DNA from: Paraglaciecola marina
Lineage (GTDB): Bacteria > Pseudomonadota > Gammaproteobacteria > Enterobacterales > Alteromonadaceae
Reading direction: 5' to 3'
NCBI RefSeq assembly: GCF_004360155.1
Contig: NZ_ML178720.1
Coordinates: 91,078-155,077 of the forward strand
Length of the DNA: 64,000 bases
The position numbers and the translations under genes are program-made. Shown one piece after another: positions 1 to 64,000 of the stretch; positions within the stretch are counted from its first letter, which is position 1; each line of letters starts with the position of its first letter. The notes below the pieces were generated by a model. That model was given only the letters and a program-made list of their open reading frames with translations, searched no databases and was not told where the DNA came from.

Positions 1-1
1 T

Positions 2-1384
2 TCTGGAATAGGTATAAGTCGTGAAGATCAAAGAAAGTTATTTGCGGCATTTTCACAGGTAGAAGACGCGCTAAATCGATCCTATCAGGGCACGGGCTTG
101 GGGTTAGTAATATGCCAAGAGCTTGTTAATTTGATGCGTGGCGAACTCACTTTAAGCAGTGCTCCTGGAATAGGAAGTACGTTTACTGTGACGCTGCGAA
201 CCAATCTACTTAACCGCAGTCTATCCCTCAATTCTAGTGGTGACTGGGAAGATAAAAATGTTTTATATTTTGATCCTTACCCCCAAGCGCGCCATGCCGC
301 AGTTAAATTATTAAAAAATATGGGAGTCAAGGTAACTGGGGTTGAATCACTATTGTATTTACGTCAATTACAAACTCAATATGACTTTGTGTTTATAAGC
401 GTTCCCAATAATAAAGAGAACATTTTACCAAGCATTCTCGAAGCCACTCGCCATTTAAACACATCAACAACTGTGATCTTGTACTCCGGTGAAGAATCCT
501 TATCTAAAAGGGATGACTTGTCGCAATATTTCACTCACAAAATCCGTTTACCATTAACCCTGAGAAAACTTAATAGCCTACTGCATGTGCCAGAGGAAAG
601 CCCAACAAATAAACTTCAACAAAGATTAGAAGCACTCCCAGCGGCAAAAGTCTTAGCCGTTGATGATATGGAAATAAACTTGCGGCTACTCACCACCTGG
701 CTAAAGAATACTAACTTGCAACTTACCTTGGCATTTAGCGGCAATGATGCAGTAGAACAGTGCAAAGAAACTGAGTTTGACTTGATTTTGATGGATGTGC
801 AAATGCCGAACATGGATGGCTTAGAAGCGACTAAATTAATAAGGCAAACCAAGTTAAATCTTGGCACCCCAATTATTGCGGTTACTGCCCATGCCTTCAA
901 AGAAGAACAAGACAAATTGTTAGCATCGGGGATGGACGATTATTTACCTAAACCCATTAATTTATCCGACCTAATTGATTTGATTAAACGTTGGTGTCAG
1001 ATCACAGATTCTAATGATTCAGAGCAGATTAGTTTTGATTGGGAGCTGGCACTAAAGCGTACTAATCAAAATGAAGATGCAGCCAAGGATATATTGCAAA
1101 AATTTGTACAACAGTTACCAGAATTAACGGAATCTATTCTAATTTCCAGACAAGAACAAATGTACGAAGATATGTTAGCAAGAGTTCATCAATTACATGG
1201 CGCATGCTGCTATACCGGAGTTCCTGCGTTACATTCACTGTGCGAAGAGTTAGAAAGTGCGCTAAAAACGAAACATTATGAAGCCGCTTTTTACAAAGCT
1301 CCAGAGTTAAAAACAGAGTCCTTAAATATACTGCTTGCTGTGGAGCAAGCTAAGGTTTTAAAGGCTTCAGATACGGCTAATTAG
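2..1384 (+). CDS. barA: BarA-type hybrid sensor kinase, 3' part (5' end outside window)
   Basis: The reading frame is open from base 2, so the gene begins upstream of the window and 460 residues are visible. The visible part opens in the histidine-kinase ATPase domain (SGIGI G1 box, then GTGLGL G2 box). It continues through a linker to a receiver domain containing VDD, the phospho-acceptor Asp in LMDVQMPN, the TAH switch and the KP lysine. It ends in a C-terminal HPt domain with the phospho-histidine in QLHGACCYTG (bases 1196-1198). The order HATPase-REC-HPt and the LHG-C-Y-GVP signature match BarA, the tripartite kinase that feeds a His-Asp-His relay to UvrY/GacA and so controls CsrB-type small RNAs. 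It is an inner-membrane protein, but its transmembrane part is not in view. The 3' end overlaps the convergent downstream gene by 8 bases. Confidence 0.93.
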   Translation, partial: SGIGISREDQRKLFAAFSQVEDALNRSYQGTGLGLVICQELVNLMRGELTLSSAPGIGSTFTVTLRTNLLNRSLSLNSSGDWEDKNVLYFDPYPQARHAAVKLLKNMGVKVTGVESLLYLRQLQTQYDFVFISVPNNKENILPSILEATRHLNTSTTVILYSGEESLSKRDDLSQYFTHKIRLPLTLRKLNSLLHVPEESPTNKLQQRLEALPAAKVLAVDDMEINLRLLTTWLKNTNLQLTLAFSGNDAVEQCKETEFDLILMDVQMPNMDGLEATKLIRQTKLNLGTPIIAVTAHAFKEEQDKLLASGMDDYLPKPINLSDLIDLIKRWCQITDSNDSEQISFDWELALKRTNQNEDAAKDILQKFVQQLPELTESILISRQEQMYEDMLARVHQLHGACCYTGVPALHSLCEELESALKTKHYEAAFYKAPELKTESLNILLAVEQAKVLKASDTAN

Positions 1385-2069
1385 TTGGATATATTACCTG
1401 CTGCTGGCATTGCTTTAACAAGGTAACAAACTCATGTTCAGACCTGTCTAACTCTGACACAGGAATATATAAATCGTATCCTAGACGTTGCCGTAACTTG
1501 GTCATACGATTAGCAAACATGGCAGTGATACCTTTATAAATTTTACCCTGAGCATCTTTGTAAATATCATCTTCAAGCAATTCGTCACTATAACAGCTAC
1601 CAGAAGAACAATTTTCTGAATTCGCTGAGGGCATGTTATGAAATAGCAAAGGACGTTGTTCCATCAATATATTACTCATTAAACGGGGTGATATATTTTC
1701 TAATAAAGGAGCATAATCTTTGACCTTGATTGCAACCATATGCAGACTTTTTCTTTCAAGCCCTGAAGATACGTGAGGCACATCTACTCTTTGAATATTG
1801 TCCCAAGGTAGCACCCATTTGCCATTTTTATGTTGATAACAAATACTACTTTTTGACAATAGAAAACTAAATTGAGGCTCCCGGTATTTTACCCAAGCAA
1901 TTAAAAAAGCAATGATAGATGCACTGAGAAGAAATATACCAACTAAATAAATAGTCTTAGGCATCGTCACTAACATAATCACCGAGACACAGAGCAACAA
2001 CAAACCAATTAATGTTGTCACAATTACGTTTCGTTTAGCATGACTGCGGATTTCGATAATATCTTCCAT
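1377..2069 (-). CDS. DUF2982-family membrane protein
   Basis: A 230-residue protein with two closely spaced membrane segments near the N-terminus (about residues 15-60) followed by a cytosolic domain of about 165 residues. It reads like the DUF2982 family known from Shewanella, Vibrio and Alteromonas; the function is unknown. I chose the ATG at 2069 because a GGGGGTAGAG ribosome-binding site precedes it. A TTG start at 2117 would add 16 residues without a site. It is convergent with barA and overlaps its stop by 8 bases. A short Cys pair (SENCSSGSC) lies mid-protein. The family assignment is from memory of the family pattern, not from a search. Confidence 0.75.
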   Translation of the reverse strand: MEDIIEIRSHAKRNVIVTTLIGLLLLCVSVIMLVTMPKTIYLVGIFLLSASIIAFLIAWVKYREPQFSFLLSKSSICYQHKNGKWVLPWDNIQRVDVPHVSSGLERKSLHMVAIKVKDYAPLLENISPRLMSNILMEQRPLLFHNMPSANSENCSSGSCYSDELLEDDIYKDAQGKIYKGITAMFANRMTKLRQRLGYDLYIPVSELDRSEHEFVTLLKQCQQQVIYPTN

Positions 2070-2431
2070 CTCTACCCCCAAACAACTAGATATAAAATAC
2101 ACATTAAAATGGCCCAAATCACTATAGCGCGGATCCTTTTACATTTTATACAGTCCGTCGCCCACCAATTTTTATTTTTGCGCTTAAGGGTCATTGAAAG
2201 ATTTGAAGTTATTATAAAACGTACCCTATCCTACCAAGCATATATTCATTTGAACAATAGTCACCCATGATAAGGATTAGTGATAAACCTTAGCCAGACA
2301 ATAACGTTAGTTGGTGTACAAGAGATGTGCAAGGAGGGGGAAGTTGGTATAAAAGACAAGCGTCAAAGACACAAAAAATAGCCCGCTTAACGAGCTATTT
2401 GCTCAGTATTTTTTGATTTTCACTAAGGTAA
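2070..2431. other. Intergenic region with one terminator
   Basis: About 360 bases between the DUF2982 and DUF3718 genes, both on the minus strand. It holds the terminator at 2374-2400 and presumably the promoter of the DUF2982 gene. A 76-codon plus-strand frame crossing it (2040-2270) has no ribosome-binding site and no recognisable product. Nothing else was seen. Confidence 0.6.
2374..2400 (-). terminator. Rho-independent terminator of the DUF3718 gene
   Basis: Read on the minus strand, AAATAGC and GCTATTT pair around a small loop, with one mismatch and a further CG/CG pair inside the stem. The stem is followed by a run of T. It lies about 30 bases after the stop of the DUF3718 gene. Confidence 0.8.
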
Positions 2432-2746
2432 TTACTTTTCATTTGATAGAAAAGAATACACATTAGTTGCTTCACGCTCTTTTGAGAAAGAAACTAAATC
2501 AACACCATTGCAACGCATACCATTAGCAGCAGTTAATCGTTGTAATACACGCTTTGATGAACCTGCAATCACACCAATACGGCTACTCAAACTACGCTCT
2601 AACATTGCAACGTCATCTTTTACGACAGCTTCACATAAATCTTGATAGTTTAAATCACCAACATATTTGACCTTCTCATCAGAACCCATTTTAGCGTTTG
2701 CACCTAAAGCAGCAAAGACTAGAGATAATGCAATTATCTTTTTCAT
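2432..2746 (-). CDS. Exported DUF3718-family protein
   Basis: A 104-residue protein with a typical signal peptide (MKKIIALSLVFAALGANA, cleavage after about residue 18). The mature part of about 86 residues contains two cysteines (LCEAV and MRCNG) that could form a disulfide in the periplasm. The pattern fits the small DUF3718 family of Shewanella and Alteromonas; no molecular function is known. It appears monocistronic: it has its own terminator downstream, and about 490 gene-free bases lie upstream. Confidence 0.75.
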   Translation of the reverse strand: MKKIIALSLVFAALGANAKMGSDEKVKYVGDLNYQDLCEAVVKDDVAMLERSLSSRIGVIAGSSKRVLQRLTAANGMRCNGVDLVSFSKEREATNVYSFLSNEK

Positions 2747-3238
2747 TTCAATTTATCCTATCTAAATAACAACACTAACAACATTTAATATGTACGACTC
2801 TTGGACGCAGTTAATTAATGACTGATTTAAAAGATAAATGCTGTATTTTTAATGTTTTCAGCAAGTGAACACCATGTAAAATCTAATAAGTCAATTTAAT
2901 GACAAAACTAAGACACTGATATTATTTAAGTTTATTACCTTAAGTATTCCATAAAGAAATATAAAAAACCAAATTAATACCAAAAACCTCTATATGGTTC
3001 GGGTTTTAATTTTTACCCGTTTAGACAAAAACACCTTTATTAACATAAAAGTAAAAACATTTACTAAAAAGTCCACAACCCCACTAGGCCTAAAAACAAC
3101 CACCATTCACTTTAAGCCAAAATCATTTTCTCAATTTTATCTATACCTATGTTTTTTTCCTAAATTAAATAGATTTTTAGCGAGACGACCGCAGCCCTAA
3201 GGCTTATAATTTATCGAAAATGTAACCACTTTTTAATT
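2747..3238. other. AT-rich intergenic region
   Basis: About 490 bases between divergent genes (DUF3718 protein on minus, aguA on plus). It must hold both promoters. A TATAAT-like hexamer lies near 3206, about 30 bases before the aguA start, but no convincing -35 box is seen. A 68-codon frame at 2994-3200 is Lys/Thr/Phe-rich, lacks a ribosome-binding site and is probably chance. Confidence 0.5.
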
Positions 3239-4294
3239 ATGATTAACAAATTTAAACTTCTCCCAGAATGGGTTGCGCAAGATGCTGTAATACTTGCCTG
3301 GCCAGATGAAAATACAGACTGGCAGCCTTGGTTGAACCAAGCTCGAGCTGTTTACATTGAAATAATAAACACTCTGAATCTAACAGATACAGCTGTTATC
3401 CTATTAGTAAGGCAAAATGCAATAGAGTCTTGTAAGAGACTGATTCCTAAAAATGCTAAAGTCTTGTTAGTTACTGCTGATTACAATGACACATGGCTGC
3501 GAGATTATGGCTTTTTAAGTGTTTCTGATGGTAATAGGGTCTCACCTATTGAGTTTACTTTTAATGGCTGGGGTGAAAAGTTTGATGCGAGTAAAGATAA
3601 CCAGATAAATAAACTAGCGCTGCAACAGTTCTGTATATCTGACATTCACGCTATAGATCTTGTGTTAGAAGGTGGAGCGATTGAAATTGATGACAATGGC
3701 CATTTACTTTCCACTGCCTTATGTTTACAAAACCCAAAGCGTAATGGCGTCAAATCATTAACTGATTATCAACAGGATTTTGCCTCTACTTTAGGTGCAA
3801 CCACTAGTACGATTCTAAAACATGGGCACTTAGAAGGCGATGATACCGATGGCCATATTGATACATTAGTAAGGTTTACGCCAACCAATGGCTTAGTTAT
3901 TCAAACAGCATTTAACAGGCCGAAAGATCCACACTTCCGAGGATTAGATGACTTAAAATTAGAATGTATTGCTGCGTTTCCCAATCACCAGATTTTCGAA
4001 TTACCTTTACCACATATAGTGAATAATGAAGGTCAAAGATTACCCGCGTCTTATGCCAATTTTCTTATTTCTAATCAGCATATATTGTGCCCCATATACC
4101 AGCAGCCTGAAGATGAGCTTGCCATTGTCACTATAAAAAATGCCTACCCAGATTTTACGATTGTAGCGATTAATTGCCTGCCTTTAGTTCAACAGTTTGG
4201 TAGTTTACATTGTATCACCATGCAAGTACCTGAAGGGGTGCTTAAGCCAGAGGTTTTACAAAGCCTTAAAAATGGAGTTTTTTTATATGAATAA
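3239..4294 (+). CDS. aguA: Agmatine deiminase (agmatine iminohydrolase)
   Basis: A 351-residue protein of the peptidyl-arginine-deiminase fold. It hydrolyses agmatine to N-carbamoylputrescine and ammonia in the cytosol. Visible signatures are WLRDYG (family WxRDxGP), FNGWG, LEGGAIE, the catalytic His-Asp motif GHIDT and the nucleophilic Cys at residue 325 in GSLHCIT. The length is in the usual range for the family. Its stop overlaps the start of the N-carbamoylputrescine amidase gene by 8 bases, so the two enzymes that turn agmatine into putrescine are translationally coupled. The pairing makes the substrate assignment much firmer than the fold alone. Confidence 0.92.
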   Translation: MINKFKLLPEWVAQDAVILAWPDENTDWQPWLNQARAVYIEIINTLNLTDTAVILLVRQNAIESCKRLIPKNAKVLLVTADYNDTWLRDYGFLSVSDGNRVSPIEFTFNGWGEKFDASKDNQINKLALQQFCISDIHAIDLVLEGGAIEIDDNGHLLSTALCLQNPKRNGVKSLTDYQQDFASTLGATTSTILKHGHLEGDDTDGHIDTLVRFTPTNGLVIQTAFNRPKDPHFRGLDDLKLECIAAFPNHQIFELPLPHIVNNEGQRLPASYANFLISNQHILCPIYQQPEDELAIVTIKNAYPDFTIVAINCLPLVQQFGSLHCITMQVPEGVLKPEVLQSLKNGVFLYE

Positions 4295-5180
4295 ACACAA
4301 GCTTAAAGTAGGGCTTGTTCAACAAGCCGTAGAAGGCAATAACAAACAAGTAAATTGGCAGCGTAGTAGCGAACAAATCACAGAATTAGCAGAGCAAGGT
4401 TGTGAGTTAGTTTTATTGCAAGAGCTTCACAGCACCCTCTATTTTTGCCAGCAAGAAGACACTGACAACTTCGATTTAGCCGAGCCTATTCCAGGGCCTG
4501 CTACCGACTATTTTGCAGCATTAGCCGCTAAATTGAATATAGTACTAATCACTTCGTTATTTGAAAAGCGCGGCTCAGGGCTTTATCACAACACAGCCGT
4601 GGTATTTGACCGAGTGCAAGGCTTAGTTGGCAAATACCGAAAAATGCATATTCCAGATGATCCAGGCTTTTACGAAAAATTTTATTTCACCCCTGGAGAC
4701 ATGGGCTTTGAACCTATTCAAACCAGCGTTGGTAAGTTAGGGGTATTAGTGTGCTGGGACCAATGGTACCCAGAAGCAGCTAGGCTAATGGCAATGGCTG
4801 GCGCCGATATGCTGTTTTATCCAACTGCGATTGGGTGGGACAAAAACGATACGGCAGAAGAACAAAGCCGCCAACATGGCGCTTGGGAAACCATTCAGCG
4901 CTCCCATGCTGTAGCAAACTCAATTCCAGTTGTTGTGGCCAATAGAACAGGCTTCGAACCCTCACCTGTGGCAGGGGATCCAGGTATTCAATTTTGGGGG
5001 CAAAGTTTTGTTGTTGGACCACAGGGCGAAATACTTGCTAAAGCGCCTAGCCATGAAGAACAGAATCTAACTGTTGAGATAGACTTACAAAAAACCGAGC
5101 AAATAAAACGAATTTGGCCCTACTTTAGAGACCGCAGAATTGAAGCCTATGATGATTTAACGAAAAGATGGCGTGACTAA
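4287..5180 (+). CDS. aguB: N-carbamoylputrescine amidase
   Basis: A 297-residue nitrilase-superfamily amidohydrolase that hydrolyses N-carbamoylputrescine to putrescine, CO2 and ammonia. The catalytic Glu-Lys-Cys triad is visible: Glu in LLQELH, Lys in YRKMHIPDD and Cys156 in LVCWDQWYPE. The region DQWYPEAAR and the C-terminal FRDRRIEAY are typical of AguB. I chose the ATG at 4287, overlapping the aguA stop by 8 bases, because the nitrilase domain begins right after it (KLKVGLVQQ). The longer frame upstream is an aguA shadow. Together with aguA it provides an arginine-decarboxylation-derived route to putrescine. Confidence 0.93.
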   Translation: MNKHKLKVGLVQQAVEGNNKQVNWQRSSEQITELAEQGCELVLLQELHSTLYFCQQEDTDNFDLAEPIPGPATDYFAALAAKLNIVLITSLFEKRGSGLYHNTAVVFDRVQGLVGKYRKMHIPDDPGFYEKFYFTPGDMGFEPIQTSVGKLGVLVCWDQWYPEAARLMAMAGADMLFYPTAIGWDKNDTAEEQSRQHGAWETIQRSHAVANSIPVVVANRTGFEPSPVAGDPGIQFWGQSFVVGPQGEILAKAPSHEEQNLTVEIDLQKTEQIKRIWPYFRDRRIEAYDDLTKRWRD

Positions 5181-5193
5181 AACGCCATAAGTA

Positions 5194-5231
5194 GTTAGCA
5201 GCAGAGTGGTTATTTTGGTGTTGCTGCTAAC
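5194..5231. terminator. Perfect 10-bp inverted repeat between aguB and the GST gene
   Basis: GTTAGCAGCA (5194-5203) and TGCTGCTAAC (5222-5231) are perfect reverse complements with an 18-base loop. The element sits between the convergent aguB and glutathione-transferase genes, so it may end transcription from either side. No clean T-run follows on either strand, so the terminator role is inferred. Confidence 0.45.
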
Positions 5232-5274
5232 CTCTATTGATTTTACGTCTAGTTTATTGAGTAAGACTCAGAAC

Positions 5275-5883
5275 CTAGGCTTTTGCACTAGGACGACTAC
5301 TAACAGCAGCATACCAACGTTTTAGATTGGGATGCTTCTCGGTTAACTTGATATCTACCACCCGAGCAAAATCAAGGGCACACAAAGCAGTTATATCAGC
5401 GATGCTATATCTATCACCTGCGATATATTCAGACTCCCCCAGGCGTTTTTCTAACACCTTTAGAAATCCAGCTGCATTTTTACCTGCCACTACACCATAC
5501 TCTTTAATAGGCGTCATCCGATCTTTGAAATAACCCGTGCTATGTTGAAAACACATGCCAACCTGACCAAAAAAGTACAACTCAACTTGTCTATGCCACA
5601 TATCTATTTGGGCTTTTTCTAATGGCGTGCTACCCATCAAACAGGGCTCTGGTTGAATTTCTTCAAAATAGCGACAAATTGACGCTCCTTCACTGATACA
5701 AGTGCCGTCATCTAATTCCAATACTGGGATTTTTCCAACTGGATTTTTGGCGCGCATCTCTGGAGATAAGTTCTCACCTTTTTGGAGGTCGACTTGCACG
5801 TATTCCATTGGAATACCTTTTTCTGCAAGAAAAATTCTAACTCGTCTCGGAGAAGGGGCGGTTTTGGTATCGTAAATTTTCAT
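5275..5883 (-). CDS. Glutathione S-transferase family protein
   Basis: A 202-residue cytosolic protein with an N-terminal thioredoxin-like domain (about residues 1-80; KIPVLELDDG cis-Pro loop and ISEGAS glutathione gamma-Glu binding turn). An all-helical C-terminal domain follows, with the conserved YSIADI N-capping motif. The candidate catalytic residue is a Ser/Thr in TKTAPSPRRVR rather than a CxxC motif. This points to a Ser-type GST acting in conjugation or detoxification; the substrate cannot be told from the sequence. It is encoded alone, convergent with aguB. Confidence 0.85.
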   Translation of the reverse strand: MKIYDTKTAPSPRRVRIFLAEKGIPMEYVQVDLQKGENLSPEMRAKNPVGKIPVLELDDGTCISEGASICRYFEEIQPEPCLMGSTPLEKAQIDMWHRQVELYFFGQVGMCFQHSTGYFKDRMTPIKEYGVVAGKNAAGFLKVLEKRLGESEYIAGDRYSIADITALCALDFARVVDIKLTEKHPNLKRWYAAVSSRPSAKA

Positions 5884-5970
5884 ATATTTATTCCTATAAT
5901 CCTGAGGCTTAAGCGCAGCGCCACAGTAATTGTGACGATTAGTTAAAAAGGCATGATTAAGGAGCTGTAT

Positions 5971-6384
5971 TTAATCTTGAGACTCTTTCCAAGCAGCCAG
6001 TTTTTCTTCACTATGCTTTTGAATATATTGGTGCTTATTACTCACCCACCACTTTTCCATGATACGAACATTTTTTTCATTACTTCTATAAAACAAGTCA
6101 AAAATATCTCCTAAAAAAGGAATAAGGCCGAGTAAAAAATCAATCACTATATTTTTTAGCATGCTAAAAATCAAAGATTTAGGGACTCCCATTTTTACAG
6201 CCAAACGAACAATCACTAAAGAAACGCAAGCCATAATGACATCCCCTACAAAAGGAATCAGACCAATAATAAAATCTAATCCAAGCCTAATACCAATCCC
6301 AGGAATACGGATTTTGTTATCGCTTAAGTTAGCCAACGTCTGTGCTTTTAAAAGCTCCTTGGGCGCCCTATAGTTATCATTCAT
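5971..6384 (-). CDS. DUF4112 membrane protein
   Basis: A 137-residue protein with two hydrophobic segments. It shows the repeated pattern L(D/L)xxIGLIPFVGD / FLLGLIPFLGD characteristic of DUF4112. The function is unknown. I chose the ATG at 6384, which lies 2 bases after the stop of the upstream DUF819 gene and indicates co-translation. A frame extending 13 residues further (to 6423) lies inside that gene. The tandem IPFxGD loops suggest an internal duplication of a helix-loop unit. Confidence 0.78.
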   Translation of the reverse strand: MNDNYRAPKELLKAQTLANLSDNKIRIPGIGIRLGLDFIIGLIPFVGDVIMACVSLVIVRLAVKMGVPKSLIFSMLKNIVIDFLLGLIPFLGDIFDLFYRSNEKNVRIMEKWWVSNKHQYIQKHSEEKLAAWKESQD

Positions 6385-6386
6385 AG

Positions 6387-7661
6387 TTATCCAATACTTT
6401 GTAATATTTGGCCGCAAAACCAAGCCATATATGTGCCTACTGTATAACCCAACACTGCCAACATTACCGCGACGGGAGCTAACGAAGGATGAAATGCCGA
6501 TGCAACAATAGGTGCAGATGCTGCCCCACCTACGTTTGCTTGACTACCCACAGCCATATAAAACAGTGGCGCTTTAATTAGCTTAGCTACACCTAACATC
6601 AACGCAGCATGGATCACCATCCAAATTGCTCCAATTATGAAGAATAAAGGCTCTTCTATAATCATAGTGACGTCCATTTTCATACCAATGGTTGCAATTA
6701 ATATATACAAGAATACCGAGCCTAATTTGGATGCGCCTACACTTTCTAACTTTCTAGCTTTTGTAAAAGATAATGCTATACCTATCGTACTTGAAAAAAT
6801 AATCATCCAGAAAAATTTACTATGGAAACTAAATTTACCCATATTTGGAAAGTGTTCAACAAAATACGGGGTAACATTGTCGGCAAAAAGATGAGCCGCC
6901 CCCGTCACGCCAAAGGCCACAGCAACAATTAGCATTAAATCTGCCACAGTAGGGATTTTAGAATGTTTTGCTTCAAAGCTACTTACTTTTTCTTTAAGCT
7001 CGTCGATTGCAGAGGTATCAGCACCGGTTTTTGCATCAATAGCTTTAGCATTGGCAGCCATTACTAGCAGTACTGCCATCCATAAATTAGCCACTATTAT
7101 GTCTACGGTAACCATGGCAGAAAACATTTGGTCACCAGCACCATAAATTTCTTTCATAGCGGCTTGGTTAGCACTACCGCCAATCCAACTACCCGCTACC
7201 GTTGTCATTCCCCGCCATACAGCTTCCGGACCATCAACACCCACTAACTCTGGAACGAATGTAGCAACAACTATTAATGCGATAGGGCCACCAATGACGA
7301 TCCCTAATGTGCCAGTAAGAAATAATATAATAGCCTTACTACCCAATCGAGAAATAGCTTTAAGATCAACACTTAGGGTTAGTAAAACCAAACAAGCAGG
7401 TAATAGATAGCGGGACGCCACGTAATAAAGTTGCGATTTTTCGCCATCAACGAAACCAAGGGTATTCAATAAAGAAGGTAAGAAATAACACAGCAGCACA
7501 GAGGGAACAAACATATAAAACTTTCGCCAGAATGGAGCTTCACTACTAGCAGTATAAAAAACTAAACCTAGTAGAATCGCCAAAATCCCCATTATGGTAG
7601 CGTCGTTTGTAAATAATGGACTATGAAGTACAGCTTGATCTGTAAGTACGGGTGTCGACAT
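6387..7661 (-). CDS. DUF819-family integral membrane protein (putative transporter)
   Basis: A 424-residue polytopic membrane protein with about 10-12 hydrophobic segments and a hydrophilic loop near the middle (ELKEKVSSFEAKHSKIP). The GSWIGGSANQAAMKE and VGSQANVGGAASAP motifs are the two conserved Gly/Ala-rich re-entrant-like stretches of the DUF819 family. The duplicated pattern is reminiscent of Na+-coupled carriers. The start at 7661 is preceded by AGGA at proper spacing; the longer frame to 7703 has no such site. It is followed at once by the DUF4112 gene. The substrate is unknown. Confidence 0.8.
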   Translation of the reverse strand: MSTPVLTDQAVLHSPLFTNDATIMGILAILLGLVFYTASSEAPFWRKFYMFVPSVLLCYFLPSLLNTLGFVDGEKSQLYYVASRYLLPACLVLLTLSVDLKAISRLGSKAIILFLTGTLGIVIGGPIALIVVATFVPELVGVDGPEAVWRGMTTVAGSWIGGSANQAAMKEIYGAGDQMFSAMVTVDIIVANLWMAVLLVMAANAKAIDAKTGADTSAIDELKEKVSSFEAKHSKIPTVADLMLIVAVAFGVTGAAHLFADNVTPYFVEHFPNMGKFSFHSKFFWMIIFSSTIGIALSFTKARKLESVGASKLGSVFLYILIATIGMKMDVTMIIEEPLFFIIGAIWMVIHAALMLGVAKLIKAPLFYMAVGSQANVGGAASAPIVASAFHPSLAPVAVMLAVLGYTVGTYMAWFCGQILQSIG

Positions 7662-7827
7662 AAATGATTCCTGTTGTGCTATTGCGCTGTTCCTGAAAAC
7701 CAACGCAACTTTTTTAATTATTATTTTTGGTTGTAACCACTATATAGCGGTAACTAATGCAAACCTTATATTAACACAAGCCTAGTAAGGGTGATCGAAT
7801 GGGTTACAACTGTTAGAAGAATAGAGG

Positions 7828-8907
7828 TTACTCTGCCCCCATTGCCTTTGACAGCTCGCTTCTTTTTTGGGTGTCTTCTGGAGTAGATAACCAACCTTTA
7901 AGATTTTTAATTAACATATTAGTCAAAGCTTCAATATGTTGCGTATCGGCATTTAATGCTGCTATGTATTCGTATCTCTCACCACCAGCCTCTATGAAAT
8001 ACTCTTTATTTTCTTCTCCAATTTCTTCAATAGTCTCTAAACAATCAGCTGAAAAACCAGGGCAAACAAGTTGCACTGACTTAACTCCTTGTTGAGGAAA
8101 AGCTTTAAGTGACTCATCCGTATAAGGCGTTAACCATTCCTCTCGGCCAAAACGAGATTGAAAGCTAGTAAAATGCTCATTCTTACTTAAACCTAAGTTT
8201 TCAGCTATTAGGCGAGAGGTTTTATGGCACTCACAATGATAAGGATCTCCCTTCAGTAAATATCTTTTAGGAATGCCGTGATAACTAAAAATCAGTTTGT
8301 CTGCCTTGCCGTTAACTTTCCAATGCTCACGTATTTTATTGGATACCGCTTTTATATATTCAGGGTTGTCATGATAATGAGTCATAAACCTTAACTCTGG
8401 CATCCAACGCTTTTTCATAAAACTTTGCGCTATAGCATCAAAGGTAGAAGCTGTGGTTGATGCACAATACTGTGGATACAAAGGTAAAACTAGTAGCTTT
8501 CTTACCCCTTGTTGCAGCATTTTATCTACCACTGAGTCAATTGATGGTGAGCCGTAACGCATAGCAAACTCAACCACAACATGCTCGCCATATTCAGAGA
8601 CTAATTTTTCTCTAATAGCATTTGCTTGATCTTGTGTATGGAACATTAGCGGCGACCCTCGCTCAGTCCACACTCCTGCATAGGCCTTAGCTGAACGACT
8701 TGGTCGGATATTTAAGATGACCAAATTCAATATCATCCACCAAATAAGTTTGGGCACCTCTACAACTCGCGGGTCAGATAAAAACTCTTTGAGGTAGCGT
8801 CTAAGCTCTGCTTTTTTAGGGGCATCTGGGGTACCTAAATTAGTAACTAACACACCCACTCTATCTAATTGGCTATGATTAAATGCAGGATTACCTTGAT
8901 ATTTCAT
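7828..8907 (-). CDS. hemH: Ferrochelatase
   Basis: A 359-residue enzyme inserting Fe2+ into protoporphyrin IX, the last step of heme synthesis. Signatures are LVTNLGTPDAP at the N-terminus, the metal-binding His in FSYHGIPKRY, the QSRFGREEWL block and the catalytic Glu in DCLETIEEIGEEN. CECHKT resembles a Cys-containing stretch found in many bacterial ferrochelatases. The start is supported by GAGAG about 8 bases upstream. It is divergent from the GTPase cluster, with a 248-base shared upstream region that contains a palindrome at 8929-8946. Confidence 0.96.
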   Translation of the reverse strand: MKYQGNPAFNHSQLDRVGVLVTNLGTPDAPKKAELRRYLKEFLSDPRVVEVPKLIWWMILNLVILNIRPSRSAKAYAGVWTERGSPLMFHTQDQANAIREKLVSEYGEHVVVEFAMRYGSPSIDSVVDKMLQQGVRKLLVLPLYPQYCASTTASTFDAIAQSFMKKRWMPELRFMTHYHDNPEYIKAVSNKIREHWKVNGKADKLIFSYHGIPKRYLLKGDPYHCECHKTSRLIAENLGLSKNEHFTSFQSRFGREEWLTPYTDESLKAFPQQGVKSVQLVCPGFSADCLETIEEIGEENKEYFIEAGGERYEYIAALNADTQHIEALTNMLIKNLKGWLSTPEDTQKRSELSKAMGAE

Positions 8908-8928
8908 GAAAAAGCTCTCGATGAAGTA

Positions 8929-8946
8929 TGAGACAGACCAGTCTCA
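8929..8946. promoter_or_regulatory. Operator-like palindrome upstream of hemH
   Basis: TGAGAC-AGACCA-GTCTCA is a 6+6 inverted repeat with a 6-base centre, 22 bases upstream of the hemH ATG. Size and symmetry fit a dimeric repressor site (for example TetR-like), but no regulator is encoded nearby and the assignment is inference. Confidence 0.3.
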
Positions 8947-9155
8947 ACTCGACATATGATGTCTATAAATACGATTAACTTAACATTTTGGACCAATGCA
9001 GATAAAAATCAATCGATGATCTAGTTTAGACAGCGCTATTTTTTACTCTAAACCTAGTAAAATCAGTATTATTCTGTGTGAAACCTGTGCATCATTAGGC
9101 TTAGTGCTAGAGAGTGCAGCACCAAGGAACTTGAATTAAAGTAGGGGGTTAGAGT

Positions 9156-9686
9156 ATGGCAAATAAAAAAAGTAATGAAGATAACCAATCAAATCCGGTG
9201 TCTGAATTAGATAGCCTTAGAAATATAGTATTCGGCGCGGCAAAAAGTGAGATTGAGCAACGGATTTCTGCTTTAGAGCAACAAACACTAGATAGCTTTA
9301 AAAAAATGGAGCTGTTAATAGAGAAGAATGCAAAATCTTTACATGCAAGTATGCAAGATGGCTTTAATCAATTAGAAGACAAACTTGCCTTAGCTGACCA
9401 AGGACAGGAACAAAAATCAGCAGAGCTTAATGCATATGCAGACAAAATTTCCTCAGAGTTAGAAATGGCTGAAACTAGCAGCAAACAAGAAACTGACGAG
9501 TTACATAAACGAATCGACACTGAAGTAAATGAGCTTACTATTAAGTTCAACCATCAACTTGAAGAAGCACTAGCTAAACTGACACAGGTATCTTCAGAGT
9601 TAAATTCGACTAAAACAGACCGTAAAACTTTAGCTAAACTACTCGCTACTGTTGCTTCTAACCTTGAAACTGGCGACGAAGAGTAG
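9156..9686 (+). CDS. Coiled-coil protein, first gene of a GTPase/OmpA/EAL cluster
   Basis: A 176-residue acidic, mostly helical protein without signal peptide or membrane segment. From about residue 30 to 165 it is rich in Glu, Lys, Gln and Leu in heptad-like spacing, which predicts a long coiled coil. Residues 21-27 (LRNIVFG) match residues 20-26 of the next protein (LRDIVLG), so the two share a short N-terminal motif. A GGGGG-type ribosome-binding site precedes the ATG, and the next gene begins 8 bases after the stop. I do not recognise a named family. A structural or scaffolding partner of the membrane protein encoded next is the natural inference. Confidence 0.8.
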   Translation: MANKKSNEDNQSNPVSELDSLRNIVFGAAKSEIEQRISALEQQTLDSFKKMELLIEKNAKSLHASMQDGFNQLEDKLALADQGQEQKSAELNAYADKISSELEMAETSSKQETDELHKRIDTEVNELTIKFNHQLEEALAKLTQVSSELNSTKTDRKTLAKLLATVASNLETGDEE

Positions 9687-9694
9687 CCAAAGTA

Positions 9695-11485
9695 ATGCTA
9701 GAAAATAACCAAGGGGCATCTAAACAATCTAGCGATCAACAAATGCAAGAATTGCGTGACATAGTGTTAGGTGATGATGGCCAGTATGTTACTGAAAAAA
9801 TTAAAGAAAATGCTAGGTTAATGGTGAGTGAAGTTTTATCTGAAGCATTACACGACCGAGAAAAACAAGACGGTTCAGTTAATACGGTACTACTCCCCCT
9901 TGTTGAAAAGTCCGTTGAAACATCAATTACCAATCATAGCCAACAATTTGTAGGGTATTTATATCCCTTAGTAGGTAGCTTAGTTCGCAAATCCGTCACA
10001 GCATTCATTACCGAGTTTCTCGAAAAAACCAATACTTTGTTAGAGAACAGTTTTACGGTTAAAGGTCTCAAATGGCGCTTTAAAGCTTGGCAAGCGGGAA
10101 TTAGCTTTTCCCAGTATGCAGCCAGCCAAACCTTTGCATTCAGAGTAGAGCAGGTATTTTTAATACATAGTGAAACGGGGTTACTTCTAAACTCTGTATC
10201 TTATGGCTTAGACACGGGTACAGATCCTGACTTAATGTCCTCAATGTTAACCGCAATAAATGATTTTGTTTCAGACTCTTTCAAGCCTAATCAGAGCCCC
10301 AGTGAACAGCACTTAAATGTAATACGTACCAGTGACTTTTCTTTATTGATAAAACCAGGGCCCAAAGCCGTTGTAGTGGCCTCTATTACAGGAAATATGC
10401 CCCAAGGTGTGGCTAATCAACTACAACAAACATTAGAAGAAATTCACAGGCTTTATGATCAAGAGTTAACAAATTTTAATGGCGATACTGTGCCCTTTGA
10501 GCATACACAAAATCAATTACGAAACTGTTTAATCTCAGAGTTAAAACCAGAACACCAAGATAAAAAGAAAAAGCCTTGGTTCGCTTGGATTCTGGTGAGT
10601 ATGTTTTTTATTGGGTTTGGATACCTTGGTATCAAACAATGGCAAGCCCATAAGTTATTAGAAAAAGTAGAGCAACTAGACAACGAACCAGGTATTTTAA
10701 TTACTGACATCTCTACGCTTGGCTTAAACAAGGTCCAGTTAAATGTACTAAGAGACCCTGCTGCACAACCTATTAGCGAATGGTTACAACAGCAGAGTAT
10801 TGAACAACAAAATATACGGCTCAAAGAACGAGCTTATTTATCCCTTGAACCCCGCTTAATGCAACTGAAAGTAAAGGGTGTTTTAAAACAATTCCCTAAC
10901 ATTCAAGTAGATTGGTCTTTGGGGTATCCTCAGTTTACTGGCCAAACAAGCATCAGTGAACAGCTTCGGTTAAAAGCAGAACTAACAACTATCACTGGGC
11001 TTAACCTTCAAAGCAATTGGATGAATACCTTATCTATAGAGGACTCTGCAACAGACCCTCTAGACGACCCACAGCTACTAAAAGAGATTTTGGATATAAA
11101 AGTTGCTGAAATAAATAGGCTACACGTTACCTTTGGCAATGGAGAAAGTGAATTATCCAGCAATGCCGCACACGTGCTAACATCAGTAGCACAACAATTC
11201 AAAGATCTTGAGTCATTAACTGAGCGGTTACGCTTGTCCATCAGCCTTATCATAATGGGAACCAGCGATATGTCTGGCGACCATGACTATAATAAAATAC
11301 TGAGTCAAGTGCGGGCGGATAATGTAAAGTCTAAATTACAACAACTAGGAATTGACGAAAAGCGCTTAAATGCAATAGGATTGGGCGTAATAGATTTAAA
11401 CACTACACAAAAAGACGCCAGGATGGTCTTGTTAAATGTGGTATATTTTAATACAGCCAAACCCATCATAAATAACTTCGAGTAG
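9695..11485 (+). CDS. Inner-membrane protein with roadblock-like cytoplasmic region and periplasmic OmpA-like domain
   Basis: A 596-residue protein. Residues 20-26 carry LRDIVLG, and residues 60-145 are helical (PLVEKSVETSI, YPLVGSLVRKSV, WRFKAWQAG). Residues 147-260 follow the pattern of a roadblock/LC7 (longin-like) domain: VEQVFLIHSETGLLL, then DPDLMSSMLTAINDFV, then a second sheet and a helix. A single membrane span lies at about 295-313 after a KKKK stop-transfer cluster. The C-terminal 120 residues resemble OmpA/MotB: a LHVTFGNG strand, GTSDMSG in place of GHTD, and the conserved Arg in SQVRADNV, so peptidoglycan binding is likely. Similar proteins with the LIHxETGLLL and MLTAIxDFVxDSF blocks are known to me from cyanobacteria and other groups. 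Linkage to the GTPase gene suggests it is the GTPase's regulator or anchor. Confidence 0.8.
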   Translation: MLENNQGASKQSSDQQMQELRDIVLGDDGQYVTEKIKENARLMVSEVLSEALHDREKQDGSVNTVLLPLVEKSVETSITNHSQQFVGYLYPLVGSLVRKSVTAFITEFLEKTNTLLENSFTVKGLKWRFKAWQAGISFSQYAASQTFAFRVEQVFLIHSETGLLLNSVSYGLDTGTDPDLMSSMLTAINDFVSDSFKPNQSPSEQHLNVIRTSDFSLLIKPGPKAVVVASITGNMPQGVANQLQQTLEEIHRLYDQELTNFNGDTVPFEHTQNQLRNCLISELKPEHQDKKKKPWFAWILVSMFFIGFGYLGIKQWQAHKLLEKVEQLDNEPGILITDISTLGLNKVQLNVLRDPAAQPISEWLQQQSIEQQNIRLKERAYLSLEPRLMQLKVKGVLKQFPNIQVDWSLGYPQFTGQTSISEQLRLKAELTTITGLNLQSNWMNTLSIEDSATDPLDDPQLLKEILDIKVAEINRLHVTFGNGESELSSNAAHVLTSVAQQFKDLESLTERLRLSISLIIMGTSDMSGDHDYNKILSQVRADNVKSKLQQLGIDEKRLNAIGLGVIDLNTTQKDARMVLLNVVYFNTAKPIINNFE

Positions 11486-11526
11486 ATAATGAGAAGCACA
11501 CGCGGTATAGAGGTTCTAGTAACACC

Positions 11527-12018
11527 ATGATGCAAAAAAAAGTATGCTTACTTGGTGCATCTGGAGTAGGGAAAACCAGTCTAATAAAACAGTATGTCGA
11601 AGGTATTTTCTCTGAAAAATATCTTACATCTATTGGTGTTAAGATTGATAAAAAACAAGTAGAAACTAAATCAGGTCAAGTCAAGTTGATGATTTGGGAC
11701 ATAGAAGGTATTGATCGGTATTGCGGTTTTCAACCTAAATATCTGAGAGGCGCCTCCGCCTATATTATAGTCTCCGACCAAACTCGCTCCCAGTCTTTGC
11801 TTGAAGGCGTTGAAATTCAAAAAATGATAAAAGAAGTAACAGATATTCCCGGGTTACTAGCCATTAATAAATCTGACCTACCAGAAGCTTGGCATTGGAG
11901 TCAAAAAGAACTTGAAGACATCCAAAGTGGATACGAGAAGACATTCCATACCAGTGCAAAAACTGGGGAAAATGTAGAAAACATGTTCACCCACCTAGCT
12001 CAAATAATTGCAGAGTAA
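11527..12018 (+). CDS. Rab/Ras-like small GTPase
   Basis: A 163-residue single-domain GTPase. It has G1 GASGVGKT (residues 10-17), switch I YLTSIGVKI (Rab-like, with Ser35 directly before IG where Thr is usual), G3 WDIEGI (57-62), G4 NKSD (114-117) and G5 TSAK (142-145). The residue equivalent to Ras Gln61 is Ile62, which predicts weak intrinsic hydrolysis and dependence on a partner. There is no C-terminal Cys for lipidation and no membrane segment, so it is cytosolic or recruited by a partner. Prokaryotic Ras-like GTPases such as MglA work with roadblock proteins; here the preceding gene encodes a roadblock-like region. The start ATG-ATG is ambiguous by one codon. Confidence 0.92.
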   Translation: MMQKKVCLLGASGVGKTSLIKQYVEGIFSEKYLTSIGVKIDKKQVETKSGQVKLMIWDIEGIDRYCGFQPKYLRGASAYIIVSDQTRSQSLLEGVEIQKMIKEVTDIPGLLAINKSDLPEAWHWSQKELEDIQSGYEKTFHTSAKTGENVENMFTHLAQIIAE

Positions 12019-12026
12019 AATTAAGC

Positions 12027-14174
12027 ATGGATGCATCACTTCTCAAAACACTAGGCTTATTGGATTGTATTATTATTCAACGGGTGAACACTAATGAATT
12101 TGAAGTGTTATATATGTCCAATAATTGGGCAACTGAGTTATTACCTGAGGCAGTTGGGATATTTACCTTTAGTGAAGATTCATCCCCCTATCTTTTAGAT
12201 TTTTTGATTGATGCTAAAAACTTATGGAACTCTGAAAAAGACGGAAAAATTGATTCTGGTATCTGGTCAGAACAACTCCCCAGCCAGTTAATTAGGCTGG
12301 AAGCTACCGCTTTTTATAAAAATAAAAATCAATTTCTGCAAATAAATAAAATAGATACTAGCTACGAAGAAAAGCAAAAAACTCTACAAATAGCTCGAGA
12401 GTTGATGTTTTCTGCAGACAAAATATCCGAACAACATGAATATTTACATGCAAAAATGGATGAGCTACTCAGTGGGCCCACTCAAACATTCTTTTTAAAA
12501 CAACAGATATCTCAAGCCCTAGAACAAACAGACTTAGGGGTGGCTATACTTACTCCTGAATTACAAATAGTGAATAGTAACCCAGCTTTAAAAGCATTGT
12601 TCACCGACTCGAACATAAAAATAAATATCCCCGAAGACAGGCTAGTAATCGAGCTATTTAGAACCCAATACCCAGAATGTGAACGAATTTTTTCAACTGG
12701 AAGCACTTGGAGTGGAGAGCTTTATTGGTTAAATCCACCTAGACATGGAAAATGGTTAAAGATGACCATACATCCAATAATGTCCGCAAATCAGGTAATA
12801 CAATATTGGATATTGAGCGTAAGTGACATTACGCAAATTAAGTTTTTACTAAAACGCAATGAAAAATTAGTTCACTTTGACGCGGTTACCGACTTACCAA
12901 ATCGACAGTTTTTTTGGAAAAAACTTGAAGAAAAAGTCAATCAAAGTTTGCCTTTTTGTTTACTGTATTGTGATATAAAAAACTTTAAACGAATTAATGA
13001 GCTATATGGTCATCAAATTGGTGATCAAGCCATTAAGGAGCTAGCGAGTCGGCTCAACTCAATCACTCAAGGAGATGATTTATTAGCTAGAATTGGGGGC
13101 ACAGAATTCGCTGTAATAATGAATTTGAAAGAAGGTAGCCCTAGTCAATCTATTAAATATCAAGAACAATGCTCTAAGTTTGCTGAAGAATTAATTAACT
13201 CATGTCGTATTCCATTCTACCCAGCACCAGGGCAAAAATGTGAGATTGGACTAAATGTAGGAGCCGCTGTTTTTCCGTTAGACTCCAGTAATGCCGAAGA
13301 ACTCATGAAATATGCAGATTTAGCAGTATATTCTGCCAAAAAGCAAAAAAGTCAAAGTAGTATCCAGTTCTACTCAAAACAACTCATAGAAGCTTCACGT
13401 AAACGCATAGAAATGGAAGATGCATTGCGAGTCGCGATTAAAAACCAAGAATTTGAAATATTTTTACAACCTATCTTAGATTTATCTACTAATAAAATTG
13501 TAAAAGCAGAAGCGTTAATCCGCTGGCGCCAAAAAGGACACGCACTAGTTTCACCTGAAGAGTTTATTCCTCTAGCCGAACAAACAGGGCTAATCATTCC
13601 AATTGGTAAGTGGGTTATCAGCGAAGCTTTTAGGCTACTAGCTCAACTTAACAAGCAAGGAGAATCAATTTCTATTGCAATAAACTTATCTCCTCGCCAA
13701 ATAAGTGATCGCCAATTATTTGAGTTCATTCAAAGTAACGTAGATGAGTATAAAATCAATGCGCAAAAAGTTGAATTCGAACTAACCGAAGGGGTACTTA
13801 TTGACAATTATGAGAAAGTGCACCTGCTTCTCGAGCAGATACATGAATTAGGCATGAAGGTATCCATTGATGATTTTGGCACTGGATATAGCTCTCTGTC
13901 GTATTTACAAAAATTGCGTATTGACCACCTCAAAATAGACCGAGCCTTCATTAAAGAGCTAACTGAATCTAGCAAGGAAGGGGATTTTGCTTTAATTCTA
14001 GCGATTATCTCTATGGCAAAAAGCTTAAATCTTGGAGTCATTGCAGAAGGGGTAGAAACTCAAGTTCAGCGTAATTTCTTAGTCACAAACAATTGCAATG
14101 TTGCACAAGGTTATCTATTTAGCCCCCCTCTACCTTTTATTGATTTTTGCCAACTACTAAAAGGTAATAGTTAG
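12027..14174 (+). CDS. PAS-GGDEF-EAL protein, probable c-di-GMP phosphodiesterase
   Basis: A 715-residue cytosolic protein. An N-terminal PAS-like sensor (about 1-110) is followed by a helical linker, a second PAS domain (about 160-280), a GGDEF domain (about 285-450) and an EAL domain (about 455-710). The GGDEF active-site motif reads GGTEF, so the metal/catalytic acidic residue is replaced and cyclase activity is unlikely. The EAL domain looks complete: AEALIRW, INLSPRQ, ELTEGVLI, IDDFGTGYSSL, LKIDRAF, AEGVET and QGYLFSPPL. It should therefore hydrolyse cyclic di-GMP. It starts 8 bases after the GTPase stop and appears to be the output of the cluster. It ends 12 bases before the convergent DUF1304 gene. 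Confidence 0.93.
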   Translation: MDASLLKTLGLLDCIIIQRVNTNEFEVLYMSNNWATELLPEAVGIFTFSEDSSPYLLDFLIDAKNLWNSEKDGKIDSGIWSEQLPSQLIRLEATAFYKNKNQFLQINKIDTSYEEKQKTLQIARELMFSADKISEQHEYLHAKMDELLSGPTQTFFLKQQISQALEQTDLGVAILTPELQIVNSNPALKALFTDSNIKINIPEDRLVIELFRTQYPECERIFSTGSTWSGELYWLNPPRHGKWLKMTIHPIMSANQVIQYWILSVSDITQIKFLLKRNEKLVHFDAVTDLPNRQFFWKKLEEKVNQSLPFCLLYCDIKNFKRINELYGHQIGDQAIKELASRLNSITQGDDLLARIGGTEFAVIMNLKEGSPSQSIKYQEQCSKFAEELINSCRIPFYPAPGQKCEIGLNVGAAVFPLDSSNAEELMKYADLAVYSAKKQKSQSSIQFYSKQLIEASRKRIEMEDALRVAIKNQEFEIFLQPILDLSTNKIVKAEALIRWRQKGHALVSPEEFIPLAEQTGLIIPIGKWVISEAFRLLAQLNKQGESISIAINLSPRQISDRQLFEFIQSNVDEYKINAQKVEFELTEGVLIDNYEKVHLLLEQIHELGMKVSIDDFGTGYSSLSYLQKLRIDHLKIDRAFIKELTESSKEGDFALILAIISMAKSLNLGVIAEGVETQVQRNFLVTNNCNVAQGYLFSPPLPFIDFCQLLKGNS

Positions 14175-14186
14175 CTTAAACAAACC

Positions 14187-14573
14187 CTAGGAAAACAAAC
14201 GTTGTTCACCGGCTCTGCGCCTTTTACTTTTAATGACGAGTAACAAGGTGATAAATGCAGGTAATGCTTGAATATATAAAATACTTGTTTTAGCAGTAAG
14301 TCCACCGAAGATTCCAGCAATCACAATACACATTAATAAAAAAACTTTTAAAGTTTGATTACCCGTTATTAATCCTAACAGCAATCCCAGCCCTAAAAAG
14401 CCATTATACAAACCTTGGTTCATAGCTAATACTTCTGAGGACTTAGCAACTTCTTCGGTCATTGAAAATATCTTGTGACCTATTGGATGATCCCAAAAAA
14501 ACATTTCTAACACTAAAAAACCAAAATGTAGAGCGGCAACAAGAAACGTCATAAAACCAGCTAAGAACTTCAT
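14187..14573 (-). CDS. DUF1304 membrane protein
   Basis: A 128-residue protein with four hydrophobic segments. It carries the DUF1304 hallmarks: an H near the first helix, LEMFFWDHPIG, and the NQGLYNGFLGLGLLLG block. Its biochemical role is unknown. It ends in a basic tail (KSKRRRAGEQR), which suggests a cytosolic C-terminus. It is convergent with the GGDEF-EAL gene, 12 bases away, and is unlikely to be functionally tied to that cluster. Confidence 0.85.
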   Translation of the reverse strand: MKFLAGFMTFLVAALHFGFLVLEMFFWDHPIGHKIFSMTEEVAKSSEVLAMNQGLYNGFLGLGLLLGLITGNQTLKVFLLMCIVIAGIFGGLTAKTSILYIQALPAFITLLLVIKSKRRRAGEQRLFS

Positions 14574-14682
14574 TCGACAAACCTATGATTATTTTTATTG
14601 TGGAATTTATAGTGTGGGAATTTATATGAAGTTGCAAGAATAGCACTCAATACAAAGACAAAAATGCTGTTTAACAGGAAAT

Positions 14683-14708
14683 AAAAAAGCGCCTTTCGGC
14701 GCTTTTTT
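14683..14708. terminator. Bidirectional Rho-independent terminator after hflC
   Basis: AAAAAAGCGCC-TTTC-GGCGCTTTTTT: a stem of GC pairs extended by A/T pairs, with a GAAA tetraloop when read on the minus strand and six T after the stem. It lies 15 bases after the hflC stop and ends the long minus-strand hfq-hflX-hflK-hflC series. Confidence 0.93.
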
Positions 14709-14722
14709 AATATTAGGGTTAA

Positions 14723-15604
14723 CTATTTACCCATCTGACCTTTCATATATCTGAAGAAGTCACTATCAGGTTCAACCACTAACACGTCTTGTTTACTACT
14801 AAAGCTTTTCTTGTATGCATCCATACTACGTAAAAAGCTGTAAAATTCGGGATCTTTAGTATAAGTCTCTGCATAAATTTGCGCAGCTTGGGCATCACCC
14901 TCACCTTTCAACTTACGTAAGTTACGCTCCGCATCAGCTAACATAACCGTTACTTTAGCATCGATGTCAGCTTTGATAAATTCAGCCTTCTCTTTACCTT
15001 CAGATCTATGTTCTCTTGCAACCGCTTCACGCTCGGTACGCATACGTTGGAATATAAAGTTACGTACTTCAGTAGGCAAGTTAATTTGCTTAACTCGAAC
15101 ATCCACAATCTCTATACCTAGCTCATCAGAGCTAGAAGAAGCCTGTTCCATTGCTTCGTCCATCAATTCTGAACGCTCACCTGAAACAATTTGTTGAATA
15201 GTTCGTGTACCAAACTCAGAACGTAAACCGTTATTTACTTTCTGTTGTAATAACACCTCGGCATTACCTTTGATGCCACCAGTGGCTAAATAGTAAGTAG
15301 CAAAATCTTTAATTTTCCACTTCACGTATAAATTAACGATTAAGTCTTTTTTCTCTGCCGTTACAAAACGATCTGGCGCTTCGTCTAATGTTTGTATGCG
15401 AGAATCTAACTTAACCACTCTATCAAAGAATGGTAGTTTGAAATGTAACCCCGGCTCAAAGACAACTGTGTCTCCAGTGTCATTATCTCGTTGCACTTTC
15501 CCAAACTGAATAACAATTGCTTTGGTGCCTTCATCTACAACAAAAAGTGAACCAGACGCAAGTAGAGCTAAGACGACAACAATTACTCCAATAAAATTCT
15601 TCAT
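14723..15604 (-). CDS. hflC: FtsH regulator HflC
   Basis: A 293-residue SPFH/band-7 protein with one N-terminal membrane anchor (about residues 4-22). The SPFH domain begins at VDEGTKAIVIQFGKV, with the periplasmic helical region RTEREAVAREHRSEGKEKAE downstream. With HflK it forms the large periplasm-facing cage around the FtsH protease in the inner membrane and modulates its activity. The gene starts 3 bases after the hflK stop, so the pair is co-translated. The terminator just downstream marks it as the last gene of the block. Confidence 0.96.
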   Translation of the reverse strand: MKNFIGVIVVVLALLASGSLFVVDEGTKAIVIQFGKVQRDNDTGDTVVFEPGLHFKLPFFDRVVKLDSRIQTLDEAPDRFVTAEKKDLIVNLYVKWKIKDFATYYLATGGIKGNAEVLLQQKVNNGLRSEFGTRTIQQIVSGERSELMDEAMEQASSSSDELGIEIVDVRVKQINLPTEVRNFIFQRMRTEREAVAREHRSEGKEKAEFIKADIDAKVTVMLADAERNLRKLKGEGDAQAAQIYAETYTKDPEFYSFLRSMDAYKKSFSSKQDVLVVEPDSDFFRYMKGQMGK

Positions 15605-15607
15605 AGC

Positions 15608-16765
15608 TTAGTTTCTCCCACTACGTAGGCCATTACCACGAGTGGTTCTGGTGTTACTTGATACTGGCTGGCTACTATCATCTTGATTTTGTAAACCTTC
15701 TAATGTACTCCGGATATTAGCTGGAATACTTGGGCCAGACTGACGCTCTAGTATTTTATCTAAGGGTAAATACATCATATTGCCTGTACCTTGGGTATCC
15801 ACCAAAATCTTACTCGTATTACTGTAAACTTCTTCTAACGTCTCTATATATATCCGGCTACGGGTAACTTCAGGCGCCGCTGTGTATTGGGGAAGTAACT
15901 CTTCAAAGCGAGCTATTTCACCTTGCGCTTCTAAGGTTACACGTTCTTTATATGCCTGTGCTTCTTGTGCCATACGGTTTACTTGACCACGAGCACGGGG
16001 CTCTATTTCACGAGAGTAGGCTTCTGCTTCATTAATAAAGCGTTGTTCATCTTCCTGAGCTGCAATTGCATCATCAAACGCTTCTTTCACTTCTTCAGGC
16101 GGTCTAGCGTCTTTAAAGTTTAAGTCAACGATAGTAATTCCCATATCGTATGACTCAATAATACCTATTAGCTCATCACGCACACTCTGCCTTGCGCCTT
16201 CACGACCAGCAGTCAAAACACTATCCATCTTAGAATGCCCGACAACATACCGAATTGCACTGTCAAATGCCTGACTAAGACTTTCTTCAGGGCTAGTTAC
16301 AGCAAAGGTATATTTATAAGGTTCTAAAATTTTGTATTGTACTTCCATTTCAACACGGACTACGTTTTCGTCTTCGGTCAACATAGAGCCAGATGAAGGC
16401 ATAGAGCGCACGGTTTGCACATCTACTGGAATAACCCTATCTACAAAAGTAGGTTTCCATTGAAGTCCAGGCTCAACAAATTTATTAAATTCACCAAAAC
16501 GAAGAACCACGCCACGCTCAGCTTCTCGAATCGTATAAAATCCACTAAACACGTAAACCACGACTAAAATACCGAGTATAACTGCCAGACCGATCCCGCC
16601 TAAGCCTTTGCCGCCAGTGGAGCCACCTTTGCCACCGCCACCAAACTTACTAAATTTACCCATTAAATTTTTAAATACCTCATCTAAATCAGGTGGACCT
16701 TGATCACGGCCACCCTTATTTTTCCAAGGATCATTATTGTTACCACCGGGCTCATTCCAAGCCAT
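15608..16765 (-). CDS. hflK: FtsH regulator HflK
   Basis: A 385-residue SPFH protein with the typical Gly/Asn/Asp-rich cytosolic N-terminus (MAWNEPGGNN, then GGGGKGG), a membrane span at about 57-76 and the band-7 domain (REAERGVVLRFGEF). A long helical region follows, rich in AQEAQAYKERV-type repeats. It ends in a Ser/Thr/Arg-rich tail. It partners HflC in the HflKC-FtsH complex. It lies about 85 bases downstream of hflX. Confidence 0.96.
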   Translation of the reverse strand: MAWNEPGGNNNDPWKNKGGRDQGPPDLDEVFKNLMGKFSKFGGGGKGGSTGGKGLGGIGLAVILGILVVVYVFSGFYTIREAERGVVLRFGEFNKFVEPGLQWKPTFVDRVIPVDVQTVRSMPSSGSMLTEDENVVRVEMEVQYKILEPYKYTFAVTSPEESLSQAFDSAIRYVVGHSKMDSVLTAGREGARQSVRDELIGIIESYDMGITIVDLNFKDARPPEEVKEAFDDAIAAQEDEQRFINEAEAYSREIEPRARGQVNRMAQEAQAYKERVTLEAQGEIARFEELLPQYTAAPEVTRSRIYIETLEEVYSNTSKILVDTQGTGNMMYLPLDKILERQSGPSIPANIRSTLEGLQNQDDSSQPVSSNTRTTRGNGLRSGRN

Positions 16766-16849
16766 TATTATTCTCCAGCTAGTTAATTCAAAATAGGCTA
16801 AACCTATTTACAATACGTAATTCTTAATTTTTTGATCTGTATCTAGTTT

Positions 16850-18139
16850 TTAATACTGCACTATATACGATTCTAAATCTGTATCCACTCGCTTAATTAA
16901 TCTTTGCCAATCACTTTTTTCCATTCTAACATCAACTTGCCAGTCTCCGTTTTCAGCGTAGCTTTGTGAGGCAATACAATTCATATCAAAAAACACCCCA
17001 CGTAAATTACTTTTAGACGGAGGAATGCGCAAACTATGTTGCACCATATTTTTCGACAAACACTCTGTTATCGCATCATTTAACAAATCTATACCAATGC
17101 CTTGCTGGGCTGATATCCAGACACGAATGGGCATACCCGTATCGTCTCTATCTATCTTGGCACTTACACCATCCATTCGATCTATCTTGTTGCACACCAC
17201 AAGTTGTTGAATCTCGTGGGCATCGATCTCCTCTAACACATCATTTACCTCATCTATATTTTCACGAAACTGATCATCAGAATAATCAACCACGTGCAAC
17301 AAAAGGTCTGCCTGCTGTGTTTCTTGAAGTGTCGCTTTAAAAGCTGCAATTAGATCATGGGGGAGATGTCGTATAAAACCAACCGTATCAGCAAGAATTG
17401 CAGATCCTACATCTTGTAACTGAATTTTTCTAAGGGTCGGATCTAGTGTTGCAAATAGCTGGTCAGCTGCATATACAGAGGCTTCGGTGACCGTATTAAA
17501 CAAGGTCGACTTTCCTGCGTTGGTATACCCTACTAGAGACACTGTTGGTATTTCTGCACGCACCCTAGAGCGTCTACCTTGCTCTCGTTGCTTTTGTACC
17601 TTTTCCAGTCGACGTAAAATGGCTTTTATTCTAGCCCTCAACAAACGCCTGTCTGTTTCAAGCTGAGTTTCACCTGGCCCACGAAGACCAATACCACCTT
17701 TTTGTCTTTCAAGGTGCGTCCAGCCTCTAATTAATCTGGTACTAATATGCCGTAGTTGTGCAAGCTCAACTTGCAATTTACCCTCATGAGTTCTAGCACG
17801 TTGTGCAAATATATCTAATATCAAACCGGTACGGTCCAATACTCTACATTTGCACAACTGTTCTAGGTTACGCTCTTGGGAAGGGGACAAAGAATGGTTA
17901 AAAATAACAATATCAGCTTGCTGTGCACGCACAGCATTAGCTATTTCCTCGGCTTTACCGCTGCCAACAAAATAACGAGCTTGTGGAGCTTGGCGCGAGC
18001 CTGTCACCACATCAATTGCATTTACACCTGCAGAAGATACAAGGAGCTGAAGCTCTAATAAATCTTCTTTGCTATTTTCATCTGAAAAATCAACATGTAC
18101 TAAAACTGCCTGTTCACCAGTTTCATAACGGTCAAACAA
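16850..18139 (-). CDS. hflX: Ribosome-associated GTPase HflX
   Basis: A 429-residue protein with an N-terminal HflX domain (GSGKAEEIA, NHSLSPSQERNLE, then the IGLRGPGETQLETDRR hallmark) followed by a TRAFAC GTPase domain. The GTPase motifs are G1 VGYTNAGKSTLFN, G3 DTVGFIRHLP, G4 NKID and G5 SAQQG. HflX splits stalled or heat-damaged 70S ribosomes. The gene lies 17 bases downstream of hfq, the conserved gammaproteobacterial order. Confidence 0.97.
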   Translation of the reverse strand: MFDRYETGEQAVLVHVDFSDENSKEDLLELQLLVSSAGVNAIDVVTGSRQAPQARYFVGSGKAEEIANAVRAQQADIVIFNHSLSPSQERNLEQLCKCRVLDRTGLILDIFAQRARTHEGKLQVELAQLRHISTRLIRGWTHLERQKGGIGLRGPGETQLETDRRLLRARIKAILRRLEKVQKQREQGRRSRVRAEIPTVSLVGYTNAGKSTLFNTVTEASVYAADQLFATLDPTLRKIQLQDVGSAILADTVGFIRHLPHDLIAAFKATLQETQQADLLLHVVDYSDDQFRENIDEVNDVLEEIDAHEIQQLVVCNKIDRMDGVSAKIDRDDTGMPIRVWISAQQGIGIDLLNDAITECLSKNMVQHSLRIPPSKSNLRGVFFDMNCIASQSYAENGDWQVDVRMEKSDWQRLIKRVDTDLESYIVQY

Positions 18140-18156
18140 GCCGTTCTCCTAACACT

Positions 18157-18417
<261 letters not shown>

Positions 18418-18479
18418 TTATTATTTAGAAAAAACTCCAATAAAGATTATACAGTAAATCATATACCTGTATAGACACA

Positions 18480-19442
18480 CTAGAGCTGAATATCGCCGAG
18501 CGTCATCACTTTATCGAGATTGTCTTTCCCAAAAGTATCAAGCGGGTGAATATTTTCCCAGCTTCTTAACCAAGTTAACTGCCTTTTTGCTAGCTGACGA
18601 GTAGCTGCAATTGCTTTTTCTTGCATCTCTTTTTCGGTAAAATCACCATCTAAATATTGCCACATTTGCCGATAACCAACACATCGAATAGAGGGTAAAT
18701 CTAGATGTAAATCCCCCCTATCCCTTAATTTCTCTACCTCTTCCCTAAACCCTGCCTTCATCATCATATCAAAGCGTAAGGCTATACGCTGATGTAATAC
18801 TTTACGATCATTTGGTGCTATACAAAACTGTTTAACATCATAAGGTATTGGGGAAGTTTTTGTTGCCAACAAATCAGTCATAGTGCGATTAGTTAGAAGA
18901 TAAACTTCTAATGCTCTTGTTAAACGTTGAGGATCATTAGGGTGAATTCTTGCCGCAGAAAGTGGATCGATCTCTTTCAGCCTGTTGTGTAATGCCTCCC
19001 AGCCATATTCTTTTGCCTGGGCTTCTAACTTTAATCTTACATTTTTATCAGATTCTGGTAACGGCGATAAACCATCAATAAGGGCTTTGTAGTACATCAT
19101 AGTACCACCTACTAAAAGAGGAACATTCCCTCTGTTGGTGATGTCCTCCATTGCGACCAGAGCATCTTTTCTAAATTCAGCCACTGAGTAGCTTTGGGCA
19201 GGGTCTAAAATATCAATAAGGCGATGAGGCGCTTTTAACTGCTCTTCTGCACTTGGCTTTGCCGTACCTATATCCATCCCCTTATAAATTAAGGCTGAAT
19301 CCACACTAATTATTTCACAGCCTAACTTATCACATAGCTCAATTGCTAAATCTGTTTTACCAGAGGCCGTAGGGCCCATTAGAAAAAGCGCAGGGGGCAG
19401 GTTCTTTTGTTGATTAGGAATCACGATAAATTTTTCACCCAC
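18480..19442 (-). CDS. miaA: tRNA dimethylallyltransferase MiaA
   Basis: A 320-residue enzyme that adds the dimethylallyl group to A37 of tRNAs reading codons beginning with U. Visible are the P-loop [39 protein letters not shown] and the C-terminal [14 protein letters not shown] region. The start overlaps the end of mutL by 22 bases, indicating co-translation. About 80 bases separate it from hfq, where an hfq promoter would be expected. Confidence 0.97.
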
Positions 19443-21247
19443 TCTTGCATTGGGACCATTTTGCCGATTTTATTTAAAGCACCCGTTAAGTTTGGCTCAT
19501 TTGAGAGTAGTGACAACCACATTTCATGACATTGCGAATTTGAAAACTCTTTCACCATAGAGATACATGCCAATAGATGCTTACAAACCAAAACGCTGTC
19601 CGTTTCTTCACACTGCAACGTAGATTCTAATATGTCTACCCAAGGGAACTGCCTAAAATCAGAAGGGACTTTACGTAGTAATATACGATTAGGGGTCCAA
19701 CCTATCTCTACACTGTTTTCTAACAAGGGCTGGTATAATGCTTTGGCCTGCTCTAATAACTCCGGCGTCGCTTGAATGGACACTGGCATGAGTAAGGGTT
19801 GCATTGCTGGCATTTGTTCGGAAAATTTCGCAACTAAAACATATTGATACAACTGAGCGATACCTACTACATAAAACGCACTACCATGCGTGACCAATAT
19901 TTGTGTATCGTTTACTCGCAACCATTGACCCACGTCAGAGCTTTGCTTCGAAGACTGCTCTAAAACAGAGTTTACAGCCACAGGTGAAGGCTGATTTTCC
20001 CCCATACTGGCAGTAGGAGTCATAAGTTGCTGGTAGTTTGACGCAGACTGGCTAACCACCTCAGCATTATAAACTTGTCCTTGCGTGGCAATTTTATTAC
20101 CGAGATGACGACTACTTGGCGCTGAACGAGGTACATACCCTGGTTTAGCGGCAACCGGTGCGACTTCAGTTTGTAAAGGTACAATATAATCATGATTTGG
20201 CTCTGCAGGCGTCAAAACCTGGGGCTCAGATACTTGATTAGCACCTTGTAAATATTGATTTAAAGCATCATTTAATGCTCTAAAAATAAAATCGTGAACG
20301 ATTCTCGCTTGATGAAATCGCACTTCGTGTTTAGCAGGGTGAACATTTACATCGACTTGCTCTACAGGCAAGGTTAAATACAACACATAAGCACTTTGGC
20401 AATTGTCCGCAACGACGCCTTCAAAGGCTTGGCGTAAAGCATGATTTATCAGCTTGTCACGCATCATACGTCCATTGACATAGAAGTATTGAAAATCAGC
20501 TTGAGGTTTGGCGTACTCAGGAGGCGTAAACCACCCAGTTAACCTAAAGTCTTCATACTCACTATTTAATTCTATACCGTGCTCAGAAAAAGCTTGCCCG
20601 CAAATTGCAGCAACCCGTTTAACCCCATTGGCTTTTGCACTTTTAGCGGGATACTTGCGTAATAATTTACCGTTGTGCTTTAAAGTAAAACCAACATCAA
20701 ACCGGCTAAGAGCAATGCGCCGTAGTAACTCGTCAATGTGCGTAAATTCTGTTTTTTCAGTTCGTAAAAATTTACGTCTTGCAGGGGTGTTAAAAAATAA
20801 ATCCACAACCTCAACGCTGCTTCCAGTTGGATGAGCGACAGGGTTAAGCTGCACTTCCATATCTCGGCCTTCACAGTGGGCTTGCCATGCTTGGCTTTGA
20901 TTTTCTGGTTTTGAGCTTAGAGTTAAACGAGAAACAGAGCTGATACTTGCCAGTGCCTCCCCTCTAAAACCTAAACTCGATATAGCTTCTAGATCATCTA
21001 ACTTGCTAATTTTACTTGTAGCATGACGGCTTAAAGCCAATGCTAACTCTTCATGAGCAATACCCGAGCCATTATCACGGATTAAGATCCGTTTATGCCC
21101 CCCTTTTTCTATCTCAATATCAATGTTAGAAGCGCCAGAGTCTAGACTGTTTTCCACCAGCTCTTTGACTACAGAAGCAGGACGCTCGACAACTTCACCG
21201 GCGGCTATCTGGTTGGCTAATCTTGCTGGAAGAATTTGAATGGGCAA
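19421..21247 (-). CDS. mutL: DNA mismatch repair protein MutL
   Basis: A 608-residue GHKL ATPase. N-terminal motifs are [14 protein letters not shown] and [11 protein letters not shown] (ATP lid), and a serine/proline-rich linker lies between about residues 340 and 430. The C-terminal dimerisation domain lacks the DQHA endonuclease motif, as expected in a lineage that relies on MutH. It couples MutS mismatch recognition to strand incision. It lies 28 bases downstream of amiB and overlaps miaA. Confidence 0.97.
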
Positions 21248-21275
21248 AACAATACCTTGTTTAGAATGCGTAAAA

Positions 21276-22610
21276 TTAGGTACGAGGAATAGTCAACACT
21301 TGACCGATACGCACAACGTCAGTATTTAAATTATTCGCTTTTTTGAGACTACTCACTCGCACTTTATAGCGCTGCGCTAATAACGACAATGATTCTCCAC
21401 TTCGTACCTTATGAGTTCGGTTTTCATTTTTCCACTTAGCCCATAAAGAACTATCTGGAGGTGAACTTTTGAAATGCTGCTTGATACCATCAAAAATAGA
21501 CTGAGCTAGCTTTTGTCTATATGCAGACCAATTAAGGTTCTTTTCTTCTTTAGGATTCGAAATAAACCCTGTTTCGACTAAGACTGAAGGTATATCAGGT
21601 GAGGTTAGCACCGCCAAACTTGCGGCTTGTGGTTTGCTTTTATGTAATCGTGTCACTTTACCTAAATGGCTAATCACATCACGACTTAAGTCATAACTGG
21701 TTGTTAAGGAGTGATCCATAGACATATCGAGTAACGCTTGTGCTAAATAACGTTCGTTCGCAGTATCTTGAATAATTTCTGCCGCACCGCCTAATAGCTC
21801 AGAATGTCTCTCTGTTCTCTCCATCCATCGTCCAAGTTCGGTATTGGCTCTTCTCATAGACAACACCCACACAGAGGCACCATGTGGCTGTGGCGTTGTA
21901 AACGCGTCGGCGTGAATCGACACCAGTAAATCTGCTTTGTGTTTTCTTGCAAGTTGCGGACGTTTATTAGGTGAGATGTAATAATCTCCGGTTCGCGTCA
22001 TGACGGCCTTTAAGCCTTTCTCTTTGTTAATCAAAGACTCTAGGCGCTTCGCGATACCAAGGGTGACGTTTTTTTCATAACTTCCACCACGACCTATTGA
22101 ACCCGGGTCTTCGCCTCCATGACCGGCATCAATAACAATAATAATGTCTCTATCAGTACCAGATTGAGCATCTAATACCACTTTAGGGGCAGAAGAAGTA
22201 GGGTCGTTTAAATCAATTACTAACCTATCTCCATAAGGAGAGGTTGGAGGTAGAGCAAAAATATTTTTCTCTACGTTTTTAGTTAGCTCCATTACAATTC
22301 TAACAGAGCCACTATTTTTAGCTTTACTGTAACGTACCTTCTTAACTAACTTGCTTTCGTTAGCCACTTTTGAAAAATCAAAAGTCTTAGGAGTATTTTC
22401 AATATCTACTACCAAACGATAGGGATTCTGCAGTGTAAAATAGGTATATTTAGGAGTATCAGATAAATCGAAAACTAAACGGGTGGTGTTAGGAGAAGGC
22501 CAAATTCTTAACCCTTCAATGGCATTTTTAGCAAAACTTACAGGGCCAAACCCCATCAGCAAGACACTGATTAATAAAAATTTGACTGTATTGTTCCCGA
22601 ACTTCTGCAT
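21276..22610 (-). CDS. amiB: N-acetylmuramoyl-L-alanine amidase (AmiB-type)
   Basis: A 444-residue periplasmic cell-wall hydrolase with a signal peptide (cleavage near SFA, residue 27). An AMIN domain (about 30-130, [15 protein letters not shown]) is followed by the zinc amidase_3 domain ([30 protein letters not shown]) and a C-terminal LysM ([18 protein letters not shown]). It cuts the peptide stem from MurNAc during septum splitting, probably activated by EnvC. The tsaE-amiB-mutL order is the standard one. The C-terminal LysM is frequent in non-enteric homologues. Confidence 0.95.
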
Positions 22611-22619
22611 TTTATATTT

Positions 22620-23111
22620 CTAATGTAAACGGTTAAGTAACTGCGCTCCGGAGGCTGATTGAGCTTTTGCAATCAAAATACGCCCCGTTGACTTGTATTC
22701 AATTCTAATGTGTAAATCTGCTGCTGCCAAGAGACCCTCGCCTTTGTCTGGCCATTCCACCAAACAAATACAATCAGGCGAAAAATAATCTCGGATCCCC
22801 ATGAACTCCAGCTCCTCTGGATCACTCAAGCGATATAAATCAAAATGAAACACTTTCCAATCATCTAACTCATATGGCTCTACAAGTGTGTATGTTGGGC
22901 TTTTAACCTTACCTTTATGACCTAAAGCTTGAATAAACCCACGACTAAAAGTCGTCTTGCCAGCCCCTAAATCACCCTCAAGGTAAATAGTTAAACCTGT
23001 GTCACAATTTCGAGCCAATTCACCAGCAAAGGTAACCGTCGCTTCTTCATTGATAAGTTCACGGGTAAGTATTTCACAGTTTTCGGTTATTAGGTTTTCA
23101 GTGTCGGTCAT
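22620..23111 (-). CDS. tsaE: tRNA threonylcarbamoyladenosine synthesis ATPase TsaE
   Basis: A 163-residue P-loop ATPase ([14 protein letters not shown] Walker [34 protein letters not shown]). It works with TsaB and TsaD to make t6A37 on ANN-decoding tRNAs. Its start overlaps the nnr stop by 4 bases, and amiB begins 9 bases after its stop, consistent with a single transcript. Confidence 0.96.
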
Positions 23112-24661
23112 AAGCTGTTAATTGTAGTCCTTAAAGCAGGTAATAAATCTGAAGCAATCATACCACGTTCTCCGTATTCTCTGGCAACCTTATCTGCGGC
23201 TTCAGCATGAGCACAAACACCATAAACTGTCGCTTGTTGTGGCGGCAGGCCTTGAGCAGAAAACGCACCTATAATCCCCGTTAATAGGTCCCCCATTCCG
23301 GCAGTAGCCATACCTGGATTTCCACCATCGCACACCCAAAACATCTGTCTATCATCAACGTTAAGACTACCAGTACAAATAACAGTTCCCGCTCCTTTTA
23401 GTAGGCTTGTTGCTTTAAAAGAAAGAGCTAATGTTTGGCAACTAGTGTAACGGTCAGCTTCAACGTCATTAATACTCTGGTTCAATAGACGACAAGCCTC
23501 ACCAGGGTGTGGGGTTAAAATACAGTGTGGCAGCTCACGAACCACGTTTTTAGTATAATCATCACTCAATGCCAACAGGTTTAAACCATCTGCATCAATA
23601 ACTAAAGGTTTATGCTGCTGTTCTAGATGCGCCATAACGGCTTGAAATTGTTTTGTAGCCCAAGTATCCCGCCCTAATCCGGGGCCAATAATAATACTAG
23701 TACACCAGTTTAATGCTTCTTCTAAATCAGAGGTCGTTACCATCAACTCTGGCCTAGTAGCACCAACAAGCGCAGCACTTGATTCATGACAAAATACTTT
23801 TACAAGCCCAGTACCAGTGCGTAACGCAGCTTCTGCAGATAATCGTATTGCACCTGGCATACCCACGTTACCGCCAATACATAATAACTTACCAAAGTGG
23901 CCTTTATTAGCATGGGGAACCCGACAAGTCAGGGGTTGTAAGCGCTTCCAATTAACTGTTTTGCCTTGAAGAGTCGCCAATTCAAAAAAAGAAGGACCTA
24001 TGCCTAAATCATTAAATTTGAGTATTCCACATAGACTTTTTGCCTTTCCCGTCACCAAGCCAGCCTTTATCGCCACAAAAGTTATTGTTATGTCAGCTTT
24101 AATACACACAGGCAAAGGCGATCCCGTGTCAGCATTCATGCCTGAAGGTAAATCGAGACTTAATACAGGAAGGTTCTTAGCATTGACGGCTAGAATAGTG
24201 TTTTGAAAGCTTTCTTTAACTGGCCCTGTAACGCCAGTACCTAGCAGTGCATCAACCACTAAATCAACCCCCTCAAACTCCATATCAGCAAAACTAACAA
24301 GCTCTCCACCAGCTGCTAACCATTCACTTTGAGCTTGTTTAGCATGTCCATCTAAGACTCGACTGGGGTCTTCACAAGCCACAATAACCTGAGCTCCTTT
24401 ACTCAGGGCAAGGTTTGCTACTATATAACCATCACCGGCATTATTACCGTTACCGGCAACCACTAATATATATTTTGCATTGGGCCAGTGGCTGTCGAGT
24501 ACATCAAAGGCGGCCTCGCCTGCTCGCTCCATAAGTTCATATAAGCTGCAACCGACAACCATGGCAGCCTCTGATTCAAAGCGCCTAACTTGTTCAGCAC
24601 GTACAATGTTATGTGCTAAACTCGCTGCCGATTTATTGGTTAACAGGTTAGGTAATGTCAT
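23108..24661 (-). CDS. nnr: Bifunctional NAD(P)H-hydrate epimerase / ADP-dependent dehydratase
   Basis: A 517-residue two-domain repair enzyme. The N-terminal YjeF-N epimerase (about 1-220; [32 protein letters not shown]) interconverts R- and S-NAD(P)HX. The C-terminal carbohydrate-kinase-like domain ([55 protein letters not shown]) dehydrates S-NAD(P)HX with ADP. I placed the start at the ATG at 24661; a GTG one codon upstream is also possible. The start codon region overlaps that of the divergent queG by 7 bases, the same divergent arrangement as in E. coli. Confidence 0.96.
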
Positions 24662-25791
24662 CACTTAGCGCTTCAGAATTGTCAACATTGGCTGAAAGTA
24701 TCAAGGCTTGGGGCAAAGAGCTAGGATTTCAGCAAGTTGGTATTTGCGATGTGGACTTATCTGAACACGAAGGTCGGCTACAGCAATGGCTAGATAAAGG
24801 CTTTGCTGGAGAGATGGCTTATATGTCTGACCATGGCATGAAACGAGCCCGACCAGACGAATTATTACCTGGGACGATTAGAGTCATAAGCGTGCGTATG
24901 GACTACCTGCCCCCAGATGCTAAATTTGCTCATAATTTAAAAAACAAAGAACAGGCTTATATTAGCCGCTATTCCCTAGGACGTGATTACCACAAACTCT
25001 TACGGGCTCGCTTAAAAAAATTAGGAGAAAAGATACGTACAGAGTGTGCTGACTTAAACTTTCGACCATTTGTTGATTCAGCCCCTGTACTTGAACATGC
25101 CATTGCAGAAAAGGCAGGGATAGGTTGGACAGGCAAGCACTCTCTTACCATTAATAAAGAAGCAGGCTCTTGGTTCTTTTTAGGAGAACTATTTGTCGAT
25201 ATCCCATTACCCATAGATCAAGCTATTCAAGAAAACTGTGGAGACTGCACGGCCTGTATCACAATTTGTCCTACCCAAGCGATAGTAGAGCCTTATGTTG
25301 TAGACGCAAAACGCTGTATTTCATACCTTACCATAGAACAAAAAGGCGCCATTCCAGAAGAATACCGCCCACTCATAGGTAATAGAGTGTATGGATGCGA
25401 CGACTGCCAGCTCATCTGCCCTTGGAACCGCTACGCGAACATTACTGACGAGCATGACTTTCACCCCAGAGCGACCTTACAAGGTAAAGATTTACTGGTG
25501 CTTTTTACATGGGATGAAGTGACGTTTCTCAAAAACACAGAAGGCTCAGCAATACGCCGAATAGGTTTTGAGCGTTGGCAACGTAATATTGCAGTGGGAT
25601 TGGGTAACGCGCCCTACTCTGCAGCCATTATTGATAGTTTAAATAAGGCATTAGTTCACGCCTCACCTCTGGTAGCAGAACATATTCACTGGGCATTACA
25701 ACAACAAACAGCAGGCCAACCCAAAACAAGTAGCAGGCTCACTCAAAGGCTCATTCGCAGTGTCGAAAAAGGTCTCCCCAGAGACGCCTAA
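24655..25791 (+). CDS. queG: Epoxyqueuosine reductase QueG
   Basis: A 378-residue cobalamin- and Fe-S-dependent enzyme reducing epoxyqueuosine to queuosine in tRNA, the last step of the pathway. Visible are RYSLGRDYHKLLRARL, FVDSAPVLEHAIAEKAGIGWTGKHS and two 4Fe-4S clusters: CGDCTACITICP from residue 195 and CDDCQLICPWN from residue 248. The reading frame starts inside the first codons of the divergent nnr gene, so the two promoters must lie in the opposite coding regions. It is convergent with a CheW-like gene 30 bases downstream. Confidence 0.96.
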   Translation: MSSLSASELSTLAESIKAWGKELGFQQVGICDVDLSEHEGRLQQWLDKGFAGEMAYMSDHGMKRARPDELLPGTIRVISVRMDYLPPDAKFAHNLKNKEQAYISRYSLGRDYHKLLRARLKKLGEKIRTECADLNFRPFVDSAPVLEHAIAEKAGIGWTGKHSLTINKEAGSWFFLGELFVDIPLPIDQAIQENCGDCTACITICPTQAIVEPYVVDAKRCISYLTIEQKGAIPEEYRPLIGNRVYGCDDCQLICPWNRYANITDEHDFHPRATLQGKDLLVLFTWDEVTFLKNTEGSAIRRIGFERWQRNIAVGLGNAPYSAAIIDSLNKALVHASPLVAEHIHWALQQQTAGQPKTSSRLTQRLIRSVEKGLPRDA

Positions 25792-25821
25792 CTAAGTGCT
25801 CAATGCACCTTGATTGGTAAT

Positions 25822-26199
25822 TTACAGATAGTTTTGAGCAAGTTTAAGAGCACAGCTATGGTAAGCAGACAAATACAGATCTGATCTGATATCGTCTGCA
25901 GGATAGCCATATAACCCAAAGCGATTACCACGACTGTGGCTAATAATAAGTGCATAACGGGCACTATTTTTAATATCACCACGAAAGGGGTCCAAAATAG
26001 GTACCTGGTAACGACCACATTTCATCAAGGCAATTCTGCGACCTTGCCTATACACGGCACCATCATAAACAGGGTTATCAATAGTGGCATATACTGCAAA
26101 CTTGGGAATTTGCACTGTCACACCTTGCCAAGTCATCTGAACAATTTGTAGCGTTTCGGCAAGTGATGAAATCGACTTAGGTAATTCAAATGTTTTCAT
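25822..26199 (-). CDS. CheW-like domain protein (tentative)
   Basis: A 125-residue soluble protein without a signal peptide. The segment GRRIALMKCGRYQVPILDPFRG followed by ARYALIISHSRGNRFGLYGYPADDI follows the two-half pattern of a CheW domain (GxxxxRGxxxPVIDL, then a VIV-strand and a GLxVDxV strand). The rest is too divergent for certainty. CheW domains couple chemoreceptors to CheA; no chemotaxis gene is nearby, so a stand-alone adaptor role is only a guess. It lies 57 bases downstream of trmN6, on the same strand. Confidence 0.5.
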   Translation of the reverse strand: MKTFELPKSISSLAETLQIVQMTWQGVTVQIPKFAVYATIDNPVYDGAVYRQGRRIALMKCGRYQVPILDPFRGDIKNSARYALIISHSRGNRFGLYGYPADDIRSDLYLSAYHSCALKLAQNYL

Positions 26200-26256
26200 T
26201 ATCCCTCCTAAATATAGTGTTCCTATTACATAGACAGACTAACATACAAAAAATGC

Positions 26257-26979
26257 TCAAAAATTAAGATAATAGTCTTTACAGAGTAAACAATACTCTT
26301 CTGAGTATTCTCCTAACTCATTATAAATAGTAATTTTTTCGGTCACCCTTGGGGCAGGTTTTAAGCTAAAAGCCAAAAGTGCCCTAGTGACTAACTTTTG
26401 GGGTTGAGTGCTAACTTGAAGCTCTTTAATACAAAATAACCCCATGCTCTGGGCACTCTCGATAAAGCTAAGCGCAACATCAAAAGGTAAGACACAATAA
26501 AAACGACCATCCATGGCTAGATTTTCTATTACCTGTGCCAATAAGACTTGATGCTCTAACGTTAGCGTTTGTCGCGCGTGAACTCTAGTATTTTTTGATT
26601 GTTTTTTGTTCGCGGCAGTATTAATTGGAAAATACGGAGGGTTACTAATAATTAAATCATAAGAACACTTGCTTGAAAGAGCTTGCAAAGGTCGGAGTTC
26701 AAACAAAAGCTGTTGATACCAAGGACAATTTTTAGCATTAAGCTTAGCTTGCTCAATAGCTATTGGGTCGATGTCAATTCCATAAATACGACAGTTATCT
26801 GTGGCTTTTTGGGCCAACATAATAGCCAGTAAGCCACTACCGGTGCCAATATCAAGAATATTCTCTGAAGTATTAGGCTCAGCCCAACTACCCAACATAA
26901 TGCTATCGGTCCCCACCTTCATGGCACAATGGGTGTGCTCTATGAAGAACTGTTTAAACTGAAAACCCTTTTTCTCCAA
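26257..26979 (-). CDS. trmN6: tRNA1(Val) adenine-37 N6-methyltransferase
   Basis: A 240-residue class I SAM methyltransferase (E. coli YfiC). The N-terminal FKQFFIEHTHCAMKVGTDSIMLGSW block is nearly the E. coli sequence; the SAM motif is DIGTGSGLLAIMLAQ and the catalytic motif is NPPY. It makes m6A37 in tRNA-Val(cmo5UAC). The frame begins with TTG (26979), one base after the stop of the upstream gene; the next in-frame ATG would delete the conserved N-terminus, so TTG is preferred. It is coupled to the Rossmann-fold gene before it. Confidence 0.92.
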   Translation of the reverse strand: MEKKGFQFKQFFIEHTHCAMKVGTDSIMLGSWAEPNTSENILDIGTGSGLLAIMLAQKATDNCRIYGIDIDPIAIEQAKLNAKNCPWYQQLLFELRPLQALSSKCSYDLIISNPPYFPINTAANKKQSKNTRVHARQTLTLEHQVLLAQVIENLAMDGRFYCVLPFDVALSFIESAQSMGLFCIKELQVSTQPQKLVTRALLAFSLKPAPRVTEKITIYNELGEYSEEYCLLCKDYYLNF

Positions 26980-26980
26980 T

Positions 26981-27598
26981 TTAAAAGACCTGCAATCGAA
27001 TCATTTTTTTAGCCACATCTCTAGCTTGTACAGGTTTATATTTAGCTAATTTACCCATAAATAAAGGTGATAAAATACCACTGACAAAGAGACTCATTGT
27101 TTCTAGAGGTCGAGATTCTTGGCGCTCTCCTAACAACAATGAGGGTCTGACTGCAGAAGCATGTTTTAGTTGAGACATACCTAAAATGGCATTTTCTAAC
27201 TCACCTTTTACCTTTAAGTAAAAATTACCACTGTTGGCGTTCGCCCCAACTGAAGATATCCATACAAAGCTCTGGGCTTTTCTAGCAAGTTGCGCCGCAA
27301 CATGTATATATTCAAAGTCAACTTTACGAAAAGCAGCTTTTGAGCCCGCGCGCTTAAGGGTCGTTCCTAAGCAGACATAGGTATGAGAGTTATAAAAATA
27401 CCCTTGATAGTCATCTAAACAATCAAAATCGACTACAATTAGCTGCAACTTATCTGACTTAACTGAGAAAAAGTTATTGGGTAAAGGCTTACGTATTAAA
27501 CAAATGATAGTTTGGTATCTATCATCAACGCAAAGCTGCTGAACTAGGCTTTTACCTACCAATCCAGTGGCACCAAGAACCAACGCATTTTGTAACAT
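26981..27598 (-). CDS. NAD(P)-binding Rossmann-fold protein (HTATIP2/TIP30-like)
   Basis: A 205-residue short-chain-dehydrogenase-like protein. The N-terminal dinucleotide motif is VLGATGLVGKSLVQQL. VCLGTTLKRAGSKAAFRKVDFEY and the C-terminal VRPSLLLGERQESRPLE are typical of the atypical SDR group that includes human HTATIP2 and bacterial NAD(P)H-binding oxidoreductases. The usual catalytic YxxxK is not clear (FYLKVKGELE may supply Tyr and Lys). The substrate is unknown. It is followed after one base by trmN6. Confidence 0.8.
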   Translation of the reverse strand: MLQNALVLGATGLVGKSLVQQLCVDDRYQTIICLIRKPLPNNFFSVKSDKLQLIVVDFDCLDDYQGYFYNSHTYVCLGTTLKRAGSKAAFRKVDFEYIHVAAQLARKAQSFVWISSVGANANSGNFYLKVKGELENAILGMSQLKHASAVRPSLLLGERQESRPLETMSLFVSGILSPLFMGKLAKYKPVQARDVAKKMIRLQVF

Positions 27599-27761
27599 AT
27601 TCTAAGCCTTTTGAATTTACCAATCAGTTTGAAACCCATACAATGGGATACTTGATGGGTACAAGATATCAAGAAAACCTCATTCCATATAAAAATAAAA
27701 AAATTAATCACTTCAAACTCTGGTTCTTAAGACAATATTTTACTTCAGGGAAATACGATTC

Positions 27762-29981
27762 ATGAAAAACATCGCGAGCCTTTTAATTTTGGGCTTACTC
27801 CCCCATTTTGCAAACGCTACAGACACTTCCAAGCAGTTAACTATCGAGCGAATATTTCAATCCCCAGCCTTACAAGGGACTGCACAAAGAAATCTACAAG
27901 TCTCTCCTGACGGTAAACGTGTCACTTTTTTACAGGGTAAAAAAAGCGATTATGAAAGACTCGATTTATGGGAGTACGACATCAGTAGTGGTAAAACTCA
28001 GCTATTGTTGGACTCAAATGTCTTGAGTTCAGGGCCTGAGGTATTGTCTGACGAAGAAAAAGGCCGTAGAGAGCGTATGCGTTTAAGTGGCTCTGGAATT
28101 GTCAGCTACCAGTGGTCGGCAGATGGTAAAGCGGTATTATTCCCTCTTGCAGGAGATGCTTATTATTACCGCCTCGATGACAAAAAGGCTTTGCAACTAT
28201 TGCAAACACCAGAGTTTGAAACAGATTTAAAACTCTCACCTAAGGGTAATTACTTATCTTATGTTAGATCCCAAGACTTATTTATCAAACATATTAAGAC
28301 AGGCGTAGAAACACGTTTAACCTATGATGGCAAAGGGCCAATTAAAAACGCCATGGCTGAATTCGTAGCCCAAGAAGAAATGAGCCGCAGAACTGGTTAT
28401 TGGTGGTCACCTGATGAGTCCCATATTGCTTTTACTCAAATTAATGAAGCACCCGTTGCAGAAATTACCCGAAGTGAAATATACGCTGACTCAATTAAAA
28501 TGATCACCCAGCGCTACCCAAGTGCTGGCACTAACAATGTGATAATAAAGCTTGCCACCGTTAATATCAGTAATAAGCAAAAGTTATGGGTTAATTTAGG
28601 AGCAGATCCAGATATTTACTTAGCTAGAGTAAAGTGGATGAAAGATAGCAAAACCCTTACCTACCAAAAACAAAGCCGTGACCAACAAACGTTAGAACTT
28701 AACACCTTTAATATTCAAGATATGAGTGAGCGCACTTTATTAAAAGAAAACAGCAATACATGGGTAAACTTGAATGATGATCTACATTTTCTAAATGACC
28801 AAAAGCACTTTATTTGGGCATCAGAAAAAGATGGCTTCAAGCACTTGTATCTTTATAAAAATAACGGCGAGTTAGTACGCCAGTTAACCTCTGGTAAGTG
28901 GGTGGTTGATAAAATCGAAAGCATTGATGAGGTTAATCAACAAATTTACTTTACTGGCCGAGCTGATACGCCAACCCAGCGCCACCTATATAAAATAGGA
29001 TTAAATGGTGGTGACATTGAAAAAGTTACCGAGCGCAGTGGTTTCCACGATATCTCATTTAGCGACGATGCAAGTGTATATATTGATAGTTTTTCCACTA
29101 CTAACACCCCACAGCAAGTAAGCTTACATAAAGCATCAGGCGAACAAGTCACTTGGTTAAATAAAAATCAAGTTGAAGGTAATCATCCACTAACACCTTA
29201 TATGGCGGCATGGGTTGAACCCACTATATCTAGCTTAGTCACTAAAGATGTCACCGAATTATACTATCGTTTATACAAGCCTAAGAATATCAAAGGTAAA
29301 CACCCAGTTATTGTTTATCAATATGGAGGCCCAGGAGCACAAGTTGTTACAGATAAATGGGGGGGCAATCGAGGTTTGCTGATGCAATATTGGGTCAGCA
29401 AAGGATACATAGTTTTTAGCCTAGATAACCGTGGTTCAGAAGGCAGAGGCAAAGCCTTTGAGGACCCCATTTACAAAAAGATGGGCAGCATTGAGTTAAC
29501 AGATCAAATTGCAGGCGTAATATTTTTACGCACATTACCTTATGTAGACAAAGATAGGATTGGCGTTTACGGCCATAGTTATGGTGGCTACATGACATTA
29601 ATGGCAATGTTTAAAGGCGGTGATTATTTTGCAGCTGGGGTGGCGGGAGCTCCAGTTACTGATTGGGCACTATACGATACCCACTACACAGAACGCTTTA
29701 TGGGACACCCTAAAGTCGATGCTAGTGCATACAAAGCTTCGTCAGTATTCCCTTACGCAAAAGATTTAAAAGGCGATTTATTGATTTATCACGGAATGGC
29801 CGATGACAATGTATTGTTTACCCATAGCACTAAGCTTTACAAACACTTACAAGACTTAGGAATACCGTTTGAAAGCATGGATTACCCGGGCAAAAAGCAT
29901 AGTATTCGAGGTAAAAACACTGGTATTCACTTATATAAAACCATTACCAACTTCTTCGATAAACACTTAGAAATGAACTAG
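27762..29981 (+). CDS. Exported dipeptidyl peptidase IV (peptidase family S9)
   Basis: A 739-residue protein with a signal peptide (cleavage after FANA, residue 19). An N-terminal eight-bladed beta-propeller includes the substrate-N-terminus-binding motif FVAQEEMSRRTGYWWSP. A C-terminal alpha/beta-hydrolase peptidase domain follows. The triad is Ser606 in GHSYGGYM, Asp at about 682 in MADDNV and His at about 713 in KKHSIRG. It removes X-Pro or X-Ala dipeptides from peptide N-termini, probably in the periplasm. It has its own upstream region of about 160 bases. A strong GC hairpin lies 10 bases after its stop. Confidence 0.94.
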   Translation: MKNIASLLILGLLPHFANATDTSKQLTIERIFQSPALQGTAQRNLQVSPDGKRVTFLQGKKSDYERLDLWEYDISSGKTQLLLDSNVLSSGPEVLSDEEKGRRERMRLSGSGIVSYQWSADGKAVLFPLAGDAYYYRLDDKKALQLLQTPEFETDLKLSPKGNYLSYVRSQDLFIKHIKTGVETRLTYDGKGPIKNAMAEFVAQEEMSRRTGYWWSPDESHIAFTQINEAPVAEITRSEIYADSIKMITQRYPSAGTNNVIIKLATVNISNKQKLWVNLGADPDIYLARVKWMKDSKTLTYQKQSRDQQTLELNTFNIQDMSERTLLKENSNTWVNLNDDLHFLNDQKHFIWASEKDGFKHLYLYKNNGELVRQLTSGKWVVDKIESIDEVNQQIYFTGRADTPTQRHLYKIGLNGGDIEKVTERSGFHDISFSDDASVYIDSFSTTNTPQQVSLHKASGEQVTWLNKNQVEGNHPLTPYMAAWVEPTISSLVTKDVTELYYRLYKPKNIKGKHPVIVYQYGGPGAQVVTDKWGGNRGLLMQYWVSKGYIVFSLDNRGSEGRGKAFEDPIYKKMGSIELTDQIAGVIFLRTLPYVDKDRIGVYGHSYGGYMTLMAMFKGGDYFAAGVAGAPVTDWALYDTHYTERFMGHPKVDASAYKASSVFPYAKDLKGDLLIYHGMADDNVLFTHSTKLYKHLQDLGIPFESMDYPGKKHSIRGKNTGIHLYKTITNFFDKHLEMN

Positions 29982-29989
29982 GTTTGAGG

Positions 29990-30017
29990 ATTGTTTCGGG
30001 GGAAGCCCCGAAACGAT
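29990..30017. terminator. Hairpin between convergent DPP IV and PH-domain genes
   Basis: GTTTCGGGG-GAAG-CCCCGAAAC is a 9-bp perfect stem (extendable by three weaker pairs) starting just after the DPP IV stop and 23 bases from the end of the convergent gene. No T-run follows on either strand, so it may act as a transcript-end stabiliser or weak bidirectional terminator. Confidence 0.6.
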
Positions 30018-30039
30018 TATCTAAATATACTGATGTTAA

Positions 30040-30414
30040 TTAAGCAAACATCTGGGTGGCTAGAGTTTGTTGAATACCTACTACAGAATCTTTCTTGAGT
30101 TCAGCTTCTATGGGATTATCGCGACCTGATATCCAAATTTTAAGCTCTGCATCTAAATCGAAGTGCCCTGCAGTTTCAACTTTAAAGTGAGTAATAGCAC
30201 GGTAAGGAATTGAGTGATAATCAACCTTGCGCCCAGTCACACCTTGTTTATCTATCAAGATTAAACGTTTATTAGTGAAAACGTACATATCTCGAATCAC
30301 TTTGAATACTTGTTGAATACTCTCTGATTCACCTATTATTGGCTCTAATTCCTCAGCAACCTCTTCTACATTTATCTCTGACGCATTGCCCATAAGGCCG
30401 TCTAATAATCCCAT
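30040..30414 (-). CDS. Bacterial PH-domain protein
   Basis: A 124-residue cytosolic protein. The core (about 25-120) has the bacterial PH domain pattern: a long strand run MYVFTNKRLILIDKQGVTGRKVDYHSIPYRAITHFKVE, then DAELKIWISG, then a C-terminal helix. This matches the bPH_1 family, whose members are oligomeric and of unknown role. The gene stands alone, convergent with DPP IV and divergent from the dehydratase gene. Confidence 0.85.
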   Translation of the reverse strand: MGLLDGLMGNASEINVEEVAEELEPIIGESESIQQVFKVIRDMYVFTNKRLILIDKQGVTGRKVDYHSIPYRAITHFKVETAGHFDLDAELKIWISGRDNPIEAELKKDSVVGIQQTLATQMFA

Positions 30415-30506
30415 TTCATTCTCCCATTGAATAACTAGAGGATTAGCATAAATGTTGATGCGAAAATAGCAACCACAGGCTACTATTCCTCCGGACTAAT
30501 AACTAG

Positions 30507-31514
30507 GTGAATCTATACCCTCTCATGCCAAATGTAACATTTTCAGACATACAAGCCGCCGAACAGCGCATTCGCCCATATGCTAAGCACACACCTATTG
30601 TGGGATCACAGTTACTCAATACATGGTTAGGCCATGAGATATTTTTTAAGGTTGAATGTTTTCAAAAAACAGGGGCTTTTAAACTAAGAGGCGCTTTGAA
30701 TATGATGCTCAAAGCCCAAGAAGAAGGCAGGCTAGGCCAGCGAGTGGTAGCTAATAGTTCTGGTAACCATGCACAAGCAGTAGCTTACGCGGCAAAGATA
30801 TTAGGCATTAAGGCGACTATTTTTAGTCCGCAAAATGTATCTAAAGTCAAAGCGGCAGCTACACAATATTATGGAGCAGAGTTAGATCTAAGCCCAACCC
30901 GTAAAATTGCAGATGAACGAGTAGTTAGTGCTGCAAAAGAAGAAGGAGTGTTATACGTCCCTCCTTTTAACCACCCTCACATTATGGCTGGGCAAGGCAC
31001 AGTTGTCCTCGAGGCATTAAAAGAAATTGGAGAAGTTAACGCTGTTTTTGCCCCTGTAGGAGGTGGCGGTTTGGTATCTGGTTCGGCTATAAGTGCCAGA
31101 GGTTTATTCCCAAAAACAAAGATTTTCGGATCAGAGCCTTTAATCGCAAATGATGCAGCCCAGTCGCTTAGGAAAGGCAGTATTCAATCTTTACCTGAAC
31201 AGCCCAATACCTTAGCTGATGGAGCAGCCACTTTGCAGGTGGGAGCTGAAACCTTTGGACATCTGCAGGCACTCGATGGCATTTACGAAATCAACGAGCG
31301 CCAAATCGCATATTGGACTCAATGGCTGCAACATTTATTAAAGGTTCATGTTGAACCTACCAGTGCAATGAGTATGGATGCCGTGACCCAATGGTTAGTT
31401 AAGCAAACCAGTCCGCAAAAGATACTCGTTGTGTTATCAGGTGGAAATATTGACCAACAAAAAATGCAAAAAATATGGTCTGAAGACCATTTACAAAGAT
31501 TACCCACTCTTTAA
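30507..31514 (+). CDS. PLP-dependent threonine dehydratase / serine racemase-like enzyme
   Basis: A 335-residue fold-type II PLP enzyme. The PLP Lys59 is in KTGAFKLRGA, the substrate loop is SSGNHAQA, the phosphate-binding Gly loop is VGGGGLVSG, and the C-terminal SGGN motif binds the pyridine nitrogen. The length and absence of an ACT regulatory domain fit catabolic threonine/serine dehydratase or serine racemase rather than biosynthetic IlvA. The start is uncertain: GTG at 30507 or ATG at 30525; neither has a well-placed ribosome-binding site. Confidence 0.85.
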   Translation: MNLYPLMPNVTFSDIQAAEQRIRPYAKHTPIVGSQLLNTWLGHEIFFKVECFQKTGAFKLRGALNMMLKAQEEGRLGQRVVANSSGNHAQAVAYAAKILGIKATIFSPQNVSKVKAAATQYYGAELDLSPTRKIADERVVSAAKEEGVLYVPPFNHPHIMAGQGTVVLEALKEIGEVNAVFAPVGGGGLVSGSAISARGLFPKTKIFGSEPLIANDAAQSLRKGSIQSLPEQPNTLADGAATLQVGAETFGHLQALDGIYEINERQIAYWTQWLQHLLKVHVEPTSAMSMDAVTQWLVKQTSPQKILVVLSGGNIDQQKMQKIWSEDHLQRLPTL

Positions 31515-31746
31515 TTTTATTATTCATGGGTTAGCGTTTGTTAACCTACCCTGCCCCACTCAATTGATTTTAAGCTGAGACTTTTAGCAACAAAACACCA
31601 TTGCTTAGAATATCACCTAATTTTATGCCAATTATTCCCACAAAAATGCGAATTTTGGCCATTATCAAACCCAAAGTATTGTGTTTATTGCAAACATATC
31701 CAATCTAAGGCAAGTTAGACTAAAGGCTTAGTTTAAGGATAAGATT

Positions 31747-33393
31747 TTGAAACATTTACTTTTTGTTTCTTTAATATGGTTTAGCAGTTTGACCATAGGT
31801 GCACCTACCCATATTAGTAACGTCAAAGGTTACACCTTAGACAATAATGGTGTTTTGATTCAATTTTCAAACATAGTGTTTGATGGTGGAAAAGTGTTAG
31901 CACTCGGCGGACTGGAAATTAATGAAAACTATCCAGCTGCCACTCAAGTCGATGGCAAAAGTAAAGTGATGTTACCAGGGCTGATTGATTCACACGGACA
32001 TGTAATGGGTCTAGGAGAAACATTATTACAAGTAGACCTACGAGAAAGTAAATCAGCTTTAGACGCAGCCAAAATGGTACAAGCTTATGCCCAAAGTCAA
32101 AAAACGCTACCTTGGATCACCGGCCGAGGCTGGAATCAGGTTCTTTGGCCAGGCAAACAATACCCCAGCGCAAATATTTTGGATGAGTTTGTCAAAAATA
32201 AACCTGTCATGCTCTCTAGAGTTGATGGTCACGCGACATGGGTAAACAGTAAAGCCTTAGAAATAGCCGATATTACAAAAGATACACTCGACCCTCCAGG
32301 GGGTAAAATTATTCGAGATGCTAATGGGAATCCAACTGGTGTATTAATTGATAACGCTATCGACCTTTTATATGAGCACTTACCAAAAATATCAGAAGCG
32401 ACCCTCAAATCTCAATTGGACGCAGCGGGTAAACAACTCCTTTCTGAGGGGGTGACGAGTGTTCACGATGCTGGGATAGGAAAGGCTACATATAACTACT
32501 ATCAAAAACGTGTAGCAGAGCACACCTTACCAGTGCGTATTTATCCGATGATAGGCGCTTATTCACCGGCACTGATAGAAATGTTAAATGCTGGACACAT
32601 CCAAGACCAATATGACTGGTTATCAATAAAAAGCGTCAAAGTATATGGGGATGGAGCATTGGGCAGCCGTGGTGCTGCACTGCTAAAACCTTACTCTGAC
32701 GATCCACACAATAAAGGACTATTAGTTACCCGAGAAGCGGATTTAAAACCACTATTCGATTTAATTTTAGGTAAAGGATTTCAACTTAATTATCATGCAA
32801 TTGGAGACAGAGCCAACCGCCTTGCACTGAATCAGTTTTCAGATAGTTTTAATGGAGTTGGAGGTAAGCATCTTCGTAACCGTGTTGAACACGCACAGGT
32901 TATTAATGTTGACGATATCCCACGCTTTAAAACCCTAAACATTATCCCAGCCATGCAACCCACCCATGCAACAAGTGATATGAATATGGCAGAAGACAGA
33001 GTAGGCAAAGAAAGGTTAAAGGGTGCTTATGCATGGCAAACATTTTTAAAGCAAGGTACACCTGTAGCCTTTGGTTCTGACTTTCCTGTGGAACTCTCTA
33101 ACCCATTTTATGGTTTACATGCCGCGGTCACACGGCAAGATCGCAACAACTATCCAGAAAGTGGCTGGATCCCAGAAGAAGCAGTAACCGTGACACAAGC
33201 CTTTAGAGGTTTCACCTTAGATGCAGCCTATGCGGCCCATCAAGAGAAAATATTGGGAGGATTAACACCAGGGAAGTGGGCCGATTTTATTTTTGTAGAT
33301 CAGGATATTTTTGCAATATCAACGCAAGACATTTGGAAGACTAAGGTGCTAGAAACTTGGATTGCAGGTGAACAACGTTATAAAAAACAATAA
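31747..33393 (+). CDS. Exported amidohydrolase (YtcJ-like, Amidohydro_3)
   Basis: A 548-residue metal-dependent hydrolase. A hydrophobic N-terminus (MKHLLFVSLIWFSSLTIGA) suggests export. LPGLIDSHGHVMG provides the HxH metal ligands; other features are TGRGWNQVLWPG, the YHAIGDRANRLAL His, RVEHAQ and the final Asp in FGSDFPVE. YtcJ-like proteins act on amide or carbamate bonds; the substrate is unknown. The start is a TTG preceded by AAGGA at good spacing. The gene is flanked by unrelated genes and seems monocistronic. Confidence 0.85.
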   Translation: MKHLLFVSLIWFSSLTIGAPTHISNVKGYTLDNNGVLIQFSNIVFDGGKVLALGGLEINENYPAATQVDGKSKVMLPGLIDSHGHVMGLGETLLQVDLRESKSALDAAKMVQAYAQSQKTLPWITGRGWNQVLWPGKQYPSANILDEFVKNKPVMLSRVDGHATWVNSKALEIADITKDTLDPPGGKIIRDANGNPTGVLIDNAIDLLYEHLPKISEATLKSQLDAAGKQLLSEGVTSVHDAGIGKATYNYYQKRVAEHTLPVRIYPMIGAYSPALIEMLNAGHIQDQYDWLSIKSVKVYGDGALGSRGAALLKPYSDDPHNKGLLVTREADLKPLFDLILGKGFQLNYHAIGDRANRLALNQFSDSFNGVGGKHLRNRVEHAQVINVDDIPRFKTLNIIPAMQPTHATSDMNMAEDRVGKERLKGAYAWQTFLKQGTPVAFGSDFPVELSNPFYGLHAAVTRQDRNNYPESGWIPEEAVTVTQAFRGFTLDAAYAAHQEKILGGLTPGKWADFIFVDQDIFAISTQDIWKTKVLETWIAGEQRYKKQ

Positions 33394-33488
33394 ATATTTA
33401 CTAATCTAAATAACATTTAATGCAAAGCTGACAACCCAGATTAAAACACTAGGTTAAGGTAGATAATAGCCCATTAAGAGGTCAAAAG

Positions 33489-35849
33489 TTGCCAAATTCG
33501 TCTATTAAACAAAGCAGCAATGATGAAGCTGCAATAATAAAAAAATACAAAGTATTAATTGATAAATTAATACCTTTACAGCATGAAAATCGACTTCTTG
33601 AAGGGCTAAACAAATTTTCCGCTAAGCTCCCTCCTCGGGTCAGAAATATAGTGAAAGAAGAAGTTATTCGTGTTACTTCTCTGACTGATGCAGTGGCCGA
33701 TAATTCTGAGTTTGCGAAATTCCCCATATTAAAGTTTAAACACTTTGGTATCCCAATGCGGCTCGACAAAGTAGGCCAGCAAATTTTAGCTAGGGAAACT
33801 AGCCGTTTTGATGATAGATACACTGTAGGTGTATTTGAATCGGTGATGAACTCTGAGCATTATCAATCCCACATTAAAAAGGAGCAACAACAGAAAATAG
33901 TCAAAGCTTTTAAAGTAGAGTCACAAACTTTTAAAGATATAGATTTCGCCACAGATTTAGCAATTCGACCTAACTTCACAGTCTACAGTCCTGAATTTGA
34001 AAATGGCAAACACTGCCCGTTAAGCGCATTATCTCAACAAGGTATGGTCATACAAACTAAACGCCAACCCGTTATAGAAGCTGAATCCTTAAGTACAAAA
34101 ATATTAGTATTTACTTTCCCAAAAGTAGCGGGATTAAACGACGGAGTTATGGATGTAAAATTTGAATTACAAGCAAGTCATTTCAATAAAGATCTATTGG
34201 TCACTGAAACTCACTTTAAATTTGCGGATGACACCCCAAAACTACTCATTGAACAATGGATTCAATACATTAAAAGTGCCGCCAACCATTTTCCTCTAGA
34301 ACGAGAACTAGAAATAGAGCGAGTATTACAAAATCTTGAACGGGATCGTATTTTTGCCAACAGTCCTTGGATCCCTGTATTTTTAGGTTCAAATAACGGT
34401 CAGTTAGCTCCACTTTTCGAGTTAAGCACCCCTCAAAACAAAGAGTACAACAAGTATTTCAGCGTTACCCAGGATCTCCCAACTAAGCAAATTTTTCAAA
34501 GTTTACTAAAAGAATTGTTACTTCATAAGGAAACCTTTTTACTAAGCGGCAACATTAAAGCTAAAAGTGAAGACGTAAATGTGGCGGTTACCCATAGGCA
34601 ATTAGCTAAAACAGGGTTGATGAAACAATTTATCGAACTTGCCACGCAATCTGAACAATTACGTGTAGTGCAGCTAAGGTTACAGACCATAAAAGAAGAC
34701 CACAAAAATACCGCCTTTGAAATTCATGATATGACTGCTAGTGATTACCCAAACCTAACGAATATTAGTCATCTGCTATTTTGTAAAGACGTAACAGATT
34801 GGGTTGGCAATTTGAAGATAGGTGAGCCTGAACCTTTCAAACCCTTCCCAAAAGTCATCATTAAAGACAAAAGCAAATGGCCAATACAACTTGTCATGGA
34901 GTCTAATTCGGATCGACGACTAGAACCTCGCTATTCTATGAACTCCAGTGCCAAAATTAAAACGGGATTGTTCAGCCAGGTAGAGGCCACCCTTAATGAT
35001 TTGTCTGCAAAAGGGCTTAGCCTTACAGTTTCAGAACCAACCCAATTGCAACTAGATGACACAGTGAAAATTTCGATCAAAGATTTAAAGCTACACTCCC
35101 ATAAATATGAGGTTGTTTATTTCGATAAGACAAAGGGAATATTAAGACTCAAATTACCCAAAGAATTAGTGAAGAGCGATAGTAAAAAATTAAAGCAACT
35201 ATTTTACAGTAATACTAAATATTTTAAACCTAGAGATATGAGTATTAAGCAAAGCAATATTTATCGCTTTTTATGGGAGTTGAGCATACGTAACCAAGCA
35301 TGTGCATCTATTCTTATTACCAACAATAGATTCACAATAGACCGCTTAAAAACCATTTATCACAAACAAGACTGCAATGATCTCAAGCCTTTCTCTGCCT
35401 TAGGCAACGAAGTACCTTTACATGGTTTTTTTGCAGATAAAAATGCTCAAGGACCAAAATCTACAATTTTAGATAAGATGTTACGTAACAGCCTCAGAGA
35501 TGCTCATGTGGTACATATTGAAAGGTCCAAAGATCAACGTATAATTTTTGTAGAAGAAGAAGAGTTTTTGCATGGAAAAGTAAGAAATCAAATTAGTGAG
35601 CTAATAACAAAAAAATCAGCAGAAGCATATGTGTCCCATTTAATTGCTATTCGCTGCAATGAACAAAATACCCCCTTAACAAAAAAACGGCTCGCAGAAA
35701 TATCCAAAATTGATTTAGATATTTATCAAAAATTACAAACTATGCAACAAGGTTACACCCACGTTATGTACCTCACTAATGTATCGACTTTTCATAACGT
35801 ATTACTTCGCTTTGGAATTTATCCAGAAAAACAATCACCACCGGAATAG
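33489..35849 (+). CDS. Large PilZ-domain protein
   Basis: A 786-residue soluble protein. A PilZ domain starts near residue 475 with DRRLEPRYSM (RxxxR c-di-GMP motif) and LNDLSAKGLSL (D/NxSxxG motif), so cyclic di-GMP binding is expected. The 470 residues before and 210 after it have no motif I recognise; they are mixed alpha/beta and highly charged. The start is TTG with AAGAGGT upstream. It is a candidate c-di-GMP effector; nothing in the flanking genes shows what it controls. Similar long PilZ proteins occur in Shewanella and Alteromonas. Confidence 0.85.
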   Translation: MPNSSIKQSSNDEAAIIKKYKVLIDKLIPLQHENRLLEGLNKFSAKLPPRVRNIVKEEVIRVTSLTDAVADNSEFAKFPILKFKHFGIPMRLDKVGQQILARETSRFDDRYTVGVFESVMNSEHYQSHIKKEQQQKIVKAFKVESQTFKDIDFATDLAIRPNFTVYSPEFENGKHCPLSALSQQGMVIQTKRQPVIEAESLSTKILVFTFPKVAGLNDGVMDVKFELQASHFNKDLLVTETHFKFADDTPKLLIEQWIQYIKSAANHFPLERELEIERVLQNLERDRIFANSPWIPVFLGSNNGQLAPLFELSTPQNKEYNKYFSVTQDLPTKQIFQSLLKELLLHKETFLLSGNIKAKSEDVNVAVTHRQLAKTGLMKQFIELATQSEQLRVVQLRLQTIKEDHKNTAFEIHDMTASDYPNLTNISHLLFCKDVTDWVGNLKIGEPEPFKPFPKVIIKDKSKWPIQLVMESNSDRRLEPRYSMNSSAKIKTGLFSQVEATLNDLSAKGLSLTVSEPTQLQLDDTVKISIKDLKLHSHKYEVVYFDKTKGILRLKLPKELVKSDSKKLKQLFYSNTKYFKPRDMSIKQSNIYRFLWELSIRNQACASILITNNRFTIDRLKTIYHKQDCNDLKPFSALGNEVPLHGFFADKNAQGPKSTILDKMLRNSLRDAHVVHIERSKDQRIIFVEEEEFLHGKVRNQISELITKKSAEAYVSHLIAIRCNEQNTPLTKKRLAEISKIDLDIYQKLQTMQQGYTHVMYLTNVSTFHNVLLRFGIYPEKQSPPE

Positions 35850-36347
35850 GTAACACAAAGACTCCCCCCTTAAACATGTTGATGTTATTTAGCTATTACA
35901 AAGCCATAGGCTAACTAACTTGAACTCACCAAAAAAATTTACCTAGGTAAACTCTAGAAGATATTTTGAGTAGGTTACAATTAGCATTGAATTAACTGAT
36001 AGAGAAATAGATGTTAAAAGTTTGCAGCAGTTTCTAATAGCACCCAACTCATCGAGTGATCTAATTGGAACCAAGCCCTTCTCCTATACATAATATTCAC
36101 TTGTACATTACCAAACTCTTATAACTAAAATCCTAATTACTAATTAGTCATATAACTACAAATATTTTATAAAAAATGACAGTAAACCTTGGATGAATAT
36201 TAACCTGCTGCTACAGTGTGTTGGTTAACATTCAAGTTTTTAGGATAAGGCAGTTTTAAAGCGAGTGTTAATATAATTAAAAAAAATAAAGCCAAAGATT
36301 ACAAAAATATAATGGCTGAATAAAATTCGAGCAGAGAAGGAAATAAA
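35850..36347. other. Intergenic region upstream of the subtilisin-like protease
   Basis: About 500 AT-rich bases between two plus-strand genes. It contains a perfect 14-base palindrome TTTACCTAGGTAAA at 35938-35951 and must hold the protease promoter, but no convincing -35/-10 pair is seen. No small gene or RNA was recognised. Confidence 0.5.
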
Positions 36348-39300
36348 ATGAAGAAACAACTGATAGCATTCAGTTCGGCGACTATGATCATCTGTAGTGG
36401 TTTTGCAGTATCATCTCAAGCTGAAATAAGTTCCGCTAAAAGCATGGCAGAACAATCCAACAAACTACAATCAGCGGCACCCGCAAAGTTAGTTACTTCC
36501 ACAACCCGCTATTCAAACAAAGTATTTACACGCCAAAAAGGTTTAGTTGGCGAACAAAAATATATAGTTAGATTTAATGAAGAACCACTCGCGACGTATC
36601 GCGGAAGTATTGCTGGCTTAAAAGCAACCGCAGCAAACATTAAGCGCGTGGCCGGTAAACGTAATGCTGAGAAATTAAACTCACGTAGTACCGAAAGCCA
36701 AGCGTACTTAGCTTTTTTAGCTAAACGTCATGCAAAAATGGAACAAGAAATGAGTGCTCGCCTTGGCCGCACTTTAGATATTAAAAGACGTTATAAAGCA
36801 GCCTTAAATGGTCTAGCCGTCACTATGACTCAAGACGAAGCTGAACGTTTAGCTAGTTTGTCTGGAATTCAACGTATCGAAATTGATCAAGAAAGCTTTC
36901 CAGATACAGACAGTGGCCCAGCGTATATTGGAGCTCCATCTGTTTGGGATGGTTCAGCAACTGGAGTAGCCGCTAAAGGTGAAGGTATGGTACTTGGTAT
37001 CCTCGATAGTGGTATCAATGGAAGTCACCCTTCCTTTGCTGCAACTGGCGGCGACGGATATGAGCACATAAATCCTCTAGGCGACGGCGTATTCAAGGGT
37101 GAGTGTGATGCATCAAGTGCTGATTACAATCCTGCTGTTGAGTGTAATAATAAACTCATTGGGCGCTATTTATTTATTGATGCGACACCTACAGAAAGTA
37201 GCTCTGAAGATACTGACGGTCACGGTAGTCATACAGCCAGTACCGCCGGCGGTAACTTCATAGATGCTCCTATTTATGATGCCGAAGGTACTCCTACAGG
37301 TCTTGAGGTAGGTATATCTGGTGTTGCTCCACATGCCAACATTATGGCGTTTCAAGTATGTGCTCCTAGCTGTTTTACAAGTGACCGTATCGCTGCTGTT
37401 GATCAAATTATTCTAGACGGTGTAGTCGACGTAATTAATCACTCAATCGGTTCTAGCACTCCAATAAACTCTAGTCCTTGGGATGATTCTGGACAGCTAA
37501 TATGGTTAGCGGCTCGAGAAGCAGGCATCACTGTAGCTAACTCTGCTGGTAATAATGGTCCGGATCCTTCAACTCTTGGTAGTGCTGGTGCCCCGTGGAT
37601 GACGAATGTCGGTGCATTCACTCACGACCGTGCCTATGAAGCTAAATTTATTACTGATTTTTCTGGTGGTGACACTAGCTTCCCTGCTGATTTAGAGGGT
37701 GGCTCAGTTTCTGGTGGCCATGGCCCAGCAAGTATCGTATATGCGGGTGATTTCAGTAATGGTGATACAAACCCTGAGCAATGTTTAACAGCTTTTCCTG
37801 CTGGCACTTGGTCTAACGACGAAATCGTAGTTTGTGACCGTGGTGAAATCGCTCGTACTCAAAAATGTATTAATGTACGAGATGGTGGTGCAGCTGGCTG
37901 TGTATTAGCAAATATCGATGATGGAGCGACTTCAGTTGCAAACGATGCCCATGTCATTCCGTCTATTCATATTGATGCTGCTTCTGGTAATGTATTAAAA
38001 GACTGGTTGGCCTCAGGTACTGGCCATATGGCTACTATCACAGATGGCTTAGTACCATTTAGCACAGACCCATCACTAGGAAGTTTAGTTGCTGACTTTA
38101 GCTCACGTGGACCAAACACTAGCCAAGATTACTTGCCAGTTATGGTCGGTGCCCCAGGTGTAGATATCTATGCAGCTTATGTAAGTGGTATTGAATACGC
38201 CTTTATAAGCGGTACTTCAATGGCTAGTCCACATGTAGCTGGAGCAAGTATCTTAGTTAAACAGGCTAACCCTGATTGGACAGATGCTGAAGTACAGTCT
38301 GCCTTAGCGACTACTGCGGGAGCTACTTTTAAAGAAGACGGTGTAACTGCAGCCACTCCATTTGATGCTGGTGGCGGTATGATTCAAGTTGATTTAGCTG
38401 TTCAAGCAGGTTTGTTACTTGATGAAACAACGGCCAACTTTGAAGCGGCTAACCCTGCAATAGGTGGTGATCCTAAGGCTCTAAACGTTGCGGGTATGGT
38501 TACTCGCGCTTGTTTAATCAATTGTTCTTGGACACGTACTGTGGAAGCTACGGCCGCTGGTTCGTGGACTGTTTCAACAACAGATCCTGCAATTACAGTT
38601 AGCCCTGCAAGCTTTAGCTTAGCTGCTGGTGAAACACAAAGTTTAGTAGTTACAGTAGATAGCAGTGACTTCTCTACAGATGAGTGGGTTCATGAAGTTG
38701 TTAATTTGATCCCAAGTGGCGATATGCCGGATCAACACTTAACCGTTTCATTTATGCCATCAACAGGAGATGTTCCAGAAGCTGTTGAGATTGAAGCAGT
38801 TAGAGACTTGGATTCGTACTTAGTAGAAGGTATTGAGTCTAGCGAGATCACTGACTTACAAGTTTCAGTGGGTGGTTTAGTAGCTGCAAATACTGTTGAG
38901 TTCAGTTTATCTGGGGACAGTGACGTTAGCACACCTTTTGATAATTTAGCTGACGGCGTGGCATATACTACGGTTACGATTACTGAAGACTCTACTAGGT
39001 TGGTTGCATTTACTACAGATGCCAACTCTGAATCTCCAGACCTCGATTTATTCGTTGGTTTTGATGCAGACTTAGACGGAATGCCAGATGAATCAGAATT
39101 AGTTTGTGTAAGCGCCACTGCAACTGCAGAAGAGTCTTGTGACTTTACTGAATTAGAAGTTGGTGATTATTGGGTAATGGCACAAAACTATACCCCTTCA
39201 GAGACAGCTCCTGATGCAATAACTCTTTATACAGCAGTTGTTGATGAAGACAGCGGCAACCTAACAGTTGATGCACCTTCAGTGGTTCCTGAGTTAACAC

Positions 39301-40757
39301 CATTTGATCTGCGTTTAGTGTATGACCTTTCAGGCTCTGCAGAAGGTGACGTTTTCTTTGGTACATTAACACTAGGCGCTGATGCATCTAGTCCAGAAAG
39401 TATTGGTGTTATACCAGTTACTATCACCCGTGGTGTAGACGACGTAGTATTTACAGCAAGTAGTAACACTGCTGCCGTAGGCGATGTCTTAACCTTTACA
39501 GTTGACGTAGCAACTAACTTAAGCCCAGAAGAAAGAAACTATGCTATATCAGCTAGTATTCCTGAAGGCTTTAGTTTAGTTGAAGGCTCAGTTACTGGAG
39601 GAGGTGTTGCATCAGAAAACTCAATAGATTGGAGTATATCTCAAGCGTCTGTAGCAAATGCTCAACCTTCTTACGATGTTGTTACAAGTCTCGAAGATAG
39701 TGCTTGTGCAGTTCCATTTGCAAATAGTGGAGCGTATACGGATTTAGAGCAGTTTGGCTTGTTCCCTGATACGGGTGTAACTGGTGATACTATCGCTTAC
39801 TCAACATTCTCCGCACAGAACTTTAATTTTTACGGTGAATCTTTTGTGGGTGGCTTTAACTTCACAGATGATGGATTCGTATTCTTTAACTCTACATCAG
39901 GTAGCTCACCTTGGGTTAACTTGTCAATTCCAGATGCTACAGACCCAAATAGTCTAATAGCAATGTTATGGAGAGATATGGTAGTTCCAGAGCCGAGTAC
40001 TACAGCAGGTTCGGTAGCTGGTGTAACCTTAGCAACAGCTGGTACTGATTTAACCATTATTGAATATGACAACATGGAGTTATATCCAGGTGGAGCAGGC
40101 GATAGCGTTGATTTCCAAATGGCTATTACAGGTGTGGCTGATGACACAGCTGGCGCATATGAAATCATGGTTGCCTTTGATAATGTAAATGTTAGTTCAA
40201 CTGACGGTACTATTGGTGTAGAAGACTCAACTGGTTCTACTGGTACACAGTTCGCATTTAATGATGTCGCTATTACTGATGGTATGGCTGTATGTTTTGA
40301 TTTGGTATCACCTACCTTTGAATCAGTGCAGTTGACTTATCAATTAGTTGCTGATGCCGACTCATCTGGCCAAACAATTATTGCAGAGCTTTCTAGCACT
40401 GTAGATAGTATTGGTTCAGTTGAGGTTGTAGAGACCGAAGTAGTGGAAGTAGAAGGCAATGCAACAGCTGAATACTCAACGAACTTCTTTGGTCAAACAA
40501 GCTATGCCCTAGGTGACCGTATAAGTATCTTAATGACTCTAACAGAGGACGGAGTTCAAACTAACTCCCCTGACGTTGAGTTTGATCTTATCGCTCCAAA
40601 TGGTGTTGTTCTTGCTACTTTTACACCTCGTAGCATAAATGCAAGAGGTGGGTCTTACTTGTTAGTTATAACAGGTCCGCGTAGAGTAGGTGTATATACC
40701 TTAGAAGCTAAAATAGACGGTGAACTGGTAGGCTCTCAAAATGTGCTTATCCAGTAA
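36348..40757 (+). CDS. Secreted subtilisin-like serine protease (S8) with PA insert and long C-terminal extension
   Basis: A 1469-residue secreted protein with a signal peptide (about 25 residues), an I9-type propeptide (YIVRFNEEPLATY to IQRIEIDQ) and an S8 catalytic domain. The catalytic residues are Asp220 in GILDSGING, His292 in DTDGHGSHTAS and Ser624 in ISGTSMASPHVAG. A protease-associated insert lies at roughly residues 465-570 between His and Ser. About 750 residues of acidic, Thr/Ser-rich beta domains follow, including a pre-peptidase-like segment (residues ~870-980) and DUF11-like stretches. Most Cys residues are in the mature exported part. There is no GlyGly-CTERM or type IX sorting tail; the C-terminus ends in VGVYTLEAKIDGELVGSQNVLIQ-like beta sequence. 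The start follows a good AAGGA site. It is likely an extracellular protein degrader. Confidence 0.93.
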   Translation: MKKQLIAFSSATMIICSGFAVSSQAEISSAKSMAEQSNKLQSAAPAKLVTSTTRYSNKVFTRQKGLVGEQKYIVRFNEEPLATYRGSIAGLKATAANIKRVAGKRNAEKLNSRSTESQAYLAFLAKRHAKMEQEMSARLGRTLDIKRRYKAALNGLAVTMTQDEAERLASLSGIQRIEIDQESFPDTDSGPAYIGAPSVWDGSATGVAAKGEGMVLGILDSGINGSHPSFAATGGDGYEHINPLGDGVFKGECDASSADYNPAVECNNKLIGRYLFIDATPTESSSEDTDGHGSHTASTAGGNFIDAPIYDAEGTPTGLEVGISGVAPHANIMAFQVCAPSCFTSDRIAAVDQIILDGVVDVINHSIGSSTPINSSPWDDSGQLIWLAAREAGITVANSAGNNGPDPSTLGSAGAPWMTNVGAFTHDRAYEAKFITDFSGGDTSFPADLEGGSVSGGHGPASIVYAGDFSNGDTNPEQCLTAFPAGTWSNDEIVVCDRGEIARTQKCINVRDGGAAGCVLANIDDGATSVANDAHVIPSIHIDAASGNVLKDWLASGTGHMATITDGLVPFSTDPSLGSLVADFSSRGPNTSQDYLPVMVGAPGVDIYAAYVSGIEYAFISGTSMASPHVAGASILVKQANPDWTDAEVQSALATTAGATFKEDGVTAATPFDAGGGMIQVDLAVQAGLLLDETTANFEAANPAIGGDPKALNVAGMVTRACLINCSWTRTVEATAAGSWTVSTTDPAITVSPASFSLAAGETQSLVVTVDSSDFSTDEWVHEVVNLIPSGDMPDQHLTVSFMPSTGDVPEAVEIEAVRDLDSYLVEGIESSEITDLQVSVGGLVAANTVEFSLSGDSDVSTPFDNLADGVAYTTVTITEDSTRLVAFTTDANSESPDLDLFVGFDADLDGMPDESELVCVSATATAEESCDFTELEVGDYWVMAQNYTPSETAPDAITLYTAVVDEDSGNLTVDAPSVVPELTPFDLRLVYDLSGSAEGDVFFGTLTLGADASSPESIGVIPVTITRGVDDVVFTASSNTAAVGDVLTFTVDVATNLSPEERNYAISASIPEGFSLVEGSVTGGGVASENSIDWSISQASVANAQPSYDVVTSLEDSACAVPFANSGAYTDLEQFGLFPDTGVTGDTIAYSTFSAQNFNFYGESFVGGFNFTDDGFVFFNSTSGSSPWVNLSIPDATDPNSLIAMLWRDMVVPEPSTTAGSVAGVTLATAGTDLTIIEYDNMELYPGGAGDSVDFQMAITGVADDTAGAYEIMVAFDNVNVSSTDGTIGVEDSTGSTGTQFAFNDVAITDGMAVCFDLVSPTFESVQLTYQLVADADSSGQTIIAELSSTVDSIGSVEVVETEVVEVEGNATAEYSTNFFGQTSYALGDRISILMTLTEDGVQTNSPDVEFDLIAPNGVVLATFTPRSINARGGSYLLVITGPRRVGVYTLEAKIDGELVGSQNVLIQ

Positions 40758-40814
40758 ATAGTTACGAATTAAGGGAAAGGGTAACCTTTCTCTTATTAAA
40801 GCTATTAAAATTAC

Positions 40815-40863
40815 AAAGGCTAATTATTGAGGAGTATCACTCTTCTTTATTTAGCCTTTTTTT
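40815..40863 (+). terminator. Terminator of the subtilisin-like protease
   Basis: AAAGGCTAA pairs with TTAGCCTTT at the base, with a second helix (AGGAGT/ACTCTT) above an internal loop; seven T end the element. It starts 58 bases after the stop codon. Confidence 0.8.
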
Positions 40864-41341
40864 ATGCCTGTAGAAAAGTAACGTTTTCAAAGGTTATAAA
40901 TGCTCATTCTATTGTCATCCAACTAAATTAATAACATATCAGAAATGGCACATGAATAAGTCAATGAACCGAATAGGGATACCTATTAACTCATTTTTTT
41001 CAACAGAAAATGTAGTAAAAATTAAATTACTATAGAACTCATTAAGTTAAATGACGGTAAAACTTAGCAATACGTTTAAGTATGGGCAAGATTAGATAGT
41101 TTCGTTGCTATGAAGGCTCTCTTTGTCTGCTCTGACCTTTCTAAAGCCATTTATAGAATTCCATAGAGGGAGGCCAAAAAAACCTTGTAGAGGTAGGTTT
41201 ATGCAGTGTTGAAGTTAACCAAAAATCAGAACTATCAGCTTTGGAGCGTAAATATCCAAATATTAAAATACTGCCCTAACTTACTGTTAGAGCAGCTAAA
41301 GCTAAAACATTAGGCTGTAAAGTTACAAAATTAAAATGATG
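40864..41341. other. Intergenic region with possible coding remnants
   Basis: About 480 bases between the protease terminator and the convergent metallo-hydrolase gene. There is no intact gene. Two short stretches in 41083-41339 read like decayed protein (separate entry). The rest is AT-rich and featureless. Confidence 0.45.
41083..41339 (+). pseudogene. Possible decayed gene fragments
   Basis: In one frame, 41083-41163 reads WARLDSFVAMKALFVCSD and onward to a stop. The LDSFxAMKAF pattern recalls the start of LysR-type regulators. In another frame, 41178-41336 reads NLVEVGLCSVEVNQKSEL, then ALERKYPNIKILP, an internal TAA at 41277, and VRAAKAKTLGCKVTKLK to a TGA at 41337. Both have protein-like composition but no intact start, and the first frame is broken within 30 codons. 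They may be remnants of one or two dead genes, or chance. I cannot name the second. Confidence 0.25.
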
Positions 41342-42205
41342 CTATAACCCTTGATATAAAGTTGTAATCCACCTTTCTTCATTAATGAAACTCCAAGACC
41401 AAGATTTATATTTATCACCTAAGCCAATTTCTATCGCTTTTTCGAGACTTATGGCTTTTTGCTTCATTGATTTTACTATTTCAGAGGTATCTAACATCAT
41501 AGTTAACAACATTTGGTAATCTGCTTTAGTCGCTAGGTCACCGTGTCCTGGTATGATCTGAGTCTCATCATTTAACATATTCAGTAACTTAGTTACGTTC
41601 TCAATATACCCTTTAACTGTGCCGCCTCCATCAAGGTCTATGTATGGAAAACGCCCTTCAAAAAACAAATCACCCGCATGTAATACGTTTGCATTTTCAA
41701 ACCAAATTACGCTGTCACTGTCGGTATGACCCGCAGGAAGGTGCATAACTTTGATAGTTTCATTATTGAAGTGAAAGGTAAGGCCTTGTTGATAAGTGAC
41801 TACAGGCAAAGCAGCGTGATTATGATCTTGTTTTTCAGCTAAACGTTTACGAACATTTTCATGGGCAAATATAGTGCTGTCTTGTACTTCCCTAAAATAT
41901 GCATTAGAGCCTGTATGGTCGCCATGATAATGAGTGTTTATCACATACTTCATTGGTGATTTTGCGATATCACCAATGGCAGTCGCAATTTTCTCTGCTA
42001 AAGGCTCAAATTGGTCATCGATAATAAGTATGCCATCTTCTCCAGCTGACACCCCAATATTGCCCCCCATGCCTTTCAACATATGCACAGAGCCACTTAC
42101 ATTTTGACTAGTTATTTTTGCCTTTGACCATCTGTCTTCAGCGAAAACGCTACTACTTATGAGTACTGCAGTTAAAGCACTAAGAGCAATAATTTTTGAG
42201 GGCAT
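41342..42205 (-). CDS. Exported metallo-beta-lactamase-fold hydrolase
   Basis: A 287-residue MBL-fold protein with a signal peptide (cleavage after VFA, residue 22). Zinc ligands are visible in THYHGDHTGSN, LPAGHTDSDS, HAGDLFFEGR and IIPGHGD. The HxHxDH set places it among two-zinc hydrolases. Similar periplasmic proteins are usually annotated as MBL-fold hydrolases of unknown substrate. It could hydrolyse a lactone or thioester; beta-lactamase activity cannot be claimed from sequence. It is encoded alone. Confidence 0.88.
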   Translation of the reverse strand: MPSKIIALSALTAVLISSSVFAEDRWSKAKITSQNVSGSVHMLKGMGGNIGVSAGEDGILIIDDQFEPLAEKIATAIGDIAKSPMKYVINTHYHGDHTGSNAYFREVQDSTIFAHENVRKRLAEKQDHNHAALPVVTYQQGLTFHFNNETIKVMHLPAGHTDSDSVIWFENANVLHAGDLFFEGRFPYIDLDGGGTVKGYIENVTKLLNMLNDETQIIPGHGDLATKADYQMLLTMMLDTSEIVKSMKQKAISLEKAIEIGLGDKYKSWSWSFINEERWITTLYQGL

Positions 42206-42305
42206 GTAAAAGTTCCTTTGACGTTAATAATACTGATAATTGTTTTTGCATTGGCACTTAGACCTTATATAGGCCTTTTGTATTTCAAGAAAATAAGAAG
42301 CAAGA

Positions 42306-42515
42306 CTATTCAATATAATCAAATCTAGGCTTAGATTTACCATCCACCTCAACGGATTCTATAAACATAGACAAGGGCCTAACCCATAAACCTTGCTCAC
42401 CATACAAAGGGCGGTAAACCACTAATTCTGATTCATCTTCTGAGTGCTTAGCAACACCAATAACCTCATAATCGTTGCCTTTATAATGACGATATTTACC
42501 AATTTTTACTGACAT
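42306..42515 (-). CDS. DUF1653-family small protein
   Basis: A 69-residue protein with the full DUF1653 pattern: GKYRHYKGNDYEVIGVAKHSED, ELVVYRPLYGEQGLWVRPLSMF and the C-terminal RFDYIE. It is a compact beta protein of unknown function found widely in bacteria. It lies about 60 bases downstream of dinB on the same strand, so SOS co-transcription is possible but unproven. Confidence 0.9.
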   Translation of the reverse strand: MSVKIGKYRHYKGNDYEVIGVAKHSEDESELVVYRPLYGEQGLWVRPLSMFIESVEVDGKSKPRFDYIE

Positions 42516-42575
42516 GCATGCTCTCTCTAATCTATTAAATAATCTGGTAACCTTAAATTGTACTTATACAACAGC

Positions 42576-43628
42576 CTAATCACCAAAAGGTAAGGTTAGT
42601 TGCTTACTTTCTTTAGCTTCAGCCAAGCCAACGTTTAACCCAACTAACCGAATTCCCCGATTAGCTTGTCGAGACAAACCTTCAGTTAATAGCTCTAAAA
42701 AATAGTCTTTATCTAAGGTGTTACATTTGTGTTCAACTGTAGTTTGTTGAAAGTCACTAAACTTTAGTTTGATACCTTGGCTTTGTATTTGTGTGTTAGA
42801 TTTCTCTAAACGCTTTTCTAATAATGGAAATAGGCTATCAATCATTTTAATACAGTCTAACTCATTTTGAATGTCTTCAGCCAAGGTGCGCTCTACACCC
42901 ACTGATTTGCGCTTTCGCTCAACCGTTAAGCTTCTCTCATCACGGCCATGGCTTCTGTCCCAAATTACTTTACCAAACTTTCCAAAGCGCTTTACCATGT
43001 CTTCAAAGGGAAACTTCCTTACGTCAGCACAGGTATATAACCCCATATTATTAAGTTTTGCTAATGTTACTTTACCCACACCGGGTAACTTTCCTAAGGA
43101 CAAGTGATACACAAACCCATCTAATTTTTCAGGGGTTATCACACACAAGCCGTTTGGCTTGTTTTCATCACTTGCTATTTTTGCTATGAATTTACAAGGT
43201 GCGACGCCAGCTGAAGCTGTTAGCTGTGTTTCTTCAAATATTGCTCGCCGAATATCCTCAGCAATCAAGGTGGCACTGCCCGAAAAGAGAGTACAGTTAG
43301 ATACGTCTAAATATGCCTCATCCAATGAAAGGGGTTCAATTTTATCGGTATAGCGATTAAAGATACTTCTAATCTGCTTTGAAATATCGCTATAGAGCTG
43401 CATTCGGCCTGGAGCTAATACTAGGTTGGGGCATAACTTTAAAGCATGAGCAGTAGCCATGGCAGAGCGCACCCCGTATTTACGAGCTAGATAATTACAG
43501 GTAGAAATTACCCCTCTTCTATCTTTACTACCTCCAATTGCAAGAGGCACGTTTCGATATTCGGGGTTATCACGCATTTCGACAGCGGCATAGTAACAGT
43601 CCATGTCTACATGAATTATTTTGCGCAC
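42576..43628 (-). CDS. dinB: DNA polymerase IV (Y family)
   Basis: A 350-residue error-prone polymerase. N-terminal RKIIHVDMDCYYAAVEMR with the first catalytic Asp residues, the second acidic pair in SLDEAYLDVS, the helix-hairpin LPGVGKVTLAKL, and the little-finger region KSVGVERTLAEDI. I chose the GTG at 43628 because it aligns exactly with the E. coli start (MRKIIHVDMDC); a TTG four codons upstream is the alternative. There is no clear beta-clamp motif beyond the final QLTLPFGD, which fits the expected QLxLxF form. A LexA box lies 17 bases upstream, so SOS induction is expected. Confidence 0.95.
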   Translation of the reverse strand: MRKIIHVDMDCYYAAVEMRDNPEYRNVPLAIGGSKDRRGVISTCNYLARKYGVRSAMATAHALKLCPNLVLAPGRMQLYSDISKQIRSIFNRYTDKIEPLSLDEAYLDVSNCTLFSGSATLIAEDIRRAIFEETQLTASAGVAPCKFIAKIASDENKPNGLCVITPEKLDGFVYHLSLGKLPGVGKVTLAKLNNMGLYTCADVRKFPFEDMVKRFGKFGKVIWDRSHGRDERSLTVERKRKSVGVERTLAEDIQNELDCIKMIDSLFPLLEKRLEKSNTQIQSQGIKLKFSDFQQTTVEHKCNTLDKDYFLELLTEGLSRQANRGIRLVGLNVGLAEAKESKQLTLPFGD

Positions 43629-43644
43629 ACCTAAAACCAAAAAA

Positions 43645-43660
43645 CTGTATGTAAAAACAG
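43645..43660. promoter_or_regulatory. LexA (SOS) box upstream of dinB
   Basis: CTGTATGTAAAAACAG matches the gammaproteobacterial LexA consensus CTGT-N8-ACAG and is flanked by A and TA, extending the symmetry. It is 16 bases upstream of the proposed dinB start. LexA binding here would block transcription start, a standard arrangement for dinB. Confidence 0.88.
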
Positions 43661-43775
43661 TATTTTGGCAGAATATCTTGGTAATATCTACTATTTAGAC
43701 TGACATACAATAAACGCCAGACTGACTGACATTTATTTAGATGACTGGTATTAGAAAATGGCTATAAGTAACCAT

Positions 43776-44009
43776 TTATAAAATTTGGTCTTTCTTCCAC
43801 TCATTTAGTTTCGCTTCTCTGGCTTGCTCTTTTTCCATACGCATCTTTTTACGGTCGCAAGGCTCGGGACAATCACACGCTTTATCAATACCTAACGCAC
43901 CTAAACCTCCACAACTCCCTGCAATAGATTTTTGTTGAAAGATATAGCCTACAGACATTGCAACAGCAACGACAATAAAAAATACGAAGGCTAGAATAAA
44001 GGTACTCAT
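43776..44009 (-). CDS. nqrM: Na+-NQR maturation factor NqrM
   Basis: A 77-residue protein (DUF539) with one N-terminal membrane span (about residues 3-23) and four conserved cysteines (33, 45, 47, 51; GSCGGLG and KACDCPEPC). These are thought to deliver iron for the Cys-coordinated Fe centre between NqrD and NqrE. It lies about 30 bases downstream of apbE, the usual nqr-apbE-nqrM order. Confidence 0.95.
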   Translation of the reverse strand: MSTFILAFVFFIVVAVAMSVGYIFQQKSIAGSCGGLGALGIDKACDCPEPCDRKKMRMEKEQAREAKLNEWKKDQIL

Positions 44010-44038
44010 AATGAATCTCCGGTTAAATGAAAAAAGTT

Positions 44039-45064
44039 TTAGTGAATAGTGACAAGTTCATCAAACTTCGAACTAGTATACTCTTTAAAGCCATGTTCTT
44101 CTTTAGTTATCAATAGAACGGCTAACTCCTGCTTTTCTGCCAATATTAATGCTTTATCTTTACCCATTACATTCAAAGCAGTAGCGAGACCATCTGCAGT
44201 CATTGACGACGGATGCACGACAGTAACCGAGACCAAATTGTGAGTGATAGGTTTACCTGTGTTTGGGTTGATTAAATGTGAATAGCGTACGCCGTCATTT
44301 TCATAATAAATACGGTAATCCCCAGAAGTGGCTACAGCGTGATCTCCTACACTAATGATTCGCTCGATTGCACGTTCGTTAGTCAATGGTTTCTCTATCG
44401 CTACGCGCCAGTCTTCATCGTTTGATTTTTTACCAGATAGACGCATCTCACCGCCCACCTCAACAAGGTAATCAACAATATTATGTGACTCTAAAATTTC
44501 TGCTAGCCTATCAACACCATACCCTTTGGCAATAGTTGAAAGATCGACATAAAGGTCAGGGAGCGTTTTCACAGCAGCTTCTTCAGATAGAATAAGTTTA
44601 TCTAGACCGATTCTTTGCTGGGCGGCAACAATTTCTTTAGCAGTAGGAATTTTCTCTGGCCTAGCTTCCGGTCCAAATCCCCACAGGTTCACTAATGGCC
44701 CTACGGTTACATCTAAAACACCGCCACTTAAGTCGCCAAGCCGCTTTGCTTCATTCATAACAAACAAAGTTTGTGCTGATAAATGAAAAGGTTCCCTACT
44801 GTGCCACTGATTAAAACGACTTAATTCAGAATCCTGAATATATGTAGACATAAGCTGATTGATTTTAACTAGTTCCTTATCAACCTCTGCTTGTAATAAT
44901 TCCGGTGTTATTTGTTCGGAAACGGCATATTTAATATTGTATGTTGTCCCCATAGTTGGGCCAGAAAAATGAATCTCACTTTTTTGTTGGCTACATGCAA
45001 TTAGAGCCGTAAAACATACAATCAACACGCAAAAACAAGTAATTTTAATTTTATGTAAACTCAC
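44039..45064 (-). CDS. apbE: FAD:protein FMN transferase ApbE
   Basis: A 341-residue lipoprotein (lipobox LIAC, Cys24) exported to the periplasmic face of the inner membrane. It carries FSGPTMGTTYNIKY, GLDKLILSEE, DLSTIAKGYGVDRLAE and the metal-site GDHAVATSGDYR / LINPNTGKPI stretches typical of ApbE. It transfers FMN from FAD to threonines of NqrB and NqrC, encoded just upstream. A hairpin separates it from nqrF, so its expression may be partly independent. Confidence 0.96.
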   Translation of the reverse strand: MSLHKIKITCFCVLIVCFTALIACSQQKSEIHFSGPTMGTTYNIKYAVSEQITPELLQAEVDKELVKINQLMSTYIQDSELSRFNQWHSREPFHLSAQTLFVMNEAKRLGDLSGGVLDVTVGPLVNLWGFGPEARPEKIPTAKEIVAAQQRIGLDKLILSEEAAVKTLPDLYVDLSTIAKGYGVDRLAEILESHNIVDYLVEVGGEMRLSGKKSNDEDWRVAIEKPLTNERAIERIISVGDHAVATSGDYRIYYENDGVRYSHLINPNTGKPITHNLVSVTVVHPSSMTADGLATALNVMGKDKALILAEKQELAVLLITKEEHGFKEYTSSKFDELVTIH

Positions 45065-45091
45065 AGCAATCTTCCAAATTAGCGTATAAGA

Positions 45092-45112
45092 AAAGGGGCT
45101 CGAGGCCCCTTT
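45092..45112. terminator. Hairpin between nqrF and apbE
   Basis: AAAGGGGC-TCGAG-GCCCCTTT is an 8-bp stem with a 5-base loop, 30 bases after the nqrF stop. On the minus strand it is followed by TTCTT. It probably lowers read-through from the nqr operon into apbE-nqrM. Confidence 0.7.
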
Positions 45113-45141
45113 AAATTTTTTACAAAACGAATATTTTTATA

Positions 45142-46374
45142 CTATCCGCCAAAGTCATCTAGCATGATGTTTTCATCTTCAACACCAAGCTCTTTCAGCA
45201 TGTTAATAACAGCTGCGTTCATCATAGGTGGACCACACATGTAGAACTCACAATCTTCCGGAGCAGGGTGATCTTTAAGGTAGTTTTCTAACAATACGTT
45301 ATGGATAAACCCTGTATCACCTTCCCAATTATCTTCAGGTTGAGGATCAGACAGAGCTACATGCCACGTAAAGTTGTCATTCTCTTTTTGAAGCATATCA
45401 AAATCTTCAACATAGAACATTTCTCGTAAAGAACGAGCACCGTACCAGAAAGTCATTTTACGCTTTGACTTTATACGACGTAATTGGTCAAAGATATGTG
45501 AACGCATTGGTGCCATACCTGCACCACCACCGATGAATACCATTTCAGCATCAGTTTCTTTAGCAAAGAACTCACCAAATGGACCAGATATAGTGGCTTT
45601 ATCACCTGGCTTAAGACTCCAAATGTACGAAGACATTTTACCAGCTGGCAAAGACAGGTTTCTTGGAGGAGGCGTCGCAATACGTACATTCAACATAATA
45701 ATCCCTTCTTCTTCAGGATAGTTAGCCATTGAATATGCACGTATAGTTTCTTCATCTACCTTTGACTCTACGTCAAAGAAGCCGAAATGGTTCCAATCGC
45801 CTTTGTACTCATCTGGCACATCAAAGTCTTTATATTTAACATGGTGAGCTGGCGCTTCGATTTGAATATAACCACCGGCTTTAAATGGAACACTCTCTCC
45901 GTTAGGAATTTGAAGCTTTAATTCTTTGATGAAAGTAGCTTTGTTATCGTTAGAAATAACTTCACAATCCCACTTTTTAACACCAAAGATTTCTTCTTCA
46001 AGCTCAATAGCCATATCTTGTTTAATAGCAACCTGACAAGATAAACGGCACCCGTGTTTAGCTTCTTTTTTGCTGATGTGATCAAGTTCAGTTGGAAGAA
46101 TTTCTCCACCACCTTCCTTAATATCTACGCGGCATTGGCCACAAGAACCACCACCGCCACAAGCTGAAGAAACAAAGATTCCAGCATTAGATAATGCACC
46201 TAAAAGTTTGTCACCAGGTTGGGCCGTAATAGACTCTTGAGCCCCACCATTAATAGTAATAGTAACTTCACCCTCTGGCACCAATTTTGATTTTGCAAAC
46301 ATGATGATAAACACTAACGCCAATACAATAGCGATAAACATGCCTACACCAAGATAAATTTCATTTGAATTCAT
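45142..46374 (-). CDS. nqrF: Na+-NQR subunit F
   Basis: A 410-residue NADH-oxidising subunit with an N-terminal membrane anchor (about 5-27) and a 2Fe-2S ferredoxin domain (Cys72, 78, 81 and 109 in [10 protein letters not shown] and HGCRLSC). The FAD domain has [11 protein letters not shown], and the NADH domain has [12 protein letters not shown] and CGPPMM. It starts electron transfer from NADH through FAD and the cluster to the FMN of NqrC. It is last of the six structural genes. Confidence 0.98.
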
Positions 46375-46395
46375 AATAATTCCTCAGTGGGCCGG

Positions 46396-47004
46396 TTACA
46401 GTGCAATACCGGTAAATGATTGAAAACCAAGAGCCATAAGCCCAGCGATCATAAATACAGATCCTAAACCACGCACACCTTCGGGCATATCAGCATATTT
46501 CAGTTTTTCACGTACAGCAGCAAGTAACGTAATCGCTATAGCCCAACCAAAACCACTACCAATACCGTATACAACACTTTCACTTAGGTTGTATTCCCGC
46601 TGTATTGCAAACGCCACGCCACCAAATATTGCACAGTTAACTGTAATTAACGGTAAGAAAATACCAAGTGCGTTATATAGTGCTGGGAAGAACTTATCCA
46701 AACTCATTTCTAAGATTTGTACTAAAGCAGCAATTACACCTATAAAGGTCAAAAAGCTTAAAAAGCTTAAGTCGGCATTTGGAAAGCCAGCCCAACCAAG
46801 AGCTCCAGGGGCAAGAATGTTTGTAAATATAATTTGGTTAACAGGTACTGAAATACCTAAAACAACGATTACAGCAACCCCTAGCCCCATAGCTGTTTTT
46901 ACTTTCTTAGACACTGCTAAGAAAGTACACATACCTAAGAATAAAGAGAGGGCCATGTTTTCAATGAAAACAGATTTTATAAAAATACTAAGATAATGTT
47001 CCAT
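46396..47004 (-). CDS. nqrE: Na+-NQR subunit E
   Basis: A 202-residue protein with six membrane segments, homologous to NqrD with inverted topology. [11 protein letters not shown] carries the conserved Cys that, with the one in NqrD, binds the intramembrane iron. The start lies 3 bases after the nqrD stop. Confidence 0.97.
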
Positions 47005-47007
47005 GAA

Positions 47008-47640
47008 TTACTCCTTCGGCTCGACTTGCTCTGGGCGAATAGTACGAATGGCCCAAATTAAACCACCAATCAAAAAGAATGAGCTGAAAGGCAAAATTAA
47101 TAAACCATTACCTTGATACCAACCGCCATTTTGAATCAAAGGCAAGATTTCGAAACCTAATATAGTTCCAAAGCCAAATAACTCTTTAATCGTACCAATA
47201 ACAATCAACACCATAGAGTAACCAAGACCATTTCCAATGCCATCTAAGAAAGACATGAAAGGAGGACTCTTCATGGCATAGGCTTCTGCCCTGCCCATAA
47301 CGATACAGTTAGTTATAATCAGTCCAACGAAAACCGATAGCTGCTTTGAAATCTCATAAGAATAAGCCTTCAATACTTGGTCTACTACTATTACCAATGA
47401 GGCAATGATAGTCATCTGAATAATGATTCGAACACTAGAAGGGATCTGAGTTCTAATCATTGATATAAACAAACTAGAAAATGCAGTAACCGTAGTTAGT
47501 GCTAACGCCATTACTAGTGCTGTTTCTAATTTAGTGGTGATTGCTAATGCTGAGCATACGCCCAGTACTTGCAAAGCAATTGGGTTATTGTCAAGAATGG
47601 GTCCAAACAATACCTTTTTCATTTCTTTTACTTCAGCCAT
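47008..47640 (-). CDS. nqrD: Na+-NQR subunit D
   Basis: A 210-residue six-span membrane protein ([36 protein letters not shown] with the iron-binding Cys). It forms the NqrD/E core through which electrons cross the membrane. It lies 12 bases downstream of nqrC. Confidence 0.97.
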
Positions 47641-47652
47641 TGTATAAACCCC

Positions 47653-48411
47653 TTATGATTTCCAAGTCTGGTTTTTAAGATATGGCCCATAGCCATTCTT
47701 ACCTACCCAATAAGTTAGGGTATTTTGAACACCATTACTGGTAAGTGTTGCGCCAGAAAGTGCATCAACCGCGAATTCATTATTTGCGTTTTCGCCTTTC
47801 TTAACTTGAATAGCAACATCACCGTCTTTATAAAGTTTTTTACCATTCCACTTTGCTTTCCAGCTTGGGTTTTGTACCTCACCACCTAAACCAGGAGTTT
47901 CTTTTTGTTGGTAGTAAACTAATTCACGTATTGTGTTGCCATCAGAATCAATTGCTAACAAACCGTACATTAAGTCCCATAAGCCACTGCCATGCACAGG
48001 TAAAATAATACGAGTAATATCTCCAGCATCATCTTTAACTAAATAGACACTAGCTACGCTAGCACGTTGTTGAAAACCAACATTACTGCCTTCAACTTTT
48101 ACAGAGTACTCAGGCTCTTTCGCGGCTTTATACATGTCGTAACCATCTTCAGGCTTTTCGACGTATTCACCAGACTCTAAATCTACAAAGCGCTCTTCTA
48201 CATACTTGTCAAAAGTACCAGCTATATCACCGGCAGCTTTTTCAGTTAAACCTGCAGCTTCGATAATATTCGATTGCTTATCAATAGCAGCATTAGTTTG
48301 TTGTAATGAACGTAAGCCTACGGCTGCGCTAGATACTATGATGGAACACACCAAACAAACAGCAACCACAACACCTACAGTTTTACCTAGAGTTTCTTTC
48401 TTAGCTGACAC
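47653..48411 (-). CDS. nqrC: Na+-NQR subunit C
   Basis: A 252-residue protein with one N-terminal membrane span (about 10-32) and a periplasmic FMN-binding domain. The covalent FMN site is Thr222 in [10 protein letters not shown], modified by Apb[12 protein letters not shown] and ETPGLGGEV are typical. It overlaps the end of nqrB by 11 bases. Confidence 0.97.
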
Positions 48412-49618
48412 GAGCGATCCTCCGTTTTATATTGCTTTGGGCAACAAAATAATCAAACAAAGGTGCCCACAAGTTAGCAAACAAGATCGCTAACATCATA
48501 CCTTCTGGGAATGCCGGGTTAATAACTCGAACCATTACACACATGAGACCAATTAAGATGCCATAAGCCCACTTACCTTTATTCGTAAAGGACGCAGATA
48601 CTGGATCCGTTGCCATAAAGAACATACCAAAAGCAAAACCACCAGTAACTAAATGCCAATACCAAGGCATAGCAAACATAGGATTAGTGTCACTACCAAC
48701 TAGATTCAATAGAGTACTAAAGATTGCACAACCAGCTAATACACCCAGCACAATGCGCCAAGATGCTATTCGCATATAAATAATAAACAAACCACCAATC
48801 ATTAATGCCAGTGTAGAGACTTCACCAACAGAACCTTGTAAATTCCCGAAGAAAGCATCCCACCAATCTGCATTTAAGCTCCAATCAGTAATACTGCCAG
48901 ATGCAGCTTGACTTAGAGCCGTAGCCCCGGAATAACCGTCAGCAGCAACCCAAATAGCATCACCAGAAATCTGTGCAGGGTAAGCAAAATACAAGAAAGC
49001 ACGGCCAGATAAAGCAGGGTTTAAGAAGTTACGACCGGTTCCACCGAATATTTCTTTAGCGATAACCACACCGAAGGTAATACCTAAAGCTGCTTGCCAT
49101 AAAGGAATAGTAGCCGGTAAAGTCAGTGCGAATAAAACAGAAGTAACAAAGAAACCTTCATTTATTTCATGTTTTCTGACTGAAGCAAATAACACTTCCC
49201 AGAAACCACCAACAGCAAATACAGTTGCATAGATAGGTACAAAGAAACACGCACCATACAACATTAAGCCAAACCAACCAGTAGTGGCACTTAATTCACC
49301 GCCCAGCATTTGGAACAAGCCAGCTTGCCAAAATGCAGTGGCAGTATCAGCCCAAACAGCACCATCAATGATAGCTAATTGCGCTTGTTGACCAATATTA
49401 AACATTCCGTAGAACATGGCTGGAAATGTCGCCATCCACACCATTATCATAATACGTTTTAAATCAACGCTATCTTTTACGTGCGTTGTCGATTTTGTCA
49501 CCGAGCCTGGTGTGTAAAAAATGGTTGCTGCAGCTTCGTAAAGCGCATACCACTTTTCGTATTTTCCACCTGGTTCAAAATCAGGTTCAATTTTTTCTAA
49601 ATATGCCTTTAAACCCAT
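48401..49618 (-). CDS. nqrB: Na+-NQR subunit B
   Basis: A 405-residue polytopic subunit with about ten membrane spans. The covalent FMN is expected on Thr233 in [35 protein letters not shown] is a hallmark block. It binds riboflavin and ubiquinone and forms the main Na+ pathway. The gene follows nqrA after 2 bases. Confidence 0.98.
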
Positions 49619-49620
49619 GA

Positions 49621-50961
49621 TTAACCCTCTTTCTCAATCTGGTCTAGACATTCACGCAAGATTGGACCGTAATTATATTTGCCTGGGCAAACATAAGTAC
49701 ATAATGCCAAATCTTCTTCGTCTAGCTCCAAGCAACCTAAACTTTGCGCACCGTCTGTATCACCTGAAATTAAATCTCTAAGTAACAAGGTAGGCAAAAT
49801 ATCTAATGGCATAATACGTTCATAGTTTCCGATAGGAACCATTGAGCGGTCTGAGCCGTTAGTAGTAGTTGTCATCTTAAATAATTTTTTGGGGCTTAAA
49901 TGCCCTAAATATGCGCGGGTTACCGAATGTTGATTAACACCAGGTTTGATCCAACCTAAGAACTCTTTTTCTCGACCTTCAAGTAGTACCGAAACCTGAT
50001 TATGGAAGCGACCTAGAAATCCATGGGGACCACTTGCATTCGTTCCTTGCAAAACTGAGCCAGATAAAACACGCATTTCACCGACATTGATTTCACCTGA
50101 AGTAAGCTCTGCTACATCAGCACCTAATATAGTACGAACTAAACGAGGGTTTTTAACCTCTGGGCCAGCTAAAGAAACAACCTTGCGATTATCTAACTCA
50201 CCAGTAGTGAACAAGGCACCAATAGCAAGTACATCTTGATAGCCCACATGCCAAATCATCTTGTTTTGACCTGCACCATCAAGGAAGTGGATATGTGTGC
50301 CTACCAACCCAGCAGGGTGACATCCGGCAAACTCATTAACTTCTACATCAAGATTACCGGTAGCAATATCAGCACCAGGCGCTTTGTTAACGTAAACTTT
50401 GCCATCAGTTAAACGACTCAAAGTCAGTAAACCATTTGCAAAATCTTCGCTTCGTTCAGCAATCACAACTTGAGGATCAGCTGCTAATGGATTGGTATCC
50501 ATTACACTTACAAAGATTGAATTTGGTTTTGAATCAAGTGCAGGCGCTTTACTGAATGGTCTAGTGCGAATTGCAGTCCACATTCCTGAGTTTACTAGAT
50601 TTTCCTGTACCTTAGAGGCTTCAAGTGAAGCTAACTCAGCACTGCTATATTTAGCAAATACTTCACTTTCGTCACCTTCTAGTTGAACAACAACCGATTG
50701 CAAAACACGTTTTGCACCGCGGTTTACTTCAACTACAGTACCAGAAGCAGGAGCAGTAAATTTAACACCAGGGTTCTTTTTATCTTCAAAAAGAATTTGG
50801 CCTTTTTTTACTTTGTCACCTTGTTGAACATGCATAGTAGGTCGCATGCCGTTATATTCTTCGCCCAAGATAGCAACTCTGGTAACAGAATTTCCATCAT
50901 GGATTTCTTGTTTTGGCGCTCCCTGAATAGGAAGATCTAACCCTTTCGTGATTTTTATCAT
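49621..50961 (-). CDS. nqrA: Na+-NQR subunit A
   Basis: A 446-residue cytosolic subunit, first gene of the nqr operon. [13 protein letters not shown] at the N-terminus and the C-terminal [23 protein letters not shown] are diagnostic. I chose the ATG at 50961, which gives the usual family length; a TTG four codons upstream is also open. Upstream lies a structured leader (50994-51052), which may regulate the operon. Confidence 0.97.
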
Positions 50962-50993
50962 ACGCAATAGCACTACTCTAAATTAATACACAA

Positions 50994-51052
50994 CACCATT
51001 AGGCTCTTTGGTACGTCCTAGTATAGGCTAGACCTATAAAAACCTAATGGTG
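50994..51052 (-). promoter_or_regulatory. Structured leader upstream of nqrA
   Basis: CACCATTAGG (50994-51003) and CCTAATGGTG (51043-51052) form a perfect 10-bp outer stem. Inside it TATAGG (51022-51027) and CCTATA (51033-51038) form a second perfect 6-bp stem with a 5-base loop. Read in the direction of nqrA, the element ends 32 bases before the ATG. There is no T-run, so it is not a simple terminator. It may be a leader RNA structure or a protein-binding palindrome; I recognise no riboswitch class. Confidence 0.5.
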
Positions 51053-51307
51053 GTGAGTATTAGTTGTTATTAAAATTATTCCGCTGCAACTTCATGCGGT
51101 TTAGAATGACACACTTACTATTTTTCTAAATTTAGCCGCAACAATCGTATATCGGCATGCAAAAAATTGCAGGCAACCACAATTGAGTCGCGAATTTTAG
51201 CATTAACCGCACCAATTCTTCCATGCAATTTATTGTTTAACCGCAATTTTTATAATGTTTTTCTCAAATATACCTTAAAAATTACAAATATCGTTTTATT
51301 AAATAAC
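51053..51307. other. Remainder of nqrA-fabV intergenic region
   Basis: AT-rich sequence between the nqr leader and the fabV terminator. It should contain the nqr promoter on the minus strand, but I cannot assign hexamers with confidence. No small gene was found on either strand. Confidence 0.4.
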
Positions 51308-51330
51308 AAAAAACCGTCATAAGACGGTTT
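51308..51330 (-). terminator. Rho-independent terminator of fabV
   Basis: AAACCGTC-TTAT-GACGGTTT on the minus strand followed by TTTTG; 26 bases after the fabV stop. Confidence 0.92.
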
Positions 51331-51356
51331 AATTAATATCTAAGAAGCGCAGGGAT

Positions 51357-52535
51357 CTACCAATCCGCTAAAGGCTCAACATCAGCATCATAATCAACAC
51401 CTGATACATCAAAACCAAACAACTTTAAAAACTCATGGTGATAACCAGCATAATCACTTAATTCGTGGAAATTCTCTTGGGTCACTTGATCCCATAAGGC
51501 TTTAATTTTTGCCTGCGTAGCATCGTTTGTTTCTTTATCATTCATATACAAACGACCCATTTCATCTACTTCTGGAGTTGCTTGAGTCAATTTATCGGTG
51601 AACAAGTCATATATTTGTTCGATACAGCCTTGGTGCGTACCTTCTTCTTTCATGACTTTATATATCAGTGAAATATATAGAGGCATAACAGGAATAGCAG
51701 AACTCGCTTGTGTCACTAATGCTTTCAATGAAGAAACATAAGCCTGAACATTTTTGCTTGCTTTTGTTTTTACAATTTCGGCGGCAGCTCTATCTAAATC
51801 TTCTTTAGCTTTTCCGATAGTTGCTTGTCCGTATATGGGCCACGTTAACTCTTTACCCACATAGGTATAAGCTGTTGTTTTACAACCATCAGCTAAAAGG
51901 TCAGCTTTATCTAACGCTTCTAACCATAATTCCCAATCTTCGCCACCCATAACTTTAATAGTGTGGTCAATCTCTTCTTGGCTTGCAGGCTCAAGACTGA
52001 TGTCATGCACTTTATCTTTATCGGTATCATAGGTTTTAGTGGTGTAAGCTCCACCAACAGGCTTTAAGGTCGACTTAAACGTTTCACCGGTTTTAGGATC
52101 GGTCCTACGAGGAGATGCAAGGCTATAGATCACTAAATCTACCTTACCCATATCAGCTTTTAAGGTATCAATAGTTTGTTGTTTTAGCTCATCTGAAAAC
52201 GCATCACCGTTTAACGTTTTAGCATATAAACCAGCAGCTTCAGCTTTTGCATGAAACCCAGCAGTATTGTACCAACCGGCAGTACCTGTTTTACGCTCTG
52301 TTGGTGCTTTTTCAAAACACACGCCTAGCGTTTTTGCACCGCCGCCAAAAGCTGAAACAATTCTTGACGCTAACCCGTACCCGGTAGAACAACCAATTAC
52401 CAAGACGTTCTTTGGAGCATTTTGAAGCTCACCTTGAGACTTAACATAATCAATTTGTTGTTGAACATTGGCCGCACATCCAACTGGATGAGCATTTGTA
52501 CAAATAAAGCCACGGATCTTCGGCTTAACAATCAT
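51357..52535 (-). CDS. fabV: Enoyl-ACP reductase FabV
   Basis: A 392-residue NADH-dependent trans-2-enoyl-ACP reductase of the long-chain FabV type. Visible are MIVKPKIRGFICTNAHPVGC, the NAD-binding VLVIGCSTGYGLASRI, YSLASPRRTDP and the catalytic YxxxxxxxxK in YGQATIGKAK. It completes each fatty-acid elongation cycle. FabV enzymes are known to be intrinsically triclosan-insensitive. It has its own terminator and a 95-base gap to the upstream small gene. Confidence 0.97.
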   Translation of the reverse strand: MIVKPKIRGFICTNAHPVGCAANVQQQIDYVKSQGELQNAPKNVLVIGCSTGYGLASRIVSAFGGGAKTLGVCFEKAPTERKTGTAGWYNTAGFHAKAEAAGLYAKTLNGDAFSDELKQQTIDTLKADMGKVDLVIYSLASPRRTDPKTGETFKSTLKPVGGAYTTKTYDTDKDKVHDISLEPASQEEIDHTIKVMGGEDWELWLEALDKADLLADGCKTTAYTYVGKELTWPIYGQATIGKAKEDLDRAAAEIVKTKASKNVQAYVSSLKALVTQASSAIPVMPLYISLIYKVMKEEGTHQGCIEQIYDLFTDKLTQATPEVDEMGRLYMNDKETNDATQAKIKALWDQVTQENFHELSDYAGYHHEFLKLFGFDVSGVDYDADVEPLADW

Positions 52536-52630
52536 AAAAATATCCTATTCAAAAATGTGGACGCATTGTATAGACAATACCGAGTAAAACACATCTGAAC
52601 AGCTGACGTGTTTAAACACTTAATATTTTG

Positions 52631-52807
52631 CTAACCTGTTTTATGGGTCAACACTAGCCATACCGCATGAATAACCCCAGGTATACCACCTAATAAAGTT
52701 AAGACTATATTGATAAATAAGTGGGCAGATAAGCCAACTTGCAAAAAAGCGCCGATTGGCGGTAGAAATATAGCCAAAATTAAATTGATGGGATTAACTG
52801 TTTGCAT
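52631..52807 (-). CDS. Pmp3/YqaE-family small membrane protein
   Basis: A 58-residue protein with two hydrophobic helices. The sequence reads MQTVNPINLILAIFLPPIGA, then QVGLSAHLFINIVLT, then LLGGIPGVIHAVWLV, ending in THKTG. The LPPIGA, NIxLT and GGIPGxIHA motifs define the Pmp3/YqaE (UPF0057) family, linked to membrane potential and stress in yeast and bacteria. The ATG has an AGAGG ribosome-binding site. It begins 12 bases after the stop of the TRAP substrate-binding protein, so it probably shares that transcript. Confidence 0.93.
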   Translation of the reverse strand: MQTVNPINLILAIFLPPIGAFLQVGLSAHLFINIVLTLLGGIPGVIHAVWLVLTHKTG

Positions 52808-52819
52808 AAATGACCTCTT

Positions 52820-53941
52820 TTAATTATCAGTATCAGAACGATTTTTATAATACTCATACTCAGATACCTTATGGTAATCCATGGCTTTCAACTGAAAACT
52901 TGAATAAGAGTCGTAGACTTTTTTAAATGCAGGATCAGCTGCAGCTTGCTCTTGCATGACTTCTAAAGACGCTTGTTTTAATGCATTTATTACATCAGCT
53001 GGCAAAGCTCGCATATCCACTTTATGCTTGTCTTTTAAGGTTTGCATCGCTTCTATGTTACGGGCTGTGTATTCATCCAGAATATCTTGATTTGCTGCTT
53101 TTGTAGCAACCTCCACAATAGCCTGTAAATCTTTAGGTAAAGCTTGGTAAGCTTTTTCATTTACGATGAACTCCAAAGCAGACCCAGGTTCATGCCAACC
53201 AGAATAATAGTAAAACTCAGCTGCTTTATGTAACCCAAACGCTAAATCGTTGTAGGGACCAACCCACTCAGTACCATCGATCGCTCCTGATTGTAATGAA
53301 GTAAAGATTTCAGCTCCGCTTAATGCAACTGGAATGCCTCCTATTTTTTTGAAAACTTCTCCACCTAGCCCAGGTATACGCATTTTCAAGCCCTGCACAT
53401 CATCGATTGAATTGATTTCTTTTTTGAACCAACCTGCAAACTGAACCCCAGTATTACCACCAGTAAAGGGAATTAAACCAAAAGGTTTATAGATTTCACG
53501 CCATAGCTCCATGCCGCCGCCATAGTGCAGCCAACCATTTGTCTCTTGTACGTTCATACCAAAGGGAATGGCAGTAAAAATTTGTGCAGCAGCAGACTTA
53601 CCTTTCCAATAATAGGCAGCAGAATGCCCAATTTCAGCGGTACCTTGAGAAACAGCATCAAATACTTCAAAAGGAGGCACTAACTCCCCAGCCCCATAGA
53701 CATTAATCGTTAACCTGCCACCAGACATACGCTCAACATTTTCTGCAAAGGTTTCAGGCCCTCGACCTATTCCGGGAAAGTTCTTTGGCCAAGATGTTAC
53801 CATTTTCCACTTGTAGGTTTTCTGAAGCTGCACCGCACCATTATCAGAATCAGCTTGTTCTTTGGAGCAACCAAATAAGGCTATAGCGCACGCAAGGCCA
53901 ATAATAAATCTTGTATAAACTACTTTTATTTTGTTCAACAT
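52820..53941 (-). CDS. TRAP transporter substrate-binding protein (DctP/TakP-type)
   Basis: A 373-residue periplasmic binding protein made as a lipoprotein (lipobox ALFGC, Cys25). YKWKMVTSWPKNFPG, GPETFAENVERMSGGRLTINVYGAGELVPPFEVFDAV-type sequence and MRIPGLGGEVFKKIGG are typical of the DctP family. The closest pattern I know is TakP, which binds 2-oxo acids. The Arg in RIPG normally pairs with the substrate carboxylate. I chose the ATG at 53941 with GAGAG upstream; an in-frame ATG at 53956 overlaps the dctM stop. The ligand is not determined, but an organic acid is expected. Confidence 0.9.
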   Translation of the reverse strand: MLNKIKVVYTRFIIGLACAIALFGCSKEQADSDNGAVQLQKTYKWKMVTSWPKNFPGIGRGPETFAENVERMSGGRLTINVYGAGELVPPFEVFDAVSQGTAEIGHSAAYYWKGKSAAAQIFTAIPFGMNVQETNGWLHYGGGMELWREIYKPFGLIPFTGGNTGVQFAGWFKKEINSIDDVQGLKMRIPGLGGEVFKKIGGIPVALSGAEIFTSLQSGAIDGTEWVGPYNDLAFGLHKAAEFYYYSGWHEPGSALEFIVNEKAYQALPKDLQAIVEVATKAANQDILDEYTARNIEAMQTLKDKHKVDMRALPADVINALKQASLEVMQEQAAADPAFKKVYDSYSSFQLKAMDYHKVSEYEYYKNRSDTDN

Positions 53942-53948
53942 AAACTCT

Positions 53949-55316
53949 CTAACCATAAACTACTGCTGGTAACCAAGTCACTAAACTAGGCCAAATTGCC
54001 ATCCCTATCAACAGCATAATTTGCAGTATGATAAACGGTATGACCCCTTTATAAATATCTGTTGTTTGCACTGAGTCTGGTGCTACACCCCTTAAATAAA
54101 ACAGCGCGAATCCAAACGGAGGGGTTAAAAATGATGTCTGTAAGTTTACCGCTATCATTATACCCAACCAAATAGGATCAATTCCCATAGCTAAAAGTAC
54201 TGGGGCAACCAGAGGCACCACAACAAATGTAATTTCAATAAAATCTAAAATAAATCCCAAAACAAAAATAACCAACATTACAACCAGTACTGCTGCAAAC
54301 ACACCACCTGGGAGTTGGTTAAATAGATGCTCAATTAATTCCTCACCACCAAAGCCACGAAAAACTAAAGAAAATATCGAGGCGCCGATTAAAATTAAAA
54401 ACACCATAGAGGTCACTTTAGTTGTGGTTAACATCACCTCTTTAAGTTTGGCTAAACTCAATTGTTTTTGAACCACAGCTAAAACCAATGAACCAGCTGC
54501 ACCTACACCCGCAGCTTCTGTAGGCGTTGCAAAACCACCTAAAATAGCCCCCAACACCAGAAATATCAGTAGCAATGGTGGCAATAGCGCTCCTAAAAAA
54601 GCAGGCCATGTGATCTTACTTTTTTCAGGTGCAACTCTTGGCACCTTATGTGGTTGCAACCAAGTAACACCCACAACGTATATTAAGTACAAACTAACCA
54701 GTATGGCACCAGGCACAATTGCACCAACAAAAAGATCACCCACGGACACAGACTCAGGGGAGAAAATCCCCATATTGAGCTGAGCTCTTTGGTAAGCACT
54801 AGATAACACATCGCCTAATAACACCAAGGCAATAGAGGGGGGAATAATCTGTCCAAGTGTACCTGTTGCACAGATACTACCGGTTGCAAAGCTTGGAGCG
54901 TAGCCTTGCTTTAACATAGTAGGTAAAGACAGCAAGCCCATGGTCACTACCGTTGCACCCACAATGCCGGTACTCGCTGCTAAAAGTGCACCAACCAATA
55001 TAACAGAGATAGCAAGGCCACCTCGATACTGACCAAACAACTGCGTCATAGCATTAAGTAGGTTTTCAGCGACTTTTGATTTTTCTAATGTCACTCCCAT
55101 AAATACAAATAAGGGTACTGCAATTAAGGTCTGATTAGTTAAAATGCCATACAAGCGACTCGGAACAGCGTTCAAATAAGCTTGTTCAAATTGTCCCGTC
55201 AACATCCCAAAACCCGCGAACAAAATAGCCGTGCCAGCCAGAGAGTAAGCAACTGGAAACCCTAGTAGTAAAACACCGCATACCACTATAAACATTAAGA
55301 TAGACATATATTCCAT
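53949..55316 (-). CDS. TRAP transporter large permease (DctM)
   Basis: A 455-residue membrane protein with about 12 spans. PLFVFMGVTLEKS, TGIVGATVVTMGLLSLPTML, IIPPSIALVLLGD and TPTEAAGVGAAGSL are the DctM hallmarks. It forms the Na+-coupled elevator-type channel of the tripartite transporter. It starts directly after the dctQ stop (adjacent codons). Confidence 0.95.
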   Translation of the reverse strand: MEYMSILMFIVVCGVLLLGFPVAYSLAGTAILFAGFGMLTGQFEQAYLNAVPSRLYGILTNQTLIAVPLFVFMGVTLEKSKVAENLLNAMTQLFGQYRGGLAISVILVGALLAASTGIVGATVVTMGLLSLPTMLKQGYAPSFATGSICATGTLGQIIPPSIALVLLGDVLSSAYQRAQLNMGIFSPESVSVGDLFVGAIVPGAILVSLYLIYVVGVTWLQPHKVPRVAPEKSKITWPAFLGALLPPLLLIFLVLGAILGGFATPTEAAGVGAAGSLVLAVVQKQLSLAKLKEVMLTTTKVTSMVFLILIGASIFSLVFRGFGGEELIEHLFNQLPGGVFAAVLVVMLVIFVLGFILDFIEITFVVVPLVAPVLLAMGIDPIWLGIMIAVNLQTSFLTPPFGFALFYLRGVAPDSVQTTDIYKGVIPFIILQIMLLIGMAIWPSLVTWLPAVVYG

Positions 55317-55856
55317 TTATGCCGGTACCTCAATTGACGACGCAGCTGTCCCTTTAAACAATAAAACATTGCGAATAAGTTCAGCCAAACCTTGCAAATT
55401 CATCGTTATTGCAAATACTAAGATAAAACTTTTGAGTATAAAAACTAAAGGCAAGCCACCGGCCTCAGGAGAGGACTCCATCAAGGCCCATGCATTGATT
55501 ACATAATCAAAGCTCAAAAAGAAAATCAGAAAATTGACAGGCATAAGCAACAATAAAGTGCCCATTATATCTACCATAGCTTGCTTACGTTTACTCATTT
55601 TTCGATAGAAAATATCTACACGAACATGCTCATTAACGTTTAATGTATGGGCAGCCCCTAATAGAAATACTGCAACATGCAAATACATAACAGACTCTTG
55701 CATGGCGACCCAACCAAGATTAAAGCCGTACCGCAATACAACAATTAACAAAGTCACAAGCACCATAATCAAGGTAAACCAACTGACTAGTTGGCCTAAG
55801 CGGTGATGAAACTCATCAATCAAATGCTGTAAAGCAACCCCTTGTTTTATAAACAT
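55317..55856 (-). CDS. TRAP transporter small permease (DctQ)
   Basis: A 179-residue protein with four membrane segments. VLRYGFNLGWVAMQESVMYLHVAVFLLGAAHTL and NEHVRVDIFY are the DctQ signature. It stabilises DctM. The gene begins 9 bases after bolA, so bolA-dctQ-dctM-dctP-pmp3 could be one transcript. Confidence 0.93.
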   Translation of the reverse strand: MFIKQGVALQHLIDEFHHRLGQLVSWFTLIMVLVTLLIVVLRYGFNLGWVAMQESVMYLHVAVFLLGAAHTLNVNEHVRVDIFYRKMSKRKQAMVDIMGTLLLLMPVNFLIFFLSFDYVINAWALMESSPEAGGLPLVFILKSFILVFAITMNLQGLAELIRNVLLFKGTAASSIEVPA

Positions 55857-55865
55857 TAAAATTCT

Positions 55866-56189
55866 TTACCCTTGTTGCGTTCTATCGCCGCCCATACAAT
55901 TCGGAGACAAAGGCGCTTCACCAAAATTCTTTTGCCACTCATCTTTTGTATAAGTATGTAAGGCTAGTGCGTGAATATCATTTGCTAATTGCTCTTTTAA
56001 TATTGCGTTCACTGCCCTATGCCTTTTGATCAAACGCTCCCCTTCAAAGCTTTCAGATACCATGATTACTTTAAAATGACTTTCAGAGCCCTCAGGAACA
56101 TTATGCATATAGCTTTCATTAATGACTTCTAGATGCTCCGGATTAAAGTGTTCAACTATTTTTGTCTCAATAAGAGTTTGAATATTCAT
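55866..56189 (-). CDS. bolA: BolA-family protein
   Basis: A 107-residue protein. [48 protein letters not shown]-type sequence is the BolA core, with conserved RH in the helix-turn-helix-like loop; the C-terminal tail is PLSPNCMGG. The start at 56189 has GGA upstream; the longer frame does not. BolA proteins bind Fe-S clusters with monothiol glutaredoxins and can act as transcription factors in stationary phase. It lies 9 bases from dctQ. Confidence 0.92.
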
Positions 56190-56439
56190 TACGTTTCCAA
56201 ATAAAACCAATCAATTAATGCTGCGCGCGCAAACAGCTAATAATACCCTAAACAAGAGATAATTTGTTAGAGAATACAAAGTGATATCCTAAAATTATGT
56301 AGAATTTAGTGAAGTTTGCCTAATTTCAAATTTTCAGAATTGATTCCACTAGCAGCAGCCGTATATTGTTCCTCGTGTTATCATGCACAACACAGAAACC
56401 TGAATCTTTATATCTTCCATTTGAGTACCCATTTAAACA

Positions 56440-57594
56440 ATGAATACATGTTTAACCCTATTAAACAAAAACCTTCACCTCGTTCGTTACCCAGAAAGTC
56501 TCCAACATCCCAGTTGGCAAGCATGGGACTCGGCTGACGAGTACTTAATAGAGCATGTAGAACAGCATATAGATTTAGAGAAAACTGAAAACATTAGGAT
56601 TATCAACGATGATTTTGGCGCATTAGCGTGTTGGTTTGCTAACTCCAATCCAATTTGGGTCAGTGACTCCTATGTCGCCAAGCAAGCATGTGTATTAAAT
56701 CTTGCAAAAAACGAATTAGATGTAAGTCAAATCACCTTTACCGACTCGGTTAAGCAGATATCCAGTACAGTTGATTTAGTATTGCTAAAAATCCCCAAAA
56801 CCAATGCATTGTTAGAGCAGCAGCTTATAGATTTGCAACCCAGTGTTACTGCATCCACTAAAATAATTGCCGCGGGCAAAGCCAATCTTATTCCAAAGTC
56901 CATGTTAGGCTTGTTCGAAAAGTACTTAGGGCCAACAACCACTTCTTTGGCCAAGAAAAAATCACGATTAGTCTTTTGCCAGCCCACTGCAGATAAATCA
57001 CATACCAGCCCCTACCCCACAACTTGGTATACAGATTCACCAAAGTTTAAGATAAACAACCTAGCCAATGTATTTGCTCGCCAGCAATTAGATATAGGTG
57101 CTCGCTTTATCCTAGAGCATTTCAAAAAACTGCCGAGCTTTGACAACAAAACCATAGTCGATTTAGGTTGTGGGAACGGTGTTCTGGGTTTACACATACT
57201 AAATAGCAGTAGCCCAGACAAAGTCATATTTGTAGATGAATCATACATGGCTGTCGCATCAGCTAAGCACAATATCGAAACCAACTTACCAGACAAACTC
57301 CACCTGTGTGAGTTTAGAATCGATAATTGTCTAGAAAATTTCAGGCAAACAATAGAACATGCACAAGTAGATTTAGTGCTATGTAACCCTCCTTTTCACC
57401 AACAAAATACCATTACCGACCATATTGCTTGGCAAATGTTTACCGATGCAAAAGGAGTATTAAGAAAGGGCGGGCAATTATGCGTAGTGGGCAACCGCCA
57501 TTTAGATTACCCTAAAAAGCTAAAAAGACTGTTTGGAAACACCAACGCAGTTGCAACAGGCAAAAAATTCAGTATTTTAGCTGCTACTAAATGA
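56440..57594 (+). CDS. rlmG: 23S rRNA (guanine-1835-N2)-methyltransferase RlmG
   Basis: A 384-residue duplicated-Rossmann methyltransferase of the RsmC/RlmG type. The N-terminal degenerate domain has WDSADEYLIEH, NDDFGALACWF and LKIPKTNALLEQQL; the middle has LFEKYLGPTTTSLAKKKSRLV. The catalytic C-terminal domain has VDLGCGNGVLGL (SAM) and NPPFHQ. It makes m2G1835 in 23S rRNA. Its stop overlaps the upstream extension of the cyclophilin frame, suggesting coupling. Confidence 0.93.
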   Translation: MNTCLTLLNKNLHLVRYPESLQHPSWQAWDSADEYLIEHVEQHIDLEKTENIRIINDDFGALACWFANSNPIWVSDSYVAKQACVLNLAKNELDVSQITFTDSVKQISSTVDLVLLKIPKTNALLEQQLIDLQPSVTASTKIIAAGKANLIPKSMLGLFEKYLGPTTTSLAKKKSRLVFCQPTADKSHTSPYPTTWYTDSPKFKINNLANVFARQQLDIGARFILEHFKKLPSFDNKTIVDLGCGNGVLGLHILNSSSPDKVIFVDESYMAVASAKHNIETNLPDKLHLCEFRIDNCLENFRQTIEHAQVDLVLCNPPFHQQNTITDHIAWQMFTDAKGVLRKGGQLCVVGNRHLDYPKKLKRLFGNTNAVATGKKFSILAATK

Positions 57595-57620
57595 TCATCG
57601 TATTTAAAGGTCAACTTACC

Positions 57621-58220
57621 ATGCTTAAAGTATTACTTATTCTATCTTCGCTTATTTTCACTACAGCCAGCTTTGCTAAGTCCAAACTAGACGGCTCTCA
57701 TATTCAACCCGATAACTTTTATCCTAGAGTGAAAATGGAAACCACAATGGGCGATATTATTGTTGAATTAAACCGCTCAAGAGCGCCCATTACGGTTAAT
57801 AATTTTTTGCGCTACGTAGAAAAGCGTAGCTACGAAGACACCATGTTCCATAGAGTGATAGCAGACTTTGTGGTTCAAGGCGGTGCCTATGATGTTGATT
57901 TTGTTGAAAAGCCATCTTTTGGCAGAATAATTAATGAATCAGGCAATGGCCTTAAAAATGATATGTACACTATCACTATGGCGAGAGAGAACGACCCTCA
58001 CTCAGCAAACCGTCAATTCTTCTTTAACATGGCTGACAACGAGAGTTTAGATCCTGGCAGAGGCTGGGGTTACACAGTCTTTGGTAGCGTAATGGAAGGT
58101 TACGAAGTGCTTGATAAAATCGTTGCAGTTAAAACAGACTTTGACCCTAAATATGGATGGGCAGACGTGCCTGTTGAGGCTGTCATACTTAAAAAAGTCA
58201 CCATACTACCTCCTCTATAA
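57621..58220 (+). CDS. Periplasmic peptidyl-prolyl isomerase (cyclophilin)
   Basis: A 199-residue protein with a signal peptide (cleavage after SFA, residue 19) and a cyclophilin domain (about 35-195). MFHRVIADFVVQGGAYD carries the catalytic FHR and the QGG motif. SANRQFFFNMADNESLD and WGYTVFGSV are typical, although the usual W of the cyclosporin site is not obvious. It catalyses Pro isomerisation in folding exported proteins. The start at 57621 has AAAGG upstream; an ATG at 57591 in frame overlaps rlmG and gives no signal peptide at its N-terminus. Confidence 0.9.
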   Translation: MLKVLLILSSLIFTTASFAKSKLDGSHIQPDNFYPRVKMETTMGDIIVELNRSRAPITVNNFLRYVEKRSYEDTMFHRVIADFVVQGGAYDVDFVEKPSFGRIINESGNGLKNDMYTITMARENDPHSANRQFFFNMADNESLDPGRGWGYTVFGSVMEGYEVLDKIVAVKTDFDPKYGWADVPVEAVILKKVTILPPL

Positions 58221-58233
58221 AAAAATTAGCGTA

Positions 58234-58286
58234 GGAGTTTTTTAATTGTTTAATCTATGTTTCACACCACATAATTAAAAAACTCC
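58234..58286. repeat. Perfect 14-bp inverted repeat after the cyclophilin gene
   Basis: GGAGTTTTTTAATT (58234-58247) and AATTAAAAAACTCC (58273-58286) pair perfectly around a 25-base loop, 13 bases after the stop codon. It lacks GC-rich stem and trailing T-run of a terminator; its role is unknown. Confidence 0.6.
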
Positions 58287-58371
58287 CACAACCACGCCCT
58301 AGTTTTTCTGACTCTATGGTTCAACTGAGCTATTTTTGAGCAGTACTGCACAACTCTGCAACTAAGATGCA

Positions 58372-58385
58372 GACCAAAAGGTCCA
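58372..58385. promoter_or_regulatory. Operator-like palindrome 1 upstream of the TonB receptor
   Basis: AGACCAAAAGGTCC: GACC and GGTC arms around AAAA. It shares ACCAAA(A/T)GGTC with a second site 59 bases downstream. Confidence 0.4.
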
Positions 58386-58421
58386 CGAAAAAGCAATAAA
58401 ACAACCTAAGCTACTGAAATA

Positions 58422-58445
58422 TATAATCTTAAACCAAATGGTCTG
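58422..58445. promoter_or_regulatory. Putative -10 box and operator-like palindrome 2
   Basis: TATAAT (58422-58427) is followed 3 bases later by AAACCAAATGGTCTG (58431-58445), whose core ACCAAATGGTC differs from site 1 at one base. A repressor bound here would cover the transcription start. A -35 box is not clear. Confidence 0.4.
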
Positions 58446-58535
58446 GTTTGTGCTTATGCCCTCGAAGTTATCACTCTTCACATAAATTCTAATTTAAGTT
58501 GATAACCAGCAAAAAATGAGACAAAGCTAACAATC

Positions 58536-60740
58536 ATGGAGATTACCTTGAACAACACGCATTATAACAAGCTGGCTAAAAAAGCCTTTTATGTCACCGT
58601 TTTGGCAGCAGCAATATCAGGTTCACTTCATGCCCAAGAGCAAGCAGTAGAGGATGAAGCCGATAGCAAAATTGAGTCCATTACAGTAACGGCTACTAAA
58701 CGGTCACAGGTCATTTATGAAGTCCCTATTGCGATGAGCGCATTTAGTGGAGATGCTTTAGCCGCTCAAGGGATTTCTGATCTAACCGACGTAGGCAAAT
58801 TTGTACCCAATTTAAGTGTTACTGGTTTTTCAGCTGGCCATACGTCTTCTGCCAACCCGTTTATTCGCGGTATAGGTTTACAAGATCACTTAATCACCAC
58901 AGATCCAGGCGTGAGTGTTTACGTTGATGGGGTGTATCTTGGTCGTCAAGTAGGTCAAAACTGGAACCTAAACAATATAGAAAGAATTGAAGTCCTAAGA
59001 GGGCCACAAGGTACTCTATATGGCCGAAACTCAATTGGTGGAGCCATTAACATTATCACCAAAGAGCCTAATGAAGACGCTGTGACTAAACTAGGCTTAC
59101 AGTTTGGTACTCGAGGCCGTGCTAAGGCCGACGTATTTGTCAATAGAGCCCTGAGCGAAGATTTCTCATTCAACTTCAACGCCGGATACAACAGCCGTGA
59201 CGGCTTAGGTGAGTTCTATAATGTACCAGATGCTGAATATGATGTGGGTGAAACCAAAGAACTCTATGGCCGCTTATCCGTAAAATACGCCCCTAATGAT
59301 GATTTTAGTTTAGTGGTAACAGCAGATGCTAACGATGGTGAAGGCGGTTTACGTCCTTACACAACTTTAATTGATGAAATCCCAACAGGCGCCTATTACA
59401 CAGGTGAACGTTTTGGTTTTCCTACTCCTTCAGGGCCTTTACGTAACTCAGATGTATCAGAAGACCCTTACGACAATGCTACAGGTACAGCTGCTGTCAC
59501 CACAGTAACCAATAAAGCCAGTGGAATATCCATTACAGCTGATTGGAGTTTATCTGATACCTTATCCACCAAAGCCGTCATCAGTAACCGTAGCTCTGAA
59601 TACAAAGCAGGGTTAGACGATGACAGTACTATCTATGATTTAGATCAATACCCAGAAACCGGTGACGCTGACCAAACGTCTATCGAGTTACAACTAAACG
59701 GTTATTACGATAACTTTGATTTTGTCTCGGGTATTTACTGGTTTAACGAAGAAGGCAGTAACCGCCAAGGAGAAGACTCAAGTTTCAACGGTGGTGGAAA
59801 CTCCTTTGCCCTCGACCAAGAAACCACCAGCCAAGCTGTTTTCTTCAACCTTGGTTATGACTTAACCGATGACTTGCGTATTTCTGGTGGCCTACGTTAT
59901 ACAAAAGATGAAAAAGAGGCGGTAGCTAATGTAGGAATAGGCCCAACCACATCAGAAGACGACTGGAGCCAATTAAGTTATGAACTGTCAGCCGCTTACA
60001 CCCTCGATAACGGTTTGAATGCCTACGCTAGTATTCAAAGTGGGTATCAATCAGGGCAGTTCCCAGCAAGACCTTACTGTTTATTTGGCGACCCAGATTG
60101 TTTTGTAGCATCAGACAACATCACAGCCGTTAACTATGAAGTAGGGTTAAAGGGTCAAGTCACTGATAGTTTCAGTATGAGTATTGCCTTATTTAATACA
60201 GAGTACGAAGACTTGCCTTACCAAGTAAGTACTACACTTGAAGGCGGCTTTAGTACTACCAACCTAGTGGTTGAACAAACCTCTAGAGGTATTGAGTGGG
60301 AAAGTACCATGTACTTCACTGATAACTTCAAGCTACATACAAGCCTTGGTTACATAGATGTTGATGTTCAAAAACTCGATGGGGTAAAACCTGTTGCGCC
60401 ATTAACGCCTGATCTTACCGCCTCAATCAGCCCATCTTATGAATTTGAACTGAGTAATGGCGCAACGATTAATGCGCGAATGGATTATTCATATCGGGAC
60501 GAAATGTATGGTGAGCCTAGCTCTGATCCTGGTCGGTTAACACAAATCGACAGCCGAGAGTTAGTTAACTTTGATCTGTCTTACGCACCAGCAGACGCTA
60601 ATTGGAAAGTATCACTATACGGCCAAAACGTATTCGATGAACGCTACGACAATGCCCGTTTAAATACCGGAGACTATATACTAGTAGTGCTGAGCAATGA
60701 CGCCAGTGAATTTGGACTTAGGTTCTCTTCAGAGTTTTAA
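58536..60740 (+). CDS. TonB-dependent outer-membrane receptor
   Basis: A 734-residue protein with a signal peptide (cleavage after LHA, residue 33), a TonB-box-like ESITVTATKR and a plug domain (about 60-165; IRGIGLQDHL, VYVDGVYLGRQ, IERIEVLRGPQGTLYGRNSIGGAINIIT). A 22-strand barrel ends in the terminal Phe (GLRFSSEF). The start may be ATG 58536 or, better placed after GGAG, TTG 58548. The plug resembles receptors annotated for siderophores or glycans in marine bacteria; the ligand cannot be told. Two palindromes upstream suggest control by a dedicated repressor. Confidence 0.93.
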   Translation: MEITLNNTHYNKLAKKAFYVTVLAAAISGSLHAQEQAVEDEADSKIESITVTATKRSQVIYEVPIAMSAFSGDALAAQGISDLTDVGKFVPNLSVTGFSAGHTSSANPFIRGIGLQDHLITTDPGVSVYVDGVYLGRQVGQNWNLNNIERIEVLRGPQGTLYGRNSIGGAINIITKEPNEDAVTKLGLQFGTRGRAKADVFVNRALSEDFSFNFNAGYNSRDGLGEFYNVPDAEYDVGETKELYGRLSVKYAPNDDFSLVVTADANDGEGGLRPYTTLIDEIPTGAYYTGERFGFPTPSGPLRNSDVSEDPYDNATGTAAVTTVTNKASGISITADWSLSDTLSTKAVISNRSSEYKAGLDDDSTIYDLDQYPETGDADQTSIELQLNGYYDNFDFVSGIYWFNEEGSNRQGEDSSFNGGGNSFALDQETTSQAVFFNLGYDLTDDLRISGGLRYTKDEKEAVANVGIGPTTSEDDWSQLSYELSAAYTLDNGLNAYASIQSGYQSGQFPARPYCLFGDPDCFVASDNITAVNYEVGLKGQVTDSFSMSIALFNTEYEDLPYQVSTTLEGGFSTTNLVVEQTSRGIEWESTMYFTDNFKLHTSLGYIDVDVQKLDGVKPVAPLTPDLTASISPSYEFELSNGATINARMDYSYRDEMYGEPSSDPGRLTQIDSRELVNFDLSYAPADANWKVSLYGQNVFDERYDNARLNTGDYILVVLSNDASEFGLRFSSEF

Positions 60741-60760
60741 TACAACAAAGAAACTTAATT

Positions 60761-60785
60761 AAGCGGCACAGTGTGCCGCTTTTTT
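60761..60785 (+). terminator. Terminator of the TonB-dependent receptor
   Basis: AAGCGGCAC-AGT-GTGCCGCTT with trailing T; starts 20 bases after the stop codon. It may also serve the convergent DUF2383 gene. Confidence 0.9.
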
Positions 60786-60807
60786 ACCTTGACACTTCAC
60801 ATGAATA

Positions 60808-61257
60808 CTAGTGCTTAGTGATGTGCTGTAAGGCCTTCATTTGATCATGCATGGCCTGAGCTTCAACCTTAGCAGACAGCAGGGTAGTCATAGCCTGAGT
60901 AGGCTGTTTTTCAGAAATCGCTTCATCTAGGGTTTCTAAGATTTTATCTTCAACCTCTTCCAGTTGACTGACATAGGTATGATCTTCGTTCTTTGAAAAC
61001 GTACCTAAAAAATCTGTATACACTTTTCTTGCATTAACCGCCCAAGACGAACCTTTTTCAACCTCACCTTGCTCGGCAATTGCTAAAGGTTGTAACTTAC
61101 TGATCACCTGCTTTTTCTTGGTAACCATATTGCTGAAAATTGTTTTAACTTCAGGACTTTCTACTTCCGTAATCGCGCTTTCGTAAAAATCGATACCCGC
61201 TTTAACCACTTGGATAACATCTGAGACTTTTTCTACTTGTTTAATTTGCGTTTGCAT
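60808..61257 (-). CDS. DUF2383 / PA2169-family four-helix-bundle protein
   Basis: A 149-residue all-helical soluble protein. VVKAGIDFYESAITEVESPEVKTIFSNMV and AQAMHDQMKALQH fit the DUF2383 (ferritin-like, PA2169) family. These are stress-associated proteins with possible metal binding; the Glu/His pattern would allow it but no ExxH pair is clear. An AGGAG ribosome-binding site follows a 15-base palindrome (61268-61282). Confidence 0.82.
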   Translation of the reverse strand: MQTQIKQVEKVSDVIQVVKAGIDFYESAITEVESPEVKTIFSNMVTKKKQVISKLQPLAIAEQGEVEKGSSWAVNARKVYTDFLGTFSKNEDHTYVSQLEEVEDKILETLDEAISEKQPTQAMTTLLSAKVEAQAMHDQMKALQHITKH

Positions 61258-61689
61258 AATTTACTCCTGTAATTTGATTACACCGACTACATAAAGAATC
61301 GGCTTAACCAATAAACAGCAAGCACTATGCCGCCTCACAAAACAACATAAGCAACTGATAAATATGAATTTATTTACATGAAGTTTTTTAATGAGCTGTA
61401 ACCTTTTTACAGTCACCCTGTAAAAAGCACCCAATATAAAGTAAAACGCCAAAACCAGCCGGCCTAAAATTTCAAGCCGGCTTTTGTTTTGAAAATCCTT
61501 TAATAAAGGCAATCACTACTCCCTGTATAAAAATTGGCCACAGCTGATATTACTCTCAAAAATATAAGTATTTTCTACCTTAGATATTCGTAGCCTGACA
61601 GTAAACGCCTTGAACTATTCAAGTCCTTAAGTAGACTCCCCATCAGCTAATTTGAATATCTATACTATTAATAATAAAAGGAAATAATA
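61258..61689. other. Intergenic region between divergent DUF2383 and DsrE-like genes
   Basis: About 430 bases. It contains TGTAAT-TTG-ATTACA (61268-61282) next to the DUF2383 ribosome-binding site and a GC-rich hairpin (61457-61482). An 83-codon minus-strand frame at 61261-61512 crosses the hairpin and is not considered a gene. Confidence 0.55.
61457..61482. terminator. GC-rich hairpin with flanking T-run
   Basis: AGCCGGC and GCCGGCT pair around a 12-base loop, followed on the plus strand by TTTGTTTTG. It resembles a terminator, but no plus-strand gene lies just upstream; it could end an unrecognised small RNA. Confidence 0.4.
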
Positions 61690-62226
61690 ATGAGAAAATC
61701 ATCCTTGCTTGGACTTCTTAGTACCCTATTTATCACCTTCAATACTTATGCTGGTGTTGAAGACTTTAAGCCCGGCCCAGTATTTGAAAACTATGGCACC
61801 CATGTTCCTGTGCCCGGAGTCACTATTTCAGCCGATGAAAAGTTTAAAATAGCCTTTGATGTAAACGCAGGAGCTAAAGAAGGCAAGGTCAATCGCGGCT
61901 TCGAACGCTTGACACGATTCATCAATATGCATGTTGCTAGTGGCGCAAAGCTAGAAAACATAGACGTTGCTATGGTTGTATCAGGACCTGCAACATCTGA
62001 AATTCTGAGCAACACTGAATTTAAAAAACTCAAAGGATACAATAACCCCAATACTGAGTTACTAGAGTTACTTATGGATAAAGGCGCGCGTATTCTAGTA
62101 TGTGGCCAATCAGCCGTAGCCCATGACTTCCTACCAAATATGTTTGAAAAAGGCGTAGAAGTGGAGCTATCTAATATGACCGCCCATGCACACCTAGCCA
62201 AACAAGGTTATACGTTAGTTCCTTAA
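61690..62226 (+). CDS. Periplasmic DsrE/DsrF-like protein
   Basis: A 178-residue protein with a signal peptide (cleavage after TYA, residue 21). The mature part has the DsrE-like alternating alpha/beta pattern: KIAFDVNAGAKEGKVNRGF, IDVAMVVSGPA and a single Cys in ARILVCGQSA at the position where DsrE proteins carry their reactive thiol. Cytosolic DsrE proteins relay sulfur; exported versions with one Cys are common in proteobacteria but uncharacterised. It stands alone. Confidence 0.8.
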   Translation: MRKSSLLGLLSTLFITFNTYAGVEDFKPGPVFENYGTHVPVPGVTISADEKFKIAFDVNAGAKEGKVNRGFERLTRFINMHVASGAKLENIDVAMVVSGPATSEILSNTEFKKLKGYNNPNTELLELLMDKGARILVCGQSAVAHDFLPNMFEKGVEVELSNMTAHAHLAKQGYTLVP

Positions 62227-62369
62227 CAAGTTTAAACAATTAGCGGTGGCATTAGTGAATGCACAAGACTTTAGCATACCTAATGCCGCTGCCCCATTGA
62301 GCGTCTCAAACAAACTGTTATATCAAAGTAAGGTGGATGACATTTTTGTTTTTCTTATCTTTCCTTAAT

Positions 62370-62897
62370 TTAACTGGCCATGTAAGAAAGAAAATCATAA
62401 GGCTCTAGAAAATTCCAGACCCAATCCCCGTATATCAAAAAATACATGCTCAAGATAAGCCAAACCATCATTAACGTTCTGCATAAAAATGGCACTACCA
62501 CTGAGCCATTCTTTGGCAACGAAAAATAAATAATCATCCGACCAAGGAAGACCATTATTGAAGGGAAAGTTAGTAATAATAGAATCCCTACAAACCTTGA
62601 TACCATCCCATCTATAAACATTAACTCGACCCAAATACACCACAACCCTAAACAAATAGCTAAAAAATCTGCTACGGCCCGATAACTTATAGGCTCAAAT
62701 TTTTCAATCCCAACTAGCCCAAGCTTATCTGAAGGCAAGATGCTATAGGCTATGAAAGAAAATAATTTCAGTAAAAAAACTAAAGTTAACAGGAAAGCCT
62801 CCCCATCTTTTAACACATATATATCTGCAAGTAGGTAAATTAGAAAAATACAAGCGATATGCGTTAAAGCACTTCTGTTGAAATAATATTCTTTCAC
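62370..62897 (-). CDS. Unrecognised integral membrane protein
   Basis: A 175-residue very hydrophobic protein with about five membrane segments (near 10-27, 34-53, 74-96, 99-124 and 135-158). Nothing in it matches a family I know. Tyr and Trp are frequent near the C-terminus (IYGDWVWNFLEPYDFLSYMA). It lies 70 bases downstream of another unrecognised membrane-protein gene on the same strand. It could be a chance long frame, but its composition and ribosome-binding site (GGAGAG region upstream) favour a real gene. Confidence 0.65.
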   Translation of the reverse strand: MKEYYFNRSALTHIACIFLIYLLADIYVLKDGEAFLLTLVFLLKLFSFIAYSILPSDKLGLVGIEKFEPISYRAVADFLAICLGLWCIWVELMFIDGMVSRFVGILLLLTFPSIMVFLGRMIIYFSLPKNGSVVVPFLCRTLMMVWLILSMYFLIYGDWVWNFLEPYDFLSYMAS

Positions 62898-62967
62898 CCT
62901 ACTCTCCTTAGTCTTGGTTTAGTCAGCCTAACCGCACAATCAGAACAGTCAAGCTCCGCTAGCATAG

Positions 62968-63426
62968 CTACCCCGCTAAACAACTATTGGCAATAATTAT
63001 CAGTAATAACAAAACGTGTGGGTAAGCCATGGTTGGCTTAATTGAGTTTTTTAGGTACTCGAAGACCAAGCCTATGGCTCCTTTCCTCGACTCTTCCCAT
63101 GCTGTGTTAAATTGCATAGCTAAAAGGGATGAGTCGCCATTACCTTCAGCATTTTTCGCAGAAGCATAGTGTTTAATCCCGTGTTCAACCGACTCTAAGC
63201 GCTGTGCTATACGCCCTTGAAATGTTTTCCAAATTCCGTCTTGAAGCCAAACGATTGCACAAATGAAGAGCGTCCAAAGACCACTGTTAATAATAAATAA
63301 TAGTGCACAGCTTATTGCGACATTGAATAGTTTGATAAACAAGGAATGCTTTTCGTAACTATCAAACTGAGTTTGTAGAGTGGTCCATTCTTGCTGTAGA
63401 GCCAACAAATTGCTATCGGGTGTCAT
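62968..63426 (-). CDS. Unrecognised membrane protein with two hydrophobic regions
   Basis: A 152-residue protein. An N-terminal helical segment (LLALQQEWTTLQTQFDSYEKHS) is followed by one or two spans (about 28-62), a polar central part (KTFQGRIAQRLESVEHGIKHYASAKNAEG) and a C-terminal span (about 130-150). No family is recognised. It sits between the epmA gene and the previous membrane-protein gene, on the same strand, with about 50 bases to epmA. Confidence 0.7.
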   Translation of the reverse strand: MTPDSNLLALQQEWTTLQTQFDSYEKHSLFIKLFNVAISCALLFIINSGLWTLFICAIVWLQDGIWKTFQGRIAQRLESVEHGIKHYASAKNAEGNGDSSLLAMQFNTAWEESRKGAIGLVFEYLKNSIKPTMAYPHVLLLLIIIANSCLAG

Positions 63427-63476
63427 ATGCTTCTGTCCTTCATCATTGCATTGATAATCTGTGTTTAGAACACGGG

Positions 63477-64000
63477 CTAGGCGCGGTTATACTCAAAGGC
63501 GGTAACTTGGTCAATGCTGTCACAATTGAGGGCTAGCATCAGTAATCTATCTATACCTAATGCCACGCCAGCACACTCTGGTAACCCATGTTCTAGCGCC
63601 GCAATTAAGTTTTTGTCTAAGGGCATACTTTGTAGTCCTTGCGATAATCGGGTTTGGTTATCATGCTCAAAACGCCGGCGCTGCTCCTTTGCATCACTTA
63701 ATTCATGAAACCCGTTAGCCAATTCGATCCCTTTAAAATATAACTCAAAACGCTCTGCCACTAGGGGGTTATCTTTACTGATTTTAGCCAAAGCCGCTTG
63801 TGACGCCGGAAACTCATACACCAAACAAGGTCTGTCTTGCCCTATATGTGGCTCTATGTGTTGGCTGAACAACAACATCATCAAAGTATCTTTAGATGAT
63901 TCATTAGCAGCTATGTCTTGATAACCGTAACGACTCGCAAGGGCGCGTAATTCATCTAAACTTGCTGTCAAAGGATCACAATTTAGGTGTTGCAAAAAAG
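63477..64000 (-). CDS. epmA: EF-P beta-lysylation ligase EpmA, C-terminal part (5' end outside window)
   Basis: The minus-strand frame is open to the window edge; about 174 residues are visible. CLVYEFPASQAALAKIS, AERFELYFKGIELANGFHELSDA and the final class-II synthetase motif GVALGIDRLLMLAL match EpmA (PoxA/GenX), a LysRS paralogue that attaches beta-lysine to elongation factor P. The synthetase motif 1 and N-terminus lie beyond base 64000. Confidence 0.94.
   Translation of the reverse strand, partial: FLQHLNCDPLTASLDELRALASRYGYQDIAANESSKDTLMMLLFSQHIEPHIGQDRPCLVYEFPASQAALAKISKDNPLVAERFELYFKGIELANGFHELSDAKEQRRRFEHDNQTRLSQGLQSMPLDKNLIAALEHGLPECAGVALGIDRLLMLALNCDSIDQVTAFEYNRA

Follow-up and report, generated by a model that had tools for sequence, protein, structure and literature searches.

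A Group 1 Rup operon in Paraglaciecola marina: a Rab-like GTPase, an envelope protein with a candidate roadblock/longin-like domain, and a glutamine-bearing domain shared by different outputs

The operon and its known relatives

What kind of system is encoded when a Rab-like GTPase shares an operon with a coiled-coil protein, an OmpA-type envelope protein and a GGDEF-EAL protein? This arrangement is found in the window, by which we mean the whole 64,000-nucleotide stretch of Paraglaciecola marina DNA that was analysed. A sequence-only reading had described four forward-strand genes separated by 8, 41 and 8 nucleotides, and both the coordinates and the spacing are correct (Table 1). It also stated that no described system has this composition, which is wrong. 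Wuichet and Søgaard-Andersen (2014; PMC4316618) describe the gene set of the Group 1 Rup system, and its composition is identical: a coiled-coil protein, a DUF-TM-OmpA protein, a GTPase without the catalytic Gln, and an output enzyme whose N-terminal part holds an invariant Gln. The window has all of these components, including the G3 motif without Gln and the Gln-bearing output N-terminus. Judged by these sequence features it belongs with the Group 1 Rup signalling operons, which are known but uncharacterised. None of these systems has been characterised experimentally according to PMC4316618, and our literature search found no experimental study of a Group 1 Rup GTPase. Group 1 Rup GTPases are reported to be very similar to the eukaryotic Rab/Ran/Ras/Rho families, or to be the prokaryotic group closest to them (PMC4316618, PMC4915359).

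Table 1. Features of the operon, in window coordinates
Feature	Position	Strand	Basis
Coiled-coil protein, 176 aa	9156..9686	+	ORF; family profile
LRNIVFG, shared motif copy in coiled-coil protein	9216..9236	+	strict pattern
Roadblock-like / TM / OmpA protein, 596 aa	9695..11485	+	ORF; Pfam OmpA
LRDIVLG, shared motif copy in OmpA protein	9752..9772	+	coiled-coil-derived matrix
Roadblock/longin-like domain (candidate), residues 143-271	10121..10507	+	PDB profile matches, hhalign
Predicted transmembrane stretch, residues 295-316	10577..10642	+	hydrophobicity and position
OmpA domain, residues 479-573	11129..11413	+	Pfam OmpA E 1.3e-9
Rab-like (Rup Group 1) GTPase, 163 aa	11527..12018	+	Pfam Ras E 6.7e-29
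G3 motif DIEGID without catalytic Gln	11698..11715	+	sequence motifs
Output protein, 715 aa: Q-domain, weak PAS, GGDEF (GGTEF), EAL	12027..14174	+	Pfam, motifs
Q-domain, N-terminal, conserved among fourth proteins	12042..12458	+	family alignment
QIARE motif with Gln121, Arg124	12387..12401	+	aligned column
Degenerate GGDEF motif (GGTEF)	13095..13109	+	motif
EAL motif	13509..13517	+	Pfam, motif

The four-gene set is not a chance neighbourhood, because 108 of 134 loci keep the order coiled-coil, OmpA, GTPase, output on the same strand. The neighbourhood is kept far beyond close relatives, in support of the sequence-only reading. Seven of the 134 loci have a GTPase and an output gene without a coiled-coil or OmpA gene nearby. 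This set leaves out the narrow loci L001, L015-L094 and L175-L179, which were partly replaced by wider stretches, and several search matches were not re-fetched (7 of 40 in one search of the family genomes, for example). At 90% identity its 134 GTPases fall into 126 clusters. The sequences used were 112 of 118 for A1, 85 of 112 for A4 and 57 of 79 for A5. Promoter and terminator scans gave site numbers no higher than in shuffles. Of 147 family genomes, 40 have the GTPase, and these same 40 have the roadblock-like domain. A Q-domain is present in 39 of the 40 and is missing from all of the remaining 107.

The GTPase and the Q-domain

The GTPase is a single-domain member of the Ras superfamily with Ras-like G motifs, and the best 60 PDB matches listed for it are Rab-type GTPases. 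It had been credited with all five G motifs. G1, G3, G4 and G5 are visible, but the catalytic Gln of G3 is replaced by Ile62, a point that had gone unmentioned. The catalytic Gln is kept in only one of the 134 GTPases, that of locus L014, an archaeal record from which the partner genes are absent. We rejected the idea that GTPases without a Q-domain neighbour retain their own Gln on this same count.

The fourth protein had been read as PAS-GGDEF-EAL. The GGDEF (E 3.2e-34) and EAL (E 2.1e-69) assignments hold, but the match to PAS_9 at residues 171-270 (E 5.3e-4) is below the Pfam cut-off. The EAL, DDFGTG and EGVET motifs are all present, and the protein is a predicted c-di-GMP phosphodiesterase; that its GGTEF domain acts as a cyclase is improbable. 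Across the family the outputs found behind the Q-domain are GGDEF-EAL, HD-GYP, histidine kinase, class III cyclase and sigma-54 activator, with 11 of 116 fourth proteins carrying no output label. For the window, the proposal that the GTPase belongs to an envelope-anchored module whose output is a predicted phosphodiesterase is supported, but in the family at large the phosphodiesterase is exchangeable.

One residue of the Q-domain stands out. In 114 of 116 fourth proteins, which include several output types, the same alignment column holds a Gln, and this Gln is near-invariant while most positions near it vary across differing outputs. In the window this is Gln121, which we infer to be the invariant Gln of figure 4 in PMC4316618. 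It was considered whether the loci missed by our first Q-domain profile lack the fourth component. This was rejected, since most do have one, with a diverged N-terminal domain in which a Gln stands at the same aligned place. The two Q-domain classes align with each other (P 3.3e-5, probability 72%). No convincing relative of the fold was found, with one PDB match at E 1.4 and scattered sub-threshold Pfam matches, each confined to at most 2 of 57 members. In two genomes (L215, L216) the GTPase and Q-domain are fused as one ORF, and at L205 a 164-aa Q-domain protein adjoins the GTPase. The fused forms have a residue other than Arg at the Arg124 position, and their alignment near the Gln is ambiguous in register. 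As far as sequence comparison goes, the four parts travel together and the Q-domain stays constant while the enzymatic part swaps. It can be fused to the GTPase, which no longer has its catalytic Gln, whereas the Gln of the Q-domain is near-invariant.

We argue that the Q-domain Gln may complete the active site of the GTPase, in which case the output protein would also end the signal. One can imagine a scenario where the Q-domain only binds the GTPase as an effector, the Gln is structural within a signalling helix, and the GAP lies elsewhere, for instance in the roadblock-like domain as MglB does for MglA. This scenario is a serious contender that falls just short of probable. Gln121 lies at the C-terminal end of the Q-domain and leads into the next domain. 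The operon contains a roadblock-like domain that could play the GAP. Locus L107 (genome G129) has the coiled-coil, OmpA and GTPase genes and no fourth gene, yet its GTPase is still without Gln. Against this, the Gln is near-invariant across outputs and the GTPase has lost its own, although that combination is not decisive.

The envelope protein

The second protein had been assigned one membrane span and an OmpA-like domain, and its sequence has one hydrophobic, TM-like stretch and a Pfam match to OmpA (Table 1). Among OmpA-family ORFs, 98 of 120 have the OmpA domain and 101 of 120 have a TM-like stretch. Asp525 and Arg540 of the OmpA domain fall at positions where relatives bind peptidoglycan.

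The stretch before the span had been called roadblock/LC7-like. This claim has moderate profile support, but Pfam does not match it and the comparisons with narrower roadblock sets are not significant. In a PDB profile search the best two of four matches were a roadblock (E 0.065) and a longin protein (E 0.41). Using hhalign against 28 roadblocks (two of 30 roadblock ORFs were dropped for being longer than 300 aa), P was 0.0011 with a probability of only 20%. The collinear score was 24.2 and the maximum of 100 shuffles was 17.0. A clear score was obtained only with this broader set. Against an MglB-rich set (18) and a short-roadblock set (8) hhalign was not significant, and reversed decoys scored about equal or higher. 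Pfam found no roadblock (Robl_LC7) in the window's OmpA protein. For 112 relatives, the 25 families listed out of 141 do not include it either, and two of these relatives had a sub-threshold match to Fuz_longin_1 (best E 0.032). Robl_LC7 was also missing in all three Nitrospira-group genomes with the system that were searched.

Ranking gives a mixed picture. The profile of the domain ranked 38 roadblock ORFs among 2985 with an AUC of 0.855 and placed roadblocks at ranks 2, 3 and 5; rank 1 was a coiled-coil-family protein. Control profiles on the same ranking gave 0.73 (coiled-coil), 0.68 (GTPase) and 0.61 (Q-domain). In reverse, a roadblock profile ranked 180 OmpA-family ORFs among 3127 with an AUC of 0.811 and put them in the first four places, while the coiled-coil control reached 0.875. 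Since the coiled-coil control does almost as well or better, composition or the shared motif explains part of the ranking.

It could be argued that the conserved domain has some other alpha/beta fold and that its weak matches reflect a common strand-helix pattern. The missing Pfam match, the hhalign comparisons short of significance, the 20% probability and the imperfect ranking controls are all in keeping with this. Even so, the two best PDB matches are to a roadblock and a longin, and the hhalign score exceeds every shuffle. We consider another fold unlikely and take the DUF to be probably roadblock/longin-like, at the moderate level that the profiles allow.

A motif shared by two partners

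Pfam gave no significant family for the coiled-coil protein, whose coiled coil was judged by eye. In the set of 134 loci its family profile matches 116 ORFs. Near their N-termini, this protein and the OmpA protein have a motif, φRxφφφG, in common. The strict pattern is found in 108 of 114 coiled-coil proteins versus 3 of 800 control ORFs. When a matrix derived from the coiled-coil proteins is applied to the OmpA proteins, 73 of 119 exceed the 99th percentile of the scores from 800 controls. That percentile is 5.6 and the control maximum is 9.8; the copy in the window's OmpA protein scores 8.6.

A model for the system

We think it likely that the operon encodes an envelope-anchored Rab-like switch that acts through the Q-domain of its output enzyme. 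The OmpA protein would sit in the inner membrane and grip the cell wall with its OmpA domain, leaving the roadblock/longin-like domain in the cytoplasm. Together with the coiled-coil protein it would make up a platform at the envelope, on which the GTPase is held or loaded depending on the state of the wall. GTP-bound Rup would then bind the Q-domain and alter the output, which here would be c-di-GMP breakdown by the EAL domain. The sequence-only reading had suggested that the roadblock-like region might recruit or regulate the GTPase, possibly for polarity, motility or biofilm control. Another alternative is a plain co-transcribed set in which the EAL protein works as an ordinary phosphodiesterase and never touches the GTPase, and although it sits easily with PMC4316618 reporting no characterised example, the matching presence of the parts across 147 family genomes, the swapping of outputs behind one Q-domain and the GTPase-Q-domain fusions make it very improbable.

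One can go further and suppose a general-purpose relay, in which a wall-tied roadblock-like domain sets the GTPase and a Gln-bearing Q-domain couples it to interchangeable outputs, each of which is also the GAP. The outputs would be c-di-GMP, cyclic nucleotide, phosphorelay and sigma-54 transcription. We offer this only tentatively, as a reading that is rather more doubtful than probable.

In the main text of PMC4316618 the typical outputs are histidine kinases and c-di-GMP proteins, and the DUF has no assignment. Longin, adenylate cyclase, HD-GYP and sigma-54 are terms that do not occur there, and the passages considered here mention neither a GTPase-Q-domain fusion nor a motif shared by two partner proteins. 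Relative to that text, what our sequence comparisons add is the shared φRxφφφG motif, the interchangeable outputs behind the Q-domain, the fusions and the matching occurrence in 147 family genomes. The roadblock/longin-like DUF is a further addition, with moderate profile support.

Two known systems are worth comparing. MglA and MglB form a polarity switch in which a bacterial Ras-like GTPase works with a roadblock-fold protein, a pairing like the one proposed here. However, Rup is a separate family that is not predicted to act with MglB homologues (PMC4316618). The roadblock-like domain of the window is moreover part of a protein with a membrane and cell-wall anchor, and its sequence is distant from that of MglB. 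The actinobacterial conservon (CvnA-D) also has four genes, with a small GTPase, a roadblock, a third component and a signalling protein at the membrane, and the authors of PMC4316618 draw this analogy too. In the conservon the GTPase is of the MglA type and the membrane protein is a histidine kinase (PMC4316618), whereas in the window's system the anchor is the OmpA protein and the output part varies.

Two questions follow: is the output protein a Gln donor, and does a cell-wall anchor control the switch? The roadblock-like partner, the shared motif and the Gln-bearing domain turn "function unknown" into testable biochemistry. These features also suggest that, in bacteria, the pairing of a GTPase with a roadblock extends beyond the MglA family. 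If the general-purpose relay is true, it would put Rup in the same GTPase-plus-roadblock plan as MglA/MglB.

An operon of the Group 1 Rup type

The four one-strand genes lie close together in the window, and the gaps of 8, 41 and 8 nt noticed in the sequence-only reading were recovered. The author of that reading also knew of no described system of this composition. One exists: the portions of PMC4316618 on Group 1 Rup GTPases define the same composition. There the GTPase has a G3 motif without the catalytic Gln. Its neighbours are a predicted coiled-coil protein and a second protein, in which a domain of unknown function often precedes a membrane helix and an OmpA domain. The output protein has an invariant Gln in its N-terminal region; typically it is a histidine kinase or fuses a diguanylate cyclase to a phosphodiesterase. 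The window agrees with those portions of PMC4316618 on each point that could be tested. The paper states that at its writing no Rup member had been characterised by experiment, and the open-licence literature yielded no later experimental work on any Rup system. The window operon is a further example of a published kind, uncharacterised as far as we found.

Coordinates in the window of the operon genes, the altered GGDEF motif and the adjacent ORF
Feature	Position	Strand
Coiled-coil protein ORF	9156-9686	same as other three operon genes
OmpA protein ORF	9695-11485	same as other three operon genes
GTPase ORF	11527-12018	same as other three operon genes
Output protein ORF (GGDEF, EAL)	12027-14174	same as other three operon genes
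GGTEF in place of GGDEF, EAL output protein	13095-13109	
First ORF downstream of operon	14187-14573	opposite to operon

Pfam matches in the operon are Ras (6.7e-29), OmpA (1.3e-9), GGDEF and EAL, with PAS_9 weak. The closest named relatives found are Paraglaciecola, with a GTPase identity of 77% at best. Roc, a related Pfam profile, has one match in the window's own genome, the operon GTPase. The flanks (window 5971-8907 and 14187-18139) look ordinary by Pfam, with these genes, each on the minus strand: DUF4112, DUF819, ferrochelatase, DUF1304, two Band_7 proteins (one with HflK_N) and an HflX-type GTPase.

Conservation of the gene set

The compared set has 134 loci: 13 from the search that gave the named relatives, 120 further stretches and the window. 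Their sources are the window's phylum, those of a Saprospiraceae MAG and a Nitrospira MAG, and one archaeal record; at 90% identity their GTPases form 126 clusters. The neighbourhood is kept beyond close relatives. The order coiled-coil, OmpA, GTPase, output is found on one strand in 108 of the 134 loci, drawn from several phyla, when the fourth gene is accepted by profile or by position; 73 loci have all four families by profile alone. Seven loci lack a coiled-coil match, 5 lack the output, 7 have only GTPase and output, 6 have just the GTPase, and in 1 the strands are mixed; some of these losses fall at contig ends.

Within the window's family the GTPase (E <= 1e-12) and the roadblock-like domain (E <= 1e-6) are present in the same 40 of 147 genomes. 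The Q-domain, the N-terminal domain of the output protein, is found in 39 of these 40 and in 0 of the remaining 107. The sole exception is G129, whose locus (L107) has the first three genes of the set and no fourth. Elsewhere, two loci (L013, 4756-5598; L184, 4485-5336) have a roadblock-like protein of about 280 aa with neither a TM-like stretch nor an OmpA domain, so some relatives may do without the anchor in the cell wall. The archaeal genome G1038 has 20 matches to the GTPase and 13 to Robl_LC7, and the GTPase at its locus L014 retains the catalytic Gln.

The cytoplasmic domain of the OmpA protein

Neither the coiled-coil protein nor the cytoplasmic part of the OmpA protein has a Pfam family above cut-off, and NCBIfam agrees. 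A roadblock-like stretch had been guessed in the latter. By eye, the alignment of the domain (A4, residues 143-271, 85 sequences) has the order strand-strand-helix-strands-helix expected of roadblock proteins. Its profile gave four matches up to E 10 among 177,635 distinct PDB sequences. The best is a roadblock/LC7 protein (9jue_D, E 0.065). Another is the TRAPP subunit BET5, a longin-type protein (7ea3_D, E 0.41), and the other two are named neither roadblock nor longin. A longer alignment (A1) puts the roadblock protein first again (E 0.41), with BET5 fourth of five.

Aligned by hhalign to 28 diverse roadblocks, the domain scores 24.2 (P 0.0011, probability 20%), collinear across its length. 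Column shuffles (100) have a mean of 10.3 (sd 1.9, maximum 17.0), the reversed profile scores 9.1, and MglB aligned to other roadblocks, as positive control, reaches 75.8. The non-MglB part alone gives P 2.6e-4 (probability 42%) and the MglB part P 0.03. A ranking test gave AUCs of 0.855 and 0.811 in its two directions, where control profiles reached up to 0.73 and 0.875 respectively. The broad-set alignment and the top PDB matches favour the guess, but there is no Pfam family and narrower roadblock sets were not significant. From these profile comparisons, whose support is moderate, we judge a roadblock fold of the conserved domain quite likely.

A motif shared by two proteins

The coiled-coil and OmpA proteins have in common φ-R/K-x-φ-φ-φ-G near the N-terminus. 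The strict pattern occurs in 108/114 coiled-coil proteins and 55/114 OmpA proteins, and in 3/800 control ORFs and 0/134 GTPases. A matrix derived from the coiled-coil proteins alone places 73 of 119 OmpA proteins above the control 99th percentile and 52 above the control maximum; the window's copy falls between the two. Among the 46 under the threshold, a stretch resembling the motif, such as LRTLLLAPEQ, is still seen in many and not in some. We read the motif as a putative docking or assembly element that both proteins share.

The Q-domain and its outputs

The Q-domain is the first ~145 residues of the output protein, and no convincing relative was found in Pfam or the PDB. Among 121 OmpA-protein loci the fourth gene was recognised by the Q-domain in 74, taken as another same-strand gene of >250 aa in 42, and was missing in 5. 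In a joint alignment the window's Gln121 is matched by Gln in 114 of the 116 fourth proteins (73/74 and 41/42 by class). Of the two exceptions, L205 has a QLMRE whose register is shifted, and the ORF picked at L196 looks spurious. An earlier profile alignment of 81 matches had Gln121 in 81/81 and Arg124 in 80/80. The joint alignment has Arg at position 124 in 69/74 proteins of the first class and chiefly Asn (30/42) in the second, so the Arg is not universal.

Pattern labels for the 116 outputs, whose frequencies depend on the sampling of loci, were EAL 40, class III cyclase 20, sigma-54 activator 19, histidine kinase 16, HD-GYP 7, Q-domain alone or GTPase-fused 3, and unlabelled 11. Pfam agreed in ten chosen outputs (two histidine kinases, four HD-GYP as HD_5, two cyclases, two sigma-54 activators). 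The output switches at least 9 times on a quick GTPase tree (105 labelled tips, no support values), where six states need a minimum of 5 changes. By pattern search, 40 EAL-labelled relatives with the Q-domain profile have GGDEF in 18, GGNEF in 6, GGTEF in 5, GGAEF in 1 and no match in 10, so cyclase activity does not look conserved.

GTPase and Q-domain form one ORF (365 or 337 aa) at L215 and L216 (G1278 and G1223, in the phylum of the Nitrospira MAG) and are two genes at L205 (G1284). Each of these three genomes has a second GTPase match elsewhere. At L181 and L183 two proteins come after one GTPase: first one of 307 aa, by eye like the other fourth-protein class, then a Q-domain protein. 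Those two stretches have neither an OmpA nor a coiled-coil gene.

Proposed mechanism

We propose that the OmpA domain, which has the Asp and Arg used by relatives to bind peptidoglycan, would anchor its protein to the wall. A cytoplasmic platform would be formed by the roadblock-like domain together with the coiled-coil protein, and the GTPase would shuttle from platform to output and back. When bound to GTP it would engage the Q-domain and change the output. Direct binding of GTPase and Q-domain is very probable. Control of the system by the cell wall we judge evenly balanced.

The 2014 authors of PMC4316618 speculated that the output-protein Gln completes the active site in trans. The loss of the GTPase Gln together with a near-invariant Gln in the Q-domain suggests the same, and we consider it a real possibility while leaning slightly against it. 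Rab GAPs use an Arg/Gln double finger, and Arg124 in Q-domains of the window's class recalls its Arg. The window's output protein has the EAL motifs and reads GGTEF in place of GGDEF, so its output should be c-di-GMP hydrolysis.

Four points are new at the family level: a roadblock-like reading of the OmpA protein's conserved domain, a motif common to two of the proteins, varied outputs following a single domain, and a GTPase fused to that domain. The locus with no output gene, L107, is a natural test of the first three components by themselves.
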